Below are positions 1-64,000 of a stretch of 64,000 nt of DNA, one piece after another (positions within the stretch are counted from its first letter, which is position 1; each line of letters begins with the position of its first letter). Origin of the DNA: Larkinella humicola (GTDB lineage: Bacteria > Bacteroidota > Bacteroidia > Cytophagales > Spirosomataceae); assembly GCF_008727875.1 (NCBI RefSeq), contig NZ_VTWS01000001.1, positions 186,001 to 250,000 of the forward strand, in the 5' to 3' direction. The translations under genes were made by a program, and so were the position numbers. The notes beneath the pieces are model-generated. The model searched no databases. It had not been told where the DNA came from and saw nothing but the letters and a program-made list of their open reading frames with translations.

Positions 1-872
1 ACCAGGGCGGCCAGGATGGAATACGCGTTCAGGGTTTCGCCGGCAAAGGCCCAGCCCAGCAGCATGGCCACCACCGGATTGACGTAGGCATAGGTCGAAA
101 CCAGTTGTGGAGGTGCGTTTCGGGCCAGCCACGCAAAGGACGAAAAACCGATGATCGAGCCAAATATGATGAGGTAAACCAGTGACCCAATGGCTTTTAC
201 CGGTGCATGCTCAATGCTCGTCAACGAAACATTCTCCGTAATCATACTGCACAGTAACAACACCAGACCGCCCACCAGCATCTGGATGGCACTGGAAATC
301 AGTTGGGAAGGAAGCGAAAGCCGGGAGGAGAGGAGCGTACCGACTGCCCACGAAACATTCGCCACCATGATCAGCCCGACGCCCGTCCAGGTGTGGCTTG
401 TCGAAGCCATCCCGGAACCGGAGGGCTGAACCAGTAGTGAAACGCCCATTAGCCCGAGCACCAGCCCCGCCAGCGATAAGTTGGTGGGGCGGATGTGTCC
501 AAAACCCACCCAGTTGAACAGAATAATGAACAGGGGCACCAGCGCGGCCAGCAGTGCGGCAATGCTCGACGGCACGTATTGCAGCGCGACCGACATGCTG
601 CCGTTGGCAATCGTGAGCAACAAGACCCCGATGATTCCCGCCGAAAGCCATTGTTTGGGAGCGGGAACGGGTGTGCCGGTTAGCCGGGCATACAGAAACA
701 AGATCAGCCCCGCCGTACTGAGCCGCAAAGATGCCATGTACAGGGGCGGCATCTTCTCGGTCATAAAATGAACAAAAAGGTAGGTCGACCCCCACAAAAC
801 ATACACGGAGATCAAGGCCATCCAGAGCGTTAAGCGGGGAGGCTGTACTTTATTAACGAAAACCGGATTCAT
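1..872 (-). CDS. EamA/DMT-family transporter, 3' end cut by window edge
   Basis: The reverse strand reads from an ATG at 872 to the left edge with no stop, so the C-terminus lies outside the window. About 290 residues are visible, mostly hydrophobic helices separated by short polar loops. The N-terminus (LWMALISVYVLWGSTYLFV) and the second half (SWAVGTLLSSRLSLP) follow the two-fold repeat of EamA/RhaT-type drug/metabolite transporters, which have ten membrane segments. By family it is an inner-membrane exporter of small metabolites; the substrate cannot be read from the sequence. No operon partner is visible inside the window. Confidence 0.85.
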   Translation of the reverse strand, partial: MNPVFVNKVQPPRLTLWMALISVYVLWGSTYLFVHFMTEKMPPLYMASLRLSTAGLILFLYARLTGTPVPAPKQWLSAGIIGVLLLTIANGSMSVALQYVPSSIAALLAALVPLFIILFNWVGFGHIRPTNLSLAGLVLGLMGVSLLVQPSGSGMASTSHTWTGVGLIMVANVSWAVGTLLSSRLSLPSQLISSAIQMLVGGLVLLLCSMITENVSLTSIEHAPVKAIGSLVYLIIFGSIIGFSSFAWLARNAPPQLVSTYAYVNPVVAMLLGWAFAGETLNAYSILAAL

Positions 873-1005
873 CACTCACTTTTCTCTTGGTTATTTTTAC
901 AACACCAAAGAAATAGAAATATTTCCAGAGATGAACCGCAAATTTTTTTAATGGAAGTGATTAGTTTTAATAATAGTCAGAATGAAAATGGGCGTAACGA
1001 ATGGT

Positions 1006-1191
1006 TTAGTTGTCGTTTTCGGTCGTACACAGCGATAAAGGGACTTTTTCAACAACGGTAAACCGGATGCTGTTGCTGAGGACCTGGCGGTACCGGTGAA
1101 TGTACAGGGTAAACAGGGCATCGAAAAGGGTAGGATCGTCGGTGGCGTTCAGACGCCGGAGCAATTCAGTTACGTAGACGGTATCGTTCAT
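1006..1191 (-). CDS. small hypothetical protein (61 aa)
   Basis: An unrecognised short reading frame starting MNDTVYVTELLRRLNATDD. It lies 35 bp downstream of another hypothetical gene on the same strand (1227-1613), so the two may be co-transcribed. It has no signal peptide or membrane segment. The composition looks like a real soluble protein, but the size leaves doubt and no function can be assigned. Confidence 0.4.
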   Translation of the reverse strand: MNDTVYVTELLRRLNATDDPTLFDALFTLYIHRYRQVLSNSIRFTVVEKVPLSLCTTENDN

Positions 1192-1226
1192 CGTTTCGTG
1201 GATTCAGAGAGGGAAACAGGGGAGTT

Positions 1227-1613
1227 CTAGTCGTTCAGGTCTGACTCAAACCAATTTTTCAGAGAGGGGTGCTGTTGCAGCAAATCATCAAACGTATGGT
1301 CTGTCTGTAAATTAACGGTTTTTAATGTATTGATGTGTGCGTTAAACCGGCTTATGGACTCGGTGGGCTCATTGGAAATCCGGTGCGTGGAAGGTGGTAA
1401 ATCTTGAATCAGTCGGGCCAGGGTCATCACCAGAGCTGCTTTGAGCCCCGCTAGTTTGGTTAGAGCCTCTTCCGGGATGAGCAGGCTATCGGTCTGGCTG
1501 AGGGCGTGGTTTAAGAAGTGATAATTGTGGTAGATTTCGTCAGCCGCCTGACCCCATTCAGGCAGAAGATTATTAAAATGAATCAATGGATTAGGGCGTT
1601 GATAGAAACTCAT
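1227..1613 (-). CDS. hypothetical protein (128 aa)
   Basis: I do not recognise this protein. It is predicted soluble and mostly helical, starting MSFYQRPNPLIHFNNLLPEW, with a middle region (LTKLAGLKAALVMTLARLI) that could be an amphipathic helix. No catalytic motif is visible. It is the first gene of a possible two-gene unit with 1006-1191. The 362 bp upstream gap would hold its promoter. Confidence 0.5.
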   Translation of the reverse strand: MSFYQRPNPLIHFNNLLPEWGQAADEIYHNYHFLNHALSQTDSLLIPEEALTKLAGLKAALVMTLARLIQDLPPSTHRISNEPTESISRFNAHINTLKTVNLQTDHTFDDLLQQHPSLKNWFESDLND

Positions 1614-1975
1614 TCAGTGGACGGAGTTTTGGTTCGTGACTAGGTGACGAATGGCCGGAAATCCTTTATTGCCGCTTCGTCACCCATTTAGATGTCACAT
1701 CACACAAAAAGTAACACCTAATTTTGTGTCCTTTTCAAATAAAATTCCGGGGGCGGTTCGTGGCCAGGAAGTAGTGAACTCAGTGTCTGGAAATTAGGGC
1801 ATCGGCGTCAAAAAGACGGACACGGTATTTCGTTCGGTTTACCCGAAATTGGCCCTCGTTTCCGTTGGTGCAGTACCGGCAGAGAGCCGTATGGCCAAAG
1901 AACGTATAACTGCATCAAACAAAAACGCCGGAAGTTTGTGGCTTCCGGCGTTTTGGACTCGTGTATATGTATGAA
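1614..1975. other. intergenic gap of 362 bp
   Basis: No convincing gene is seen here. The gap contains the csbD terminator hairpin at 1922-1954. The 1614-1750 part, read on the minus strand, is AT-rich and probably holds the promoter of the 128-aa gene. The remainder shows nothing I can name. Confidence 0.5.
1922..1954 (-). terminator. terminator hairpin downstream of csbD
   Basis: A 13-bp perfect stem (AAAACGCCGGAAG pairing with CTTCCGGCGTTTT) with a 7-nt loop, followed by T residues on either strand. It begins about 20 bp after the csbD stop, as expected for an intrinsic terminator, and could work in both directions. Confidence 0.85.
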
Positions 1976-2161
1976 TTACAGGTCGGCAGCAGCCTTCCGG
2001 ATTTCGTCTTTCGTCTTTCCGGTTTTTTGCTGAAGTTTGCCCCACATTTCGTCTTCCTTACCTTCTGCGTACGTCAGATCGTCGTCGGTCAAATCGCCAT
2101 AGGCTTGTTTGATTTTGCCTTTCAACTCATTCCATCCACCTTTAAGGGTTGTCTCGTTCAT
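1976..2161 (-). CDS. CsbD family stress protein
   Basis: A 61-residue protein of the usual CsbD length. It matches the family pattern: N-terminal [21 protein letters not shown], then a Gly-Lys-Glu/Asp segment ([22 protein letters not shown]). CsbD-like proteins are small, hydrophilic, helical proteins induced by general stress; their molecular role is unknown. The gene is monocistronic, with a strong terminator right behind it. Confidence 0.9.
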
Positions 2162-2292
2162 GATTGATAATCGTTATAACGTGAGTGATCCAGTAAACGA
2201 TTCCGAAGAATCATGCTGTATAAACCGGCGATGCGTTTAAAATGTTTGACGATTCGGGTGAAAAAAAATGATCAAACTTCTCAACGGGAGTG

Positions 2293-2742
2293 TTAATTGA
2301 TCCGGGTCCAGGTCTGGGTTTTTCCCAGCAGCGAAATGCCGACATACCCCCGCACGTCGAGGGTATTGGGATTTTTCAGCGTCATTTTGCAACTGTATTC
2401 TTTTCCGTCTTCGGGGTTATAGATGTGACCATCTTCCCAGACTTTGCCACCATCGTGTATAAACCCCTGCATGACATCCAGCCCCATAAGTGGCCGCGAA
2501 CGCAGCGTTGCCTGACTGTTTTTCAGGTCGGTTTTGGGTTTTCCGGTCGAGGGGTTGTTGGGTTCCCGCAGCCAGACCAGTTTTCCGTAATACTGGTTGC
2601 CTTTTTTATAAATCTGGATATGACCCTGTTTGGTGCCGTTGAGCCAGGTGCCTACCACCGCATCCGGATGAAATTGGGGCGTGAAAGCGGTGAGCGAATG
2701 CGCAAGCAAAAGAAAGGGAATAAGGAGAGAAAACGACTTCAT
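2293..2742 (-). CDS. DUF2147 domain secreted protein
   Basis: A 149-residue protein with an N-terminal signal peptide (MKSFSLLIPFLLLAHSLTAF) followed by one DUF2147 domain. Family hallmarks are the start VVGTWLNGTKQGHIQIYKKG, the central GLDVMQGFIHDGGKVWEDGHIYNPEDGKEY and the ending LLGKTQTWTRI. DUF2147 proteins are small periplasmic beta-rich proteins of unknown function. The gene is divergent from the thioesterase gene at 2940, with about 200 bp between the start codons. Confidence 0.88.
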   Translation of the reverse strand: MKSFSLLIPFLLLAHSLTAFTPQFHPDAVVGTWLNGTKQGHIQIYKKGNQYYGKLVWLREPNNPSTGKPKTDLKNSQATLRSRPLMGLDVMQGFIHDGGKVWEDGHIYNPEDGKEYSCKMTLKNPNTLDVRGYVGISLLGKTQTWTRIN

Positions 2743-2939
2743 TCGATTTTTAAGATGTTGATGGAAACGCTGAACACTGTACGGACTAAAACGTAAAAAT
2801 AATTAAAAATGTGTGTTACCGGATTACGCTGATTTGCGGAATTACCCTGATTTTTGCAGGAATGAATCCGGCTATTGCTTCTGCGATCCGGCCGGATTTT
2901 CACCCTATTTGCCAAAAGTCCGTCAGGGACCACCACGCT

Positions 2940-3485
2940 ATGATCAAACTTGATCCGACCAGAACTTACCCGCACGAAACGGAATCGCGCACCATCGTCC
3001 GTTTTCAGGATTGCGATCCGTTGCAGCACCTCAACAACGCGAAGTACTTCGACTACTATTTCAACGCACGGGAAGACCAGGTTGCTACCCAATATAACTT
3101 CAGTCCGGCGCAGTTGTTTCGCGAATACAAGACGAGTTGGGTGGTTTACCAGCACCAGATCGCTTACGTTCGACCGGCCACGGTAAACGAGTGGCTCCGG
3201 ATCGTGTCCCGCATCATCTACGTCAGCGAAGATACGATTGTCACGGAGTATTATATGACCGACGATTCGGGTCGGCAGTTGAAGAATGTGCTGTGGATGA
3301 CGTCAAAATACGTCAGCGTAGTAACGGGCCGCCGAATCCCCCATGATCCCGACGTCATGGCGTTTCTGGCGGCCATCTGCGTGCGCGATGTCGATTTTCA
3401 CAACCTGAATTTCAACGACCGCATCCGGCAGATTAAAGAAGAACTGGTGCAGGAAAAGATGGAGGGAGAAAGCGGAGGAGATTAG
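2940..3485 (+). CDS. acyl-CoA thioesterase-like hotdog protein
   Basis: A 181-residue protein with a single hotdog domain. The segment FQDCDPLQHLNNAKYFDYYF carries the D-x-D-x-x-x-H-x-N-N-x-x-Y signature of YbgC/FadM/4-hydroxybenzoyl-CoA thioesterases. Such enzymes hydrolyse acyl-CoA thioesters in the cytoplasm; the acyl group is unknown. I chose the ATG at 2940. The frame is open further upstream to 2811, but the extra 43 residues do not belong to the fold and overlap the promoter region shared with the divergent DUF2147 gene. Confidence 0.85.
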   Translation: MIKLDPTRTYPHETESRTIVRFQDCDPLQHLNNAKYFDYYFNAREDQVATQYNFSPAQLFREYKTSWVVYQHQIAYVRPATVNEWLRIVSRIIYVSEDTIVTEYYMTDDSGRQLKNVLWMTSKYVSVVTGRRIPHDPDVMAFLAAICVRDVDFHNLNFNDRIRQIKEELVQEKMEGESGGD

Positions 3486-3524
3486 GAGTTTTTAGTGAAA
3501 CATTCATGTATGATTGCATTTCAA

Positions 3525-4988
3525 TCAATAAAACACTTCCGTTTTGTTTCCTTCCAGTTGTTTAATGAGGTTGGCGGAGACGGTTTTTTGTTCGCTGACG
3601 GGATTACCGCGGACAAAGAGTTTTTTGAGCGTTTGAATCCGGGTCAGGCTGGAAGGCAGGTCGGTCAGGCGATTGTGACTCAGGTCGAGTTCTTCCAGAT
3701 AAGGGAGGGTCAAAACCGGGTCGGGAACCGTGACAAAAGCGTTGTGACTGACATCCAGAATCCGTAGATAATAGAGTTTCTGAAGGCTCGCAGGTAAACT
3801 GCCCAGAAAATTATGGTGCGTATACAGCACCTGAAGTTTCCGCAAACGACCCAGATTTTCCGGCAAAGTGTTGAGCTTGTTGTTGGAAATGGCCAGTTGC
3901 TGGAGCCGGGGCAGTCGGCAAAGACGCTCCGGCAGCACGCGTAGGTTATTGTAATACAGGTCCAAAACCTCCAGTCGGCGCAGCCGGCGGATTTGATTGG
4001 GCAGCACATACAGCTTCGCCTTATACAGGTTCAGGTCTTTGAGTCGGCGCAGTCGGTGGAAGGGAGCGGTATTAAGCCCTCCCGAAAAATCATTCAAACC
4101 GAGCCAGAGACTCTCCAGCCGCCGGTTTCGGGTAACGGCTTTCGGAATCGCCGTGATTTTGGTCGACTGAATATTCAGAATTTTCAGATGTTTGTTGCGG
4201 GCTACGTGCAGGCCCTCGTTGCCCAGTGGGTTGCCGGAAACATTGAGTTGTTTCAAGGTCGGAATCCGAAACACATTTTCCGGGATCACGCTGAGGTTGT
4301 TGACGCTTAAATCCAATATTTCCAGATTCGGAAACCGGTAGATCACCTCGGGTACGTCCTTCAGTTCCAGCGTATACAGTACCAGATTTTTAACAGTATC
4401 CGGACGAGCGGTTTTTTCGGCTTCTGCCAGGGTAGTCATAATACCCGGTCCTTTGCGCAATTTTCGTTTGGAAGGCAACTTGCCAATCGCCAGCGCGGAG
4501 GAAAACCGGTACGGTTTGTCGCCGGTGACAGGGAAACGATAGGTCGAAAACCACGGGCACAAAACCGGGTCGATGCGCTCTTTCAACCGGAGTGTGGCCA
4601 GGCTATCGGAGCGTATAACGGAGAAATTCCGGCCCACTTCATAAAAAACCCGGTTTAGGGAGCCATCGGGGTTGGCATACAGGTTGACAATCAGGTAACC
4701 GGCGGTGTCCTGTAAGACGTTGGCCTGTTTGAGCATCAGGTTGAGGTCTTTCCCAAACTGCTCACTCAACTCAAACCACTTTTTTTCACTTGGCTCCATT
4801 TCGTCAACCGTCCGAAAACCGGGCTGACGCGTTCGGAAACCCGGATCGATGATCGTTTGCGCCAGGATGTACTCATTCGCCAGTTTTTTAGCAACCGCAT
4901 CGTGCTCCGGTTTGGTCAGGCAGACGGTTTGGGCCGACAGTGTCCCGGTGATCAGGATTCCGGCGAGTATTACGAGGTAATTGAGCAT
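3525..4988 (-). CDS. secreted leucine-rich-repeat protein
   Basis: A 487-residue protein with a signal peptide (MLNYLVILAGILITGTLSA, cleavage near residue 19), a unique N-terminal region (about 20-190), then about eleven leucine-rich repeats from about residue 200 to 470. The repeats have the 22-24 residue period L-x-x-L-x-L-x-x-N-x-L-x-x-L-P of bacterial and plant-type LRRs (for example LEILDLSVNNLSVIPENVF). LRR solenoids bind proteins, so a surface or periplasmic binding role is likely; the ligand is unknown. It is convergent with the thioesterase gene (40 bp gap). Confidence 0.88.
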   Translation of the reverse strand: MLNYLVILAGILITGTLSAQTVCLTKPEHDAVAKKLANEYILAQTIIDPGFRTRQPGFRTVDEMEPSEKKWFELSEQFGKDLNLMLKQANVLQDTAGYLIVNLYANPDGSLNRVFYEVGRNFSVIRSDSLATLRLKERIDPVLCPWFSTYRFPVTGDKPYRFSSALAIGKLPSKRKLRKGPGIMTTLAEAEKTARPDTVKNLVLYTLELKDVPEVIYRFPNLEILDLSVNNLSVIPENVFRIPTLKQLNVSGNPLGNEGLHVARNKHLKILNIQSTKITAIPKAVTRNRRLESLWLGLNDFSGGLNTAPFHRLRRLKDLNLYKAKLYVLPNQIRRLRRLEVLDLYYNNLRVLPERLCRLPRLQQLAISNNKLNTLPENLGRLRKLQVLYTHHNFLGSLPASLQKLYYLRILDVSHNAFVTVPDPVLTLPYLEELDLSHNRLTDLPSSLTRIQTLKKLFVRGNPVSEQKTVSANLIKQLEGNKTEVFY

Positions 4989-5086
4989 GACGATAAGCCT
5001 TTAACGTAGTGTTTAGGTGAATAACGGTAAATATAGTTGAATTGTTGATACCTTTCACTTTTTACCATTTTCACCACCGAAAACCG

Positions 5087-7735
5087 CTATTCCGATCGGA
5101 GGGATTTCACCGGATTGGCCAGTGCAGCCCGCAACGATCGATATCCGACGGTCAGCACCGCAATCATAGAAGTAATGGCAATCGCGAGAACGAAAATACC
5201 GGCTCCCAGTTCAATCCGGTACACAAAATCATTCAGCCAGCGACTCATGACCCACCACGCCAGCGGAGCCGCCAGCCCGAAAGCGATCAGCAGCAATTGG
5301 AAGAATTCTTTCCCAAATAGCCACAGAATACCGGAAACGCTGGCTCCCAGTACTTTGCGAACTCCGATTTCCTTTGTTTTCTGAGCGGCCATAAACGCTA
5401 CCAAACCGTAGAGACCCAGGCAGCCGATGGCGATGGCGATAATGGAAAAGGCCTGAATCAGCCACAGAATCATGTTGTCGAGCTTGTAAAACCGGGCAAT
5501 GTCCTCGTCCAGAAAGCGGTAGGTAAAAATAGAAGAAGGATACATCGCCGACCAGTTCTTTTCCAGCCCGGCGAGGGTTGGCTCTAGGTTAGCGAGACTT
5601 ACTTTCACCCCGCAATGGCTGTAATTCTCACTGCGCGTCGTGATACAAAGCGGGTCGATGGCAGTGTGAAACGACCGGTTGTGAAAATCTTTCATGACGC
5701 CGACGATGGTGCCTTTCCGCCCGTTGATCGACGCATTTTTACCAATAACGTCCTGGTTTGCGGCCAACCCAAGGGCTTTTACGGTGGTTTCATTCACAAT
5801 ATATTCCCGGATTGTATCCGAAGGTTTCAGATTGCGTCCGGCCAGAATCTGCAGGCCAAACGTGGCTACGTAGTGATCATCAGCGGCTTTGATCGAAATG
5901 GGAAAATTTTCGCTTTCAGTGCGGGAATCAAAGCGGATGCCGGTGCTGCCTACCTCCTCGGATGCGGGTGCCGTGTCAAAAAACGTTACATTTTCCACCC
6001 CGGTTAGTTCAGAAAACTGCGAACGCATCGTATTGATTTTTGTTTTCTGGTTATCTGGAACATGCAAAATAACCATTGCGTCTTTTTGAAAACCCATATC
6101 GGCCTGCCGGGAATACCGAAGTTGGTTCGCAATCACGAGCGTACCGATGATGAGTAGTTGTGAAATCGCGAACTGGGTGATGACCAGGCTTTTTCGCAGC
6201 CAAAAACCGCCCGTTTGCCGTCCGGAAAGTTTTCCTTTCAACGCCAGCAGGGGTGGAAAGCGCGCCAGAATCAGGCCGGGATAAGTACCCGAAAAGAAGA
6301 TGACGATCAGGAGCAAAATGGGTAAGAAAATAACCAGATAAACATTATTCAGCGGATTCAGGCTCAGCTCGATTTCGAACAGGTGGTTCACGGCTGGGAG
6401 AGCCAGATAGGCCAGCATGAAAGCGAAAACCGTAGCCAGCCCGGTAATAATCGCCGTTTCGGTCATAAACTGCCAGAAGAGCGCCCCCCGCCGACTGCCC
6501 AGCACTTTTCGAACCCCGATCTCTTTCGAGCGGCCGAGGGCCTGAGCCGTGGACAGATTGATGAAATTGACACAGGTGGTGACGATCAGGAAAAAGCCAA
6601 TCAGGCCAAAAGCCCAGAGATTTTTCTTCTCCGTATAGCCCTTCAGGTTGGGGTTAAAATGTACATCGGCAAGCGGTTGCAATTTAAACCGGAAGTACTT
6701 CGCCATGTCTTTGTTGTAGTATTTATCGGAAATGGCGGAAAGGACCGTGTTGTCGATTGTAGCCGCCGACGTTCCCGGTTTTAGCCGGGTGAAGCTCTGC
6801 ATCTCACTATTGACGCTAAACCACCAGTCTTTTTCCACCATCCAGGGTGTATGATCCTTCAAATTGTCGAAGGGAATAAACATTTCGGAGCGAAAATCCG
6901 TGTTGGGCGGAAGGTCCCGCAGAACGCCCGTGATCCGAACCACCAGGGAGTCATCAACGTGGACGAGTTTGCCGATGGGATCTTCGTCGCCAAAAAATTT
7001 CCGGGCGACCCGGTCCGTCAAAAGGGCCGTGTTCCGTTCGTGTAACACGGTTTTTGGGTTTCCCTGCACAAGTGGAAAATTAAAAATTTCCAGAAATTCG
7101 GGGTCGGCAAAGGCAATGTCTTCTTCAAATTTCTTCGCTGGCGAAACCTCCACGACTCTTTTTTTCAGGAAGGCGACTCGCCCCACGCGTTCGACCGCGG
7201 GTTGTTCATTCCGAAAGGCCGTTCCGAGCGGATTGGGAACGCCGGTATTGTACCGGACCTTGTCATCGTGGAATTCCGTGTAAATCCGGTAAATCCGATC
7301 CTGGTGCGCGTGGAAGGTATTAAAACTCAGGTGGTAAGTGATCAGGGTGAAAATCAGCATGACGCAGGCCATGCCGAGGCTGAGACTTAACACATTGATG
7401 AGAGCATGCGACCGGTGGCGGTTGAGCTTCCGGAGGGCGATTTTGAAATGGTTGCTGAGCATATCCGTTAGGGCAGGGGTTGAATAATCAGTGGTTTGAG
7501 GATACCGGTACTGTTGATCGGCGGAGTTCCGGCGCCAGAGTCGGGGATGCAGGAGCAGGAGCGCATCCAGCCCGTACAGCAGCCGGGCTTGGGAAGACCC
7601 GGAGCGACGGACCCGCTTCTGAAACAATTCGTACAAATCCCCCAGCAGCTCTTCGCGGAGGTGGGGCGCGATGATTCGTTCCAGTAGTCGTTCGGCCCAG
7701 CGGGGCGGCTGGGGAGTGTTCGGTTTCTGACTCAT
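5087..7735 (-). CDS. ABC transporter permease with permease prefix domain (FtsX/MacB type)
   Basis: An 882-residue protein. Residues about 10-70 form a cytoplasmic permease prefix domain (RLLERIIAPHLREELLGDLYE). Next come a first membrane helix (about 111-134), a MacB-like periplasmic domain, an FtsX block of three helices, and a second periplasmic domain plus FtsX block ending VKSLRSE. The GVRKVLG motif, typical of cytoplasmic loops of these permeases, occurs twice. This two-fold layout is usual in Cytophagales. The start overlaps the PadR gene by 4 bp (ATGA), so the two are translationally coupled. No ATPase gene is adjacent, so it must use one encoded elsewhere. The substrate is unknown. 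Confidence 0.92.
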   Translation of the reverse strand: MSQKPNTPQPPRWAERLLERIIAPHLREELLGDLYELFQKRVRRSGSSQARLLYGLDALLLLHPRLWRRNSADQQYRYPQTTDYSTPALTDMLSNHFKIALRKLNRHRSHALINVLSLSLGMACVMLIFTLITYHLSFNTFHAHQDRIYRIYTEFHDDKVRYNTGVPNPLGTAFRNEQPAVERVGRVAFLKKRVVEVSPAKKFEEDIAFADPEFLEIFNFPLVQGNPKTVLHERNTALLTDRVARKFFGDEDPIGKLVHVDDSLVVRITGVLRDLPPNTDFRSEMFIPFDNLKDHTPWMVEKDWWFSVNSEMQSFTRLKPGTSAATIDNTVLSAISDKYYNKDMAKYFRFKLQPLADVHFNPNLKGYTEKKNLWAFGLIGFFLIVTTCVNFINLSTAQALGRSKEIGVRKVLGSRRGALFWQFMTETAIITGLATVFAFMLAYLALPAVNHLFEIELSLNPLNNVYLVIFLPILLLIVIFFSGTYPGLILARFPPLLALKGKLSGRQTGGFWLRKSLVITQFAISQLLIIGTLVIANQLRYSRQADMGFQKDAMVILHVPDNQKTKINTMRSQFSELTGVENVTFFDTAPASEEVGSTGIRFDSRTESENFPISIKAADDHYVATFGLQILAGRNLKPSDTIREYIVNETTVKALGLAANQDVIGKNASINGRKGTIVGVMKDFHNRSFHTAIDPLCITTRSENYSHCGVKVSLANLEPTLAGLEKNWSAMYPSSIFTYRFLDEDIARFYKLDNMILWLIQAFSIIAIAIGCLGLYGLVAFMAAQKTKEIGVRKVLGASVSGILWLFGKEFFQLLLIAFGLAAPLAWWVMSRWLNDFVYRIELGAGIFVLAIAITSMIAVLTVGYRSLRAALANPVKSLRSE

Positions 7736-8070
7736 GACCTACTTCCGCCGAAAGCGGTAATTGGAATCCCATCCCACAACGCGTTGCGGATTCGTCGCAC
7801 TTCCTGCAAGGCCTGTTCGCCGGCCACGCTGACGGTAAACAGGCGTTTCCGCCGACCACCCCGCTCGGCCGTCGATTCGCCAAACCGAGAACAGACCAGC
7901 CCTTTTTCTTCCAGCCGTTGCATGGTGCGGTGAACAGCACCCAGACTCATGGGCCGCTCCAGTCGCTGGCTGAGGGCTTCCACGACGGCCACGCTGTAGG
8001 CGTCATCATACAGAAATGCAATGGTGAGAAGAACCAACTCCTCAAATTCTCCTAGTTGATCACCCTTCAT
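7732..8070 (-). CDS. PadR family transcriptional regulator
   Basis: A 112-residue winged-helix protein with the PadR pattern: FEELVLLTIAFLYDDAYSVAV, then LGAVHRTMQRLEEKGLVCSR (recognition helix), a charged wing (GGRRKRLFTVSVAG) and a C-terminal dimerisation helix. The frame is open to 8100, but the ATG at 8070 (MKGDQLGEF) fits the family start best. It overlaps the downstream permease by 4 bp. PadR proteins usually repress their own operon, so it probably controls the permease. The paired repeats at 8181-8218 are the best operator candidate. Confidence 0.9.
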   Translation of the reverse strand: MKGDQLGEFEELVLLTIAFLYDDAYSVAVVEALSQRLERPMSLGAVHRTMQRLEEKGLVCSRFGESTAERGGRRKRLFTVSVAGEQALQEVRRIRNALWDGIPITAFGGSRS

Positions 8071-8180
8071 CGTTATAAATAGTATCTTCCTCATTTGCAT
8101 AGCAAATAGCAGACCAATTACCTAAAAGCGCGATTGGATTGAAATGAGGCAGTTTTTAAAAGAAAAATAGGAGAGAGCTT

Positions 8181-8218
8181 GTCCAGAAACGGACAGCTTT
8201 CTGTACAGAAGTGGACAG
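8181..8218. promoter_or_regulatory. candidate PadR operator: two repeats spaced 22 bp
   Basis: GTCCAGAAACGGACAG (8181-8196) and GTACAGAAGTGGACAG (8203-8218) match at 13 of 16 bases and lie exactly two helical turns apart. The first is itself a dyad (GTCC-N6-GGAC). A perfect 12-bp palindrome, TTCTGTACAGAA, overlaps the junction. The site is about 110 bp upstream of the padR start. Assignment to PadR is inferred from position only. Confidence 0.45.
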
Positions 8219-8288
8219 TTGAGTGGGATGATTGAATGTTTATTGGTACCAACGTTTTTCATTATACCGCCCCCAGCCCGGCGACACT

Positions 8289-8470
8289 GCCCCGTTAGGG
8301 GCTCAACAGCGCAGCGTCGGTAGGCACGAAGCCAGGAATCTTCCTCCAGCGTGCCGATAGGTACGCAACCTACGGCTGGGTTGCTGCGAATTGTCGCGTA
8401 CCTATCGGCACGACAGGGTGCATCAGCCGTCTATTTACTTCCGACGCTCCGCTGTTCAATCCCTACGGGA
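8289..8470. repeat. nested palindromic intergenic element
   Basis: The element folds on itself at three levels. A 17-bp perfect inner stem pairs CGTGCCGATAGGTACGC (8350-8366) with its complement (8396-8412). A 16-bp stem with one mismatch pairs 8305-8320 with 8441-8456. The outer ends (CCCGTTAGGGG and CCCTACGGG) are loosely complementary. It has no coding frame. The core GTGCCGAnAGGTACGCAAC also appears in the loop of the repeat at 11031. Confidence 0.7.
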
Positions 8471-8507
8471 TGAATGAATCTGATCAAAATACGGTTTTAA
8501 CATTTAT

Positions 8508-8580
8508 TACGAAAACTTTCGTATCAAATACTTGACTTCTACGAAACGATTCGTATATCTTTGTTACGAAATATTTCGTA
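8508..8580 (+). promoter_or_regulatory. BlaI promoter with three palindromic operators
   Basis: Three 16-bp dyads share the arms TACGAA/TTCGTA: 8508-8523, 8540-8555 and 8565-8580. The last, TACGAAATATTTCGTA, is a perfect palindrome. A Bacteroidota-type promoter is interleaved with them: TTG at 8532-8534 and TATCTTTG at 8556-8563, 21 bp apart. The middle dyad lies between the two boxes and the third lies just downstream. This is the expected arrangement for autorepression by the BlaI/MecI family dimer encoded next. Confidence 0.85.
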
Positions 8581-8640
8581 GGTCTGAATTCGTTGTCGAC
8601 AACCGCGCAAACTACCGTTTCGAACAGTAAACAAAAAACC

Positions 8641-9030
8641 ATGAAACCAACCGAATCTGAACTGGAAATCCTGCAGGTACTTTGGGCGAAAGGCCCCAGC
8701 ACCGTGCGGCAGGTGAACGAACATCTGAGCCAAACTCGTGACATTGGGTATACCACGACCCTGAAACTGATGCAGATCATGCACGAAAAAGGACTCCTGA
8801 GCCGTACCGAAGAAGGCCGTTATCATGTGTATCAGGCCCTGATCGGGGAAGAAGAAACGCAGCAGCATTTGCTCGACCGGTTTGTCGACACGGCTTTCCG
8901 GGGTTCGGCCATGAAACTCGTGATGCAGGCGTTGGGCAACAGCAAGGCAACACCCCGGGAACTCGAAGAATTGCAAAAACTGATCAACCATCTGAACCCC
9001 GAAAACAACGAATCCGATGAACAACTTTAA
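8641..9030 (+). CDS. BlaI/MecI/CopY family transcriptional repressor
   Basis: A 129-residue winged-helix repressor. The N-terminal domain (ESELEILQVLWAKGPSTVRQV, then IGYTTTLKLMQIMHEKGLL) and the helical C-terminal dimerisation region follow BlaI/MecI. The ATG at 8641 is preferred over an in-frame TTG at 8593, because the extra 16 residues are not part of the domain. The gene overlaps the M56 protease gene by 14 bp. In this family the partner protease senses a signal and triggers cleavage of the repressor. Three dyads directly upstream are its probable binding sites. Confidence 0.93.
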   Translation: MKPTESELEILQVLWAKGPSTVRQVNEHLSQTRDIGYTTTLKLMQIMHEKGLLSRTEEGRYHVYQALIGEEETQQHLLDRFVDTAFRGSAMKLVMQALGNSKATPRELEELQKLINHLNPENNESDEQL

Positions 9031-10936
9031 CGTGTTTTCAGAACCCTTTACGAATGCGCTGGGTTGGGCTTTGGTGCATACGCTCTGGCAGGGTACCCTG
9101 CTCGTGGCTGCGGCCGCTCTGGCGTTGCGACTGACCCAAAACCGCCCGGCGTCGGTGCGCTACGGCATCGGCATCGGAACGCTGTTCCTGCAACTCCTGG
9201 CTTTTGTGGCAACGCTCTGGCTGGGTTACGAACCCATCCGAACCACCCTGTCGATTCAGGGCGACCGGCAAACCGCCATCGTTCGGGATTTGTCCTTCAC
9301 CAGCGATTGGTCGGGTCAACTGATGAGCTGGCTTCATCCGCATTTGTCCCTGCTCGTGACGGTCTGGTTTTTGGGTGCGGTTTTGCTGATGGTGCGGTTA
9401 TTCGGCGGCTGGGTGTTCGTTCAGCGATTGACGCAGAGGAATACCAGTCCGGCACCGGAAGCCTGGCAGACGTATGCGCAGAAGGTGGCCGATCAGCTTG
9501 GCATCACGAAGGCCGTCCGGCTGGTGGAGTCGGCGGAGATAGCGGTGCCGATGACCATAGGCTGGTTAAAACCGGTCATTCTGATTCCCGTCGGTTTGCT
9601 GGCAGGTTTGTCTCCCCGGCAGGTCGAAGCCGTGCTGGTCCACGAACTGGCGCACATCCGGCGGTATGACTACCTGGTCAATCTGGTGCAGTCGGCGGTC
9701 GAGATTGTGTTGTTTTTTCACCCCGCCATCTGGTGGCTCTCGGCCCGGGTTCGGGAAGAGCGGGAGCATTGCTGCGATGATGTGGCCATTCAGTTGCGGG
9801 GCGAGCGGGCCAGTCTGGCGCAGGCGCTGGTTCAAATCGAAGAACGCCGGCAGGCATTTGCTTCAACGCCCACTTTGGCGATGGCCTTTGGAGCCCGCAA
9901 GCCATCCTTTGTGCAGCGCGTAAAACGGGTCATCGGCGTGAGTGAACAGCCGTCGTCTAAACCAAACGGTTTGCTGGCAGCGGGTTGTCTGGTCTTGCTT
10001 GCCGGTTTGGTAACAGGACAGCGTGTCGATCGTCCGGCAACCACCAGCGGTCTGCATGGCGACGCCAAGACGTTCAATGCCTGGCATTCGGACACAAACG
10101 TTCAGCGGTCGGTTCCGGAAGAAACCAGCATCAAGGTCGTAGAGAAGCCGGAACCTCTTTCCCTTTCAATCGATACGGATGCGGTTGACCCGGTGGTCCG
10201 CATTCGGCTGGAAACTGAACTTGATCACCACCTGGAGCAGGTCGAGCGGCTGGAGCGCGAAATGGAGAAGATCCATCTGCCCATGCTCCAGCTTGAGAAG
10301 CAACTGGAGTTGCAAACTAAACTGGAGCAACTGACCGACAAAGAAATGGCAAAGATGAACCAGCAGATGGCGAAGCTTCAGTCATTGACGGGTGAGCAAC
10401 TACGGATTTTCACCGACTCAATAGGGACTTTTTCGGCGAAAATAGCGGGCATGGCCGAAAAAGCGGGTCTTCATGCCGCCGAAGTACTCCGGATACAGGA
10501 GAAAGTACTCCAACTGGATTCCGTACCCGCGCTCGCCCCTGTACCGGCCATTGCTCCCGTTCCCGCTGCGGCTCCCCGGCCTGCCCGGATGCCCAAACCG
10601 GCGGGTGTAGGGCCGTATTGGTACAACGGCAAACGCTACAACCGTTCGGAAGACCTGCCGAAAGCGCCCAATCCACCAGTTCCACCGGCTGCCGCTGACG
10701 CCCCTGATCTGCCAGCAGCAGCGATGGCCCCAGTCCCGTCTGTTCCACCGGCAGCGATGGCTCCCCCGGAGCCGCCTGTTCCGCCCGCACCGTCAGAAGG
10801 GGATGAGGTCTCCACCTGGTCCACGATGGAAGGAACCGTAATTCATGTTAAAACGAAGAACGCTCCCAAAGCAAAAACCGTGAAATCAGCCAAGTCGGCG
10901 AAATCGAAAACCACTCCGAAGAAACAGGAAGAGTAG
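9017..10936 (+). CDS. BlaR1-like M56 family membrane metallopeptidase
   Basis: A 639-residue protein. The N-terminal half has four predicted membrane helices (about 16-38, 50-70, 107-128 and 226-242) and an M56 zinc protease site, VHELAH, at residues 208-213, followed by a REEREHCCDD segment that supplies the third ligand. Known BlaR1/MecR1 proteins end in a penicillin-binding sensor domain. This one instead continues into a coiled-coil region (about 390-500), a Pro/Ala-rich stretch, and a Lys-rich tail, so the signal is unlikely to be a beta-lactam bound in the classical way. It is co-transcribed with and overlaps the BlaI gene and is followed by a strong terminator. Confidence 0.9.
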   Translation: MNNFNVFSEPFTNALGWALVHTLWQGTLLVAAAALALRLTQNRPASVRYGIGIGTLFLQLLAFVATLWLGYEPIRTTLSIQGDRQTAIVRDLSFTSDWSGQLMSWLHPHLSLLVTVWFLGAVLLMVRLFGGWVFVQRLTQRNTSPAPEAWQTYAQKVADQLGITKAVRLVESAEIAVPMTIGWLKPVILIPVGLLAGLSPRQVEAVLVHELAHIRRYDYLVNLVQSAVEIVLFFHPAIWWLSARVREEREHCCDDVAIQLRGERASLAQALVQIEERRQAFASTPTLAMAFGARKPSFVQRVKRVIGVSEQPSSKPNGLLAAGCLVLLAGLVTGQRVDRPATTSGLHGDAKTFNAWHSDTNVQRSVPEETSIKVVEKPEPLSLSIDTDAVDPVVRIRLETELDHHLEQVERLEREMEKIHLPMLQLEKQLELQTKLEQLTDKEMAKMNQQMAKLQSLTGEQLRIFTDSIGTFSAKIAGMAEKAGLHAAEVLRIQEKVLQLDSVPALAPVPAIAPVPAAAPRPARMPKPAGVGPYWYNGKRYNRSEDLPKAPNPPVPPAAADAPDLPAAAMAPVPSVPPAAMAPPEPPVPPAPSEGDEVSTWSTMEGTVIHVKTKNAPKAKTVKSAKSAKSKTTPKKQEE

Positions 10937-10961
10937 AAAAGGAAAGCGGATCAGTCACCTA

Positions 10962-11016
10962 AAGGCCCCTGAAAAAGTAGACCCCACAGCCGTCGGTCTA
11001 TTTTTTCAGGGGCCTT
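10962..11016 (+). terminator. terminator after the blaI-M56 operon
   Basis: A 22-bp stem pairs AAGGCCCCTGAAAAAGTAGACC (read in two parts: 10962-10973 and 10974-10983) with 10995-11016, around an 11-nt loop, followed by GTTTT. It starts about 25 bp after the stop codon of the M56 gene. Confidence 0.85.
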
Positions 11017-11030
11017 GTTTTAAATTAAAT

Positions 11031-11240
11031 CGAACTATGAGATGATGCCCTTGCCTAATCGTCGTTTGAGTGCCAGCGGCACGTAATGTTAATAGCAAAT
11101 GGCTATTCTGAGCACTCCAGGCGTGCCGAAGGTACGCAACTAAGCCTATATCTCGTATCTGCGGCACGCCTGGAGTGCTCAGAATAGCCATTTGCTATTA
11201 ACATAGGACTCCTCCGGGGTCAATAATCTCATAGTTCACG
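11031..11240. repeat. long structured inverted repeat, copy A
   Basis: An outer stem GAACTATGAGAT (11032-11043) pairs with ATCTCATAGTTC (11226-11237). A small hairpin GTGCC-AGC-GGCAC follows. The main stem is a perfect 43-bp pair (11086-11128 with 11162-11204) around a 33-nt loop. A weak hairpin with the tip CTCCGGGG lies on the 3' side. A second copy with the same plan is at 45331-45508. Confidence 0.9.
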
Positions 11241-11332
11241 TTAACTTATTTCCACTCAAACCGGTAATTCCAGCCCCATCCTGTCTTTTACCGGTAGTTC
11301 AATGGATTTCCTTCCGTTTCCAGTATCGACCA

Positions 11333-12712
11333 ATGATTCAAATCAACTACGGCCTTCAACCGGCTGACTTCACTACCCGACTCAAGCAGTTCTGGGATTT
11401 ATCCGCCCAAAAAATCAACCTGATCGACTCTCATTACGATACCGCCAAAGGGTCACCGGTTTTTACGGTGCAGGGACACTACACCACCCGCGGCTGGACC
11501 GAGTGGACGCAGGGCTTCCAGTTTGGCTCCTCCATCCTCCAGTTCGACGCCACCGGCGACCCGCATTTTCTGGAAACGGGGCGGCAAAAAACGCTCGGCG
11601 TCATGGCCCCCCACATCAGCCACATTGGCGTTCACGACCACGGTTTCAACAACGTGAGTACCTACGGCAACCTGCTGCGGCTGATGCGGGAAGGCAAAGT
11701 GGAATTTGACGAGTGGGAAAAGAATTTTTATGAACTTGCCCTCAAAATTTCGGGAGCCGTGCAGGCCAGCCGCTGGACAACCGTCAAAACCGGCGGATTT
11801 ATTCACTCCTTCAACGGGCCGCATTCGCTTTTTGTCGATACGATCCGTTCCTGCCGGGCGGTTGTGTTGAGCCACAGCCTCGGTCACGTTTTTCAGGGGG
11901 AAGGCGATGTTAAAATCAATCTGCTCGAGCGGGGGTTGGAGCACATGAAAGCAACGGCCGAGTACTCGGTTTTTTATGGCGAAGGACGCGACATCTACGA
12001 CCTGTGGGGTCGCACCGCGCACGAAAGCGTGTTCAATACCAAAGACGGCAATTTCCGTTGCCCCAACTCCCAGCAGGGCTACACCGGTTTTACGACCTGG
12101 ACGCGCGGCCTGGCGTGGGCCATGTGCGGCTTTGCCGAACAACTGGAATACCTGACCACCCTCGAAGACGTTGATCTGGAACCGTTCGGTGGACGGCAGA
12201 TAGTGGAAGCGTATCTGCTCAAAGCCGCCCGCGCTACCTGCGACTTTTACATCGAACACACGCCGATCGACGGCATTCCGTACTGGGATACCGGCGCACC
12301 CGGTTTGTCGCAACTGGGCAATTACCTCGACCGGCCCTCCGATCCTTACAATGATTTTGAACCGATAGACAGTTCCGCGGCCGCCATCGGGGCGCAGGGA
12401 TTGCTTCGTCTGGGCCACTACCTGACCGAACGGGGCGAAACCGAAAACGGCTCACGGTACTGGCAGGCGGGATTAACAGTGTTAGATTCGCTCTTTAAAG
12501 AACCGTATCTCAGCACGGACCCCAACCACCAGGGACTGATTCTGCATTCGATCTACCACCGGCCCAACGGCTGGGATCATGTTCCGGCGGGGAGCAAAAT
12601 TCCCTACGGCGAGTCGAGCATGTGGGGCGATTACCACGCCCGTGAGGTTGCGTTATACCTGCAACGCGTGGTCAATAACGAACCGTATTACACCTTTTTC
12701 GGCGCCCTGTGA
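11333..12712 (+). CDS. glycoside hydrolase family 88-like unsaturated glucuronyl hydrolase
   Basis: A 459-residue protein with the (alpha/alpha)6-barrel pattern of GH88/GH105 enzymes. HDHGF (Asp102) and PHSLFVDTIRS (Asp169) resemble the two catalytic Asp regions of unsaturated glucuronyl hydrolases, and WTRGLAWAM (about 259-267) is another family segment. Such enzymes hydrate the 4,5-double bond of oligouronides released by polysaccharide lyases. No signal peptide is seen, so it is probably cytoplasmic. It is the first gene of the 11.3-19.9 kb cluster and overlaps the next start by one base (TGATG). The exact substrate is not shown by the sequence. Confidence 0.8.
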   Translation: MIQINYGLQPADFTTRLKQFWDLSAQKINLIDSHYDTAKGSPVFTVQGHYTTRGWTEWTQGFQFGSSILQFDATGDPHFLETGRQKTLGVMAPHISHIGVHDHGFNNVSTYGNLLRLMREGKVEFDEWEKNFYELALKISGAVQASRWTTVKTGGFIHSFNGPHSLFVDTIRSCRAVVLSHSLGHVFQGEGDVKINLLERGLEHMKATAEYSVFYGEGRDIYDLWGRTAHESVFNTKDGNFRCPNSQQGYTGFTTWTRGLAWAMCGFAEQLEYLTTLEDVDLEPFGGRQIVEAYLLKAARATCDFYIEHTPIDGIPYWDTGAPGLSQLGNYLDRPSDPYNDFEPIDSSAAAIGAQGLLRLGHYLTERGETENGSRYWQAGLTVLDSLFKEPYLSTDPNHQGLILHSIYHRPNGWDHVPAGSKIPYGESSMWGDYHAREVALYLQRVVNNEPYYTFFGAL

Positions 12713-13575
12713 TGAGCACAACACCACTAACGGAGTCCTCGCCTGGGGAACCGGCATTTCAGGATTTTTCAAAACTGTGCATTCATACGATCACCACCCG
12801 TCCGTGGGCCATTGAAGAAGCCGCAAAGCACTATTCCCGCTCGGGCATTGGGGGGATTTCGATCTGGCGGGATGCGCTAGCTAATCGAAACATTCGGGAA
12901 ACCAGTCAATTACTGCGGGACCACAACCTGGCTGTTGTGTCACTCTGTCGGGGCGGTTTTTTTCCGCACCTCGAAGCCGCTGGCCGACAAACCGCCCTGG
13001 ATGACAACCGCCGGGCCATCGACGAAGCCGCTGAACTGGGTGCGCCCCACGTCGTGCTGGTGTGTGGTGCCGCACCGGGCCAGTCCCTGACGGAATCCCG
13101 CAAGCAAATTCGGGACGGTATTGCCGCGCTGCTGCCCCATGCCGAAGCCAATGGTGTCCGGTTGGCCATTGAACCTTTACATCCGATGTATGCCGATAAC
13201 CGCTCGGCTGTCAATACGTTAGGTCAGGCGAATGACATGGCCGAGGAGCTAAATTCTTCCTATGTGGGCATCGCTGTCGATGTCTACCATTTGTGGTGGG
13301 ACCCCGATCTGGAACAGGAAATTGCCCGATGCGGTAAAAACGGGCATTTGTATGCTTTCCATATCTGTGACTGGAAAACCCCGACCCTCGATCTGCTCAA
13401 CGACCGCGGACTGATGGGCGAAGGTTGCATCAACATCCGCCAGATTCGGTCTTGGGTGGAAGCCGCCGGTTTTTCGGGGTTCAACGAAGTCGAGATCTTC
13501 TCAAACCGGTATTGGGCGGAAGATCAGGCGGAATTCCTGGAAAAAATCAAACACGGGTATTTGTATCATTCGTAA
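12712..13575 (+). CDS. sugar phosphate isomerase/epimerase family TIM-barrel protein
   Basis: A 287-residue xylose isomerase-like TIM barrel. Conserved parts are VRLAIEPLHPM (metal-ligand Glu), VGIAVDVYHLWWDPDL (Asp and His), HICDWKTP and GFNEVEIFS (final Glu). Enzymes of this superfamily interconvert ketoses and related acids using a divalent metal. The ATG at 12712 overlaps the preceding stop by one base. A GTG three bases earlier is also possible. Its place in the cluster suggests a step in uronate or aldonate catabolism. Confidence 0.82.
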   Translation: MSTTPLTESSPGEPAFQDFSKLCIHTITTRPWAIEEAAKHYSRSGIGGISIWRDALANRNIRETSQLLRDHNLAVVSLCRGGFFPHLEAAGRQTALDDNRRAIDEAAELGAPHVVLVCGAAPGQSLTESRKQIRDGIAALLPHAEANGVRLAIEPLHPMYADNRSAVNTLGQANDMAEELNSSYVGIAVDVYHLWWDPDLEQEIARCGKNGHLYAFHICDWKTPTLDLLNDRGLMGEGCINIRQIRSWVEAAGFSGFNEVEIFSNRYWAEDQAEFLEKIKHGYLYHS

Positions 13576-13583
13576 CATAATTA

Positions 13584-13659
13584 CCCCTAAATCCCCCTAA
13601 AGGGGACTTAGACCCAGAATTACCAAGATGCATAAAGTCCGCTTTAGGGGATTTAGGGG
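13584..13659. repeat. intergenic inverted repeat of CCCCTAAAT words
   Basis: The 27-nt arms 13584-13610 and 13633-13659 are complementary apart from a few mismatches, with a 22-nt loop. Each arm is built from CCCCTAAAT and CCCCTAAAG words. It lies between two genes of one apparent operon, so it could act as an attenuator or an mRNA-processing site. Confidence 0.75.
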
Positions 13660-13697
13660 CGTAACCATTCAACCATCTTTTAGCCATTTATTGAAAA

Positions 13698-14843
13698 GTG
13701 AAAGAACACAAAGTCGGTATTATCATGAACGGCGTAACCGGCCGGATGGGTACCAATCAGCACCTGATGCGTTCCATTGTTGCCATCATCAAACAGGGGG
13801 GCGTGAAGGTTGGACCGGACGAGGTCATCATGCCGGACCCCATTCTGGTAGGTCGTGATGTCAATAAACTGGAGAAATTGTGCCAGCAGTCGGGCGTGCA
13901 GAAAATGACGACCAACGTCGATGAAGCCCTCGCCGATCCCCACAACATCATTTATTTCGACGCCCAGACGACCGGGCGCCGAGCGGAGGGCGTTCGCAAA
14001 GCCGTAGCCGCCGGAAAGCACGTCTACTGTGAAAAACCGACCGCCGTCAGCACCGAAGTAGCCCTGGAACTGTATGAACTCTGCAAAGCTGCCGGTCTGA
14101 AAAACGGCGTTGTGCAGGATAAACTGTGGTTACCCGGTTTATTGAAACTGAAACGCCTGATGCAGAACGAATTCTTCGGAAAAATCCTGTCTGTTCGGGG
14201 CGAATTCGGTTATTGGGTATTTGAAGGACACTCCATTCCGGCGCAACGGCCCTCGTGGAATTACCGCAAGGAAGACGATGGCGGGATCATTGTCGATATG
14301 CTGTGCCACTGGCGCTATGTGCTTGATCAGGTGTTTGGTAAAGTAAAAGCTGTATCTTGTCTGGGTGCGACCCACATTCCGGAGCGCATCGACGAGCAGG
14401 GCAAACCGTATACCGCAACGGCTGATGATGCCGCTTATGCGACCTTTGAACTAGAAGGTGGAGTGATCGCTCAGTTCAACTCTTCGTGGACCACCCGCGT
14501 TCGTCGCGATGATCTGCTGACCTTGCATGTGGATGGTACCAAGGGCTCGGCGGTGGCGGGTTTGCGGGAATGTTACATTCAGCATTACGGCAACACCCCC
14601 AAACCGGTCTGGAACCCCGACATCGAGCAGCCGATCAAGTTTTTTGAAGGCTGGGCCAAAGTGCCGGAGCAGGAAGTGGCCGAAAATGCTTTTAAGGTGC
14701 AGTGGGAGTTGTTTTTGAAACACGTCGTGAAGGATGATCCATTTCCGTGGGACTTGCGGGAAGGTGCCAAGGGTGTACAACTGGCCGAAAAAGGCATCGA
14801 AAGCTGGGAAAAACGCTGCTGGGTCGATGTTCCGGAGTTATGA
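13698..14843 (+). CDS. Gfo/Idh/MocA family oxidoreductase (cytoplasmic)
   Basis: A 381-residue NAD(P)-dependent dehydrogenase. The N-terminal Rossmann domain begins VGIIMNGVTGRMG, carries the family lysine motif YCEKPTA (about residues 113-119), and is followed by an alpha/beta domain with WNYRKEDDGGIIVDMLCHWRY. The first codon is GTG at 13698; the next in-frame ATG is inside the nucleotide-binding motif and would destroy it. It overlaps the following SDR gene by 4 bp (ATGA). Such enzymes oxidise sugars or sugar acids; the substrate here is unknown. Confidence 0.87.
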   Translation: MKEHKVGIIMNGVTGRMGTNQHLMRSIVAIIKQGGVKVGPDEVIMPDPILVGRDVNKLEKLCQQSGVQKMTTNVDEALADPHNIIYFDAQTTGRRAEGVRKAVAAGKHVYCEKPTAVSTEVALELYELCKAAGLKNGVVQDKLWLPGLLKLKRLMQNEFFGKILSVRGEFGYWVFEGHSIPAQRPSWNYRKEDDGGIIVDMLCHWRYVLDQVFGKVKAVSCLGATHIPERIDEQGKPYTATADDAAYATFELEGGVIAQFNSSWTTRVRRDDLLTLHVDGTKGSAVAGLRECYIQHYGNTPKPVWNPDIEQPIKFFEGWAKVPEQEVAENAFKVQWELFLKHVVKDDPFPWDLREGAKGVQLAEKGIESWEKRCWVDVPEL

Positions 14844-15610
14844 AAAAAGTAGCATTTATAACGGGCGGAAGCCGGGGAATCGGATACGGGATTGCGGAAC
14901 ACCTGGCGAAAGCTGGGTTCGACCTGGCCATCAATGGCGTTCGGCCCGAAGAAGCGGTCGGGGAGGCCCTGGCTGGTCTTCAGACCCTGGGAGCAGAGGT
15001 CATCTATTGCCAGGGTGATATTGCGTCGAAAGAAGACCGCGCCCGCATGCTGGAACAAATCAAGGCCCGTTTTGGTCGGTTGAACGTATTAGTGAATAAC
15101 GCCGGGGTTGCGCCGAAGGAACGTCGGGACATTCTGGAGGCAACCGAGGAAAGTTTCGAATACGTGTTGTCGACCAATTTGCAGGGGGCCTACTTTCTGA
15201 CCCAGGCAGTGGCCAACTGGATGATAGCGCAAAAGGCTGATCAAACGGGCTTTACGGGGTGTATCCTAACGATTTCCTCGATCTCATCGACGGTTATTTC
15301 GGTGAACCGGGGAGAATATTGCATTGCCAAAGCCGGACTCAGCATGGCCACGCAATTGTTTGCTGCCCGGCTGGGTGAATACGACATCCCGGTTTTTGAA
15401 GTACGTCCCGGCATCATCCGTACCGACATGACGGCGGGAGTCGTCGGGAAATACGACAAACTTATTGAGGAAGGGCTGACGGTCCAGAAACGCTGGGGAT
15501 TTCCAGACGATGTGGGCCGGGCGGTGGCGGCTCTGGCCCGTGGCGACTTTCCGTATTCAACCGGGCAAGTCATCATGGTCGACGGCGGCCTGACCTTGCC
15601 AAGACTGTAA
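14840..15610 (+). CDS. short-chain dehydrogenase/reductase (SDR), FabG-like
   Basis: A 256-residue classical SDR. It has the cofactor motif TGGSRGIG (8-15), NNAG (86-89), a catalytic Ser near 147-150, and Tyr160/Lys164 in the Y-x-x-x-K motif (YCIAK). The C-terminus GQVIMVDGGLTL is typical of 3-ketoacyl-ACP reductase-like members. The start overlaps the previous stop (ATGA), indicating coupled translation. In this setting it more likely oxidises or reduces a sugar acid than a fatty acyl chain. Confidence 0.9.
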   Translation: MKKVAFITGGSRGIGYGIAEHLAKAGFDLAINGVRPEEAVGEALAGLQTLGAEVIYCQGDIASKEDRARMLEQIKARFGRLNVLVNNAGVAPKERRDILEATEESFEYVLSTNLQGAYFLTQAVANWMIAQKADQTGFTGCILTISSISSTVISVNRGEYCIAKAGLSMATQLFAARLGEYDIPVFEVRPGIIRTDMTAGVVGKYDKLIEEGLTVQKRWGFPDDVGRAVAALARGDFPYSTGQVIMVDGGLTLPRL

Positions 15611-15616
15611 AAGAAA

Positions 15617-15723
15617 GAGTTGTTTCGCAGAGCTGAACGGAGTAAAAAGGAGTTAAGCGGAGATTTTTTCTCTCTTTCTCTGCTGAACTCTGATTTACTC
15701 CGCTCAACTCTGCGAAATAACTC
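15617..15723. repeat. intergenic inverted repeat of GGAGTTAAGCGG words
   Basis: The roughly 47-nt arms 15617-15663 and 15677-15723 are about 85% complementary, with several G-U type positions. The left arm contains TTGTTTCGCAGAG and GGAGTTAAGCGG, words that recur in the repeat at 35316-35428. Confidence 0.75.
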
Positions 15724-15745
15724 ATTTTCCTAAACCGCTTAAATC

Positions 15746-17050
15746 ATGAAAAACCAATCCGATTCCCGGAGGACTTTCCTCAAAACCGCAGCCACCGGCT
15801 CCCTGGCCGTGATGGGGTTGCCGACCCTGATTCCGGCCCACGCCTTTGGTGCCAACGACCGCATCCGCGTGGCCGTCATCGGCGTCAACGGACGCGGGAA
15901 AGACCACATTTCCAATTTTTCCAAACTGCCGAACGTCGAGGTCGTCACGCTCTGCGACGTCGACAACGTGGTTTCAGCCCAGCGCGCGGCTGATTTCGAG
16001 AAAACGTATTCACGAAAGGTGAAAACCGAACAGGATTTGCGGAAAGTGTACGACGACAAAAACATCGACGCCGTCAGCATTGCCACACCCAACCACTGGC
16101 ACGCCCTCGCGGCCATTTGGGCGTGTCAGGCCGGAAAAGATGTGTACGTCGAAAAACCGGGTACGCACAACCTGCGCGAAGGCAAAAAACTGGTGGAAGC
16201 CGCGGCCAAATACAACCGGATTGTGCAGCACGGCGTGCAATTGCGCAGCTCGACGGCCATTCAAGAAGCCATCAAACACCTCCGCGACGGGTTGATCGGG
16301 AAAGTGTACATGGCCCGCGGATTGGTCTACAAATGGCGTCCCGACATTGGCAACCAGGGCCCCAGCGCTGTTCCGGCGGGTTTGAACTGGGATTTGTGGC
16401 AGGGACCGGCCAAAGCGCGCGAGTTCTCCAAAAACTACGTTCACTACAACTGGCACTGGTTCTGGGATTATGGCAATGGCGACATTGGCAACCAGGGCAT
16501 CCACGAAACGGATTTGGCCATGTGGGGGCTGGACGTCGGTTTTCCGGAAGAGGTGACGTCCGCGGGGGGCAAATACCTCTGGAAAGACTGCAAGGAAACA
16601 CCGGAATTGCTGACATCGACCTATAATTATCCCTCGCAAGGCAAAGTAATCCAGTTCGAAGTGCGGCCGTGGATGACCAACCGGGAAGACGGCGTGGAAG
16701 TGGGTAACCTCTTTTACGGCGACAAAGGCTATATGGTCATCAATGGCTACAACGATTACAAAACGTTTCTGGGCAAAGAACGGACGCCCGGACCGGCGGG
16801 TCATGCCGGGGGCGACCATTACCTGAACTTCATCGAAGCGGTTCGGGCGCGGGACAAATCGAAGCTGAACGGCCCGGTCGAAACCGCCCACTTAGCGTCG
16901 GGACTGGCCCACATCGGTAACATTGCGTACCGCCTGGGTCGCACCCTGAAATTTGATCCGAAGAAAGAAGAATTCATCGGCGACTCGGAAGCCAATTCGC
17001 ACCTGAGCCGTCAATACCGCGCACCGTACGCGCTGCCGAAGCAAGTATAA
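15746..17050 (+). CDS. Tat-exported Gfo/Idh/MocA family oxidoreductase
   Basis: A 434-residue dehydrogenase with a twin-arginine signal at the N-terminus (SRRTFLKTAATGS, Arg8-Arg9), followed by the Rossmann domain (VAVIGVNGRGKDH) and the family motif VEKPGTHN. The Tat signal implies export folded with its nucleotide cofactor, as known for glucose-fructose oxidoreductase and many Bacteroidota homologues. The C-terminal domain includes HYNWHWFWDYGNGDIGNQG, typical of the secreted subgroup. It probably acts on sugars in the periplasm, ahead of the MFS transporter encoded next. Confidence 0.9.
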   Translation: MKNQSDSRRTFLKTAATGSLAVMGLPTLIPAHAFGANDRIRVAVIGVNGRGKDHISNFSKLPNVEVVTLCDVDNVVSAQRAADFEKTYSRKVKTEQDLRKVYDDKNIDAVSIATPNHWHALAAIWACQAGKDVYVEKPGTHNLREGKKLVEAAAKYNRIVQHGVQLRSSTAIQEAIKHLRDGLIGKVYMARGLVYKWRPDIGNQGPSAVPAGLNWDLWQGPAKAREFSKNYVHYNWHWFWDYGNGDIGNQGIHETDLAMWGLDVGFPEEVTSAGGKYLWKDCKETPELLTSTYNYPSQGKVIQFEVRPWMTNREDGVEVGNLFYGDKGYMVINGYNDYKTFLGKERTPGPAGHAGGDHYLNFIEAVRARDKSKLNGPVETAHLASGLAHIGNIAYRLGRTLKFDPKKEEFIGDSEANSHLSRQYRAPYALPKQV

Positions 17051-17154
17051 TTTTCGGTTTACGGTATTCGGTTTACGGTTTACGGTGGGCTGTCGCATTT
17101 ATAAGCACGCGTCAGCCACCGTAAACTGAAAACCGAATACCGTAAACGATAAAA
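17051..17154. repeat. TTTACGG-word inverted repeat
   Basis: Arms 17051-17092 and 17110-17154 are built from the word GGTTTACGGT and its complement. The loop has TCGCA on one side and CGTCAGCCACC on the other. Related copies are at 31734-31815 and 51371-51436, with single arms at 36250-36284 and 45511-45538. Confidence 0.8.
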
Positions 17155-17169
17155 CTGAAACCGAAAAAA

Positions 17170-18414
17170 ATGATTGAGCAACCGAAACCCCAACAAAGCC
17201 TGAGTAAACAATTGCTTCAAATTCCGGTGCTGGTGGCCGCGCTGGGTTATCTGGTGGATATGTACGACCTGTTTCTGTTTAGCGTCGTGCGGGTGCCGAG
17301 CCTGAAAGCCCTGGGCGTCGCTGACGACCGGCTGCTTCCCGACGGCATCATGTTGTTAAACTGGCAAATGGCCGGGATGCTGCTGGGCGGTGTTTTCTGG
17401 GGCATTCTGGGCGACAAACGGGGGCGTCTTTCCGTGCTCTTCGGGTCGATTCTGATTTATTCGCTCGCGAACATTGCCAACGGATTTGTCGATAGTCTGC
17501 CGATGTATGCCGCGCTGCGGTTTGTGGCCGGCGTGGGTCTGGCCGGTGAGTTGGGAGCCGGTGTCACGCTGGTAACCGAAGTGTTGCCGAAACAGATTCG
17601 CGGGTATGGAACCACGATTGTGGCCACCATGGGCGTTCTGGGAGCCATCATGGCCTATTTCGTGGCCGATTTGTTTGCCTGGCGGATCTCGTATTTCGTG
17701 GGGGGCGGTCTCGGTTTGATGCTGCTGGTGCTGCGAATGAACGTGTTTGAATCCAAGATTTTTGAAGTGGTGAAAGAGCGTCAGGTGAAGCGCGGTGATT
17801 TGATGATGCTGTTCAACAACCGGGAGCGGTTTCTAAAGTATATCCAGTGCATTCTGGTCGGTTTGCCCATCTGGTTTGTCGTCGGCATTCTGGTGACGTT
17901 TTCGCCGGAATTTGGTCAGGCCATGGGATTGACCGAACCGGTCGTAGCCGGAAAAGCCGTCATGTTGACGTTTACCGGTCAGGTTTTTGGTGACATTGCG
18001 AGTGGTTTGCTGAGCCAGTATTTCAAAAGCCGCAAAAAAGTCATTGGTAGTTTCATCGCCCTTTCGCTGATTTTCGTGCTGGTTTATCTGCTGGCGCCCA
18101 TGAAAGACCTCTCGGTTTTCTACCTCGTTTGTGTATTCCTCGGCGTTGCCAACGGCTATTGGGCGCTGTTCGTGACCATTGCCGCCGAGCTTTTCGGAAC
18201 CAACCTGCGGGCTACGGTGGCCACCACGGTTCCCAACTTTGTGCGGGGAGCGGTAATTCCGTTAACGTCGCTGTTTGTGTACGGAAAAGGCCAGATCGGA
18301 ACGCTGAATAGTGCACTCGGTGTCGGGCTGTTGACGGCAACGCTGGCGTTCATTGCGCTGTACTTTATGGAGGAAACCTTCAAAAAGGACATGAATTATG
18401 TGGAAACGGACTAG
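17170..18414 (+). CDS. MFS transporter, probable sugar or sugar-acid permease
   Basis: A 414-residue protein with about twelve hydrophobic helices. The loop motif GDKRGRLSVLFGS between helices 2 and 3 is the major facilitator signature, and the N-terminal region LGYLVDMYDLFLFSVVR fits the metabolite:H+ symporter type. It sits between a periplasmic oxidoreductase and a secreted hydrolase, so it most likely brings the product of that cluster into the cell. Its end overlaps the next gene by 17 bp. Confidence 0.88.
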   Translation: MIEQPKPQQSLSKQLLQIPVLVAALGYLVDMYDLFLFSVVRVPSLKALGVADDRLLPDGIMLLNWQMAGMLLGGVFWGILGDKRGRLSVLFGSILIYSLANIANGFVDSLPMYAALRFVAGVGLAGELGAGVTLVTEVLPKQIRGYGTTIVATMGVLGAIMAYFVADLFAWRISYFVGGGLGLMLLVLRMNVFESKIFEVVKERQVKRGDLMMLFNNRERFLKYIQCILVGLPIWFVVGILVTFSPEFGQAMGLTEPVVAGKAVMLTFTGQVFGDIASGLLSQYFKSRKKVIGSFIALSLIFVLVYLLAPMKDLSVFYLVCVFLGVANGYWALFVTIAAELFGTNLRATVATTVPNFVRGAVIPLTSLFVYGKGQIGTLNSALGVGLLTATLAFIALYFMEETFKKDMNYVETD

Positions 18415-19876
18415 AAAACCCGGTTTTTTTTGGGCAGGGTTCCTGGTATGTTCTACCGCATGGAGTTGGGCGCAAACCTCCGGAACCTTTCGGTTGCATC
18501 CGCAGAATCCGCATTATTTTCAATACCGGAACAAGCCGATTCTGATGGTCGGTTCGGGAGAACACTACGGTTCGGTGATCAACCTCGACTTCGATTACGC
18601 CCGGTATTTGCAGGCCACAGCCGCCGATGGCATGAACACCACCCGGCTTTTTACGGGTGCTTACATCGAGAAACTGGGCGATTTTGGCATCCAGAAAAAC
18701 ACCCTGGCAGCCGCCGAAGGCCGGTTGATTTTGCCGTGGCGACGGAGCACCGAACCCGGTTACACGCTGGGCGGAAACAAGTTTGACCTCAGCCAGTGGG
18801 ATGGGGCTTATTTCGATCGGTTGAAAGACTTTATGACCCAGGCCCGGCAGCAGGGGGTGATTGTGGAGATCAATCTATTTTCGGCGCATTATGGCGATGG
18901 CTGGAAATACAGTGCGCTGAATCCAAAGAATAACATCAATAAAACCGACAGCATCTCGTCCCGTCTTGTCAACACGCTGGAGAATGGAAATTTGCTGGCG
19001 CATCAGGAAAAATATGTCAGGAAAATTGTCCGGGAATTGAATGGTTTCGATAATTGCTACTTCGAGATTCAGAATGAACCCTGGGCCGATCAGACGGATA
19101 TTGTGCTGAAACGCAACGAATACGGCCCCGAAAAAGACTGGCGTTCGACCCTGCAGGTGGTTTCGCAACGCTCAAACGACTGGCACCGGCAGGTAGCCCG
19201 CTGGATCAAAGACGAAGAAAGCCGACTTCCAAACCGGCATCTGATTTCGCAGGATATCAGCAATTTCCACTATCCGATTGCCGATGCCGATCCCAACATT
19301 TCGATTTTCACGTTTCACTATGCCCTGCCCGAAGCCGTCACGGAAAATTACCAGTTGAACCGTGTGATCGGATTTAACGAAACCGGTTTTGCCGGTCGTG
19401 AAGACGCCACGTATCGTCGGCAGGCCTGGCGGTTCTTGATGGCCGGGGGCGGTTTATTCAATCATCTGGATTATTCGTATTCCGTTGGTGCCGAAACCGG
19501 TCAGGATACGTCGTATAAAGCCCCCGGCGGAGGTAGTCCGGCCTTGCGGTCGCAATTCAAAACGATGAAGAACTTTTTTGAAAAGCTGGATTTTGTGACC
19601 TACAAACCCGATCCGGGGCTGGTGGCTTCGGCTCCGGGTGCACTGACGCAGGTGCTGGGCAACGGAAAAACGGAGTGGGTTCTGTATTACGAACCAATGG
19701 CCGTGAAACCGCATGATCTGAACCTGAATTTGAAAAAAGGCTCCTACCGGGCGGAGTGGATGGATGTGGTAACGGGACAAAAACTGAGATCGGAAACCGT
19801 TGTGAACGGGCGGCTCGTGGTGCCGGAAGGAGCAAATGATAAAGTGGTTATCATCAGGGTTATAGTCGGGAAATAG
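18398..19876 (+). CDS. secreted GH5-like (cellulase-fold) glycoside hydrolase
   Basis: A 492-residue protein with an N-terminal hydrophobic signal (GFFWAGFLVCSTAWSWAQ, cleavage near 26). It has a TIM-barrel pattern with clan GH-A type acid residues: the acid/base motif FEIQNEPW (Glu227) and the candidate nucleophile GFNETGF (Glu328). The ending (SYRAEWMDVVTGQKL) looks like a small beta domain. The ATG overlaps the MFS gene by 17 bp. It probably attacks a plant or microbial polysaccharide outside the cytoplasm; family assignment is by motif only. Confidence 0.72.
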   Translation: MWKRTRKPGFFWAGFLVCSTAWSWAQTSGTFRLHPQNPHYFQYRNKPILMVGSGEHYGSVINLDFDYARYLQATAADGMNTTRLFTGAYIEKLGDFGIQKNTLAAAEGRLILPWRRSTEPGYTLGGNKFDLSQWDGAYFDRLKDFMTQARQQGVIVEINLFSAHYGDGWKYSALNPKNNINKTDSISSRLVNTLENGNLLAHQEKYVRKIVRELNGFDNCYFEIQNEPWADQTDIVLKRNEYGPEKDWRSTLQVVSQRSNDWHRQVARWIKDEESRLPNRHLISQDISNFHYPIADADPNISIFTFHYALPEAVTENYQLNRVIGFNETGFAGREDATYRRQAWRFLMAGGGLFNHLDYSYSVGAETGQDTSYKAPGGGSPALRSQFKTMKNFFEKLDFVTYKPDPGLVASAPGALTQVLGNGKTEWVLYYEPMAVKPHDLNLNLKKGSYRAEWMDVVTGQKLRSETVVNGRLVVPEGANDKVVIIRVIVGK

Positions 19877-19887
19877 CCGGTTTTTTC

Positions 19888-20955
19888 TTAGACGGTTTCC
19901 GGAGCTAACAGCGGTAGAATGACGGTGAAATGTCCATCCTGGTCGGAAATAACCGGTTCCAATTCGCCCAAAAGACGGTATTTAGCCGCGATATTCGTCA
20001 GCCCCACTTTGTTGGACGGGACGCGGATGGTTTTGGGTTGCAGGTTGTTGCGTACCTCCAGCCAACCTTCCGGCGTCGTTCCGATTCGAATTTTCAACGG
20101 TTTACTGGCCTGAACACGGTTGTGTTTGACGGCATTTTCAACCAGCAACTGCAACGTCAGCGGGGGCAACCGCCGGGTATGATAGTCCGTCGAAACGTCG
20201 ATGGTGAGCGAAACACCGGACTGATACCGCATCGTCAGGAGGTGGTAGTAGGACCTGATAAAATCAAGCTCGTTTTTCAAAATCGTCAGATTCTTTTCGT
20301 TGGTCTGAAGCAAATACCGGTATACTCTTGCCATTTCATCTACAAATTGTTCGGCCTGCCGTGGCTCTTCACTAATCAGCGAGGACAGGGAATTCAGGCT
20401 GTTGAACAGAAAGTGCGGATTGATCTGGTTCTTCAAAACGTCCAATTGATTCAGCAATACTTCTCGCTTGTAGGCTTCGGCCTGGAGACTGTTTTCCCGC
20501 CATTTCGTCAACGTATAGTAGCATTCGTAGAAGCCGATAAACAGAAGTGTCGAGCAGACGGCCAGCCAGAGGTTGGTAGTTGGCCAAAAATAAATCGTGT
20601 GGAAGTTGAAAAATGGAATGGTGCGGAAAGCGAAAAAAAGCAGACTCGTGGAAGAGGCAATGGCCGTTGAAAAAACGACAAATTCAAGAACAATGCGGGT
20701 TGGTGTCTGGCTAATTTCCGGGAAGCGCAATACGATCAGACGCAGCATGTGCTGTTAAACCAGCAGGAGAAGCCCACAAACCACGTAACCCATCAGGGTG
20801 GAAGCGACCAGAATGCGCCCATCAGAAAAGTAGAGGGGGCCAAACCAGTTGTAAATGCCGAGGGGAACGGTCCAGGAAATGACGCCGATAAAAATCCAGA
20901 TACTTTGCGTGGAGTAACGGGATTGAAGAAAATGGACAGGTTGCCGAAACCGCAT
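19888..20955 (-). pseudogene. LytS-type sensor histidine kinase interrupted by an in-frame stop
   Basis: A first frame (20755-20955, 66 codons) encodes two membrane helices starting MRFRQPVHF, then meets TAA at 20755-20757. Two codons later the same frame reopens at an ATG (20746-20748) and continues for 286 residues to 19888. This part has two more helices, the His-kinase core (NQINPHFLFNSLNSL) and the ATPase motif LLVENAVKH. Together they give the normal four-helix LytS-type kinase. It is either a nonsense mutation (CAA to TAA would do), a sequencing error, or two polypeptides made by reinitiation. No LytTR partner is adjacent. Confidence 0.8.
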
Positions 20956-21090
20956 TCGTTTAGGTGACTAGACTAAAACCAGATCCCCGAATCCAGGTGA
21001 CTGAATCTGAACGGCTAATATCTGAAATAGTAGTCATGGAATCAATCCCTGCCGCGGGAAGATTTATAACGAGTGAACACATGAGTATGC

Positions 21091-21420
21091 TTAGGGCGTT
21101 GATGTCAGTTCTGAACGATCGGCAGCTTTTAAAACAGAGTCCATAACACCCGGAAATTTTGCGTCCAATTCTCCCAGCCGCAGGGAAGTCAGGCACTGCG
21201 TACCTTCGGTTCGGGTGCGGATGATACCAGCCTCGCGCAATACCCGCAAGTGGTGCGACATCGTCGATTTGGCAACGGGGGTCGCAATGGCCCCGCAACG
21301 TTGCTCTGTTGCATATTGATCCAGACTTCGCACAAAATTCAGCCGCACCGGATCGCTCAGCGCGTGTAGAATACCGGTTAAGGTGATCTGGTCGATGGTA
21401 GGATGTTGGTACTGCTTCAT
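21091..21420 (-). CDS. ArsR family transcriptional regulator
   Basis: A 109-residue winged-helix protein. ILHALSDPVRLNFVRSL and KSTMSHHLRVLREAGIIRTRTEG are the standard ArsR/SmtB helix-turn-helix and wing. The ATG at 21420 (MKQYQHP) is preferred; the frame extends to 21471 without adding domain sequence. No cysteine pair of the metal-binding type is seen in the recognition helix, so it may respond to something other than arsenite or zinc. Its target is unknown. Confidence 0.88.
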   Translation of the reverse strand: MKQYQHPTIDQITLTGILHALSDPVRLNFVRSLDQYATEQRCGAIATPVAKSTMSHHLRVLREAGIIRTRTEGTQCLTSLRLGELDAKFPGVMDSVLKAADRSELTSTP

Positions 21421-21558
21421 GCGGTTTTTCCTTTCATTTTGCCAATAAGTCAAAAAAAGATGTAGATACACTAATTGCTACTACAACGATCGGATAGCTA
21501 AAATTAATTCACTTTTGGTCAGGAATATTCATTCCGGCTGATTTTTTATTGCCGCCAT

Positions 21559-21643
21559 TTGGTTTATAATATAAACTACTTTATGTTTGTGTCATTATCC
21601 CACATCGGGATTTATTTTTACCAATTTAGTTTACACTATAAAC
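21559..21643 (+). promoter_or_regulatory. promoter with two GTTTA-N5-TAAAC operators
   Basis: GTTTATAATATAAAC (21562-21576) and GTTTACACTATAAAC (21629-21643) are dyads, each followed by the same TACTTTAT, with centres 67 bp apart. A Bacteroidota promoter fits around the first: TTG at 21559-21561 and TATGTTTG at 21582-21589, 20 bp apart. The second dyad lies just before the start codon. The likely binder is the winged-helix regulator encoded third in the operon (22767). Confidence 0.8.
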
Positions 21644-21652
21644 TACTTTATC

Positions 21653-22168
21653 ATGAAAAAAATCGTGCTTTCAGTATTCTGGCTATTCTTCGTAATAATG
21701 ATGACCTTCCGGACGTTTGCGCAAACCAGTGATGCGATGCAAAAACTGAGTTTTTTGGAAGGGCAGTGGAGAGGTCCGGCCAGGGCGATGATCGGTCGGG
21801 GAAAAGAGCTGAACCTGGCTCAGTCCGAAAATGTGCAATTTAAACTTAACAAGCGAGTTTTGCTGATCGAAGGAACCGGTCGGGAACAGGATAAGGTGGT
21901 GTTTCAGGCACTGGCGGTTGCGGCTTATGATTCACTAAACCGGAAGTATTCGATGAAAGCGTATACCGCCGAGGGCAATGCCACGGACGCGTATCTGGAC
22001 GTGAAAGGCGACAACTGGCTGGAATGGGGGTTTGATGTTCAGCGTGGAAAAATCCGATACACCATCAAGTTGAACGAAAAAGGACAGTGGCACGAAATCG
22101 GTGAATACAGTCCGGATGGCCAGAAATGGTACCAAAATTTTGAAATGACTTTAGACAAACTGAAGTAA
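21653..22168 (+). CDS. secreted hypothetical protein, lipocalin/DUF1579-like
   Basis: A 171-residue protein with a signal peptide (MKKIVLSVFWLFFVIMMTF, cleavage after TFA near residue 23). The mature part begins KLSFLEGQWRGPARAM and alternates short beta-strands, as in DUF1579-like lipocalin-fold proteins. The ATG at 21653 is chosen because the signal peptide starts there. It is the first gene of a three-gene operon (18 bp to the next). Its function is unknown. Confidence 0.75.
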   Translation: MKKIVLSVFWLFFVIMMTFRTFAQTSDAMQKLSFLEGQWRGPARAMIGRGKELNLAQSENVQFKLNKRVLLIEGTGREQDKVVFQALAVAAYDSLNRKYSMKAYTAEGNATDAYLDVKGDNWLEWGFDVQRGKIRYTIKLNEKGQWHEIGEYSPDGQKWYQNFEMTLDKLK

Positions 22169-22186
22169 CTAACTACCTGAAAACAA

Positions 22187-22765
22187 ATGGAAACAGAACC
22201 GCTAATGAACGAACAGGAAAGCCTTCGGGTGATTCATGCCATGATCGATTCCGCCAAGAAAACCATCCAGGACGACGGCACCCTCTACCTGATGTGGGGC
22301 TGGCTGGTGTTATTTGCCAGTGTGACGCATTACCTTTTGATGACCATGACTACTTTTGCGTACCCGTATCTGCCCTGGGCTACGATGCCGATTGCGGGGA
22401 TCATCAATGCGGTTTTTGTCAGCCGGATGGTGAAACGGCAACCGGTTAAAACCTACATTGGTGAATTTATGTCCTATTTATGGGCGGCTTTTATCGTTTC
22501 GATCATCATCCTGCTGGCCTTCATGCCTAAACTCGGGATGGAGAAAACGTACCCGATTTTAATCCTTCTGTACGGCATCGGCACCTTCGTTTCGGGGGGA
22601 GCCTTGCGTTTCAAACCGTTGATCATTGGGGGTGCCCTGAACTGGCCAATTGCCATTGTGGCTTTTTTCGTGCCGTTTGAATACCAATTGTTGTTACTTG
22701 GATTAGCCGTCACCTGCAGCTACATCATTCCCGGGCATTTGCTACGGTTAAATTACAGGAACTGA
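22187..22765 (+). CDS. multi-pass membrane protein of unknown function
   Basis: A 192-residue protein with a short cytoplasmic start (EQESLRVIHAMIDSAKKTI) and about six hydrophobic helices, ending HLLRLNYRN. I do not recognise a named transporter family. Proteins of this type commonly sit next to a small winged-helix regulator in Bacteroidota, as here, where the regulator starts 1 bp after this stop. A sensory or membrane-stress role is possible but not shown. Confidence 0.8.
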   Translation: METEPLMNEQESLRVIHAMIDSAKKTIQDDGTLYLMWGWLVLFASVTHYLLMTMTTFAYPYLPWATMPIAGIINAVFVSRMVKRQPVKTYIGEFMSYLWAAFIVSIIILLAFMPKLGMEKTYPILILLYGIGTFVSGGALRFKPLIIGGALNWPIAIVAFFVPFEYQLLLLGLAVTCSYIIPGHLLRLNYRN

Positions 22766-22766
22766 G

Positions 22767-23051
22767 ATGTTTGAAGAACTTGATCCCTTGCTGCACCAGC
22801 AGTTGCGTTTGGCCGTGATGTCCTTGTTGATCAGCGTTCAGGAAGCGGAATTTACGTTTCTGCGCGAAAAAACCGGGGCTACGGCGGGTAATCTGAGCGT
22901 TCAGATTACCAAACTGAAAGACGCGGGATACATTGAAGTGACGAAAGGCTATAAAGATAATTTCCCCCAAACCCTGTGTAAAATTACGAGTTTGGGTCTT
23001 ACGGCATTTGAAAATTACGTGAACGCGCTGGAAAAATACATCAAGAAGTGA
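22767..23051 (+). CDS. winged-helix transcriptional regulator (MarR/ArsR-like, PF13601 type)
   Basis: A 94-residue regulator consisting only of a winged helix: LRLAVMSLLISVQEAEFTFL, GNLSVQITKLKDAGYIEVTKGYK, then a C-terminal helix for dimerisation. It has the length and pattern of the short PF13601 group. It follows the membrane protein gene after 1 bp, so it is in the same operon and probably autoregulates it through the dyads at 21562 and 21629. Confidence 0.87.
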   Translation: MFEELDPLLHQQLRLAVMSLLISVQEAEFTFLREKTGATAGNLSVQITKLKDAGYIEVTKGYKDNFPQTLCKITSLGLTAFENYVNALEKYIKK

Positions 23052-23172
23052 CCTTCAACTTTTGTCGGGAGTCAGCGTTTTTTTCTCTCATTTAATTTGT
23101 ACTTTACGGAACAAACAGGCGATTCCAGCGTTCTGGAATCCTTTTCATGCTCTTTTCCTCCCGTTCCGGCCA

Positions 23173-25593
23173 ATGCTCCGACACTACTGTACCGTTGTTT
23201 TTAGAACCATTCTTCGCAATAAAGTCTATACCGGCATCGTCGTGAGCGGTCTGGCGTTGGGCATGGCAGCTTTCCTGCTCATCTCCGGTTACGTCCGCTT
23301 TGAACAGAGCTACGACCGCATTCACCCGGACGGCGACCGGATTTACCGGGTTGAAAGCGTGTTTTTCAAAAATGGCGTCGAAACCGATCACTGGGCCACC
23401 AGTTCCAACGGCTACGTTCCGGCCATGAAGCAGGCCTTTCCGGAAATTGAAACCTATACCCGCATCGCCTGGCGCGGTTCGACCCGCGTGGTACGGCACG
23501 AAGAAACCAAGTTTCGGGAGAACCACGTATGTTTCGCGGATTCCAACTTTTTTACGTTTTTCAGCTATCCGGTTCTCAAAGGCGATCGCAACACCTTTCT
23601 GGCGTCCCCCAACACGATTGTGATTTCGGAGTCGGCGGCCCGGCGGTATTTTGGCAACACCGATCCGTTGGGGAAATACCTGGATGTCAGTACCATCGCC
23701 AGTTCGTACCATTGCCAGGTGACGGGCGTTTTTGCCGATTTGCCACCCAACTCCACCATGCAATTCGACATGTTGCTGTCGTGGACCACCTCGAACCGGC
23801 GGAACTGGGATTTCTGGTATCAGCACGAAAGTTATTCCTTTGTGCGGCTTCGTCCGCAGACCGATCCCGCCAGGGTGATCGCCAAGTTTCCGGCTTTGTC
23901 CGAAAAATATAAAACCGCCGAAGCCTTGCGTGACCACGTATGGGCAATTGATCTCGTTCCCCTGCACGACATTCACCTGAACCCGGCTACGCAGAACGAA
24001 ATCGAGGTAAAAGGAAACCGGCGGGCGGTTCAGTTTCTGTCGGCCATTGCCTTTGTTATCCTCATCATCGGCTGGGTCAATTACATCAACCTCTCGACCG
24101 CCCGGGCGATGGATCGGGCCAAAGAAATCGGGATTCGGAAAACCGTTGGCTCGCACAAGTCCCTGCTGGTGTTTCAGTTTTTGTTTGAATCGCTGTTGCT
24201 CAATGGGCTGGCATTGATTCTGGCGGTGGCGCTGGTAGTCATTGCCCATTTCGTTTTGCCCGTCTTTCTGGATCTGCAAAACGCTTCATTCGACTGGTCG
24301 GAACCCGGCCAGTACGGTCTTTTTGCGTTGATTTTCTGGTTTGGCGTGGCCATTTCCGGGATTTATCCGGCGCTGGTGCTGTCGCAAGTAAAACCGGCGC
24401 TGGCGTTGAAAGGGCAATACCGGTTTACGGGCAGTGGAGCGTTTTTGCGCAAAGGACTGGTCGTGTTTCAGTTTGCCGCTTCGATGGTTCTGATCGTGGG
24501 CACGTTTGTCGCCTGGCGTCAACTCTCGTTCATGATGAACCAGAACCTGGGCGTCCGGGTCGATCAGGTGCTGGTGTTGAAAGCACCGGTAAAAACCGAG
24601 GACTACAGCCGGAAAACCCAGACGCTGAAAAACGAATTGAAAGCCATTCCGGGGATTACGGAAGTGACGGGTTCCGGGGCGGTTCCGGGCAAGGAGGTGG
24701 GGCAGATGCTGGCCAACCGTCGTTTGCATGAAGAACCCAGCGCCGACCGGCTCTACGAAATGCTGATGATCGACTTCGATTTTATCAAAACTTTTGATTT
24801 GAAACTGGTCGCGGGTCGTTCGTTCGACCGCAGTCGCCCCGCCGATTCGCTGGGGCTGGTGCTGAACGAATCGGCGGTGAAGCAATTTGGTTTTCAGTCT
24901 AACGAACAGGCCATCGGCGAAAAAGTACTGCTGGAATCGACCCACGACCGGCCAAACGAGATCATCGGCGTTGTCAAAGATTACCACCAGCAGTCGCTCC
25001 AGAAGCAATTCACGCCCCTGATTCTGTTCATGGACCCCGACTACCGCTGGCTGCCGACTGATTTTTTTTCCCTGAAAATCAGTGCTAATCAGGTGGAGGG
25101 ACTGGTGGAAAAGGTGCAGACCGTGTGGGGACGGTTTTTTCCGGAATCGTCGATGGATTACTTTTTTCTGGATGATTTTTTCAACCAGCAATACCGACAG
25201 GACCGGCAGTTTGGCCGCACCTTTATACTGTTTTCGTCGCTGGCTGTTTTGATTGCCTGCATGGGCTTGTTCGGGATGACGTCCTACAGTACGGCCCGTC
25301 GAACCAAGGAGATTGGCGTTCGGAAAGTCCTGGGGGCGTCGGTGACCAGCGTGTTGCGGTTGCTGGCCTGGGAATCCGTCCGGTTGTTGCTGCTGGCGGG
25401 TTTGCTGGCGATTCCGGTTTCGTGGTATTTGATGACGCAATGGCTGTCGGTTTACGCCTTCCGGATTGAGCTGAACCCGATTCACTGGCTGGTACCGATG
25501 CTGATTCTGGTCGTGATCGCTTTGGCAACCATCAGTTACCTGACGGTGAAAGCGGCTCTGGCCAACCCCACGCAGTCGTTGCAGAATGAATAG
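23173..25593 (+). CDS. ABC transporter permease (FtsX/MacB type), no prefix domain
   Basis: An 806-residue protein. There is a first helix at about 20-40 (GIVVSGLALGMAAFLLISGY), a MacB-like periplasmic domain, three helices (about 285-430), a second periplasmic domain, and three C-terminal helices with GVRKVLGAS. The ATG at 23173 is preferred; an upstream extension to 23062 adds an unlikely 37 residues. Unlike the permease at 5087 it has no cytoplasmic prefix domain. No ATPase is encoded nearby. Substrate unknown. Confidence 0.9.
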   Translation: MLRHYCTVVFRTILRNKVYTGIVVSGLALGMAAFLLISGYVRFEQSYDRIHPDGDRIYRVESVFFKNGVETDHWATSSNGYVPAMKQAFPEIETYTRIAWRGSTRVVRHEETKFRENHVCFADSNFFTFFSYPVLKGDRNTFLASPNTIVISESAARRYFGNTDPLGKYLDVSTIASSYHCQVTGVFADLPPNSTMQFDMLLSWTTSNRRNWDFWYQHESYSFVRLRPQTDPARVIAKFPALSEKYKTAEALRDHVWAIDLVPLHDIHLNPATQNEIEVKGNRRAVQFLSAIAFVILIIGWVNYINLSTARAMDRAKEIGIRKTVGSHKSLLVFQFLFESLLLNGLALILAVALVVIAHFVLPVFLDLQNASFDWSEPGQYGLFALIFWFGVAISGIYPALVLSQVKPALALKGQYRFTGSGAFLRKGLVVFQFAASMVLIVGTFVAWRQLSFMMNQNLGVRVDQVLVLKAPVKTEDYSRKTQTLKNELKAIPGITEVTGSGAVPGKEVGQMLANRRLHEEPSADRLYEMLMIDFDFIKTFDLKLVAGRSFDRSRPADSLGLVLNESAVKQFGFQSNEQAIGEKVLLESTHDRPNEIIGVVKDYHQQSLQKQFTPLILFMDPDYRWLPTDFFSLKISANQVEGLVEKVQTVWGRFFPESSMDYFFLDDFFNQQYRQDRQFGRTFILFSSLAVLIACMGLFGMTSYSTARRTKEIGVRKVLGASVTSVLRLLAWESVRLLLLAGLLAIPVSWYLMTQWLSVYAFRIELNPIHWLVPMLILVVIALATISYLTVKAALANPTQSLQNE

Positions 25594-25915
25594 GAAAGTA
25601 CCCACGAACTAATTGATTTAGATTTAACAACCGCCGAAGTAAATGTTTATCAGCCCACTGCTTTAGCTGTGGGTCAAGCGAACACTAACCCCGTGCTAAC
25701 CGAACCGTTTTAACGGTTTCATCGTCCGGCAAACCGTTAAAACGGTTCCGGAATGATTCGGTTTCATGACAATTTTCCCACAGCTAAAGCAGTGGGCTGG
25801 TAAGCCAAAATATGAATATGGCGGTTTTTTGTTAAATCAATAAGTCCGTGACTGGTTAGTTTTGATTATGCTACAAACACTAGAAAATCACGGACTTCAA
25901 TCCGTGGGTCCTTTT
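25594..25915. other. 322 bp gap: nested inverted repeat plus CocE leader
   Basis: The gap holds the nested inverted repeat at 25613-25840, a candidate -7 box TAGTTTTG at 25857-25864, and a small leader hairpin (CACGGA/TCCGTG, 25889-25906) in front of the hydrolase gene. Confidence 0.7.
25613..25840. repeat. nested intergenic inverted repeat
   Basis: Three nested levels are visible. An imperfect outer pair joins 25613-25635 with 25820-25840. A perfect 23-bp pair joins 25651-25673 with 25777-25799 (containing CACTGCTTTAGCTGTGGG). A perfect 18-bp inner pair joins 25702-25719 with 25731-25748, and each of its arms contains the palindrome AACCGTTTTAACGGTT. No coding frame is present. Confidence 0.85.
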
Positions 25916-27781
25916 ATGAAAATACGATTTCTGATTAGTTATTTCCTGACCATTTCCGTTAGCAGTTTCGCGCAGGCTCCGGCTGCCAATCCGTTCATCA
26001 AAGAAAATTATACCAAGGTTGAATACCAGATTCCGATGCGCGATGGGGTCAAACTGTTCACGGCTGTCTATATTCCGAAAGACATTTCGGCCGAAAAGAA
26101 GTACCCGGTTCTGATGCAACGGACGCCGTATTCCTGCCGACCTTACGGCGCAGAGCAGTTTCCGACCCGGCGGTTTGGGCCTTCCGAGTTTGTCATGAAA
26201 GACAAGTACATCTTTGTATATCAGGACGTTCGGGGGCGCTGGATGAGTGAGGGTGTTTTTCAGGAAATGACCCCGCAGCTTGTCAATAAAAAAGCCAAAA
26301 CCGACGTAGACGAAAGCACGGACACTTACGATACGGTGGACTGGCTGATTAAAAATATTCCGAACAACAACGGCAAAGTGGGGCAGTGGGGCATTAGTTA
26401 CCCCGGTTTTTATGCCTCCGTAGGGGCTTTAAGCGGCCATCCGGCTCTGGTGGCATCCTCTCCGCAGGCCCCAATGGCCGATCTCTGGCGGGACGACAGC
26501 TACCACAACGGCGTTTTTCTGATTCCGCACAACTTCAATTTCTACCCGTATTTTACGAACCGCACGGACGGGAAGCCGACGAAAACACCAGCCATGACCG
26601 AATTTAAGTACGGCACGGAAGACGGTTACGAGTTCTTTCTGAACCTCGGCTCGATGAAAAATTCGCAGAAACCGGAACTGTACGGCGGAAAAGATCCGTA
26701 TTGGAACGGCAATCTGGCGCATCCAAATTACGATGAATTCTGGCAGTCGCGGAATATTCTGCCGCATTTGAAAGGCATCAAACACGCTGTCATGATTGTC
26801 GGGGGGTGGTACGACGCCGAGGATTTGCACGGAATTTTCAAGACCTATGCGGCTATTGAAAAACAAAATCCCGGCATTTACAACATTCTGGTGGCCGGTC
26901 CCTGGACGCACGGCGGGTGGAACGACACGGGTGAGCAGTTGGGTAGTGTGAATTTTGGTGAAAAAACCGGGCCGTATTTTCAGGAAAACATCGAGCGGAA
27001 ATTCTTTGCTTATTTCCTGAAAGGGGAGGGCGACGCCAAATTTCCCGAAGCCCAGGTCTTTGAAACCGGAACGAACCAATGGCGCAGCTTCGACGCCTGG
27101 CCGCCCAAAGCCGCCGTCGAAAAGAGTTTGTACCTGTTGCCGGGTGGAAAACTGGCGTTTGAGGCTCCGGCAGCAAACACCGGTTTTTCGGAGTTTGTCT
27201 CCGATCCGGCGAAACCGGTGCCGTTCACCGAAACCATCTCGCTTGACATGAACCGCGACTATATGGTGGAAGACCAGCGGTTTGCCGCCCGCCGTCCCGA
27301 TGTACTGGTGTTCCAGACTGATGTGCTGGACAAAGACGTCACGCTGGCCGGTAACCTGCTAGCCAATTTGAAGGTCTCGACGACCGGTACCGATGCTGAC
27401 TGGATCGTGAAGCTGATCGACGTGTATCCGGGCGATGCGAAAGACAATGCCAACACGGCTAAAAACGAGAAGATGAGCAGTTTTCAGCAGATGATCCGGC
27501 ATGACGCATTCCGGGGTAAATTCCGGGAAGACAAAACGAAACCCAAACCGTTCAGGCCGGGCGAGATTACCGCCGTCAACTACGAGCTGATCGATGTGCT
27601 GCACACCTTCAAAAAAGGCCACCGCATTATGGTGCAGGTGCAAAGCACGATGTTTCCGCTCTACGACCGCAACCCGCAGAAGTTTGTCCCGAACATCCAC
27701 AAAGCCAGCGAAACCGACTTTCAAAAAGCCACCCACCGGGTGTATGGCAGCAGCTTTCTGAAAGTTCGGGTGGTGGAGTGA
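25916..27781 (+). CDS. CocE/NonD family hydrolase, secreted
   Basis: A 621-residue alpha/beta hydrolase with a signal peptide (MKIRFLISYFLTISVSSFAQ). It has the CocE/Xaa-Pro dipeptidyl-peptidase S15 pattern: early IPMRDGVKLFTAVYIPK, then the nucleophile elbow GISYPG (Ser161), and a C-terminal jelly-roll domain (about 400-620). Enzymes of this family cleave esters or the acyl side chains of glutaryl-7-ACA and cocaine-like substrates, or dipeptides. I chose the ATG at 25916, since the signal peptide begins there. The true substrate is unknown. Confidence 0.9.
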   Translation: MKIRFLISYFLTISVSSFAQAPAANPFIKENYTKVEYQIPMRDGVKLFTAVYIPKDISAEKKYPVLMQRTPYSCRPYGAEQFPTRRFGPSEFVMKDKYIFVYQDVRGRWMSEGVFQEMTPQLVNKKAKTDVDESTDTYDTVDWLIKNIPNNNGKVGQWGISYPGFYASVGALSGHPALVASSPQAPMADLWRDDSYHNGVFLIPHNFNFYPYFTNRTDGKPTKTPAMTEFKYGTEDGYEFFLNLGSMKNSQKPELYGGKDPYWNGNLAHPNYDEFWQSRNILPHLKGIKHAVMIVGGWYDAEDLHGIFKTYAAIEKQNPGIYNILVAGPWTHGGWNDTGEQLGSVNFGEKTGPYFQENIERKFFAYFLKGEGDAKFPEAQVFETGTNQWRSFDAWPPKAAVEKSLYLLPGGKLAFEAPAANTGFSEFVSDPAKPVPFTETISLDMNRDYMVEDQRFAARRPDVLVFQTDVLDKDVTLAGNLLANLKVSTTGTDADWIVKLIDVYPGDAKDNANTAKNEKMSSFQQMIRHDAFRGKFREDKTKPKPFRPGEITAVNYELIDVLHTFKKGHRIMVQVQSTMFPLYDRNPQKFVPNIHKASETDFQKATHRVYGSSFLKVRVVE

Positions 27782-27786
27782 TAACT

Positions 27787-28857
27787 TTACAAACAGCCGC
27801 CAACGGCCCCGTTCAGGTTAAACCGAAACCGGTCTTCGGCGTAATATTGCATGGTGTTGGGGGTAGAACAGCCGCCTTTTGCCACAATCGCGTCGTACGT
27901 GGCATTGTTGACGACAAAGAAATCTTTGGCTCCAATGCCGGTGGGCAGAATCCAGCTTAGTTGGAACTCAATGGTCTGGGTGGCCCCAACCGCCAGCGTT
28001 GCCAGGCTGGATAGATCGACGCTTACCAGATTCGAGGCTTCCAGGCGCGAGGGCAAGGATGAGTTGGAAAACCGAAACGAATATACCGGCGCCGGGCTTG
28101 CCGGGGCCGCGCGTAACCGTTTGAGTGTCGCCCGGATTTTAAAGGTGGCACTCGGACCCGCCGTACTGAAAGCCTGAGAGGCTGCCAGGGTAACGGCACA
28201 ATCAGCGGAGGTCAGCGTTTTGATGACCGCCGGGCCGGCATTGGCCAGGATCTCGATGCTTTCAAAATTGAATTCCGGCGGGTACCGCAGGCAGCGTTCC
28301 AGTTCGCAGGGAGAAGTAGTGGTGAAGTAGCAGACTATTCGATACGGGAGCCGAATAACGAGCCTTCCATAGATACTCCACGGATATTTCCGGAGATCCA
28401 CCTCCTGAATAATCATCGGCAACGACAAGGGAGTTGGGTAATCCACCACCTGATAATCAATCTGAACGGCTTTGGGCGGAATGAGCTGGGCATCAGGCAG
28501 ATCGATGTTGCCTTCTTGGAGAAGCTGCGAAAGCGGGAAGGCTTCGGCCCGTAGAAACTGATCTTTTTCGCCGTAGAGAACCCGGATAATCGCCGGATTT
28601 TTGGCCTGTTTCAACCGTGAATATTGCTCCGGGCTGAGGGCGAACCGTGTGCCGTAATAGCTCCCGTTCTTGTCCTGTTTAACCGGTGGTGGGGGAACGG
28701 ACTCAGCCGCTTTCTGATCGAGCAGAAGGGTTTTCCCATCCAGTCCCACCAGCCAGACTTTCAGCGAGTCGTTCGGAACCTGATGGGGTGTGGGCGTGCA
28801 ACGGATAACCGACAGAATCAGCAGAGTCGCAGCAACGAAGGCGAGACGTTTCCACAT
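27787..28857 (-). CDS. hypothetical lipoprotein (356 aa)
   Basis: The N-terminus MWKRLAFVAATLLILSVIRC ends in a lipobox-like segment with Cys20, followed by a Thr/Pro linker, so this is probably a lipoprotein. The middle (RFALSPEQYSRLKQAKNPAI) and the Cys-containing region (CYFTTTSPCELERCLRYPPE) do not match any family I know. The C-terminal half is Ser/Ala-rich and probably beta-sandwich. It is convergent with the CocE-type gene (5 bp gap). No function can be assigned. Confidence 0.7.
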   Translation of the reverse strand: MWKRLAFVAATLLILSVIRCTPTPHQVPNDSLKVWLVGLDGKTLLLDQKAAESVPPPPVKQDKNGSYYGTRFALSPEQYSRLKQAKNPAIIRVLYGEKDQFLRAEAFPLSQLLQEGNIDLPDAQLIPPKAVQIDYQVVDYPTPLSLPMIIQEVDLRKYPWSIYGRLVIRLPYRIVCYFTTTSPCELERCLRYPPEFNFESIEILANAGPAVIKTLTSADCAVTLAASQAFSTAGPSATFKIRATLKRLRAAPASPAPVYSFRFSNSSLPSRLEASNLVSVDLSSLATLAVGATQTIEFQLSWILPTGIGAKDFFVVNNATYDAIVAKGGCSTPNTMQYYAEDRFRFNLNGAVGGCL

Positions 28858-29055
28858 GGCTTTGAAGGAGTTAGGATGAAAGCATACCGGTGTGATCGGC
28901 ACAATACTACCTCCTTTTCCGTTTGGGAAACGGAATTTATTAGGAAACGGTAAAAGGATTAAGGGAATGGTAAAGCATCTGGCAGTAAGGAATATTCAGA
29001 TGGGGATGATTGTCATGAAAATAAATTCAGGTTGTATTCATATCTGGAAAGGCCG

Positions 29056-29418
29056 TCACTCAATGCCATCACTGAATTTTGTAGCGATCAGAGATTCGAT
29101 TTTCTCTTTTAATGGAGGAATATCTTTTTGTATAGAAGTCCAGATGATATCGTAACTAATGCCAAAATATTCATGAACCAATATGTTTCTGACGGCTTTT
29201 AGAGTTCTCCATTCGATTTCCGAAAACTCCTGTTTCAGATCTTCACTTAAGGCTGCTGCAGCCTCTTAAACGATTTCTAATAATTTTACCAAAGCCAGGC
29301 GAAGTTGAAAGTTGTTCATATAACTTTCAAAATCAATACCATCGGTGAAGTTTTCGATATGGTCAATGGCTTCACGGATATGCTGAATTCGTTGTCGATC
29401 GCCAAGACTACTTTTCAT
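29056..29418 (-). pseudogene. HepT-type toxin with in-frame stop
   Basis: The frame starts MKSSLGDRQRIQHIREAIDH and reads as a HepT/DUF86 protein of normal length (120 codons), but codon 51 is TAA (29266-29268). After it the frame continues EAAAALSEDLKQEFSEIEW, then the RX4HXY motif RNILVHEY, and ends at TGA 29056-29058. It overlaps the upstream MNT gene by 11 bp, the usual antitoxin-toxin order. HepT is an RNase whose tyrosine is modified by MNT. The stop suggests a dead toxin, a sequencing error, or suppression. Confidence 0.82.
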
Positions 29419-29704
29419 AAATTAGAATCCGATCCTGGTCGATGAAAGGGCGGATTGTGGAAGCAACCCCGCTTTCGGAAATGACGTCAACTTTGTGGTT
29501 TAGTAATTCTTCCAATTGCCAGGAAATTCGAGCTTGATCAAATAAAGTAGCTCCTTTCGCAAACTCGACTAGTAAATCGATGTCACTGTCCTCGTTTTCT
29601 TCTCCACGGGCAAGAGAGCCAAATAAATAGACACGCACAACGGGTTGTTGAGAAAAGTAAGGTTGAAGGGCCTCCGCTAATGTCGATTTAACAGTCGTTA
29701 CCAT
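29408..29704 (-). CDS. MNT-type minimal nucleotidyltransferase antitoxin
   Basis: A 98-residue nucleotidyltransferase. The GSX10DXD motif is intact (Gly29-Ser30, Asp41, Asp43 in GSLARGEENEDSDIDLL), and a later Asp (HKVDVIS) supplies the third metal ligand. MNT proteins neutralise HepT by AMPylating the tyrosine of its RX4HXY motif. I chose the ATG at 29704; the frame is open to 29737. It precedes and overlaps the HepT reading frame, which is broken here. Confidence 0.88.
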   Translation of the reverse strand: MVTTVKSTLAEALQPYFSQQPVVRVYLFGSLARGEENEDSDIDLLVEFAKGATLFDQARISWQLEELLNHKVDVISESGVASTIRPFIDQDRILIYEK

Positions 29705-29781
29705 ACTGATGGAAATCGTATTTGCCAAAAATAACAAAATACATGGATAGTTCCCTCAACTAGAATGGTTTCCTCCAATGA

Positions 29782-29815
29782 AAAACCCCGGCATCCGTCA
29801 GGAAACCGGGGTTTT
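29782..29815 (-). terminator. terminator downstream of dps
   Basis: A perfect 10-bp stem AAAACCCCGG (29782-29791) and CCGGGGTTTT (29806-29815) with a 14-nt loop, about 20 bp after the dps stop. The A and T runs on both sides allow action in either direction. Confidence 0.85.
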
Positions 29816-29833
29816 ATCTTCAAAACCGGGGCG

Positions 29834-30304
29834 TTACGACAAATACTTCCGCAGCATCCAGGCCATTTTTTCGTGCTCTTCCATCAGATTGGTCAGAAAG
29901 TCGGCAGTTCCGGCGTCTTCCAGTTCCTCGCATTTGCTGACATCTTCCCGCAGCTCACGGATCGATTGTTCGTGATCGTCCAGCAACCGTTTGAACATAT
30001 CTTCGGTCTTCACTTCACTGCTCTTGTCTTCCTTTAAACTGGTGTGTTTCAGGAAATCCTCCATCGTCGACAGTGGTCGGCCCCCCAGGGTACGGATGCG
30101 TTCAGCCACTTCGTCGATGGCGGCTTCAAGCTGGGTGTATTGCTTCTCGAAAAACTCGTGGTATTCCAGAAAGCTCGGCCCGCTGACATTCCAGTGGTAT
30201 TTCCGGGTTTTGATGTATAACACATGCTGATCGGCCAGTAGAGCGTTCAGCAGCTCGTTGACTTGTTTGAGGGTGTCCTGATCAAGACCAATGTTGAGTT
30301 TCAT
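29834..30304 (-). CDS. dps: Dps family ferritin-like DNA protection protein
   Basis: A 156-residue four-helix protein of usual Dps length. The N-terminal ferroxidase region KTRKYHWNVSGPSFLEYHEFF and the next helix LEAAIDEVAERIRTLGGRP carry the His, Asp and Glu residues of the inter-subunit iron site. Dps forms 12-subunit shells that oxidise and store iron and protect DNA in stress and stationary phase. It is monocistronic with a strong terminator. The long lysine-rich N-terminal tail of E. coli Dps is absent, so direct DNA binding may be weak. Confidence 0.93.
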   Translation of the reverse strand: MKLNIGLDQDTLKQVNELLNALLADQHVLYIKTRKYHWNVSGPSFLEYHEFFEKQYTQLEAAIDEVAERIRTLGGRPLSTMEDFLKHTSLKEDKSSEVKTEDMFKRLLDDHEQSIRELREDVSKCEELEDAGTADFLTNLMEEHEKMAWMLRKYLS

Positions 30305-30538
30305 AGTGTGTGATGTCTTAAATGAAAGGGCGGCATTCTATCAGCGGCCTCTTTTAAAACCACCAAAATGCCGGTTTGTTTAGTGGAAGACCCAAACAAC
30401 GCGCTGGCATTGTGGTTTAGAATACACGAAGAGTAGAGAAATAAAGAAAGAGGAGTGGAGGAAGGAGAAGAGCGTTGCTGATACCTCTTTTGTTTTACTG
30501 CTCTCCTCTGGTTTCTGAAATCCACCATCAACAACGGT

Positions 30539-31507
30539 ATGGCACAATCAAAATACAAAAAGTTCTTCTCCGACGCGTGGACGCTGCTTTTGGGAGCTTT
30601 CAACGGTTTTATGGACGATCGGGGCCTAAAGCTTAGTGCCGCGCTGGCCTACTACACGGTTTTTTCCCTGGCACCGCTGCTGGTATTGTTGATTTCAATT
30701 ACCAGTATTTTTTACGGCCAGGAAGCCATCCGGGGGCAGGTTTTTTCGCAGATCAATGGCCTGGTCGGTAATCAGGCGGCCATTCAGATCCAGGAAATGA
30801 TCAAAAGTGTGGAGCTTTCCGGGAAAACGAACGTGGCGCTGGTCACCGGTATTTTCACCCTGATTCTGGGTGCCACCAGCATTTTTGTGGAAATTCAGGA
30901 TTCGATCAACCTGATCTGGCGGGTAAAAGCCAAGCCCAAACGGGGATGGGTCAAGTTGCTGAAAGACCGGCTGTTATCGTCCTCGCTGATCGTTAGTCTG
31001 GGCTTTTTGCTGGTCGTATCGCTGATCGTCAACGGGATCATTCTGGCTTTGAGTGACACGCTGACCCGCTACTTTCCGGATCTGGCCGTCATCTTCGTGG
31101 AGACTCTCAACTTTCTGATTAGCTTCGGGGTCATCACGGTTTTATTTGGCGTGATTTTCAAAGTATTGCCGGATGCTAAAATTGCCTGGAAAGACATTCG
31201 CTGGGGGGCTATTTTCACCGCCTTGCTCTTCATGCTGGGGCGCTATTTGATTGGACTCTACATCGAAACCACCAGCACCGGCTCCACCTACGGGGCCGCT
31301 GGATCACTCATCGTCATTCTGGTCTGGATTTATTATACGGCGGCCATCCTGTATTTCGGGGCGGAATTTACGCAGGTGTATGCAGAGCATTACGGCATCA
31401 AAATCGAACCCGCCGATTATGCCGTATACGTTGAGCAGCAGGAAAGAGAGCGGGAAGTCCGAACGTTGCCCCCGCAAAAAAACACCGAACCCGTCAAAGA
31501 AGACTGA
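30539..31507 (+). CDS. YihY/BrkB family inner-membrane protein
   Basis: A 322-residue protein with about six membrane helices and the YihY/virulence factor BrkB pattern: LSAALAYYTVFSLAPLLVLL near residue 30, LILGATSIFVEIQDSINLIW, and TGSTYGAAGSLIVILVWIYY. The family was once called RNase BN, but this is not supported biochemically; the function is unknown. The C-terminal 35 residues form a charged cytoplasmic tail. It is convergent with the 67-aa gene, with adjacent stop codons. Confidence 0.9.
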   Translation: MAQSKYKKFFSDAWTLLLGAFNGFMDDRGLKLSAALAYYTVFSLAPLLVLLISITSIFYGQEAIRGQVFSQINGLVGNQAAIQIQEMIKSVELSGKTNVALVTGIFTLILGATSIFVEIQDSINLIWRVKAKPKRGWVKLLKDRLLSSSLIVSLGFLLVVSLIVNGIILALSDTLTRYFPDLAVIFVETLNFLISFGVITVLFGVIFKVLPDAKIAWKDIRWGAIFTALLFMLGRYLIGLYIETTSTGSTYGAAGSLIVILVWIYYTAAILYFGAEFTQVYAEHYGIKIEPADYAVYVEQQEREREVRTLPPQKNTEPVKED

Positions 31508-31711
31508 TTAGTTCAGGTCAGTATACCCGTATTCTTTTCGAAGAATTTCCTTTACAATTGTTTCTTCCTCATCATCTAAACCGTCGATGGTCAAATCTGA
31601 TGCGTCCGGTTCAACGGTAATCGTACGCTTTTTCTCTTTATTCAGAAAAGGCATGCGTTTTTCCATCACCTCGGCAGCATCCTGCTGTAGTTTTTCCTGC
31701 TGTGGGTTCAT
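31508..31711 (-). CDS. small acidic hypothetical protein (67 aa)
   Basis: A soluble charged protein, starting MNPQQEKLQQDAAEVMEKRM, with an acidic central patch (GLDDEEETIVKEILRKEYGY). I do not recognise it. It ends immediately beside the YihY stop on the opposite strand, and the repeat at 31734-31815 lies just upstream. Coding is plausible from the amino-acid composition and clean start. Confidence 0.55.
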   Translation of the reverse strand: MNPQQEKLQQDAAEVMEKRMPFLNKEKKRTITVEPDASDLTIDGLDDEEETIVKEILRKEYGYTDLN

Positions 31712-31733
31712 AGGGGTAGAAATCTGGTTCAGG

Positions 31734-31815
31734 GTTTACGGTTTTCAGTTTACGGCGGTTGTCGCAAGAAGTGTAACGCTTCAGCCACCGTAAACCGCAA
31801 ACTGAAAACCGTAAA
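31734..31815. repeat. TTTACGG-word inverted repeat
   Basis: The left arm (about 31734-31760) and right arm (about 31782-31815) are built from TTTACGG and CCGTAAA words. The loop TGTCGCA...CGCTTCAGCCACC closely matches that of the repeat at 17051-17154. It lies between glnS and the 67-aa gene, both on the minus strand. Confidence 0.8.
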
Positions 31816-31817
31816 AG

Positions 31818-33551
31818 TTATGATTTGCGTTGCTCTTTCGCCCAGGTGTCCTTCAACGTCACCGTCCGGTTGAAAACCAGCTTTTCGTTGGATGAGTCCG
31901 GATCGATGCAGAAATACCCTTTGCGGATAAACTGAAAACGATCTCCGGCCTGGGCGGTTTTTAGCGAAGGCTCCACGTAGGCCCGAACAATTTCGAGTGA
32001 CTTGGGATTGATAAACTCCTTGAAATCACGGTCTTCTGATGATGGATCTTCACTCGTCAGCAGCCGGTCATACAGCCGCACTTCGGCTTCGATGGCGTGA
32101 GCCACCGACACCCAGTGAATCGTACCTTTCACGTTGATGCCCGACGTATCCGAACCGCTCCGGCTTTCGGGAATGTAAACGCAGCGCAGTTCCAGAAGCT
32201 CACCGGCCTCATTTTTAACGACTTCCTCGCATTTGATGATGTAAGCGCCCTTGAGCCGAACCATGCCGCCGGGTGACAACCGGAAGTATTTTTTTGGCGG
32301 ATTTTCCAGGAAATCGTCCCGTTCAATGTAGAGTTCCCGCGAAAAAGGCACGTTCCGGTGACCGCTTTCGTGGTCTTCGGGGTTGTTTTCAATCGCTACT
32401 TCATCAACCTGGCCTTCCGGATAATTGGTCAACACCACTTTGATCGGTTTTTCGTCGACCACCGCCATCACCCGCGTTGTGGTTTTGTTCAGCTCTTCCC
32501 GGATGCAGAATTCGAGCAGGCCCACATCGATCAGGTTGTCGCGCTTGGCAATCCCGATGCGGTCGGCAAACTCCCGAATGCTGGCGGAGGTGTAGCCGCG
32601 ACGGCGAATCCCGGCAATGGTCGGCATCCGCGGATCATCCCAGCCCGTAACGTGGCCTTCGTTGACCAGTTGCAGCAATTTCCGCTTGCTCATGACGGTA
32701 TACGTCAAATTCAGCCGCGCAAATTCGATTTGCCGGGACGGGAAAATTCCCAGTTTCTCAATGTACCAGTCGTAAACCGGCCGGTGAACTTCAAACTCCA
32801 GGGTGCAAAGTGAGTGTGTAATCTGCTCGATGGAATCCGATTGCCCGTGGGCGAAATCGTACATCGGATAAATGCACCAGGCATCGCCTGTCCGGTGGTG
32901 ATGGGCGTGTTTGATCCGGTACATGATCGGGTCTCGGAAGTGCATGTTGGGCGACGCCATATCGATTTTGGCGCGCAATACCTTGGCTCCATCGGGAAAT
33001 TCTCCGGCTTTCATCCGCCGAAACAGATCCAGATTTTCTTCAACCGAACGCGTCCGGTACGGGCTTTCTTTTCCCGGTTCCGTTGGTGTACCTTTCTGAG
33101 CAGCAATCACTTCCGCCGGCGAGTCATCGACGTAGGCGTATCCTTTCTGAATCAGATTTTCGGCAAATGCGTAAAGCTGATCGAAATAATCCGACGCATA
33201 AAACTCATTTTCCCATTCAAAACCCAGCCAGCGTACATCGGCTTTGATTGACTCGACATACTCGGTATCTTCGGTAACGGGGTTGGTGTCGTCGAAGCGG
33301 AGGTTGGTTTTTCCGCCGTATTTATCGGCCAGCCCAAAATTCAGGCAAATGGATTTGGCGTGACCGATGTGCAAATAGCCATTGGGTTCGGGCGGAAAGC
33401 GTGTGTGAACACGGCCTCCGTTTTTGCCGCTGGCCCTATCTTCTTCAACAATTTGCTCGATAAAATTCAGCGAACGTTCCGCAGGGGCATCGCTCCGGCG
33501 TTCCGATTCGTTGGAAATACGGTTATTGGTATCGTTGGGTACTTCAGGCAT
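31818..33551 (-). CDS. glnS: glutamine--tRNA ligase
   Basis: A 577-residue class I aminoacyl-tRNA synthetase of normal GlnRS length. The HIGH motif is at 61-64 within [17 protein letters not shown], and the KMSKS-equivalent VMSKRKL is near 286-292. GlnRS-type features include RFDDTNP, the VLTNYPEGQ region and the two C-terminal anticodon-binding beta-barrels. It charges tRNA-Gln directly in the cytoplasm. The first 28 residues are a short polar extension. It appears to be a single gene behind its own promoter. Confidence 0.96.
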
Positions 33552-33615
33552 ACCGCTTGAATCAGGGGTGAAAGGACTAATTTACAGCCTTCGGTTGGCT
33601 TTGGCAAAAGGAAGA

Positions 33616-34212
33616 CTAATTACGACGGCTCATTTCGTCCCGAATCTTGGCGGCTTTTTCGTATTCCTCCTTTTTCAGGGCTTCGTCCAGCGATTGCTGC
33701 AACTCGTCGTGGGTCATGTCTTTCAGTTGTTCGGTCAACGAGCGGGACGAGCGCGACGCGGGTTGAGGAACCAGTTCTTCCTGTTCCTCGCTTTCGTCGG
33801 TGACGCTGGCCGTGATGCCGGCTTCTGAAAGGATGGATTCGTAGGTGTAAATCTGAACGTTAAACCGGATGCCAATCGCAATGGCGTCGGACGGGCGGGC
33901 ATCGACCACGGTTTCCCGCGTGCCGTCGGTGCAAACGATCCGGGCAAAGAAAATTCCTTCCCGCAGGTCGGAAATCACGATTTCACGAACTGTAAAGCCG
34001 AATTTGTCCGCAAATGATTTGAAGAGGTCGTGGGTCATCGGGCGGTTAGGCACAATCTTCTCGATCTCGATGGCAATGGCCTGAGCTTCAAACATACCGA
34101 TGATGATTGGCAACCGGCGGTTCCCATATTCTTCTCCCAATACCAATGCAAATGAACCCGACTGCGATTGGCTGGGTGACAAACCTAAGATTTCAAGTCT
34201 AATCTTCTCCAC
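33616..34212 (-). CDS. bifunctional nuclease family protein (DUF151) with UVR motif
   Basis: A 198-residue protein. Residues 1-130 form the DUF151/bifunctional nuclease domain (LVLGEEYGNRRLPIIIGMFEAQAIA, DARPSDAIAIGIRF), followed by an acidic linker and a C-terminal UvrB/UvrC-type motif (LQQSLDEALKKEEYEKAAKIRDEM). The family has reported DNase/RNase activity, and the UVR motif mediates protein contacts. The start codon is GTG at 34212. The box TAACTTTG (34224-34217 on this strand) ends only 4 nt before it, so transcription may begin at or next to the start codon, giving a leaderless mRNA. Confidence 0.9.
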   Translation of the reverse strand: MEKIRLEILGLSPSQSQSGSFALVLGEEYGNRRLPIIIGMFEAQAIAIEIEKIVPNRPMTHDLFKSFADKFGFTVREIVISDLREGIFFARIVCTDGTRETVVDARPSDAIAIGIRFNVQIYTYESILSEAGITASVTDESEEQEELVPQPASRSSRSLTEQLKDMTHDELQQSLDEALKKEEYEKAAKIRDEMSRRN

Positions 34213-34216
34213 GGCG

Positions 34217-34224
34217 CAAAGTTA
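34217..34224 (-). promoter_or_regulatory. -7 box of the bifunctional nuclease gene
   Basis: TAACTTTG on the minus strand matches TAnnTTTG exactly and is followed by CGCC and the GTG start. No TTG is found at the expected upstream distance. Confidence 0.6.
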
Positions 34225-34227
34225 ATA

Positions 34228-34323
34228 GAGTTTGGGAGTTTAGCGGTTTGAGGGTTTAGGAGTTTTTTCACCAGAAACTAAAAAAATTCCAAATTCGCCA
34301 CCCGCTCAACTCCCAAACTCCTA
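34228..34323. repeat. intergenic inverted repeat of GGGAGTTTAG words
   Basis: The roughly 40-nt imperfect arms begin GAGTTTGGGAGTTTAGCGG on the left and end CGCTCAACTCCCAAACTCC on the right. It fills the gap between etfA and the bifunctional nuclease gene. Confidence 0.65.
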
Positions 34324-34325
34324 AA

Positions 34326-35288
34326 TTACAACGCTTGTACCGCTTTCGTCAGCCGGGGCAGCACCTCGAACACATCGCCGACGATGCCATAGTCCGCCGA
34401 TTTGAAAAACGGTGCTTCAGCGTCTTTGTTGATAACTACAATGACCTTCGATGAGTTCACACCGGCCAAATGCTGAATGGCCCCGGAAATCCCGCAGGCT
34501 ATGTAGAGATTCGGGCTGATTTTGATCCCGGTTTGTCCGACGTGCTCGTGATGGGGCCGCCAGTCCAGATCTGAAACCGGTTTGGAACAGGCCGTGGCCG
34601 CATGCAGTGCCTTCGCCAGATCTTCGACGATTCCCCAGTTTTCCGGGCCCTTCAGTCCGCGCCCCGCCGAAACGACCAGGTCCGCTTCGGGCAGCAGAAT
34701 GTCGCCGGTGGCTTTTTCAACCTTGGTCACTTTAACGGCAAAATCCGCGTTGTTCAAAGCCGGTTTGAATGCTTCCACGGTTGCGGTTGCTTCGGTTTCT
34801 TCCGGTGTTATGGTATTTTTCTTGATTGCCAGGATTTTTTTCTCGGCCGTTAACTCGGTGAAGGCAAACGCTTTTCCGGTGAAAATGCTGCGTTTAACCC
34901 GAAAACCGTTGCTGACATCCGGCAACTCGATCACATTGGCTGCCAATCCGGCTTTCAGTTTTCCGGCCAGCCGGGCCGCCATCGAATCGGCCAGGGAGGA
35001 TTTGGCCAGCACAATCACGTCGGCTCCTTCCTGATTGGCGGCTTCGGCGACCACACTGGCATAGGCCATCGCGTTGCCTTCGGTCAGTTGGGCGTCGCTG
35101 GCGTGTAGCACTTTCGACGCGCCAAACCGCCCGGCTTTCGCCAGTTCGTCGGCGTTGCCTTCGCCCAACACAAGGACCGTGGCGGATGTTCCGGTGAGTT
35201 CGGCTACTTTTGAACCGTAGTATATGGCTTCGAGCGATGATTTCTTCAACGCGCCTTCATCGAGTTCTGCAAAAATTAAAACTGACAT
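34326..35288 (-). CDS. etfA: electron transfer flavoprotein subunit alpha
   Basis: A 320-residue protein of usual length. The C-terminal FAD domain shows the EtfA signature VSAGRGLKGPENWGIVEDLA, then HHEHVGQTGIKISPNLYIACGISGAIQH. The N-terminal half is the Rossmann-like ETF domain. With EtfB it forms the FAD/AMP heterodimer that carries electrons from acyl-CoA dehydrogenases to the quinone pool. It lies downstream of etfB, separated by 141 bp that hold an inverted repeat. Confidence 0.96.
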   Translation of the reverse strand: MSVLIFAELDEGALKKSSLEAIYYGSKVAELTGTSATVLVLGEGNADELAKAGRFGASKVLHASDAQLTEGNAMAYASVVAEAANQEGADVIVLAKSSLADSMAARLAGKLKAGLAANVIELPDVSNGFRVKRSIFTGKAFAFTELTAEKKILAIKKNTITPEETEATATVEAFKPALNNADFAVKVTKVEKATGDILLPEADLVVSAGRGLKGPENWGIVEDLAKALHAATACSKPVSDLDWRPHHEHVGQTGIKISPNLYIACGISGAIQHLAGVNSSKVIVVINKDAEAPFFKSADYGIVGDVFEVLPRLTKAVQAL

Positions 35289-35315
35289 TTTAGTATGGCT
35301 TTAAAGGTTGGGAAA

Positions 35316-35428
35316 GAGGTTGTTTCGCGGAGTTGAGCGGAGGAAAAGGAGTTAAGCAGAGAAATGTTTTTCTTACTTTTTACTCCGCTTATCTCCCTTT
35401 TACTCTGTTTAACTCTGTGCAACAACTC
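35316..35428. repeat. inverted repeat between etfB and etfA
   Basis: Imperfect 46-nt arms (35316-35361 and 35383-35428). The left arm contains TTGTTTCGCGGAG and GGAGTTAAGCAGAG, nearly the same words as the repeat at 15617. It separates two genes whose products must be made in equal amounts, so it may be a processing or attenuation site. Confidence 0.75.
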
Positions 35429-35429
35429 T

Positions 35430-36167
35430 TTATATTACTTTTGCTTCGGTTCGCAACAACTTGATCAGCGTTTCGGCTTCCGAAGCGGGGATCATTTTGC
35501 AGGCTCCGCGGGCGGGTGGGAGTTCGTAGTTGGCAATGTGGGTGAGGGTTTCTTTGCCCGTGGGTTCCACCACCTTCAGCGGTTTGGTGCGGGCACTCAT
35601 GATGCCGCGCATGTTCGGAATTTTCCATTCGGCAATCGGTTCCTGACAGCCCAGCACCAGCGGCAAACCGGCTTCCAGTTCTTCGTGACCGCCTTCGATT
35701 TCCCGCGTGATTTTGGCCGTTGAACCCTCGATGGCTAACTTCATAACCGGCGAGATGGACGGAAGTCCCAACATTTCGCCCACAATGCCGTGGACCTGAC
35801 CGCCGTTGTAGTCGATGGATTCGCGGCCCATCAGAATCAGGTCATAGCTGCTTTCTTTGGCAATGGCGGCAATTTGTTCGGCCACAAAATAGGCGTCCGT
35901 TGGCTCGGCATTGACCCGGATGGCGTCGTCGGCACCAATGGCAAGGCACTTCCGAATCACCGGATCGGCGTCGGATTCACCCACGTTCAAAACCGTGACG
36001 CTGCCTCCCAGTTGTTCTTTCAGCTCGACGGCCCGCGAAAGGGCGTAATCGTCGTAAGGGCCGGTAATAAACTGCACACCCGCTTTATTCAGTTTGGTAT
36101 TGTTATCCGTGAGGGTAATTTTGGTGATCGTGTCCGGAACACTGGTGACACACACTAAAATCTTCAT
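35430..36167 (-). CDS. etfB: electron transfer flavoprotein subunit beta
   Basis: A 245-residue protein starting MKILVCVTSVPDTITKITL, with the EtfB core YDLILMGRESIDYNGGQVHG and the signature VLGCQEPIAEWKIPNMRGIM (two short conserved stretches). It binds AMP and pairs with EtfA. A clear -7 box TATTTTTG lies about 30 bp upstream (36203-36196 on this strand), so etfB is the first gene of the pair. Confidence 0.96.
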   Translation of the reverse strand: MKILVCVTSVPDTITKITLTDNNTKLNKAGVQFITGPYDDYALSRAVELKEQLGGSVTVLNVGESDADPVIRKCLAIGADDAIRVNAEPTDAYFVAEQIAAIAKESSYDLILMGRESIDYNGGQVHGIVGEMLGLPSISPVMKLAIEGSTAKITREIEGGHEELEAGLPLVLGCQEPIAEWKIPNMRGIMSARTKPLKVVEPTGKETLTHIANYELPPARGACKMIPASEAETLIKLLRTEAKVI

Positions 36168-36195
36168 GTTATCTGTGGTTTAGAGGTGATGGCGG

Positions 36196-36203
36196 CAAAA
36201 ATA
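36196..36203 (-). promoter_or_regulatory. -7 box of etfB
   Basis: TATTTTTG on the minus strand matches TAnnTTTG and ends 28 nt before the etfB start. No clear TTG is found at the ideal distance, so this rests on the -7 box alone. Confidence 0.55.
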
Positions 36204-36249
36204 CAAACTTGTCTTAAATAAAACGTATGCGTGCATACTAATATTTGGT

Positions 36250-36284
36250 GCCGGCGTAAACTGAAAACCGAATACCGTAAACTG
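36250..36284. repeat. single arm of the TTTACGG-word repeat
   Basis: GTAAACTGAAAACCGAATAC followed by CGTAAACTG repeats the right-arm words of the inverted repeats at 17051 and 31734, but no left arm is seen here. It lies in the leader of the TPR gene. Confidence 0.65.
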
Positions 36285-36291
36285 TATCCCT

Positions 36292-36618
36292 ATGAACGAT
36301 ACTCGAATTCAACTGTTGCTTCAATTTATAGAAGAACAACCCGAAGATCCTTTCAATGTTTACGCCCTGGCGATGGAATACCGGGACGAGCAACCCGCTC
36401 AGGCCCTGGTTTATTTCCAGCAGTTACTCGAACAGCATCCATCCTATTTGCCAACCTATTACCACGCGGCTGCCCTCTATGCCGAACAGGAAAACCGGCC
36501 AGCAGCGGAGGAAACCTACCAGCAGGGAATAGAACTGGCCCGTGCGCAAAAAAATGAAAAGGCGTTTCAGGAATTGAGCCGGTCTTATCGGGCGTTTCAG
36601 GATGACGACGAATACTGA
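36292..36618 (+). CDS. tetratricopeptide-repeat protein (108 aa)
   Basis: A small soluble protein with about two TPR-like helical hairpins: DPFNVYALAMEYRDEQPAQALVYF and PTYYHAAALYAEQENRPAAEETYQQGIELA. The pattern of small and large hydrophobic residues (A at 8, 20 and 27) fits TPR. Such proteins act as protein-binding adaptors; the partner is unknown. It has no signal peptide. It is divergent from etfB. Confidence 0.8.
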   Translation: MNDTRIQLLLQFIEEQPEDPFNVYALAMEYRDEQPAQALVYFQQLLEQHPSYLPTYYHAAALYAEQENRPAAEETYQQGIELARAQKNEKAFQELSRSYRAFQDDDEY

Positions 36619-36688
36619 CCATACTGGGTTTGTTTACAGTAGGCCGTGCGGTTTTCGTACTTACTAGGGCATAAACGAATTCACGATT

Positions 36689-37534
36689 ATGAAAAAACAG
36701 GTCTTGCTGACCTCGCTGGTTTGCCTTCTGGCAATCACCACGTTTGGTCAACGGTTTGGTAAAACGTTGAAAGATACACCGGGTATGGTGTCGTATACGA
36801 TGCGCAACGAATTTGCGAAAGACATGCCCGGCACCCTCGACAAAATTAAGGCGATGGGCATTTCGAACATGGAGTTCTCCAGCCTGTTTGGAAAAACCGC
36901 TGCCGAAATTCGCGCGGAACTTGACAAACGAGGCATGAAATGCTCCAGTCACGGCGTTGGCTACGACGACCTGATGAACAAAATGGACATGGTGGTTCAG
37001 AATGCCAAAACGCTGGGCGCGAAGTATGTCCGGCTGGGATCGGTTCCGCACAAGGGAACGTATACGCTGGAAGCCGCCCAGAAAACCGTCAGTGACTTTA
37101 ATTTGATCGGCAGGCAATTGAAAGACAAAGGGTTGGTGTTTGTATATCACAACCATGGCTTCGAATTTGAGCCCTACGAAAACGGAACCCTGTTCGATTA
37201 CATCGTTCAGAAAACCGACCCGGAAGCGGTGAGTTTTGAAATGGACGTTTTGTGGGTTTACTTCCCCGGACAGGACCCGGCCAAGCTATTGCTAAAATAC
37301 CCGAAACGCTTCAAGCTGATGCACATGAAGGATGTGAAAAAAGGTGTGCAGGGGAATAGGTCGGGAGGAACCCCGCCCGAAAACGACGTGGCCCTGGGAA
37401 CGGGACAAATCAATCTGCCGGAAATTCTGAAAGCCGCCCAGAAAACGGCCATCGAGTTTTTTTACATCGAAGACGAAAGCCCGACGGCCCAGCAGCAGGT
37501 GCCGCAGAGCATGGCGTATCTGAAAACGATTTAA
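36689..37534 (+). CDS. secreted sugar phosphate isomerase/epimerase family protein
   Basis: A 281-residue TIM-barrel protein of the xylose isomerase-like superfamily with a signal peptide (MKKQVLLTSLVCLLAITTFG). Conserved regions are VYHNHGFEFEPYENG, VSFEMDVLWVYFPGQDP, KLMHMKDVKKG and EFFYIEDESPT, which give the His, Glu and Asp metal ligands. Secreted members are common in Bacteroidota and often occur with Gfo/Idh/MocA genes. Here it stands alone, followed by a 39-bp hairpin that probably ends transcription. Confidence 0.87.
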   Translation: MKKQVLLTSLVCLLAITTFGQRFGKTLKDTPGMVSYTMRNEFAKDMPGTLDKIKAMGISNMEFSSLFGKTAAEIRAELDKRGMKCSSHGVGYDDLMNKMDMVVQNAKTLGAKYVRLGSVPHKGTYTLEAAQKTVSDFNLIGRQLKDKGLVFVYHNHGFEFEPYENGTLFDYIVQKTDPEAVSFEMDVLWVYFPGQDPAKLLLKYPKRFKLMHMKDVKKGVQGNRSGGTPPENDVALGTGQINLPEILKAAQKTAIEFFYIEDESPTAQQQVPQSMAYLKTI

Positions 37535-37623
37535 TTGTATGGGAACACGGATCGGACAGATCAAAACAGATTTCAATCTGTGTTAATCCGTTTTGATCCG
37601 TTAGATCCGTGTTCCCATACAAT
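37534..37623. repeat. inverted repeat / likely bidirectional terminator
   Basis: The 39-nt arms 37534-37572 and 37585-37623 pair with few mismatches. The outer 20 bp (ATTGTATGGGAACACGGATC) are perfect. It sits between two convergent genes. Confidence 0.8.
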
Positions 37624-37647
37624 CAGGCAAGGAAATTCACCAGGTGT

Positions 37648-38625
37648 TTATAAACTTGCGCCCAGGTAGGATACTGTATAATTATAGGTCTCCGTTGCCA
37701 GCAATTGCGGGTATTGATCGTCGTACCGTTTCCGTTCCGTTACATACCCATCGGCGTTCAGGGAATACGTAAAATTTGAACCATGGTACCCCATGCCTTC
37801 AACCTGCCAGTTGGCCGCCGACAATAAGCTTTTACTCATCTTGCCGTAAATCTTCAGATACCGTTCCGGAATCGCCTGAGCATAGTAATCGATGTAGCTG
37901 TACGGGGTAGGCAGAAGAATCCAGTTGAAATTTGTTGGATATTTATCCTCAACGTATTCAATCACATTGATCTGACCCGGGTTCTGGGATTGACGGGTTT
38001 TGTTTTCCAGGTATTTGAGCGTAATGGTATACCACGGTTTTACCTTCGACATGCCTTCCCAGTAGGTCGTCACCAGATTCAGGTTGCCCTGTGCGTTGTA
38101 ACTATATTCGGTCCGGTTAACGGCTTTGTATTTTTCTCCGCAACTGATTAATTGACCCTTTGCATTGTAAGCATACACCCAGGTACGGACTCGGAATGGG
38201 TCGTTTAAGTTAGAGTTAAAAGGGGTTTGCAATACTTTGTAGTCGACTTGCTCCGATTCGTAGCAGCGGTTGGTGGCCGGGTCGATCAGGTACGTGTCCT
38301 TGAAAGCCATTTTGCCGTTTCGGTAGGATATGGCCTGGATCGTATTGCCGTTGTAGGTGTAATCACGGTGGAATTCCGCACCCTGGGTCACTTTTTGCAG
38401 CCGACCATCGGGATAGTACGTTAAAATCGCATTCCCCTGCTGGGTTAAGGTGTACTTTTTCGCCACGTTCACCACGATGACGTCATCAGTTGCTTTTTGG
38501 GCGGACGTATTTTCCCGTAGTGGTTGATCGGGTGTAATGGCACTGTCTTTCTGGCAGGATACCAGGCTGGTAGATAAGGCCAAACCAATGGCCAGAGCGG
38601 TTTTTTGAAATGAGTTGTTGTTCAC
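37648..38625 (-). CDS. hypothetical lipoprotein, beta-rich (325 aa)
   Basis: The protein begins (GTG at 38625) VNNNSFQKTALAIGLALSTS followed by LVSC, a clear lipobox with Cys at about residue 24. The rest has many short YxYN-type strands (YTYNGNTIQAI, YAYNAKGQLIS, YSYNAQGNLNL), resembling RHS/YD-like or DUF4595-type sheets found in Bacteroidota lipoproteins. The longer frame to 38859 runs through the divergent promoter and is rejected. Function unknown. Confidence 0.75.
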   Translation of the reverse strand: MNNNSFQKTALAIGLALSTSLVSCQKDSAITPDQPLRENTSAQKATDDVIVVNVAKKYTLTQQGNAILTYYPDGRLQKVTQGAEFHRDYTYNGNTIQAISYRNGKMAFKDTYLIDPATNRCYESEQVDYKVLQTPFNSNLNDPFRVRTWVYAYNAKGQLISCGEKYKAVNRTEYSYNAQGNLNLVTTYWEGMSKVKPWYTITLKYLENKTRQSQNPGQINVIEYVEDKYPTNFNWILLPTPYSYIDYYAQAIPERYLKIYGKMSKSLLSAANWQVEGMGYHGSNFTYSLNADGYVTERKRYDDQYPQLLATETYNYTVSYLGASL

Positions 38626-38802
38626 TGTTGTGTCGATTAAAATGTTGTTGCGCTGCAAAGTTGGCAGGCCCGGGTGCAGAAAACGAGTCGGAATACATAG
38701 TTGGTAGCAGAATGCCCATAACTCTCCGGAAATGAGTATTGATGAGTCTTTTGCTATCTTGCCAACTGATCGATCCCATTGACTCAACCATCCGTTTCCC
38801 GA

Positions 38803-40461
38803 ATGACCAAATCGAACTTGCCCCAGGCGTTTCGCCACCCTTACGAATTTGATCCCCAATTCAAGAAATCCGTTGCGTATTTTTCGATGGAATTTGCCAT
38901 CGATCAGGCTTTAAAGACCTATTCCGGTGGCCTGGGTTTTCTGGCTGGATCGCACATGCGGAGTGCCTATGAACTGAAGCAGAATGTGATCGGCATCGGC
39001 ATGCTCTGGAAGTATGGGTATTATGACCAGACCCGCAAAACCGACAACGCGATGGATGTGCTGTTTCGGGAAAAAATCTACAGTTTTCTGGAAGATACCG
39101 ACATCAAATTTACCATCGACGTTCACCATACGCCGGTTTGGGTCAAGGCCTATTACCTGAACCCCAAGCACTTCAACACAATTCCGATGTTTTTTCTGAC
39201 CACGGACATCGAAGGCAACGACTGGATGGCCCGCTCCATCACGCACCGGTTATACGACAGCATTACGTCGGCTAAAATTGCGCAGTGTATGGTGTTGGGC
39301 CTGGGTGGGGCGAAACTGCTCGATGAATTGACGTACGAACCGGACGTGTATCACCTGAACGAAGCCCACGCGGTGTCGGCGGCTTTTCACTTATACCAGA
39401 AATACGGTAGCGCAGACGAAGTTCGCAAACGGATGGTTTTTACGACCCACACCCCCGAAGAAGCCGGCAACGAAAAACACGACATCAACCAGTTGAATAT
39501 CATGAGTTTCTTTGGGAAAGTGCCGCTGGAAACCGTGCGGGAAATAACCGGTATCGAAGACAACGTGTTCAATCACTCGCTGGCGGCCTTGCGACTGAGC
39601 CGGAAGGCCAATGCGGTTTCCAAACTGCACGGCGAAGTGTCGCGGCATCTGTGGGGGTCGTACAGTGGCATTCCCGAGATTACACACGTGACCAATGCGC
39701 AAAATCAGCGGTATTGGGCTGACCCTGAACTGGAGCAGGCCCGAAAAAAGAGCGATGGAAAAACCATTGCGGAGCGGAAGAAAAGCCTGAAAGCAACCCT
39801 GTTCAAAACCGTGGCCGATCAGTGCGGCAAATTGTTCGACCCGGAGGTGCTGACGATCGTCTGGGCCAGGCGGTTTGCGGGCTATAAGCGCCCGGATCTG
39901 CTAGTGCAGGACGACGAACGCTTTCACCACCTGATGAATCATCCCGAGTACCCCATTCAATTTATCTGGGCCGGAAAACCGTATCCGTCCGACGAAGGCG
40001 CTACGCACATCTTCAATTCGCTGGTGTACCGGAGTCACCTCCACAAAAACATGGCGGTTTTGACGGGCTACGAACTGGCACTTTCGAAACAGTTGAAAGA
40101 CGGCGCTGATCTGTGGCTGAACACGCCCGTGGTGACCCGCGAGGCATCCGGCACGAGCGGCATGACGGCGGCTATGAATGCGGGAATCAACTTCTCAACC
40201 TTCGATGGCTGGATATGCGAGTTTGCGGAGCACCAGAAAAATGCGTTCATCGTACCGGTGGCCCAACCCGGATTGTCGCCCGAAGAACGGGATACGCAGG
40301 ACCGGAACCACTTCTTGGATCAACTGGAAAACGAAATCATGCCGCTTTATTACGATAAACCGGCTGACTGGCATCGCCTGACGCTGCAAAGCATGAACGA
40401 CGTCAACGCGTTTTTCAACTCCAACCGGATGGCAACGGAGTATTATCAAAAAGTGTATTGA
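38803..40461 (+). CDS. alpha-glucan family phosphorylase homologue lacking the PLP lysine
   Basis: A 552-residue protein of the short GT35 (alpha-glucan phosphorylase) type. YFSMEFAIDQALKTYSGGLGFLAG, VYHLNEAHAVSAAF, and VWARRFAGYKRPDLL are family hallmarks. The PLP-site pattern E-A-S-G-T-S-G-M-K-x-x-M-N appears as EASGTSGMTAAMN, with Thr455 where Lys carries pyridoxal phosphate. By family it would release glucose-1-phosphate from glucans in the cytoplasm, but without that lysine normal catalysis is doubtful. The ATG at 38803 is chosen over a TTG at 38779. The gene is followed by a 28-bp perfect hairpin. Confidence 0.85.
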   Translation: MTKSNLPQAFRHPYEFDPQFKKSVAYFSMEFAIDQALKTYSGGLGFLAGSHMRSAYELKQNVIGIGMLWKYGYYDQTRKTDNAMDVLFREKIYSFLEDTDIKFTIDVHHTPVWVKAYYLNPKHFNTIPMFFLTTDIEGNDWMARSITHRLYDSITSAKIAQCMVLGLGGAKLLDELTYEPDVYHLNEAHAVSAAFHLYQKYGSADEVRKRMVFTTHTPEEAGNEKHDINQLNIMSFFGKVPLETVREITGIEDNVFNHSLAALRLSRKANAVSKLHGEVSRHLWGSYSGIPEITHVTNAQNQRYWADPELEQARKKSDGKTIAERKKSLKATLFKTVADQCGKLFDPEVLTIVWARRFAGYKRPDLLVQDDERFHHLMNHPEYPIQFIWAGKPYPSDEGATHIFNSLVYRSHLHKNMAVLTGYELALSKQLKDGADLWLNTPVVTREASGTSGMTAAMNAGINFSTFDGWICEFAEHQKNAFIVPVAQPGLSPEERDTQDRNHFLDQLENEIMPLYYDKPADWHRLTLQSMNDVNAFFNSNRMATEYYQKVY

Positions 40462-40467
40462 TGCGCT

Positions 40468-40537
40468 GCCGATTGCCTGATTGCAAGCCCTGTCAGGTTT
40501 TTCAACCGCTGACAGGGCTTGCAATCAGGCAATCGGC
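40468..40537. terminator. 28-bp perfect hairpin, likely terminator
   Basis: Arms 40468-40495 and 40510-40537 are perfectly complementary, with the loop GGTTTTTCAACCGC. The right arm overlaps the last codons of the convergent gene at 40525. It can serve both genes as a terminator. Confidence 0.8.
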
Positions 40538-41250
40538 CAGGATGACTGCCCTTCGTGGTAGACATTCGTCAAACCGCCCAGCCGGGCGCGGCCCTGCCAG
40601 TCGTAGTCAAGTTGGTCGAGACCCAGCATGGCAATGTCTTCCAGGGTAACGATCCGTTTGTCTGGTTTGAGGGTGCCACCAAACTCGCCGGGTCGGGCCG
40701 ATGGGTTCCACTGGTACTGCGGATCGACGAGCGTTCCACGCGGATACATGATGCCCGGTTGGCCTTTCCCGATCAGGTTGAGGTCAAGCGGGTGGCCGTC
40801 GGGCGTTCCCGGAACCAGCCCCCAGCCGTGGCCGACTTCGTGGGCTTCGGTAGTCGAGCCGTCGAAACCGACATTGTCGAGCCGGAAAAAACCGGTGTTG
40901 CTATTGCGGCCATCCATGTAGGAAATACCGCCCAGCGGGTTGTCGGTTTCGGTTTCGATCCGGAAAAACAGCTTTTTGTAGTCGCGGTTTTTGTGCAGCA
41001 GCGGTCGCGGATCTTCGCTGTAAAAACCGCTCACCTGAAACCGGATGAGGTAATCCGTTTCATCCAGCGACAGAATGATTTCGGGGCGATCCCAGACCCG
41101 CCCGACGTTGTAGGCAATCCGTTGAGCGAGATCGTCCGTCGCAACCGACCCGTAGAGATACAGTTCTGCGAAAACGGTCAAGGTCTGTTCGGATTCGTTT
41201 TTATAAACGTTATGGTTTCCCAGGATCTGGGGGAGCGACAGCGTTGGCAT
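40525..41250 (-). CDS. metzincin-like zinc-protease homologue (241 aa)
   Basis: A protein with a zinc-protease motif, AHEVGHGWG (His137, Glu138, His141, Gly144). In classical metzincins (HExxHxxGxxH) the third ligand follows directly, but here position 147 is Pro and the next His is 153 in GTPDGH. A possible Met-turn, PGIMYPRG, follows about 15 residues later. There is no signal peptide, so it may stay in the cytoplasm or leave by another route. The N-terminal 120 residues are unrecognised. Its end lies inside the hairpin at 40468-40537. Confidence 0.6.
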   Translation of the reverse strand: MPTLSLPQILGNHNVYKNESEQTLTVFAELYLYGSVATDDLAQRIAYNVGRVWDRPEIILSLDETDYLIRFQVSGFYSEDPRPLLHKNRDYKKLFFRIETETDNPLGGISYMDGRNSNTGFFRLDNVGFDGSTTEAHEVGHGWGLVPGTPDGHPLDLNLIGKGQPGIMYPRGTLVDPQYQWNPSARPGEFGGTLKPDKRIVTLEDIAMLGLDQLDYDWQGRARLGGLTNVYHEGQSSWPIA

Positions 41251-41349
41251 TTTTCTGTGACGGACAGATACACACGTGAACCTGATCTACTAACGATGGT
41301 AGGGGGGCTATGGTGTTCCAGTTTGGGTTTTAACCCAAAAAAACACCCC

Positions 41350-42165
41350 TCAAAGCCCGGCCACCAATTCTTTCATCAAGGCCGTCAGGCGGGGTTCGGC
41401 CACGGCGGCAGCGGCCAGAATTTTCGGCAGGCTGGCTTTTTCGAGCGTTTCGGGAATGCACAAATCCGTGATGACCGAGCAGGCAAAAACCTTCAAACCC
41501 ATCTGATGCGCAACAATTACCTCCGGGACGGTCGACATGCCAACGGCATCAGCACCGAGTTGGCGAAGCAGCCGGTATTCGGCTTTGGTTTCCAGTTGGG
41601 GGCCGGTCACGCCAGCATACACGCCTTTCTGGATCGGGAACCCCAGTTTTTTCGCAATCGACCGGGCCAGCCAGATCAGATCCTTGCCATACGGTTCGCT
41701 CATGTCGGGAAACCGGTCGCCAAGCTGGGGCGAATTCTGACCCCGCAACGGACTTTCGGGTAAAAACAGGCTGATGTGGTCTTCGATGATCATCAGATCA
41801 CTGACGTCGTACGCAGGGTTTAGCCCACCACTGGCATTGGAAATGAGCAGGGTTTCGACGCCCAGCCATTTCATCACCCGCACCGGAAAGGTGATCTGCT
41901 GCATCGAATAGCCTTCGTAAAAGTGAAACCGCCCCTGCATCACGACCACCGGTTTTCCCGACAACGTGCCGAAAATCAACTGGCCGGAATGCGATTCGAC
42001 GGTGGAGCGTGGAAACCCCGGAATGGAGGCATATGGGATCGCTGCGTTGATTTCTACTTCGTTGGCGAGGGCTCCCAAACCGGTGCCGAGAATGATGCCA
42101 ATGGCTGGTTGCGTGGGATGGAAAGACCGGATGAGGTCGACGGCTTTCAGAATCGGCTCAATCAT
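41350..42165 (-). CDS. purine nucleoside phosphorylase, type I
   Basis: A 271-residue trimeric-type [19 protein letters not shown] (phosphate loop), [51 protein letters not shown] and [15 protein letters not shown] are all family signatures. It splits inosine and guanosine with phosphate to give the base and ribose-1-phosphate, for purine salvage. The ATG at 42165 (MIEPILKAV) fits the family start; the longer frame to 42279 crosses the leader hairpin at 42205-42241. Confidence 0.95.
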
Positions 42166-42204
42166 AGGGGGTTGAGGGTCGAATGGGTAGTTAAAAAGAC
42201 TTTC

Positions 42205-42241
42205 GCTTTCGCCCCGTCCTTTAGGGGAACGGGGCGAAAGC
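42205..42241. repeat. 13-bp hairpin in the leader of the PNP gene
   Basis: GCTTTCGCCCCGT (42205-42217) pairs perfectly with ACGGGGCGAAAGC (42229-42241) around an 11-nt loop that can itself pair (CCTTTAGG). It lies about 40 bp upstream of the PNP start and downstream of the flavoprotein gene stop on the same strand, so it may terminate that gene. Confidence 0.7.
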
Positions 42242-42288
42242 CAACGCGAAACTAAATTATCAGGAATAATTTCTAACACGGATCATGC

Positions 42289-43524
42289 TTACAATCCAAT
42301 GTTTTTTCCCACGACATATCCCGTGGTCCAGGCATTCTGGAAATTAAAACCGCCCGTAATTCCATCGATGTTCAGGACTTCGCCCGCAAAGAACAGTCCC
42401 GGTTGCGTCCGGCTTTCGAGCGTTTCGGGCTTGACATTGTCGGTGGGAATACCGCCACAGGTCACAAATTCTTCCTTGAACGTACTTTTTCCGGAAACCG
42501 CATGGGTGTTGTTGGTCAGCAGGTTGATCAGCCGGTTCTGGGCTTTGGCGGGTAGTTCGGCCCAGCGTTCGGTTGGCGAAATACCGGCTTCGGTGGCCAG
42601 TGCCAACCACAGGCGGGCGGGCAAGCCAAAGAGCGATTGGGTGGCTACCTGCTTTTTCGGATGTTGCTGCCGAAAGGTCTGCATCTGTTCCCGAACCTGG
42701 TTTTCATTCAGGGCACCGAGCCAGTTGATGCGGATTTCGTGCCGGTAGTGCATCGCTGCGAGATCGCGCGCAGCCCAGGCCGAAAGCCGCAAGACCGCCG
42801 GGCCGCTGAATCCCCAGTGTGTAATCAGCACCGGCCCACGTTGTTCCTGCTTGGTGCCGGTAATGCGCATCACCGCGTCCGGCACGGCAACCCCCGCCAG
42901 CGCCAGCAACGGATTGTCGGGGGTGTTGAACGTAAACAGCGACGGCACCGGCGGAACGAGCGTTTCCTTTTCGGGTTCATCCAGTCCCGGAATCCAGCCG
43001 TAGGAAACCGCCTGCGGATAACCGCCAGCGGCCACCAGAATGCGGTCAGAAGGCAGGGTTTCGTCGGTTAGGGTTTCGATCTGCCATTGATCGTCCGGGC
43101 GGGTGATCGTTTTGACTCCGCAACTGGTCCGAATCCGGATTTTCAACCGGGCGGCCTCCTGGAGTAAACACGAAATGATGGTTTCGGACGAATCGGTAAC
43201 CGGAAACATGCGGCCGTCGGCTTCTGTTTTCAGGCGGACGCCCCGGCTTTCAAACCAGGTTACGGTGGCGGTGGCGTCGAACTGTTTAAGGAGCGGGCGC
43301 AAAAAAGTCTCCCCGCGCGGGTAGTTTTTGACCAGTTTGCGGTTATCGAAACACGAGTGGGTGACGTTACAGCGTCCACCGCCCGAAATCCGGACCTTGT
43401 TCAGGACGGTTTTACTTTTTTCGAGTAAGGTGATTTCGGCATCCGGAAAGGTTTCGGCGGCTGTGATGGCACCAAAAAAACCGGCAGCACCTCCACCGAT
43501 AACGACAATTTTTAAGGTTGGCAT
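42289..43524 (-). CDS. NAD(P)/FAD-dependent oxidoreductase, HI0933/BaiN family
   Basis: A 411-residue flavoprotein. The N-terminal FAD motif VVIGGGAAGFFGAI, the HI0933-type RISGGGRCNVTHSC and the C-terminal VTCGGIPTDNVKPETLESR and GEVLNIDGITGGFNFQNAWTTG are typical of this family, which includes BaiN. The natural substrate is unknown. I use the ATG at 43524 (MPTLKIVV); the nine bases upstream to 43533 are not needed. Confidence 0.92.
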   Translation of the reverse strand: MPTLKIVVIGGGAAGFFGAITAAETFPDAEITLLEKSKTVLNKVRISGGGRCNVTHSCFDNRKLVKNYPRGETFLRPLLKQFDATATVTWFESRGVRLKTEADGRMFPVTDSSETIISCLLQEAARLKIRIRTSCGVKTITRPDDQWQIETLTDETLPSDRILVAAGGYPQAVSYGWIPGLDEPEKETLVPPVPSLFTFNTPDNPLLALAGVAVPDAVMRITGTKQEQRGPVLITHWGFSGPAVLRLSAWAARDLAAMHYRHEIRINWLGALNENQVREQMQTFRQQHPKKQVATQSLFGLPARLWLALATEAGISPTERWAELPAKAQNRLINLLTNNTHAVSGKSTFKEEFVTCGGIPTDNVKPETLESRTQPGLFFAGEVLNIDGITGGFNFQNAWTTGYVVGKNIGL

Positions 43525-43631
43525 GCGGTTCAACTGGGAGTGGGCAAGAAAGACAAAATTAATAACCTTTATCTTGTATTCGGTAACAATTATCGTCAGT
43601 TCTCTTTGGATTGTATTCGTAACTTAGCACC

Positions 43632-44699
43632 ATGTTTTTTCGTTCGTCTTTTCGTGCCCGACGCTATCACCAGCGCGGATTTCGGTTGCGGGGCAATACG
43701 CTGCTGCTGTTGTTTGTCTTTTTTCTGATTGGGCTGTTTCTCCACTACGGCGGTCGGACTGAGCCCGTTGTGGCTTTCTGGAACGATGTCAAAAGTCTGG
43801 TGGGCCTCAAATCGCCCCGCCATGAATCGCAGGGAAATCCCTACAAGGCGCCCGAACCCACGCCGGAAGTGGCCACGGACAATACCGATACCGAAGCGAG
43901 TGACGACCGGTCGATGCTGGAAAAAGCGAAGGCGGAGGGACGGTCAACGCTGGTCGTTCCGAAAAAAAGTGACCGAAAGAAGCTGTTTGATTTTGAAAAA
44001 GTCGTTGATTTTACGTTGCCCGCTTTCCAGCCCACCGACGCCATCATTCGGCACGACGGTTATACGCTGCGCTATCGGGAAGAATACGAACAGGCCGATT
44101 GGGTGTCGTATCCGTTGCTGGAAGACGAGATTCTGGGCGACGCCGACCGCAAAAACGAGCAGTTTCAGCCCGATCCGCTGGTCGAAACCGGCTCCGCACT
44201 CTCGTCGGATTATACCCGGTCGGGCTACGACCGGGGGCACTTGGCCCCGGCGGGCGACTTCAAGTTTTCGAAAGAAATGATGCAGCAAACGTTTTACATG
44301 AGCAACATCAGTCCGCAGGCGCCGAATTTTAACCGGGGCATCTGGAAAAAACTGGAAGAGCAGGTACGGGTTTGGGCGCTGCGCGACAAAGGGCTGTATG
44401 TGGTTACGGGGCCGGTTTTGCGTCCCGGATTGCCGACCATCGGCAAGAAAAACCAGGTCGCCGTTCCGGAATATTACTACAAAGTGATCCTGTACTGCAA
44501 CAACCCCGACATTCGCATGATTGCTTTTCTGATGAAAAACGAGGAGTCGGATCGCTCCCTGAAACAGTTTGTGGTTACGGTCGATGAGGTGGAAAAACGT
44601 ACCGGGATCGACTTCTTTCCCACGATTCCTGACAAAATGGAACAGCAACTGGAAAGCGCCCGGCCTTCGCAGGTCATGGAAAACTGGTTCAGTTTCTAA
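43632..44699 (+). CDS. membrane-anchored DNA/RNA non-specific endonuclease
   Basis: A 355-residue protein with a short basic N-terminus, one membrane helix (about 23-39), a low-complexity linker (about 60-115), then the beta-beta-alpha-metal nuclease domain. The active site DRGH is at 200-203 (GYDRGHLAPAGDF) and the metal-binding Asn is in ISPQAPNFNRGIWKKLEE. Such enzymes cut DNA and RNA without sequence preference. The helix topology places the nuclease domain outside the cytoplasm. The box TAACTTAG sits 4 nt before the ATG, suggesting a leaderless start. Confidence 0.92.
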   Translation: MFFRSSFRARRYHQRGFRLRGNTLLLLFVFFLIGLFLHYGGRTEPVVAFWNDVKSLVGLKSPRHESQGNPYKAPEPTPEVATDNTDTEASDDRSMLEKAKAEGRSTLVVPKKSDRKKLFDFEKVVDFTLPAFQPTDAIIRHDGYTLRYREEYEQADWVSYPLLEDEILGDADRKNEQFQPDPLVETGSALSSDYTRSGYDRGHLAPAGDFKFSKEMMQQTFYMSNISPQAPNFNRGIWKKLEEQVRVWALRDKGLYVVTGPVLRPGLPTIGKKNQVAVPEYYYKVILYCNNPDIRMIAFLMKNEESDRSLKQFVVTVDEVEKRTGIDFFPTIPDKMEQQLESARPSQVMENWFSF

Positions 44700-44831
44700 T
44701 AGCGGTTGAGCACCCTAAAATACCATTTCAGATACTGATTCCTGCACTTTAAAGATTTCTGCGTTTCCCTGTCGATCAAAGTTGAATTACTTGTAACCGA
44801 TTTAAGTAATTCACCCATCCCGTTTATCGAC

Positions 44832-45323
44832 ATGTACGCAGGACCGACTCCTTTTAACTCGTTAAAAACGATTTTGAATATTGCTCTGAACGGTAATAAA
44901 GACCACGTCGAGGCCATTTGCCAACGAATGGGCATCAATCCGAACGAATTATACGATCATGTGTGTCAGGCGATGGAATACGGAACGGGGTATCTGCAAA
45001 CCCAGCCCCTCGCCGAGCAATCCCGCGCCATCGTGCTGCGTCGGCTCGATAACCAACAAACCGCCCAGATTGAAGATGTAGCCGACGAACTGGGACTGTC
45101 GGTACGGTCGCTCCAACGCCGGTTGCAGGCAGAGGACGTTACGTTTCGCGAAATTATCGACCTCGCCCGCCGGGACATTGCCCTGCGTCTGATCCGCACC
45201 AACCAGCATAACATCAACGAAATTGCCTTTGTTATGGGGTATGACGAACCGAGTTCGTTCCGCCGGGCTTTTAAAAAATGGACGGGACACAACCCGAAGG
45301 CCTATCAACTGGCGACGTATTAG
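44832..45323 (+). CDS. AraC family transcriptional regulator, DNA-binding domain
   Basis: A 163-residue protein. The N-terminal 65 residues are unrecognised, and the C-terminal 100 form an AraC-type double helix-turn-helix: IEDVADELGLSVRSLQRRLQ, then INEIAFVMGYDEPSSFRRAFKKWTGHNPKAY. The family's usual ligand-binding domain is missing, so this is a short regulator or one with a different sensor. The repeat element at 45331 begins 7 bp after its stop. Confidence 0.88.
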   Translation: MYAGPTPFNSLKTILNIALNGNKDHVEAICQRMGINPNELYDHVCQAMEYGTGYLQTQPLAEQSRAIVLRRLDNQQTAQIEDVADELGLSVRSLQRRLQAEDVTFREIIDLARRDIALRLIRTNQHNINEIAFVMGYDEPSSFRRAFKKWTGHNPKAYQLATY

Positions 45324-45330
45324 GTTAACG

Positions 45331-45508
45331 CGAACTATGAGATGATGCCCTTGCCTACCAGTTGTTTAAGTGCCAGAGGCACGTAATGTTAATGGTAAAT
45401 CGGTATTTTAAGAACTCCAGGCGTGCCGGAGGCACGCCTGGAGTTCTTAAAATACCGATTTACCATTAACATCTGACCCCTCCGGGGTCAATAATCTCAT
45501 AGCTCACG
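45331..45508. repeat. long structured inverted repeat, copy B
   Basis: It has the same plan as the copy at 11031-11240. An outer GAACTATGAGAT stem has one mismatch. A GTGCC-AGA-GGCAC hairpin follows, then a perfect 42-bp main stem (45386-45427 with 45431-45472) around a 3-nt loop, then a hairpin GACCCC-TCC-GGGGTC. Compared with copy A, seven bases of the left arm differ and each difference is mirrored in the right arm. Confidence 0.9.
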
Positions 45509-45510
45509 TT

Positions 45511-45538
45511 AGGTTACGGTTTACGGTATTCAGTTTTG
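45511..45538. repeat. single arm of the TTTACGG-word repeat inside the CE15 3' end
   Basis: GTTTACGGTATTCAGTTTTG carries the same word as the repeats at 17051 and 31734. On the minus strand it codes for the last residues of the CE15 protein (FKTEYRKP). Confidence 0.6.
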
Positions 45539-46782
45539 AAATGCCTGTCCATAAACTGCAGATACTGAGCCCAGTCGTACCACAACACATCGTGACCACC
45601 CGACCGGACGTGGTAGCCAATCCGGCCCTGAACGGACACATTGAGGGCGGGCATCGTCTGCGTAGGCAAACCATCGGTTCCTAAAAACCGGTAGACCGCA
45701 TCGGCCGCTTGGGCTGAGGCAAATTCCCCCGCCGGGTCGGAGCCTTTGTCGTCCTCGGCACTGGCGATGTAAACTGGTCGCGGGGCCACCAGGCCAATCA
45801 CCAGGTGCTGATCGAAGGGGAGTAGCGTGTCTTGATCCATGTATTTTCGGAAATTGCCGCAGAACCAGTGCGGAAAGACGGTATTCAGTCTCCGGATGTT
45901 TTCGCCCACGCCCCGGCGGAACAGCTTGGCCCCACCCGCCCCCGACTCGTTGCTGAGCACCATTGCAAACCGCTCATCGGTTGCTCCCGCCCACAAAGCT
46001 GCTTTTCCCAACCGAGACCAGCCGAACAAAGCCACCCGTTTGGCCTGGATGGCAGGGTCGGTTTGCAAATAATCCATGATCCGGCTCAGTCCCCAGGCCC
46101 AGGCGGCTATGGTGCCAAAATTATCGCCCTGCTTCTGAAAGTCGGGATAGAGCGGGTGAACGCCCGTCGAAAAGCCGGTGGCCCGCTCGTCGGACGCAAT
46201 GTCTTCGCGGTAGGCTGTCACGAGGGCATACCCCCGGCTCAGAATGCTGTCGATGGGCCACTGCCGGGCGTTGATGCCCCGGCAAGCTTCGGTGGAACGG
46301 TGATCGACCACGCAGGAAACATCGACATACGGATTGTGGCGGCTCGACTCCATCCAGCTCGGCGAAATCCGGATACCGGGATCGGCATGGATGCTGTGGT
46401 TTCCCCAGAAGTTAAGCCCCAGAATGGCCGGAACCGGTTTTTTAGCCTGGTTCGGGATGTACAGCAACACGTCGATCCGCGGACCGTCGGCCTGTCCGTT
46501 CAAAAAAATAGCAACCTGTTTGCGGGTTGCTTTTCCGCCCAGTGCCTTCGGATCGGTATCGAACACCCTGAACGTCATCTGCAAGGGTTTGGCGGGCGAC
46601 TGACCGTACATCTCATGGGCAAACATCGCCAGCAACTCAGGGCGTCGTACGGTTTTCCATTGGTGGACGGACGTGACCCGTCGCCCGTCTTTCAACGTGA
46701 ACGGATCAGGCAGGGGCAGACTCTGAGCCCGAAGGAAAAGGCTGTTAGCTAGCAGGAAAAGGGCGAAAAGAGCGGTTTTCAT
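45514..46782 (-). CDS. CE15 family glucuronoyl esterase-like protein
   Basis: A 422-residue secreted alpha/beta hydrolase with a signal peptide (MKTALFALFLLANSLFLRA). The nucleophile motif GWSRLGKAALWAGA (Ser256; most bacterial members have GHSRLGK), SNESGAGGAKLFRRGVGE and the catalytic His in RSGGHDVLWYDW (His397) match bacterial CE15. These enzymes cleave the ester between 4-O-methyl-glucuronate in xylan and lignin. The substrate fits the uronate-type cluster at 11-20 kb. I chose the ATG at 46782, which begins the signal peptide. Confidence 0.88.
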   Translation of the reverse strand: MKTALFALFLLANSLFLRAQSLPLPDPFTLKDGRRVTSVHQWKTVRRPELLAMFAHEMYGQSPAKPLQMTFRVFDTDPKALGGKATRKQVAIFLNGQADGPRIDVLLYIPNQAKKPVPAILGLNFWGNHSIHADPGIRISPSWMESSRHNPYVDVSCVVDHRSTEACRGINARQWPIDSILSRGYALVTAYREDIASDERATGFSTGVHPLYPDFQKQGDNFGTIAAWAWGLSRIMDYLQTDPAIQAKRVALFGWSRLGKAALWAGATDERFAMVLSNESGAGGAKLFRRGVGENIRRLNTVFPHWFCGNFRKYMDQDTLLPFDQHLVIGLVAPRPVYIASAEDDKGSDPAGEFASAQAADAVYRFLGTDGLPTQTMPALNVSVQGRIGYHVRSGGHDVLWYDWAQYLQFMDRHFKTEYRKP

Positions 46783-46837
46783 GGCGTGCAGTTTACTCAT
46801 TTTCCGGCTCTTGCTCAAGACGTCCGCTAAAAAGAGA

Positions 46838-46865
46838 AAATTCTGCCGACAGTGTCAGCAGAATT
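46838..46865 (-). terminator. hairpin upstream of CE15, terminator of the 46900 gene
   Basis: AAATTCTGC pairs with GCAGAATTT (46857-46865), and an inner GAC/GTC pair extends the stem. It starts about 35 bp after the stop of the minus-strand gene at 46900. Confidence 0.75.
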
Positions 46866-46899
46866 TCTGCAGTTTACCTGAAAAATTAAGTACCAACGT

Positions 46900-47853
46900 T
46901 TACTTTTTCTTTTCCAGTTCATTCACCCAGGTTTGAGCGAACGAGCGCGCGGCCAGAACCGGTTCTTTACCCATCCGAAACAACAGCTTCCACTGACTGG
47001 ATTGGTTGCGGTATTGCGGATTGACGAACTCCATTTTGTAGCCCTGTTTGGTGAGTTGGGCGTCGAAGTCGACGGTGCCAGCCAGGGCAATGAAATCGGT
47101 CAGGCGTTGTTTCAGGGCTGCATGGACCGACGGGGCAGCTTTGTAATCGGCCAGTCGTTTCTGATACTCCTGAGCCTTCTGCTTCGATTCGTTCAGGTCG
47201 TTCTCCACCTTGCCCATGTTCTTCGCCATTTCCCGCTGAAGCATTTTGTCGAAGTGGGCCACGTATTGTTTCTTGAACTCCTCGGGTTTCGTTTTCGACA
47301 GAGCCTGCAACCGTTTCAATTCCATCATTTCCTGCGTCTTGGCGGTCTTTTCAGTTCCCTCGGTTTCCGAAAGTTCCTGTTGCGCCACCTGAATCTGGCT
47401 TTGAATCATCATCGCCAGCGCCGACGGCGGCATCTGGCTGTAAGCATTCTGAACCATGGCCGCCTGCTGGTTATAGGCCGACTTCACATCGTTCATCGTG
47501 GTGCTCTGGTTCTGGGCAGCGTCGCGCGTCTGGTCGTCGCTGATCTGGTATTTATTTTTCAGCCAGTCCTGATAGCGGTTTTTAAAGTCGGCCGAGCTGG
47601 CATACGACCGTACCACGGCCCCCAGCGCCTGAACGGCGGTTGCCCGGGAGCCTTCTGGAATCTTCTTGGCCAATTGCCGAACCTTGTAGCTATAGGGTAT
47701 GCTGAATTCTTCAGACGTGACATTGGTAAAGGTCGTTTCCTGAACCTGTTCGGTGGTCAGACCCAGGTCGGTCACAATGTCGCCGGGACGGGCGGCTATC
47801 CACCACCCACCGGCGACCACCAGGAACGCTACTGCAAATACGTTCTTTTTCAT
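46900..47853 (-). CDS. secreted helical protein of unknown function (317 aa)
   Basis: It has a signal peptide (MKKNVFAVAFLVVAGGWWIAA), then an almost entirely helical, Gln/Lys/Glu-rich protein with likely coiled coils (about 140-240, for example QREMAKNMGKVENDLNESKQ). No known domain is recognised. It lies 10 bp downstream of the beta-barrel gene at 47864 on the same strand, so the two are probably expressed together and may work together in the envelope. Confidence 0.72.
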   Translation of the reverse strand: MKKNVFAVAFLVVAGGWWIAARPGDIVTDLGLTTEQVQETTFTNVTSEEFSIPYSYKVRQLAKKIPEGSRATAVQALGAVVRSYASSADFKNRYQDWLKNKYQISDDQTRDAAQNQSTTMNDVKSAYNQQAAMVQNAYSQMPPSALAMMIQSQIQVAQQELSETEGTEKTAKTQEMMELKRLQALSKTKPEEFKKQYVAHFDKMLQREMAKNMGKVENDLNESKQKAQEYQKRLADYKAAPSVHAALKQRLTDFIALAGTVDFDAQLTKQGYKMEFVNPQYRNQSSQWKLLFRMGKEPVLAARSFAQTWVNELEKKK

Positions 47854-47863
47854 TGCCGGTCGA

Positions 47864-48403
47864 TTACTTGATTTTAGCCGTCAAACCCACGCGCAGAACC
47901 GCCACGCCGTAACCCACTTCCGCAAAACCGCCGAATTGTTCGGAGAACATATACCGGGAACCCAGGTGAAGACCAAGGAACAGGGAATTGCCGTAGGGGC
48001 TGTAATAATCGCTGGAAGAACCGTAGGAATCGCGGTAGGAAGAGGTTCGGACACCCAGCGAGAGGCCCGCATAAGGATCGAAGTTGGAGTCGCCGACGTT
48101 CAGGAGCTCGCCAAAATGATAGGTGCCACGGGCCGTAAAAAACAGAAACGTATAATTCCATTTGTACCCCCCGCTGTTGTACCCGTAGCGGGCAAAGTCG
48201 AAGGAGCCACCGACCGAAAAATTATCTTTGACCGCGTACTCGAAGGAGGCACCGATGGGCAATCCCCGGTAGGTATACGTACCGAGGCCAATTCCGGCGT
48301 TGATCAGTTTCGTACCTTGTTCAATGGTTTGTGCCTTGGCAGAAGGCATCAGGGCGACGGCAATCAGCCACGCCAGAATCGTGAGGAGTGTTAATTTTTT
48401 CAT
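47864..48403 (-). CDS. outer-membrane beta-barrel protein (179 aa)
   Basis: A small protein with a signal peptide (MKKLTLLTILAWLIAVALMP, cleavage after AKA), then alternating beta-strands ending in aromatic-flanked hairpins (FSVGGSFDFARYGY, YTFLFFTARGTYHFG, NSLFLGLHLGSRYMF), typical of porin-like OmpA/OMP_b-brl barrels with about eight strands. The ATG at 48403 follows a -7 box TACCTTTG (48442-48435 on this strand). Confidence 0.85.
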   Translation of the reverse strand: MKKLTLLTILAWLIAVALMPSAKAQTIEQGTKLINAGIGLGTYTYRGLPIGASFEYAVKDNFSVGGSFDFARYGYNSGGYKWNYTFLFFTARGTYHFGELLNVGDSNFDPYAGLSLGVRTSSYRDSYGSSSDYYSPYGNSLFLGLHLGSRYMFSEQFGGFAEVGYGVAVLRVGLTAKIK

Positions 48404-48434
48404 TTTTGTTCGTCGTAGTTGTTGTTTGTTGGAG

Positions 48435-48442
48435 GCAAAGGT
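48435..48442 (-). promoter_or_regulatory. -7 box of the beta-barrel gene
   Basis: TACCTTTG on the minus strand, an exact TAnnTTTG, 31 nt before the start codon. The -33 element is not clear. Confidence 0.55.
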
Positions 48443-48517
48443 ACGGGCAAAAAACGGCGCGGGACGTGTCATTTTACGCAGAAAACACGCAAATCACGAC
48501 ACGTCCCGACCACTCAC

Positions 48518-49843
48518 TCAGTAGGCTGTGGTGTGGTGTGAAACCGTACTTTTATATTCGCCCAGAACCTCCGCGATGTAGTATTCGCACAATTCATTCG
48601 GACTGTATTCTGCAAATTCATCCCGCATTTTCAGGATGCGCTGGCGGTAGTCGGGGGTGTTCAGGACGGTTTTCACCTGCGTGCGAATCTGGTCGGGCGT
48701 GGGTGTTTCCGTTTTCAGGTTGACGCCGAGTTTGAAGTAGCCGATCCGGGCCGTAATCTCGTTTTTGCCCTCGTGGATGCCCGCAGCCACCATTGGCAGA
48801 CCATTCTGAATGCTCAGCATTACCCCGCCATAGCCGCCGTTGGTGACGTAAACATCGCAATACGGCATGATTTCGTTGAAATCGATGAAGTCTTCGATGA
48901 TCAAATTGGGTTGTGGAAACCGCGCCCGGAGGGCTTCCGTTTGCGAACCGCCGGTGGTGGCAATCACCAGGTACGACGAATCCTTGAACGCTTCGAGGGT
49001 TGGAACAATGATTTTTTCGGGGTCGCGTTCAACGGTTCCCTGGGTCACCAGAATCACTTTGCGGTATTTTTTGAGCGTATCGTAGTGCTGGAAAGGTTTC
49101 CGGGCACCCCGGGTGTAGGGCAGGAGCGGGCCGACAAACCGGACATTCGGGCTCATATCCTGTCGGACGTATTCAAAACCGGGCACGCCACTTTGCAGGT
49201 ACACATCGGCACTGCGAATGAACGAATCGAACACAAAATCCTGGGTAGGAGCCAGCCCGTGCTGGATCAAAAAGTGGTTGTAAAGGTCCGTACACGGTTT
49301 GAAGAGGAAGTTTTTGGTCACATACCGCATCACATCCTGTTTGCGTCTCCCCCAAAAACCGGTTGCCGGTTCCAGGCCCATGCCGGCAGGTGGCAGGTCG
49401 CGGGAGGTTTCGGTCAGGGGAACGATGCCGATCGTCACTACCGGCACATGGAGCAACTGTTTGATGAAAGGCGCGCCCGTAAACAGGGCGTCGCAAACCA
49501 GGAGTTCAAACGGAAACTCCTGATAGAGTTCAACGATGTCTGCCACAAACTCGGGCGCACGATTCAGAAAGACCTGGTTGATGTCGAACCGAAGCCGGGC
49601 GATGGTTCCTTTGATCTGCCGCCGTTGAGGAAACAGATCTTCGAAATTTTCCTGGTTGATTACCTGGGCGGTTTTGAACGGAAAAACCGGTATGCCGATC
49701 TTTTCGGCTTTGGTGAGGTACGATCCGCCGGTATACCAGCGAACGTCGTGCCCCCGTTCCTGCAGGTGTTTGGCAAGGCCCGTCAGCGGGTTGAAGTGAC
49801 CATCGGCGGGAATGGTAGCAAAGAGGATTTTTTTGGCGTTCAT
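48518..49843 (-). CDS. UGT/MGT-type glycosyltransferase (GT1-like)
   Basis: A 441-residue GT-B protein. The N-terminal half begins ILFATIPADGHFNPLTGLAKHL. The C-terminal half has the nucleotide-sugar site: VILVTQGTVERDPEKI, IEDFIDFNEIMPYCDVYVTNGGYGGVMLSIQNGLPMV (in parts) and AAGIHEGKNEITARI. Such enzymes transfer a sugar from UDP-sugar to small lipophilic acceptors such as macrolides, flavonoids or sterols. The acceptor is unknown. It is followed on the same strand, after 32 bp, by the membrane protein gene. Confidence 0.88.
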   Translation of the reverse strand: MNAKKILFATIPADGHFNPLTGLAKHLQERGHDVRWYTGGSYLTKAEKIGIPVFPFKTAQVINQENFEDLFPQRRQIKGTIARLRFDINQVFLNRAPEFVADIVELYQEFPFELLVCDALFTGAPFIKQLLHVPVVTIGIVPLTETSRDLPPAGMGLEPATGFWGRRKQDVMRYVTKNFLFKPCTDLYNHFLIQHGLAPTQDFVFDSFIRSADVYLQSGVPGFEYVRQDMSPNVRFVGPLLPYTRGARKPFQHYDTLKKYRKVILVTQGTVERDPEKIIVPTLEAFKDSSYLVIATTGGSQTEALRARFPQPNLIIEDFIDFNEIMPYCDVYVTNGGYGGVMLSIQNGLPMVAAGIHEGKNEITARIGYFKLGVNLKTETPTPDQIRTQVKTVLNTPDYRQRILKMRDEFAEYSPNELCEYYIAEVLGEYKSTVSHHTTAY

Positions 49844-49875
49844 GAGTTGTTGTTTGGTTGGTAAGCGTAAATTGT

Positions 49876-50634
49876 TTAGACCGTTGCCAGGGGCTTCCTT
49901 CCCGGAATCTGGCCCGTTGAAAAGAATCCCTGACGATGTTTGATCAGCAGAATGCCCATCCAGATGGCCCAGACCGGAGCCAGCACTAAATACCCGTTCA
50001 GGCCGATGGTGGCAATGGCTTTGATGCCCAGAATCTCGCCGACGCTATCGGCCAGGGAGCAGATTCCCAGTATAACCGTTACCCAGCCGAGTGCTGCCGA
50101 CGCCTGACGAAGTGCGATTCCGACGATCAGCCACCAGATACCGGCGGGCAGTTCTTCCAGTAAATTCCATAAGCCACCGTATACCAGTTCGTTTATAATT
50201 AGGTAATTGTATTTTAGTGCGATCTGATCGGGTTCGGAAGCAAGGGAATACGCGGTCAGGATATAAGGATTGACGGTTGCTAGGATAGCCGCTCCAATGG
50301 CGCCGATGAGCAGGTATGCACCCCCGCAATAGGTAGCAACGGCGGCCCAGGGTGTCCGGGACTTTAACTCACTGTGCAGGTAAAAAAGTGTCGGAATCAG
50401 GAGCAGGTAATAGCCCAGCATATCGCAGATCATCGACCAGCGCACCCCGGCAATACTGACGTTCGGAATGCTCAGAACCAGACCCAGATCCGTGAAAACA
50501 TCCGGATTGAAGTGTGTTGCCCAACTCCCGATGTATAGCGAACCGAAGCCCAGCATTCCTGAAAGAATGGCCAGCCATCCGGCAGTTTTTTTATAATATA
50601 GGGTTGCGTTCAGCGTAGTCGGGTTGGCGTTCAT
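49876..50634 (-). CDS. multi-pass membrane protein, DUF4386-like
   Basis: A 252-residue protein with about seven hydrophobic helices (for example GWLAILSGMLGFGSLYIG, MLGYYLLLIPTLFYLHSELK, GYLVLAPVWAIWMGILLI). The overall length and layout resemble DUF4386-type proteins, though I am not certain. Its stop is 32 bp from the glycosyltransferase start, so it is probably transcribed ahead of it. Function unknown. Confidence 0.75.
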   Translation of the reverse strand: MNANPTTLNATLYYKKTAGWLAILSGMLGFGSLYIGSWATHFNPDVFTDLGLVLSIPNVSIAGVRWSMICDMLGYYLLLIPTLFYLHSELKSRTPWAAVATYCGGAYLLIGAIGAAILATVNPYILTAYSLASEPDQIALKYNYLIINELVYGGLWNLLEELPAGIWWLIVGIALRQASAALGWVTVILGICSLADSVGEILGIKAIATIGLNGYLVLAPVWAIWMGILLIKHRQGFFSTGQIPGRKPLATV

Positions 50635-50745
50635 GCGTATTGGTTGTTGGATGGTTAAAAAACAGAAGCACTACGGTTCCGGTACACCATTTTTGGGAGT
50701 GGGTGTTGGAACCAAACCCGCAGGGGAAGGCGGGACAAAAGGCCG

Positions 50746-51126
50746 CTAGATCAGCGAAGCAAATTGGGGTGAAATGCTATAAAAGTACAGGCAGGAGTGG
50801 CCCGACTGATTCCGTAACGTATGTTGGGTTCCGGCGGGAATGGTCAGCGACTGGCCGGCGGTCAGGCGAATCCAGCGGTTGCCACAAAAGATTTCGAGTT
50901 CGCCGTATTCAACCGAAAAATATTCATCTTCTTCGGAGTGGGTGTGCAGGGCCGTTCCGCTGGCTCCAGCCGCCAGCCAGACCACGCCCGTATCGACTTT
51001 CGAATCCGGCAGCGATGGCAAAAACCAGTATTTTATGCCGCAGGTTGAAGACAGGTCAAGATCGGCCTCGCGGATGGCGACGTGCGACAGGTTCAGCGTC
51101 GCCTGAGTGGTGGCAAAAGGGTTCAT
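50746..51126 (-). CDS. cupin domain protein
   Basis: A 126-residue single cupin. Motif 1 is HTHSEEDEYFSVEYGELEIF (His61, His63, Glu67) and motif 2 is PAGTQHTLRN (His102), a complete metal-binding set. Small cupins of this type are sugar or amino-acid binding or dioxygenase-like enzymes. The ATG at 51126 (MNPFATTQ) is chosen; the longer frame to 51192 adds unlikely sequence. Confidence 0.88.
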   Translation of the reverse strand: MNPFATTQATLNLSHVAIREADLDLSSTCGIKYWFLPSLPDSKVDTGVVWLAAGASGTALHTHSEEDEYFSVEYGELEIFCGNRWIRLTAGQSLTIPAGTQHTLRNQSGHSCLYFYSISPQFASLI

Positions 51127-51315
51127 GAGTTTCCGAGTATGGATGTTGTTGTTGTTTACCAATAACCTGAAGTTGTGTACTTCATGGGTCAAAGGTGGCA
51201 GACTAACGCACTTTTTTCAACGCTCTTGTCCATGAACACGTAACTTTCGCCCCTGAACTGGAAACTTTCAGGCGTGAAACCGTTCCCTCAACATGCCCTG
51301 CGCACGGGGGTATAT

Positions 51316-51368
51316 AATGCGAAAAGCGGGTATGAAGCGGCATCCGCTTCATACCCGCTTTTCGCATT
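51316..51368 (-). terminator. 25-bp perfect hairpin, terminator
   Basis: The arms 51316-51340 and 51344-51368 are perfectly complementary (AATGCGAAAAGCGGGTATGA plus AGCGG), with a 3-nt loop CAT and T residues after the right arm. It lies between the 51444 and cupin genes on the minus strand and probably terminates the former. Confidence 0.85.
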
Positions 51369-51370
51369 TT

Positions 51371-51436
51371 TGGTTTATTGTTTATGAACTGGCAAGCAGG
51401 CGTCAGCCACCGTAAACGATAAACCGTAAACCCTAA
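51371..51436. repeat. degenerate TTTACGG-word inverted repeat
   Basis: The left arm GGTTTATTGTTTATGAACTGG is a worn copy of the complement of the right arm GCCACCGTAAACGATAAACC. CGTCAGCCACC is the same motif seen in the loops at 17110 and 31780. Confidence 0.65.
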
Positions 51437-51443
51437 ACCCATT

Positions 51444-52706
51444 TCACGTCTTCTGCTTTTTCTTTTTAGCCGCCGGGAACAGGATGTTGTTCAAAATCAG
51501 ACGGTAACCGGCGGAATTGGGGTGTAAGTTCAGGTCGGTCGGTTCTTCGTTGATCTCGTGCCGGTAATCTTCGGGATCATGCCCGCCGTAGAACGTGAAG
51601 AAGCCCTTGCCGTAGGGGGCGTGAATGTAGCGGGCTTCGTTAGCGGCCCGGTTTTCGGCCAGAATCACCACCTCCGGTTTGATAAATCCTTTCTTGAAGG
51701 CGGTGGTCTGGCCCATAAACCCCTTGATGATGTTCATGTGGTTTTGGGTCAGCATGGTCGGGATGGGGTCCCATTTAGCCGAAAACTGGAACAGCGTAAA
51801 ATAGTCGTTCTGCTCGATCAGTCCGCGTTCTTCGGGCTGGTTGTCGATGTTCGAAAACTCGATCTGATACGGATTGATGTAGACCTGAAAGTTGCGGAAA
51901 GCCTGGGTCTGGCTGTAATCCAGTTTGCTGTTGGCTGCCGGATCGGCGGCATCGCCATCATAAATCGACTCCGCAATGTCGGTGTTCTGAGTCGCCAGTG
52001 CAATGTCGTACGTATCGGTGGCGTTGCACATGGCAAACATGTAACCGCCCCCCAGGCAATAATCCCGGATTTTTTTAACCACGTTGCGTTTCAGTTCCGA
52101 CACTTTGGTATAGCCGTATTTCTTCGCAATCAGCTCCGATTCGCGCTTTTGGGCCTGGTACCAGGGTTGGTCGCGAAATTGGAAAAACTTGCCATACTGT
52201 CCCGTAAAGTCTTCGTGGTGAAGGTGCAGCCAGTCGTATTGCGCCAGTTTGCCATCCATCACGTCCTCGTCAAAAACCGTTTCGTATGGGATTTCGGCGT
52301 AACTCATAACCAGTGTCACGGCATCGTCCCACGGCTGCTTGGTTTTGGGCGAATAGACGGCGACTTTGGGGGCTTTCTGCAATTTGACGGCATCCATGTT
52401 GGCATCGGGCGACGACACCTCGGCGATGATCTGCCCGCCCTGCGCGTCGGAAATGACCTCGTAGCTGACGCCCCGGATCACCAGTTCGTTGACAAATTTC
52501 TGGGTGTGCGGCATCATGAAACTGCCCCCCCGGTAATTCAGCAACCAATCCACTTCGGTATCATACTGTCGTAATACCCAGTAGGCTATGCCGTACGCCT
52601 TGAGGTGATTCTTCTGACTTTCATCCATTGGAATCAGGATTTTCGACGCCCAAACCGGGGTCGTCAATGCCAAAATCAGGATGAGCGGTAATAGCAGCCT
52701 TTTCAT
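51444..52706 (-). CDS. secreted protein with possible class-I glutamine amidotransferase-like fold (420 aa)
   Basis: It has a signal peptide (MKRLLLPLILILALTTPVWA), followed by a conserved region SKILIPMDESQKNHLKAYGIAYWVL (in two parts) and KVAVYSPKTKQPWDDAVTLV, and a Cys-containing GGGYMFAMCNATDTYDIAL that resembles the nucleophile elbow of the amidotransferase/DJ-1 superfamily. The His-rich part HLHHEDFTGQYGK is notable. The name asparagine synthetase B, which I recall being attached to similar proteins, does not fit: there is no AsnB domain. Function unknown. Confidence 0.65.
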   Translation of the reverse strand: MKRLLLPLILILALTTPVWASKILIPMDESQKNHLKAYGIAYWVLRQYDTEVDWLLNYRGGSFMMPHTQKFVNELVIRGVSYEVISDAQGGQIIAEVSSPDANMDAVKLQKAPKVAVYSPKTKQPWDDAVTLVMSYAEIPYETVFDEDVMDGKLAQYDWLHLHHEDFTGQYGKFFQFRDQPWYQAQKRESELIAKKYGYTKVSELKRNVVKKIRDYCLGGGYMFAMCNATDTYDIALATQNTDIAESIYDGDAADPAANSKLDYSQTQAFRNFQVYINPYQIEFSNIDNQPEERGLIEQNDYFTLFQFSAKWDPIPTMLTQNHMNIIKGFMGQTTAFKKGFIKPEVVILAENRAANEARYIHAPYGKGFFTFYGGHDPEDYRHEINEEPTDLNLHPNSAGYRLILNNILFPAAKKKKQKT

Positions 52707-52733
52707 CGGTAATCGTTTTTTAGCTGTTTTAAG

Positions 52734-52741
52734 TAGCTTTG
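52734..52741 (+). promoter_or_regulatory. -7 box of the MacB-type permease gene
   Basis: TAGCTTTG, an exact TAnnTTTG, lies 61 nt before the start codon of the gene at 52803. The -33 element is weak. Confidence 0.5.
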
Positions 52742-52802
52742 TACGTACTCGTATTCAACGAAGATAAGCAAATTTTATGCTAAATCTTCACCCTGACACG
52801 CT

Positions 52803-54041
52803 ATGAATCTCCTCGAAAATATCCGTGAAGGACTGCGCTCCATCATTTCCAACCGCCTGCGAACCATTCTGACCTCGTTGATCATTGCCATCGGAATCAC
52901 GTCACTGGTTGGGATTTTAACGGCCATCGACGGTATTCAGAGCTCGGTGGATAACAGTTTTGCCGGACTGGGGGCGAATACGTTCGATATTCAGGGACCG
53001 CAAATGTACCGGCGGTTTGGCGGTCGGTCCGAAAAACGAGTTCCACCGATCGACTACCACCAGGCGATGACCTTTAAACGGCGGTTTCAGCAGGGCGAAA
53101 ACATTGCAGTGTATGCCGCCGTGACCGGAGCCGCCCAGATCAAATACGCTTCCAAGAAGACCAATCCCAACGTGCAGTTGATCGGTATCGATGATAACTT
53201 CATGGGCATCAAAGCCCTGAAGATGCAGTCGGGCCGTAATTTTTCCCTGAATGACCTCGAAAATTCGCTCAACGTAACCATTATCGGTAACGAAGTGGCG
53301 ACCACCCTGTTTGATAAGGGCCAGAATCCGCTCAATAAGGAGATTAGTGTGTTGGGCGGTAAATACAAAGTCGTTGGGGTACTGGAGAAAAAAGGCGGTT
53401 TTTCGGGGGGAGGAGACGACCGCATGGTACTGGTGCCGCTGGAAAATGCCCGGGCCATGGCCGCCAACCGGACGCTCACCTTCGACATCACGGGGTCGGT
53501 GCCCAACATGGCCGACGCCGAAACGGCGGTCGACGAGGCCCGGGGCCTGATGCGCCAGATTCGCCGGGACCCGCTGGGAAAACCCGACACCTTTGAAATC
53601 AAGCGGGCCGACGAGCTGGCGAAGGACTTTGAAAACATCACCAGCTACCTCCGGATCGGCGGCTTTGGCATTGGTTTTATCACGCTGCTGGGTGCGGCCA
53701 TTGCGCTTATGAACATCATGCTGGTGTCGGTGACGGAGCGCACCCGCGAAATCGGGATTCGGAAATCGTTGGGAGCCACCCCGAAACGCATCCGGGAGCA
53801 GTTTCTGATCGAAGCCGTGGTCATTTGCATCATGGGCGGCATTGGCGGGATAATCCTGGGCATCGGAATCGGTAACCTGATATCGACGGTAGTAAGTCAG
53901 GGCAATGGCAGCTTCGTGGTGCCCTGGTTCTGGATGGCCGTCGGCATTCTGGTGTGTGTGACCGTTGGTTTATTCTCGGGCATTTACCCGGCTTTCAAAG
54001 CGTCCCGTCTCGACCCGATTGAAGCCCTGCGGTACGAGTAA
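52803..54041 (+). CDS. MacB-type ABC transporter permease
   Basis: A 412-residue permease. It starts [20 protein letters not shown], then has helix 1 ([19 protein letters not shown]), a MacB periplasmic domain (about 45-280), and three C-terminal helices with the FtsX motif [20 protein letters not shown], ending PIEALRYE. By family it forms half of an efflux pump with an ATPase and a periplasmic adaptor, neither of which is encoded nearby. A -7 box TAGCTTTG lies 61 bp upstream. Confidence 0.92.
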
Positions 54042-54152
54042 CGGATTGTCAATGAGGACAAAACCCTTCAAATAAGCGTTAGAAAGGCTGTTGGATGAGA
54101 CAAACCCTAAAAAAATATTCAGTATAAATGGTTCTTTATTCAGTATTAATCC

Positions 54153-54160
54153 TACTTTTG
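54153..54160 (+). promoter_or_regulatory. -7 box of the tRNA-Leu gene
   Basis: TACTTTTG followed by CACC, about 37 bp upstream of the tRNA 5' end. The -33 element is not clear. Confidence 0.5.
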
Positions 54161-54197
54161 CACCCACGTTCGCTTGAGCGACACGCGCCGTAGGAAT

Positions 54198-54281
54198 GCC
54201 GGGATGGCGGAATCGGTAGACGCGTTGGTCTCAAACACCAATGTCTGCAAGGGCATGCCGGTTCGAGTCCGGCTCCCGGTA
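54198..54281 (+). tRNA. tRNA-Leu (CAA)
   Basis: The acceptor arms GCCGGGA and TCCCGGT pair (with a G-U at position 1). The D arm, anticodon stem TTGGT/ACCAA with anticodon CAA (54232-54234), a short variable stem and the T arm GCCGGTTCGAGTCCGGC are all present. The anticodon reads UUG. The CCA end is not encoded. A terminator hairpin follows at 54288. Confidence 0.95.
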
Positions 54282-54287
54282 CAAGTA

Positions 54288-54333
54288 ACACCTTACGAAG
54301 AGCTGATTTTCAGTGATTTGTAAGGTGTTTTTG
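54288..54333 (+). terminator. terminator after tRNA-Leu
   Basis: AACACCTTAC (54288-54297) pairs with GTAAGGTGTT (54320-54329), followed by TTTT. It begins 7 nt after the tRNA. Confidence 0.85.
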
Positions 54334-54477
54334 GTTTGTTATAGTTCGCGGATAAACACGAAAAATTGTAGTGTAATCTGATCGCTGGTTCGAATTCACA
54401 CTGAGACTGACCAAATTCACATTGCCCAACACGATGGTTAAAAAAGATCCTTTTTTTGATGTCTCAAATTCGACAAC

Positions 54478-56103
54478 ATGAAAAAGACCATCTTCGCCAT
54501 CATCGCAGGGTGCCTGACCCTGACTTCAGTCCAGGCGCAAATCAATTGGGGCGACTACTCCCAAAGTTTTTCGGCTGAGGTCGGAAACAAGTCCTCAGCG
54601 GTGGGCTTGATCCTGGCCATCCGAAAAGAGAACAACGCATTCTGGGAAATCCGGGACAAGAGCCGCCATGTGCTTGCTCTGGAGAAAGACCCGATTTTTC
54701 AACGGGAACGGCCCCGTGGTTTCGTGGCCCGCACCACGTTCGATACGGCGCGGGCGCAGTTCTTTCTGCACGGCGTGGGTCCGCAAATGGCCTGGCAATA
54801 CCAGTTTCGGGTGATGGAATATCCGGGCCATCGGGTGCTGGTTCCCTGGCATGGCATCGAGCGGTTTACCGATTCAACCCTGATCCACGATTCGGGGATG
54901 CCGGCGATGGCTTACCTGGGCGGTTATAGAACCCGGCTGGGGAAGATGCTGATCGTGGATGTCAGAAACACCGGACAGAACCAGATTGTGGCGACTTCGC
55001 TGGTGGCCTGGGAGTCGGTCAAGCCGGTGATCACCAGTGTGTATACGTCCGAAACCATCGATGAGTTTTTTCAGAAGTTGCAATCGCCCTGGCTGCCCGA
55101 CCGGCAATCCACGGGTAGTTTTCCCCCGGTTTTTACGGTGCCATCCACAAACGAAAACCTGATTTTTGCGCTCGAAAAGGGTCAGTTCAGTAAAAAACAG
55201 ATTCAGTACGAATTGATCCGAACCGGCAGCGTTTACACCCCCTGGCGAGACAATGCGTTCAACAACAGTTTTATCTGGATCAAAGATTGTCCCCCCGGAG
55301 CGTATACGATCCGAATTCGGTATTCGGCTCAGCCACAGCATGTGACCGAATACCGCTTTGACGTCAAACCCGCCTGGTATCAATCAAACCAGTTCGTTCT
55401 TTTAGCGGTGATTTTTTCATCGGTTTTACTAGGCGCGTGTTTATTTCTGCTCCTGTTCATCCGGCAACGGCGGAAAACCCGGCTGGAACAAGCTGATAAA
55501 AACCGGTTGCAGCTCGAACTGAAGGCGATCCACGCCCAGCTCAATCCGCACTTCGTCTTTAATGCCCTCAGCTCGATCCAGGGCCTCATCAACAAAGAGG
55601 ACATTGAAGGGGCCAACCGGTACCTGTCCGATTTTGCCCGGCTGCTGCGGGAGTCGCTCCATCATGCTCACAAAAACGAGCTTTCCCTACACGAAGAAAT
55701 CCAGATGTTGGACACGTATTTGAAGCTGGAGCAACTCCGGTTTGGGTTTCAGTATTCCATCCGCGCCGATATTGCAATCAATGTATATGAAACGGCTATC
55801 CCGGTGATGCTTTTACAGCCTTTGGTCGAAAACGCGGTCAAACACGGCGTCGCTTCCCAACAGAAAAAAGGGGTGATTGCTGTGGTTTTCAGTCGGTTGG
55901 ATCAGGTCATGACCGTGGCCATCACCGACAATGGTCGCGGTTTTACGGAAGAAAAAGCCGGTAACGGTTTGGGATTGAGCCTCACCCGCGACCGAATTGA
56001 GCGCTTGAACAAACTCCATTCCGACGGGCAAATTACCTTGTTCATTCAAAAAGCCACCCCATCGGGAACGCAGATAACCCTTACCTTTGGGGCATGGTTT
56101 TGA
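54478..56103 (+). CDS. LytS-type sensor histidine kinase
   Basis: A 541-residue kinase. It has a signal peptide (about 1-21), a periplasmic region (about 22-300) that is probably a beta sensor with a Y_Y_Y-like end, one membrane helix (about 304-328), a coiled coil, then the His_kinase domain with the phospho-acceptor His358 in AQLNPHFVFNALSSIQGL and the ATP-binding motifs LVENAVKHG and DNGRGF. It overlaps the LytTR regulator gene by one base (TGATG), so the two form a two-component pair. The signal is unknown. Confidence 0.93.
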   Translation: MKKTIFAIIAGCLTLTSVQAQINWGDYSQSFSAEVGNKSSAVGLILAIRKENNAFWEIRDKSRHVLALEKDPIFQRERPRGFVARTTFDTARAQFFLHGVGPQMAWQYQFRVMEYPGHRVLVPWHGIERFTDSTLIHDSGMPAMAYLGGYRTRLGKMLIVDVRNTGQNQIVATSLVAWESVKPVITSVYTSETIDEFFQKLQSPWLPDRQSTGSFPPVFTVPSTNENLIFALEKGQFSKKQIQYELIRTGSVYTPWRDNAFNNSFIWIKDCPPGAYTIRIRYSAQPQHVTEYRFDVKPAWYQSNQFVLLAVIFSSVLLGACLFLLLFIRQRRKTRLEQADKNRLQLELKAIHAQLNPHFVFNALSSIQGLINKEDIEGANRYLSDFARLLRESLHHAHKNELSLHEEIQMLDTYLKLEQLRFGFQYSIRADIAINVYETAIPVMLLQPLVENAVKHGVASQQKKGVIAVVFSRLDQVMTVAITDNGRGFTEEKAGNGLGLSLTRDRIERLNKLHSDGQITLFIQKATPSGTQITLTFGAWF

Positions 56104-56852
56104 TGAAAGCACTGCTGATCGACGACGAGCAACCGAATCTGGAGAATCTGCAGGCCCTGCTGGCTGCGTATTGTCCGCAGGTGGAAGTCTCTGGCACGGC
56201 CCTGAACGCGGAAACCGCTACCAACCGACTGCACGTTCTCCAGCCCGATCTGGTCTTTCTGGACATCCAGATGCCCCAACAAAACGGATTCGACTGGTTG
56301 CGCAGTCTGCCTGCCTACGACTTTGCGGTGATTTTCGTCACGGCCTATGATCAATTTGCCATCCAGGCCCTGCGATTTGCTGCGGTCGATTACCTGTTGA
56401 AACCCGTTGCGATTGACGAATTACAGGCAGCCGTGGAAAGAGCCCGCCAACAACGGCAGTTGAAAGCACAGAACCAACTCCTGCAAAACCTGATGCACTT
56501 CCTTAAGGCGGGTCAGCCGCCCGAAGAGCCGCGAATTGCTTTGGCGACGGCAAAGGAGACGCGGTTTGTAAAAACCGGTGAAATCATCCGCTGCGAATCG
56601 TCCAACAATTATACGACGTTTTACCTGGTCGATGGGGAAGCCCTGCTGGTGTGCAAACCCATTTTCGGGTACGATGAGTTGTTGAAAGACTACGGTTTTG
56701 TGCGCTGCCATCAATCACACCTGGTGAATAAACAATTTATCAGGAGCTGGAAAAAAGAGTTCGGCGACTTTTTGGTGTTGACCAATGGCTCCGAAGTGCC
56801 CATTTCGAGGGCTAAAAAAGAAGAGCTGAAAAAAGCACTGCGTTTGTCATAA
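56103..56852 (+). CDS. LytTR family response regulator
   Basis: A 249-residue regulator. The receiver domain (1-120) has the acid pocket (LLIDDEQ), phospho-acceptor Asp54 in LVFLDIQMPQQNG, and Lys near 102 (LLKPV). The LytTR DNA-binding domain spans about 150-245 (CESSNNYTTFYLVDGEALLV, FVRCHQSHLVNKQFIRSW). The ATG at 56103 overlaps the kinase stop; the ATG at 56094 is less likely. It probably controls the neighbouring genes, but its sites are not identified. Confidence 0.95.
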   Translation: MKALLIDDEQPNLENLQALLAAYCPQVEVSGTALNAETATNRLHVLQPDLVFLDIQMPQQNGFDWLRSLPAYDFAVIFVTAYDQFAIQALRFAAVDYLLKPVAIDELQAAVERARQQRQLKAQNQLLQNLMHFLKAGQPPEEPRIALATAKETRFVKTGEIIRCESSNNYTTFYLVDGEALLVCKPIFGYDELLKDYGFVRCHQSHLVNKQFIRSWKKEFGDFLVLTNGSEVPISRAKKEELKKALRLS

Positions 56853-56890
56853 AACCGGGCGTACGCCGGGTCGAATAACAGGGAATCAGG

Positions 56891-56904
56891 TTGTTTTAAA
56901 ACAA
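56891..56904. promoter_or_regulatory. 14-bp perfect palindrome upstream of the LamG operon
   Basis: TTGTTTTAAAACAA is a perfect palindrome about 40 bp after the LytTR gene and about 180 bp before the LamG gene. It could be an operator or chance in AT-rich sequence. Confidence 0.25.
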
Positions 56905-57080
56905 TAGTCCAGGTCTTTACCTACCTTGTCATTAAATCAAGAATTAGCACACTTATCCGTTAAAAATAAAAACGGAAAATATTCTCCAACTGCATTAAAG
57001 TTGTCGTAATTTTATACGCTATAAATACTTATAAAAAAAGTATTGCGGAGTATATAAGAATTTTTTCTTACTTCTTTGGT

Positions 57081-58727
57081 ATGAATTTACGGCTACCGGC
57101 GTATTTTAGTATAATCTGTTTTTTTCTCTTTGGATGTGAAGGATGGGATTTTGAGCGGAAATCATTTCAATCCTGCGCGAAGCCTTCGGCCCGAATTTCT
57201 TTTACGGCTGAAAAATTGAGGGTAACCTATAAACTCGTCGATATTCAGGGCGATTTTACCACGGTTTCCTGGAATTTTGGCGCCGGTAATCCCGTCACCT
57301 CATCCGAACGGGAGCAGACCTTTACGTATTCGGCAGCAGGTACGTATACCGTCAACGCCGAGCTTAAAAATCCTTGCGGAGATACGTACAACGCGACCCT
57401 GACCACCCAACTAACCAATGCCTCTTTAGCTTCCGTCACGACACTCGATCCTTCGGGTGTTTCCAGTACTTCGGCGATAATGGGCGTAAAAGTAAATGAT
57501 GCTGGGAATGCCACCATTTCGCAATACGGCGTGTGTTATTCGAACGTAGTGGGTGTTCCGGATGTTGATAATTCCACCGTTCTTTCTACAAAAACGGGTC
57601 TGGTAATTGGTAATAACCAGACTTTTCAGGCCGCTCAATTACTCCCCAACACCCTCTATTATGTACGGGCATTCGCAACGAATGAAGCCGGTACTTCCTA
57701 TGGCGTCGTCAAGACGTTTTTAACCACGTCCCAGCCTGTCGTCAACACCCTGGCGGCCACGGCCATAACGGGTACTAGTGCTGTCCTGTCCCTGTCGCTG
57801 ACCAACCCGGGAACCCCCGTTTTAACGCGCTATGGGGTGTATGTGTCTTCTACCTCTACGGACCCGGGCAAAACGGGTACTTATCAGACATTCAATACGG
57901 ATACGCAGGGGATTGCGCCTTCGTTGCCCGGTAACAAAGCCGATTTTACCGTTTCCGGCCTTCAGGCCAATACGTTGTATTATTACCGGGCCTTTGCCAT
58001 CAACGCAGTCGGTACGGTATACGGGGCGGTTTTGACGTTCAATACCCTGGCTTCATCAATTACGAGCGGACTGGTCGCGTATTATCCCTTGAACGGAAAT
58101 GCGAATGATTTCGCGGGTAGCAATCACGGAAAACTGGTGAATCAACCGCCCTCGACAACGGATCGGAAAGAGGCACCCAACAGCGCGGTTTTCCTGGATG
58201 GTGACAATGACTTTGTTGAGATTCCGGATCACCCTGTTTTGCGGTTTACGAATGCCATGACGGTCAGCTTCTGGGTAAAACCAACGGGAACGGTCAGCCA
58301 GCCGATGCAGTTGCTGGTGAAGTCGCGTTATACGGGTGGAGATGAGCAATATGGCATCAGCATTCGTCCCCTGGCGGGCAATTCAAGCAGCCATGTCTTG
58401 AACGTCGATGTCAAACAAAACAGCAATTGTGTTTCGGGAGCCGGGTGGGAAAATGCGAGCAATACCGTCACCCAATGGCTCAACAACTGGCACCATGTCG
58501 TGGGTGTTTATGAAGGTCGTTCATTGAAATTATACCTCGATGGAAAATTGGTAACCAGTCGGGAAAATCTGCCGATTTCGAACATCGATAATTGCCCGGG
58601 TGGTGATGTTCGGCTTGGGTTACTCAGCCAGGCTTTTCCGAATAAATTTCAGGGGAGTGTGGATGAATTGCGATTTTATAACCGGGCTTTAACCCTTGTT
58701 GACGTTCAATCTCTGTTTGCTTTATGA
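57081..58727 (+). CDS. LamG-domain lipoprotein with PKD and FN3-like domains
   Basis: A 548-residue lipoprotein: lipobox LFGC with Cys19. Then come a PKD-like domain (about 40-110, WNFGAGNPVTSSEREQTFTY), two FN3-like repeats (about 115-215 and 220-320, with the repeated ending LYYVRAFATNEAGT and LYYYRAFAINAVGT), and a C-terminal LamG/concanavalin-like domain (about 330-545, GLVAYYPLNGNANDFAGSNH, DGDNDFVEIPDH). LamG domains bind sugars or proteins, so it probably binds an extracellular target. Its end overlaps the next gene by 4 bp (ATGA). Confidence 0.88.
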   Translation: MNLRLPAYFSIICFFLFGCEGWDFERKSFQSCAKPSARISFTAEKLRVTYKLVDIQGDFTTVSWNFGAGNPVTSSEREQTFTYSAAGTYTVNAELKNPCGDTYNATLTTQLTNASLASVTTLDPSGVSSTSAIMGVKVNDAGNATISQYGVCYSNVVGVPDVDNSTVLSTKTGLVIGNNQTFQAAQLLPNTLYYVRAFATNEAGTSYGVVKTFLTTSQPVVNTLAATAITGTSAVLSLSLTNPGTPVLTRYGVYVSSTSTDPGKTGTYQTFNTDTQGIAPSLPGNKADFTVSGLQANTLYYYRAFAINAVGTVYGAVLTFNTLASSITSGLVAYYPLNGNANDFAGSNHGKLVNQPPSTTDRKEAPNSAVFLDGDNDFVEIPDHPVLRFTNAMTVSFWVKPTGTVSQPMQLLVKSRYTGGDEQYGISIRPLAGNSSSHVLNVDVKQNSNCVSGAGWENASNTVTQWLNNWHHVVGVYEGRSLKLYLDGKLVTSRENLPISNIDNCPGGDVRLGLLSQAFPNKFQGSVDELRFYNRALTLVDVQSLFAL

Positions 58728-59482
58728 AAAGGATATTTTATGAAACGATGTTCTATGCCCTGGTCGTTTTGTGCGTTTTCTTTCTGACTCCGGCCATGGG
58801 TCAGTCGACCCGTCAGGTTACAGTTACCAACGTTAAAATCGAACAGCAGGAAACCAGGATAAAGATTACGTATGATGTAGAAAGTCTGGTAAAAAATGAT
58901 TCGGTTTATATTCAGGCGGTTAATCAAAATAACCGGGTTTTAATCGCCCGGTCGGTGACCGGAGCGGTTGGCAAAGGCGTTGGTTCCGGCAAGGGAAAAA
59001 TCGTTTACTGGGATATTCAGGCGGATGGTTTGTTGGCGGAAGATGAAGTCCAGGTGGTCGTCAATGTCAAGCTAGCGCCACCAGATCTGGGGGGCGGCCC
59101 CGCCAATGCCCTGCTCTCGATTCTGGTTCCGGGGCTCGGCAATGTGCTGGTTCAACCGCATAAAAAGATTGGATTCCGCCCGTTGATCACGGTTGCCTAC
59201 GGGGGCTTGCTCGTGTATGGGCTCATGCAGCGAAGCAAGGCGATGGACCAGTATGCGATTTATGAGTCCCAACCGTATGAAAACCAGGCAGAACCATATT
59301 TTACGAAAGCAAACCAGTTGCGCCATCAATACCTGATTGCGACCCGTGCCGCAGCCCTTATTCTGGTTTCGGATGTCATTTATAGCGCCATTAAGGGGAG
59401 TCGTAATCGCAGGAAATCCAATCAGCTTACCCTGGGCTTTCAGGGCAATACACCCCTTATTGGCATTCGTCGAACTATTTAA
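58724..59482 (+). CDS. envelope protein of unknown function (252 aa), in the caspase operon
   Basis: It begins with a hydrophobic signal region (YALVVLCVFFLTPAMGQ), then a small beta domain (TRQVTVTNVKIEQQETRIKI) common at the N-terminus of Bacteroidota surface proteins, then one or two membrane helices near 130-170 and 205-220. No enzyme motif is seen. It overlaps the LamG lipoprotein gene by 4 bp and lies 11 bp before the caspase gene, so the three are probably one operon. Confidence 0.7.
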   Translation: MKRIFYETMFYALVVLCVFFLTPAMGQSTRQVTVTNVKIEQQETRIKITYDVESLVKNDSVYIQAVNQNNRVLIARSVTGAVGKGVGSGKGKIVYWDIQADGLLAEDEVQVVVNVKLAPPDLGGGPANALLSILVPGLGNVLVQPHKKIGFRPLITVAYGGLLVYGLMQRSKAMDQYAIYESQPYENQAEPYFTKANQLRHQYLIATRAAALILVSDVIYSAIKGSRNRRKSNQLTLGFQGNTPLIGIRRTI

Positions 59483-59493
59483 CCACACCCTGT

Positions 59494-60609
59494 ATGAAAA
59501 AAATACTACTCCTTCTGGGCGGCTTAACCGTCCATTTCCTGGCCGGAGCCCAGTCGCCCACGGTGATTTCTGCAAAAAGTCAACCCCTGAAACTGAAGGG
59601 AGAAGCGCCCAAAAATCTGCCTCCGGTGATTACCTGGCAATCTCCGGGCACTGATTACCTGCAGGTGAAACAACCAGCTTTCACGGTTTCGGCCTGTGTT
59701 CAGTCCTTTGAAGCGTTGAAGGAACATCGTGTGGTCGTCAACGGGAAAACGTTTGGTCAGCAGCGGGGCATGAAACGCCTGGTGTGCGGTGAACAGGTTT
59801 CCCAGGAAGTGCTGCTTCAGGCTGGCGACAATGTCCTGCAAATTATGGCCACCAACTCGGTGGGGACCACCACGTCCACGGTACGGCACATCGTTTACGA
59901 AGCTAAAAAAGATACGGTCATCGGACAGAAGCGGGTGGCGTTGATCGTTGCCAATTCCAATTATGAAAAACACCCGCTCAAAAATCCCGTCAACGACGGT
60001 CGCAGCGTGAGGGAACAGTTTGAAAAGCTGGGATTCACGGTGACCCTTCTGGAAAACCTGAAACTCCGGGAAACCGATCAGGCGCTCGAAAAATTTTATT
60101 CGGAATTAGACAGCAACAACGTGGGCTTGTTCTACTACGCGGGACATGGCATCATGGCGGATAACCAGAACTTTATTCAACCCACCGATGCTGATCCATC
60201 GACTGAAGTGGACGCCCGGTACGTTTGCTACTCGCTGGAACGCGTGGTGGCCCGAATGAAAACCGCCAATCCCAATGGTTCCAACCTCGTTTTTTGGGAT
60301 GCCTGTCGCAACAATCCCTATCGTTCCTGGACGCGGAGTGCCGGACAACCGGTTTATACCACCATCAATCCGCCGGTCGGAACCTTGATCGTGTATGCCA
60401 CGGAACCGGGTAAAACGGCCAGCGATGGCAATGAAAACGGTCTGTTTACCAGCGAACTGGTGAATAACATCAAAGAACCGAATCTGGATATTTTTGAACT
60501 GATCGACCGGATCGATCGGGGCCTTGAAAAGCGTGGGTTCCAGCAGCCGCCCTATATTGAAGGACGGTTACGGGGCAAACTCATCCTGAATCCCGTTATC
60601 AAACCGTGA
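59494..60609 (+). CDS. secreted caspase-like protease (C14 family)
   Basis: A 371-residue protein with a signal peptide (MKKILLLLGGLTVHFLAGAQ). Residues about 40-140 are a beta-sandwich. The caspase domain spans about 145-365: RVALIVANSNYEKHPLKNPV, then the His motif FYYAGHGI (His218) and the Cys motif VFWDACRNNP (Cys271). Bacterial caspase-like proteins cleave after basic or acidic residues; the target is unknown. The signal peptide places it outside the cytoplasm, unlike most defence caspases. It is the last gene of the LamG operon. Confidence 0.92.
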   Translation: MKKILLLLGGLTVHFLAGAQSPTVISAKSQPLKLKGEAPKNLPPVITWQSPGTDYLQVKQPAFTVSACVQSFEALKEHRVVVNGKTFGQQRGMKRLVCGEQVSQEVLLQAGDNVLQIMATNSVGTTTSTVRHIVYEAKKDTVIGQKRVALIVANSNYEKHPLKNPVNDGRSVREQFEKLGFTVTLLENLKLRETDQALEKFYSELDSNNVGLFYYAGHGIMADNQNFIQPTDADPSTEVDARYVCYSLERVVARMKTANPNGSNLVFWDACRNNPYRSWTRSAGQPVYTTINPPVGTLIVYATEPGKTASDGNENGLFTSELVNNIKEPNLDIFELIDRIDRGLEKRGFQQPPYIEGRLRGKLILNPVIKP

Positions 60610-60631
60610 GGTGTTTAGAATTTAAAAACGG

Positions 60632-60726
60632 GAATGCTGAATGAAAAATGATGAATGCTGAATGTAAAAGTTGCGTCCAAGTCAGCACTTTTACATTCAA
60701 CATTCATCATTTTTCATTCAGCATTC
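60632..60726. repeat. inverted repeat between convergent genes (GAATGCTGAATG words)
   Basis: The 39-nt arms 60632-60670 and 60688-60726 pair with a single G-U. Each arm is made of GAATGCTGAATG and AAAATGATG words. It probably terminates transcription from both sides. Confidence 0.85.
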
Positions 60727-60746
60727 TTTCTCAGTGGGCGAAAAAC

Positions 60747-60947
60747 CTACTTCCTCGCCCGAAACAGCTTGCGGCCGAACTGGATTAAACCGTCGGTGAT
60801 GAACCACGTCAGCAAAAACGCGAGGCATTCCAGCACAAAACTGTGGAATTTGTAAAATACCTCAGCCGTTAGCATCGCCACCACCAAAGCCGGGAGTTGT
60901 TCGGTCGCGATTCTGAACCACGGCAACGAACGGATCAATGTATACAT
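60747..60947 (-). CDS. small membrane protein (66 aa)
   Basis: A protein with one or two hydrophobic segments (QLPALVVAMLTAEVFY, FVLECLAFLLTWFITDGLIQ) and a basic C-terminus (FGRKLFRARK). I do not recognise it. It is the last gene of the right-end minus-strand cluster. Confidence 0.6.
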   Translation of the reverse strand: MYTLIRSLPWFRIATEQLPALVVAMLTAEVFYKFHSFVLECLAFLLTWFITDGLIQFGRKLFRARK

Positions 60948-60965
60948 GGGTTTGTGGTCGGTGGA

Positions 60966-61217
60966 TTAGGATGGGACATCATTCATGAGAGAGGGTGCGC
61001 CCCCCGCCGAGGTCATATCAGCCGCCGGTTGGGCCGAAACTTTCGTTGGCGGGACTGGTGCTGGCGACTCCTCCGTTCCAACTCCGGCGCCTGGGGCGGC
61101 ACCCGCGTCGGTTGCCGACGAACGGGAAGCGTTGCCCTCTACTTGCTGAACTTCCACCTTGGGCGTTACGCTCACATTGGGCAGGTCTTTGGTATCGATT
61201 TCGATCGTAATTCGCAT
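60966..61217 (-). CDS. small Pro/Ala-rich hypothetical protein (83 aa)
   Basis: It starts MRITIEIDTKDLPNVSVTPK, then a low-complexity Ala/Pro/Ser tail (GAAPGAGVGTEESPAPVPP). There is no signal peptide. The tail resembles a flexible linker. It lies between the C-terminal-domain homologue at 61235 and the small membrane protein. Coding is likely from its context but the role is unknown. Confidence 0.55.
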   Translation of the reverse strand: MRITIEIDTKDLPNVSVTPKVEVQQVEGNASRSSATDAGAAPGAGVGTEESPAPVPPTKVSAQPAADMTSAGGAPSLMNDVPS

Positions 61218-61234
61218 GGGAATAGGCGGTTAAT

Positions 61235-61489
61235 TTAGTTCAAAACCGCGTAGCGACCCTCAAAGGTAACTTGCGCGTTGGTCAGGTTTTTTACCGTAAT
61301 CCAGTAGGTGCAGTGCGTCGCATTGGCCCGCTCCACAAAAATGTCCCAGTCGATCTGGGGCGCTCCCGACTGGGGCGAGGTGGGCATCATATACCAGGTG
61401 ACGTGCCAGTCAACCGGCCAGCTATGCGTAAACCAGCGGTGGGTCTGATTGGGAGCCAGTGTGCCGGTAAATTGTGTTCCTGTTCGCAT
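61235..61489 (-). CDS. stand-alone homologue of the BNR protein C-terminal domain (84 aa)
   Basis: About 51 of 81 residues match the C-terminus of the large BNR protein encoded 23 bp upstream, including LAPNQTHRWFTHSWP and FEGRYA. It starts MRTGTQFTGT and has no signal peptide. A short all-beta domain, it is either a duplicated fragment of the larger gene or a separate partner protein. The matching length and intact frame argue against a recent accident. Confidence 0.75.
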   Translation of the reverse strand: MRTGTQFTGTLAPNQTHRWFTHSWPVDWHVTWYMMPTSPQSGAPQIDWDIFVERANATHCTYWITVKNLTNAQVTFEGRYAVLN

Positions 61490-61512
61490 CGGTATGAATA
61501 GTAAAAGGTTGA

Positions 61513-64000
61513 TTAGTAGAAACTTAATATGGCATACCGGCCTTCAAAACTGACGGGAGAACCGGTGTGGTTGGTGACGCTGATCCAGTAGGTGACAAAT
61601 TCGGCGGAGGCCCGTTCTACCTGTACTTTCCAGCTCACCTGCGGAGCACCGGGCAGGGGCGAGGTGGGCATAATGGTCCAGATGATGTGCCAGGTCGCCG
61701 GCCAGCTATGCGTAAACCAGCGGTGGGTCTGGTTCGGGGCCAAACTGCCGTTCCATTGCACCCCGCAAATGGGGGCCGCCAGCCAGCCATCGACCGGAAT
61801 TTCCCAAACGCCCCGGTTGCGCATTCCCACCCGCAACACGCGGGCGTGCGGATGATAGAGCAGATCGACTGCCAGCGCATTCGGCAGACCGTTGGCAAAG
61901 GCACTCCAGGAGGCCCCGGCATTCAGGGATTGGTAGACGCCCACGTCGGCCGCCACCCACACCCGGTTGGCATTGCCGGGATCGACTTCTACCGCCGTGA
62001 TGGGGAGATTGGGTAAACCCGCCGTGCAGTTGACCCAGGTGCTGCCGCCATTGTCGGACCGGAACACCCGGTCACCACTCAGCGAGGTGGACGTTGCCCA
62101 GATGCGGTTCAGGTTGGCCGGATTGACGTGTAAATCACTGACATAAGCACTGGCGCGGGGCGTCGTCAGGGCCGTCGCCGACGACCAGGCCGTGCCGAAC
62201 CAACTGATGCGGTACACCTGACCCGTTGTGGTTCCGACAAAAACCGTATCGGGGTTGGGAATGTACATGGCCGATGCTACCTGACCCGCGGGCAGGGCCA
62301 CCTCCGTCCAGTTGGTCCCCCGGTTTCGGGAAATGTACACGCTCTGACCCGCCTGGGCCACCGTGTCGTTAGTAGCTTCCATCGGCGGATAAAACAGGGC
62401 ATTGTAGCCATCGGGAACATTAGGGCCGATCCAGCCAAACGATCCGAAATTTCCCCGGGTGGTGGAGCGCTCCATGCCCATGCTGTAGTAGGAATGAAAC
62501 ACCACGTTTGGATCGGTGCGGTGTACCCCGCAGTCGCCCCCGTCGCCGTCGGCAATGTGATCCCAGGCCGGATTGCCGGTGTAGCGAATGCTGCCGTTGT
62601 CCTGCGTTCCGGCCATCAGCCAGCGGGACGAACCGTAATCCTGGGCCATGTATTCGATCTCCGTAATACCCAAACCGTTGTTGAGCGACGTCCAGCTGGT
62701 ACCCCGGTTGGGCGACACAAACAATCCGCCGTCGTTGCCCACATAAACGATGTTGGCATTGGTGGGATCAAACGTGATGGCGTGCTGGTCGGGGTGGATG
62801 TCGTCACCGGTTTTGTTGGAAATCGTCACCCAGGTCCAGGTGCTGCCCGACAGGTTTCCACGGTAGGCTTCAATGGCCCCCAGGTAAATTTCCGAATCCG
62901 TATCGGGAGCTACAGCCAGAAACCAGTCATACCACGCCTGCCCGGTCGACAACCCCGCCGGTCCGGTAATACGCGCCCAGGTACCCGTACTGGCCCTGCG
63001 GTAGAGAAACAGGGTGGTCCCGGCTGCGCCATACGCGTAGGCAACGGCCGGATTCGTACGGGATATGGCCACCGCTAGCCGGTCGTAGGCCGTGGGTCCC
63101 CCCGGTAAGGCAACAGCCGCCCAGGTCTGACCGCCGTTCGTGGAGCGGAAAAGCCCACTCTGACAACCCGCCAGCACCTCCGCCGTGGCACCACCGGAAG
63201 GATGGGCGGCCAGGTCCCAGCAGCGTCCCGACCGGCGGAGTGTCCAGGCCGTTCCGCCGTCGGTGGATTCATAAATGCCGTGGGTGGTGGCCGCCAGCAA
63301 ATGGTTGCCGTTGGCGGGATCGACCAGCAAATCATAGAAACCCTGCCCTACGAAAGGCGCTGTTGCGTGCATCGTCCAGGTGCTGCCGCCGTTGGTCGAG
63401 CGCAGCAACCCGGCACCCAGCCAGGCGTAAAAATTGCCTTCTCCCGTGCCGCAATACACCGTGGCCGGAGCCGACGGATTGAAGGCCAGTGCGCCGACCG
63501 TCAGTGTGGCGGCATAATCCGTGCGCGGACTCCAGGAGGTTCCCCGGTTAAAGCTCTCCCAGATGCCTCCGCTTGCCGCGCCACATAAAATGTGATTGGC
63601 ATTGGAGGGGTCGACGGCAATTGCTGCAATCCGACCCGAAACAACTACCCGGCTTTCTCCGTAGGTCTGCCCGTTCGACATCATCGTAGGACCCAAAAAC
63701 CGCCACTGTGGGCCAAAACCGGTAGGCGGTGAGAGGGATGGGCCGGAAAGGGTTTTGATGGCAGCGGTCGGTTCTGACTCACCGTTTTCGGTTTCTGCCG
63801 GTTCAACAAGAGCGGGTTGCAGGGCCAGGGCGGCATCGACCAGCGCCTGAGCATAGCTCGAAACCACTTCCGGTGGGCCTTCGACCGAAAGGGCTGCAGT
63901 GGCCGAACGGCGACGGTTTGCTTTCGGTTTCTCGTCGGCCACCGCTTCCGTGATTGGCAGACCGCGCTCTTCCGAAAAGTACAGCAATCGTTGCAGCACT
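61513..64000 (-). CDS. large BNR/Asp-box repeat protein, 5' end cut by window edge
   Basis: More than 828 residues are visible; the start lies beyond the right edge (the GTG at 63999 is only the first start-like codon in the window). It has a Ser/Ala-rich N-terminal part, then a long series of Asp-box-type repeats, S-x-D-x-G-x-x-W variants (RSTNGGSTW, ESTDGGTAW, RSDNGGSTW, VSPNRGTSW), the beta-propeller pattern of sialidases and VPS10-like proteins. The last 85 residues form a separate all-beta domain. No sialidase catalytic Arg triad is identifiable, so enzymatic activity is unproven. It is probably secreted and ligand-binding. Confidence 0.8.
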   Translation of the reverse strand, partial: VLQRLLYFSEERGLPITEAVADEKPKANRRRSATAALSVEGPPEVVSSYAQALVDAALALQPALVEPAETENGESEPTAAIKTLSGPSLSPPTGFGPQWRFLGPTMMSNGQTYGESRVVVSGRIAAIAVDPSNANHILCGAASGGIWESFNRGTSWSPRTDYAATLTVGALAFNPSAPATVYCGTGEGNFYAWLGAGLLRSTNGGSTWTMHATAPFVGQGFYDLLVDPANGNHLLAATTHGIYESTDGGTAWTLRRSGRCWDLAAHPSGGATAEVLAGCQSGLFRSTNGGQTWAAVALPGGPTAYDRLAVAISRTNPAVAYAYGAAGTTLFLYRRASTGTWARITGPAGLSTGQAWYDWFLAVAPDTDSEIYLGAIEAYRGNLSGSTWTWVTISNKTGDDIHPDQHAITFDPTNANIVYVGNDGGLFVSPNRGTSWTSLNNGLGITEIEYMAQDYGSSRWLMAGTQDNGSIRYTGNPAWDHIADGDGGDCGVHRTDPNVVFHSYYSMGMERSTTRGNFGSFGWIGPNVPDGYNALFYPPMEATNDTVAQAGQSVYISRNRGTNWTEVALPAGQVASAMYIPNPDTVFVGTTTGQVYRISWFGTAWSSATALTTPRASAYVSDLHVNPANLNRIWATSTSLSGDRVFRSDNGGSTWVNCTAGLPNLPITAVEVDPGNANRVWVAADVGVYQSLNAGASWSAFANGLPNALAVDLLYHPHARVLRVGMRNRGVWEIPVDGWLAAPICGVQWNGSLAPNQTHRWFTHSWPATWHIIWTIMPTSPLPGAPQVSWKVQVERASAEFVTYWISVTNHTGSPVSFEGRYAILSFY

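Follow-up and report, generated by a model that had tools for sequence, protein, structure and literature searches.

The question raised by this locus is whether a glucan phosphorylase that has lost the lysine holding pyridoxal phosphate (PLP) can still be an active enzyme, and how the cofactor would then be handled. Glycogen phosphorylase is the textbook case of a PLP enzyme believed to employ no part of the cofactor but its phosphate group, and it has long been asked why PLP is used there. The gene is located on the forward strand at 38803..40461 of the window, i.e., the whole stretch of 64,000 nucleotides of Larkinella humicola DNA that was analyzed. It starts with an ATG at 38803, its stop codon ends at 40461, and it encodes 552 amino acids; an in-frame TTG is found upstream at 38779. 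The first 57 bases are overlapped by a minus-strand ORF of 403 aa (37648-38859), which extends into the gene via a far-upstream TTG start and probably has its true start further in.

The protein belongs to the GT35 superfamily. PF00343 was matched with 56.2 bits (cut-off 27) and TIGR02094, 'alpha-glucan family phosphorylase', with 409.1 bits (cut-off 191.7); in the genome of the window, the 552-aa protein is the only PF00343 match found by the profile search. The AF2 model (pLDDT 89, pTM 0.86) has the GT-B phosphorylase fold, with the glycogen phosphorylases 20yr (TM 0.87) and 9l6i (TM 0.86, both by query length) as top fold matches. These two Segatella copri entries represent the nearest solved structure in both sequence and fold. 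The likeness to GlgA of family GT5, which presumably has the GT-B fold in common, is weak, as the TIGR02095 score of 34.2 bits is far below the cut-off of 328.45, and an assignment as a GT5 glycogen synthase is not supported.

The attachment-site motif EASGTSGMTAAMN comprises residues 447-459 (40141..40179, forward strand), of which Glu447 and Thr451 are kept. The lysine of the EASGxxxxK motif of PLP-dependent phosphorylases is absent: the codon at 40165..40167 (forward strand), read directly, is ACG and residue 455 is a threonine, exactly as the initial annotation of this DNA had stated. A sequencing error or a point mutation, to be recognized by a lysine in all close relatives, had also been considered there. 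Neither fits the data, since ACG was found at codon 455 in all nine genomes of the genus (the window and eight fetched) and Thr, Ser or Ala is present throughout the clade; lysine was seen only in distant relatives, whose identity is 37% for L060, aligned along the full length, and at most 42% for partial matches.

For the alignment, identical proteins were counted once, which reduced the clade from 202 to 158 and the lysine-type relatives from 23 to 15. Position 455 is Thr in 132, Ser in 25 and Ala in 1 of the 158 distinct clade members, and Lys in all 15 lysine-type relatives, a small comparison set of which 11 are from Campylobacterota. Lysine is also present in L072, L074 and L079, which, as L159, escaped the script pattern and were read by eye; L075 and L076 are 100-base stretches without the gene. 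Among the best 80 of at least 590 relative loci (named collection), Thr was found in 69 and Ser in 11 cases; 79 were scored by pattern (Thr 68, Ser 11), and L159, with Thr, was read by eye. For all pattern-matched fetched loci, duplicates included, residue 455 and the one preceding it read MT (160), MS (38), VT (2), MA (2) or MK (23). The clade member L220 (genome G697) has an alanine at this position (GMAASMN), so that a hydroxyl group at 455 is not indispensable. The pairwise dN/dS was 0.032-0.111 in 36 pairs of the nine congeners. Selection on the gene is strongly purifying among them, and decay is ruled out by these values (0.03-0.11) and the intact frames. The 552-aa protein is best classed as a GT35 homologue other than a canonical PLP-lysine phosphorylase. 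Profile annotation labels the clade proteins phosphorylases (TIGR02094 above cut-off) despite the absent attachment residue.

Members of the clade of approximately 550-aa proteins without the PLP lysine came from Bacteroidota, Verrucomicrobiota and Campylobacterota, and from a single pseudomonad, a Halopseudomonas isolate. By record title, the best 80 of at least 590 loci are distributed over Bacteroidota (56), Verrucomicrobiota (11), Campylobacterota (9) and Pseudomonadota (4). The named isolate among the latter four is Halopseudomonas (L173); L135, L138 and L148 are uncultured bins labeled Beijerinckiaceae or Sphingomonadales, which the tree places within Bacteroidota and which probably represent misbinned contigs. 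Chryseobacterium, Pedobacter, Hymenobacter, Akkermansia and Sulfurimonas are among the genera carrying the clade type by record title. In a protein search of 296 genomes of the phylum, 199 had a match at E ≤1e-20, 33 of them with E <1e-180 over nearly the full length; the others listed had at most 41% identity and were mostly partial. The gene was matched in 34 of the 59 closest relatives searched and is absent in 25, and is therefore common but dispensable.

In a tree of 104 proteins, the 15 lysine-type rows are split from all 89 others with a support of 100; this split is one long branch (1.49) from a quick method, where L060 also joins on a long branch, and the tree covers 104 of 174 rows, leaving aside the clade members of the eight Campylobacterota genomes with both types. 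The impression, given in the initial annotation, that the Thr form occurs in a whole Bacteroidota subgroup holds in part: the clade is real and stands apart from the lysine type, but it is not restricted to Bacteroidota. Likewise, the alignment of homologues proposed there yields a clade of its own in which Thr is not the sole residue, Ser or Ala being possible. The existence of a large natural group without the canonical cofactor lysine is thereby confirmed and extended to several phyla. No description of a Thr/Ser-type GT35 clade was found in the literature searched, most subscription journals and preprints lying outside this search.

The other active-site residues examined are kept in the clade. 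His216, Glu187, Asn298, Trp305, Arg357, Tyr361, Lys362, Arg363, Glu447 and Thr451 show no variation in the clade or in the lysine type. His216 (39448..39450, forward strand), the putative active-site histidine, is presumably the equivalent of His377 of the rabbit enzyme. The motif RRFAGYKR (residues 356-363, 39868..39891, forward strand), in which Arg357, Tyr361, Lys362 and Arg363 are invariant and position 356 is Arg in 156 and Lys in 2 clade members, is taken to be equivalent to the Lys568-Lys574 region of rabbit phosphorylase and would make contact with the phosphate. With the exception of Trp305, the invariant residues are those expected to bind glucose and phosphate; their functional equivalence to known catalytic residues is our assumption. 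These residues do not prove the presence of PLP because, judging from GlgA motifs, they are presumably in part common to nucleotide-sugar enzymes.

The change at 455 is accompanied by further changes. Between the clade and the lysine type (158 and 15 proteins), 52-53 alignment positions are conserved within the groups but differ between them. One of these is residue 432, a candidate new cofactor lysine with the codon AAA (40096..40098, forward strand), which is Lys in all 158 clade members and Val (11), Thr (2) or Ile (2) in the 15 lysine-type relatives. The combinations of positions 432 and 455 are K/T (132), K/S (25) and K/A (1) in the clade and V/K (11), T/K (2) and I/K (2) in the lysine type, so position 455 accepts Thr, Ser or Ala whereas 432 is always Lys in the clade. 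V or I at 432 together with K at 455 was also found by eye in L072, L074 and L079 and in the five solved phosphorylases with a listed alignment (47 matched). The lysine-type outlier L060 (37% identity) has Thr432/Lys455, the mirror image of Lys432/Thr455. A second clade-specific lysine, Lys326 (39778..39780, forward strand), is present in 158 of 158 clade members, with His in 13 of the 15 lysine-type proteins. Lys38 (156 of 158) was set aside as a displaced lysine, as the lysine-type S. copri protein has Lys there too.

According to DSSP on the AF2 model and the make-up of the columns, residues 427, 428, 431 and 432 line up as a single conserved face of a helix spanning residues 425-434 (40075..40104, forward strand). 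This face is hydrophobic or small in the lysine-type proteins and consists of Leu, Ser, mostly Leu, and Lys in the clade, where 427, 428 and 432 are invariant. On such a hydrophobic face, an invariant lysine is unusual unless its partner is buried. In the alignment with rabbit phosphorylase, the helix comes after the equivalent of Tyr648, with Ser428 corresponding to Ala653 and position 432 to Ile657. We take Ala653 to line or touch PLP, with Ile657 one turn later, and a literature search for an Ala653-PLP contact in rabbit phosphorylase gave nothing useful. The helix carrying Lys432 should line the cofactor pocket.

Since the clade has the invariant Lys432 that is absent from the lysine type, PLP may still be held by another lysine. 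Our tentatively preferred explanation is that the clade consists of working alpha-glucan phosphorylases in which the PLP lysine has shifted from the classical position to Lys432 while the catalytic machinery was kept; the step from the conservation of Lys432 to cofactor chemistry is one that we infer from the alignment. Lys432, which follows Ser428 by one turn of the putative pocket-lining helix, would take over the anchoring of PLP, Thr/Ser455 would fill the position vacated by the old lysine, and the PLP phosphate would remain the proton relay to inorganic phosphate. The small GT35 enzymes of the clade (approximately 550 aa) would most likely act in glycogen metabolism as alpha-1,4-glucan phosphorylases, with the product glucose 1-phosphate feeding phosphoglucomutase and glycolysis. 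WNK kinases, which moved their catalytic lysine, offer an analogy for such a swap. If true, an enzyme family that is among the most thoroughly studied would contain a PLP lysine displaced in three or more bacterial phyla. The absence of the gene in the 25 relatives mentioned above weighs against this reading, as does the fact that no glycogen-related neighbor of the gene was found within the window.

The broader statement, that the protein is an active glucan phosphorylase with some cofactor arrangement, be it a displaced lysine, no PLP, or PLP without a Schiff base, is probable. The last of these is improbable as such: PLP would be held by its phosphate in the conserved GTSG loop and would work as usual. 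In the clade, the loop that binds the phosphate is intact, as are basic residues near it, and phosphorylase reduced so that the Schiff base is lost stays active, but the invariant Lys432 would be left without a role.

A close rival to lysine displacement, and quite possible, is a PLP-free alpha-glucan phosphorylase in which the second phosphate is dispensable or replaced, and Lys432 and its neighbors fill or neutralize the empty pocket. GT4 trehalose phosphorylases are likewise not known to contain PLP. The initial annotation had held the Schiff base to be needed for activity; this is too strong, given that the reduced phosphorylase retains much activity. It is also too strong in view of the archaeal glycogen phosphorylase of Methanococcus maripaludis (MmGP), set beside the clade here by its description only, which is reported in a review not to require PLP (PMC12267944). 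Another review describes GT4 and GT35 phosphorylases as using a front-side mechanism in which the proton donor is the phosphate itself (PMC8950772). The clade has larger residues than the lysine type at a number of positions, including Y69W, V74Y, V95F, V124F, T304Y, F354W and F389W, and at 52 group-specific positions the clade residue is larger in 24 and smaller in 16 cases; on average, however, the shift in size is slight, and it is derived from sequence columns rather than pocket coordinates. By itself, the PLP-free reading gives no explanation for the invariant lysine at 432.

In Campylobacterota, the clade gene is located in glycogen operons. In L211, the order is lysine-type phosphorylase, phosphoglucomutase, glucose-6-phosphate isomerase, clade protein, sugar-nucleotide transferase and GH57 (Pfam/NCBIfam); the isomerase stop overlaps the start of the clade gene as ATGA, and GlgA and GlgB follow approximately 8-12 kb further on in this genome. 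Other Campylobacterota loci have similar neighbors, e.g., phosphofructokinase, identified by their first residues only. The operon context in Campylobacterota may, indirectly, point to phosphorolysis of an alpha-1,4-glucan by the clade protein. Among the Bacteroidota loci, L088 has the clade gene next to phosphoketolase and acetate kinase genes.

In 150 genomes of the Campylobacterota class, 22 matches were found at E ≤1e-10, comprising 19 genomes with the clade type, 2 with the lysine type only and 1 fragment. A lysine-type phosphorylase is also carried by 8 of the 19 clade-positive genomes, and both types occur within one operon in four of them (L210-L213). Among the 31 clade genomes reached by loci, G610 and G609 have a second, longer PF00343 match of lysine-type character; second matches in G608 (two stops inside), G612 and G634 are outside the type counts. 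The coexistence in Campylobacterota and in G610 and G609 argues against plain equivalence with the lysine type, and the frequency in Campylobacterota rules out a simple replacement as a general rule. In L227, the lysine type sits just ahead of the genes for the sugar-nucleotide transferase and GH57, at a place held by the clade type in L219, L222 and L223, which suggests that the roles of the two types are related; their coexistence in L210-L213 suggests that they are not identical. By analogy, the roles may perhaps differ as those of E. coli MalP and GlgP do.

In Bacteroidota, the two types were found together in none of the 33 clade-positive genomes of the phylum search (E ≤1e-20). In the class of the window, 54 of 295 genomes match PF00343, of which 26 have the clade type, 28 another type and none both, with at most a few candidates scored per genome and G351, G423, G452 and G530 typed by frame length alone. 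With about 2.5 genomes with both types expected under independence, this exclusivity is suggestive only. These counts bear on the least probable explanation considered, in which the protein has lost its catalytic activity and has been retained to regulate other glycogen enzymes or to serve them as a glucan-binding partner. It would be in line with the operon shared with a lysine-type phosphorylase in the four genomes, but the catalytic residues examined are all invariant, and since the types were not seen together in the Bacteroidota samples (0 of 33 and 0 of 54), a dead protein would have no such partner there.

It is also unlikely, though less so, that the protein is a glycosyltransferase with another donor (e.g., ADP- or UDP-glucose) that builds glucan, its PLP pocket having reverted to a nucleotide pocket. 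Nucleotide sugars are the usual donors of GT-B enzymes, and PLP has been proposed in a review to have replaced a nucleoside monophosphate in a proto-GT35 enzyme (PMC11046441). The adjoining sugar-nucleotide transferase of L211 and the lysine-type phosphorylase in 8 of 19 Campylobacterota genomes would also fit such a role. However, a greater likeness to GlgA than that of the lysine-type relatives was not found: TIGR02095 scores are 34, 27, 20 and 49 bits plus one unlisted in five clade members and 24, 41 and 19 bits plus one unlisted in four lysine-type proteins, and are thus no higher in the clade.

The presence of recognized synthases was checked in 76 genomes, 67 of them clade-positive. A GT5, GT3 or GlgE match was found in 63 of the 67 (58 without the sub-cut-off GT5 matches of G616-G620, of which that of G617 is also split), so that genomes with the clade protein do not in general depend on it as a synthase, which speaks against a glucan-building function. 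In its favor, no full GT5, GT3 or GlgE was found in four of the 67 genomes, namely G111 and G076 (same order) and G621 and G622, the genomes of the Akkermansia-labeled loci L136 and L150. GT3 and GlgB are also present in seven genomes from the family of the window that have no clade protein. The idea that the clade protein stands in for a glycogen synthase lacking in the window genome is unsupported, given the matches of this genome to a GT3 synthase, GlgE and GlgB. Of GT5, this genome carries only an N-terminal fragment of approximately 285 aa, next to which it has the GT3 glycogen synthase in its repertoire (G000:C14:171974-172672 and G000:C14:853296-855116), and both are present in 25 of 28 genomes of the same family or order checked. 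The conserved GT5 fragment in Bacteroidetes has already been noted in a review (PMC11046441).

Compared with known systems, the clade has the GT-B fold, the catalytic residues and the EASGTSG loop in common with the lysine-type TIGR02094 phosphorylases, exemplified by the S. copri protein (9l6i/20yr). Unlike the clade, these have the PLP lysine at 455 and Val, Ile or Thr at 432, are mostly about 700-870 aa in length (569-611 aa in L060-L062) compared with about 550 aa, and reach higher TIGR02094 scores (578-784 bits in four proteins, compared with 409-434 bits in five clade members). The lysine-type copy of L211 has an N-terminal DUF3417 domain, for which the window protein passed no cut-off in the Pfam profile search. 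The classical GT35 phosphorylases (TIGR02093; E. coli MalP and rabbit phosphorylase) presumably share the catalytic core and residues, with 14-18% identity to the window protein in the fold alignments listed. The PLP lysine of MalP is K646 (PMC11046441). A clade of this size that occurs naturally and lacks the canonical lysine makes the question of why glycogen phosphorylase uses PLP directly testable; the clade provides a natural test of cofactor use in a classic enzyme and bears on the glycogen metabolism of several genera.

In Bacteroidota, a widely conserved gene neighborhood is almost absent. Among 39 stretches compared, the commonest neighbor family recurred in 8; its first residues suggest a PAS/histidine kinase. 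The copies in L063, L069 and L078 lie near genes resembling universal stress proteins or PAS sensor kinases, again judged from first residues, with L063 being the second copy in G190 and L078 the second copy in G334; these copies hint at a stress-linked paralogue within the clade.
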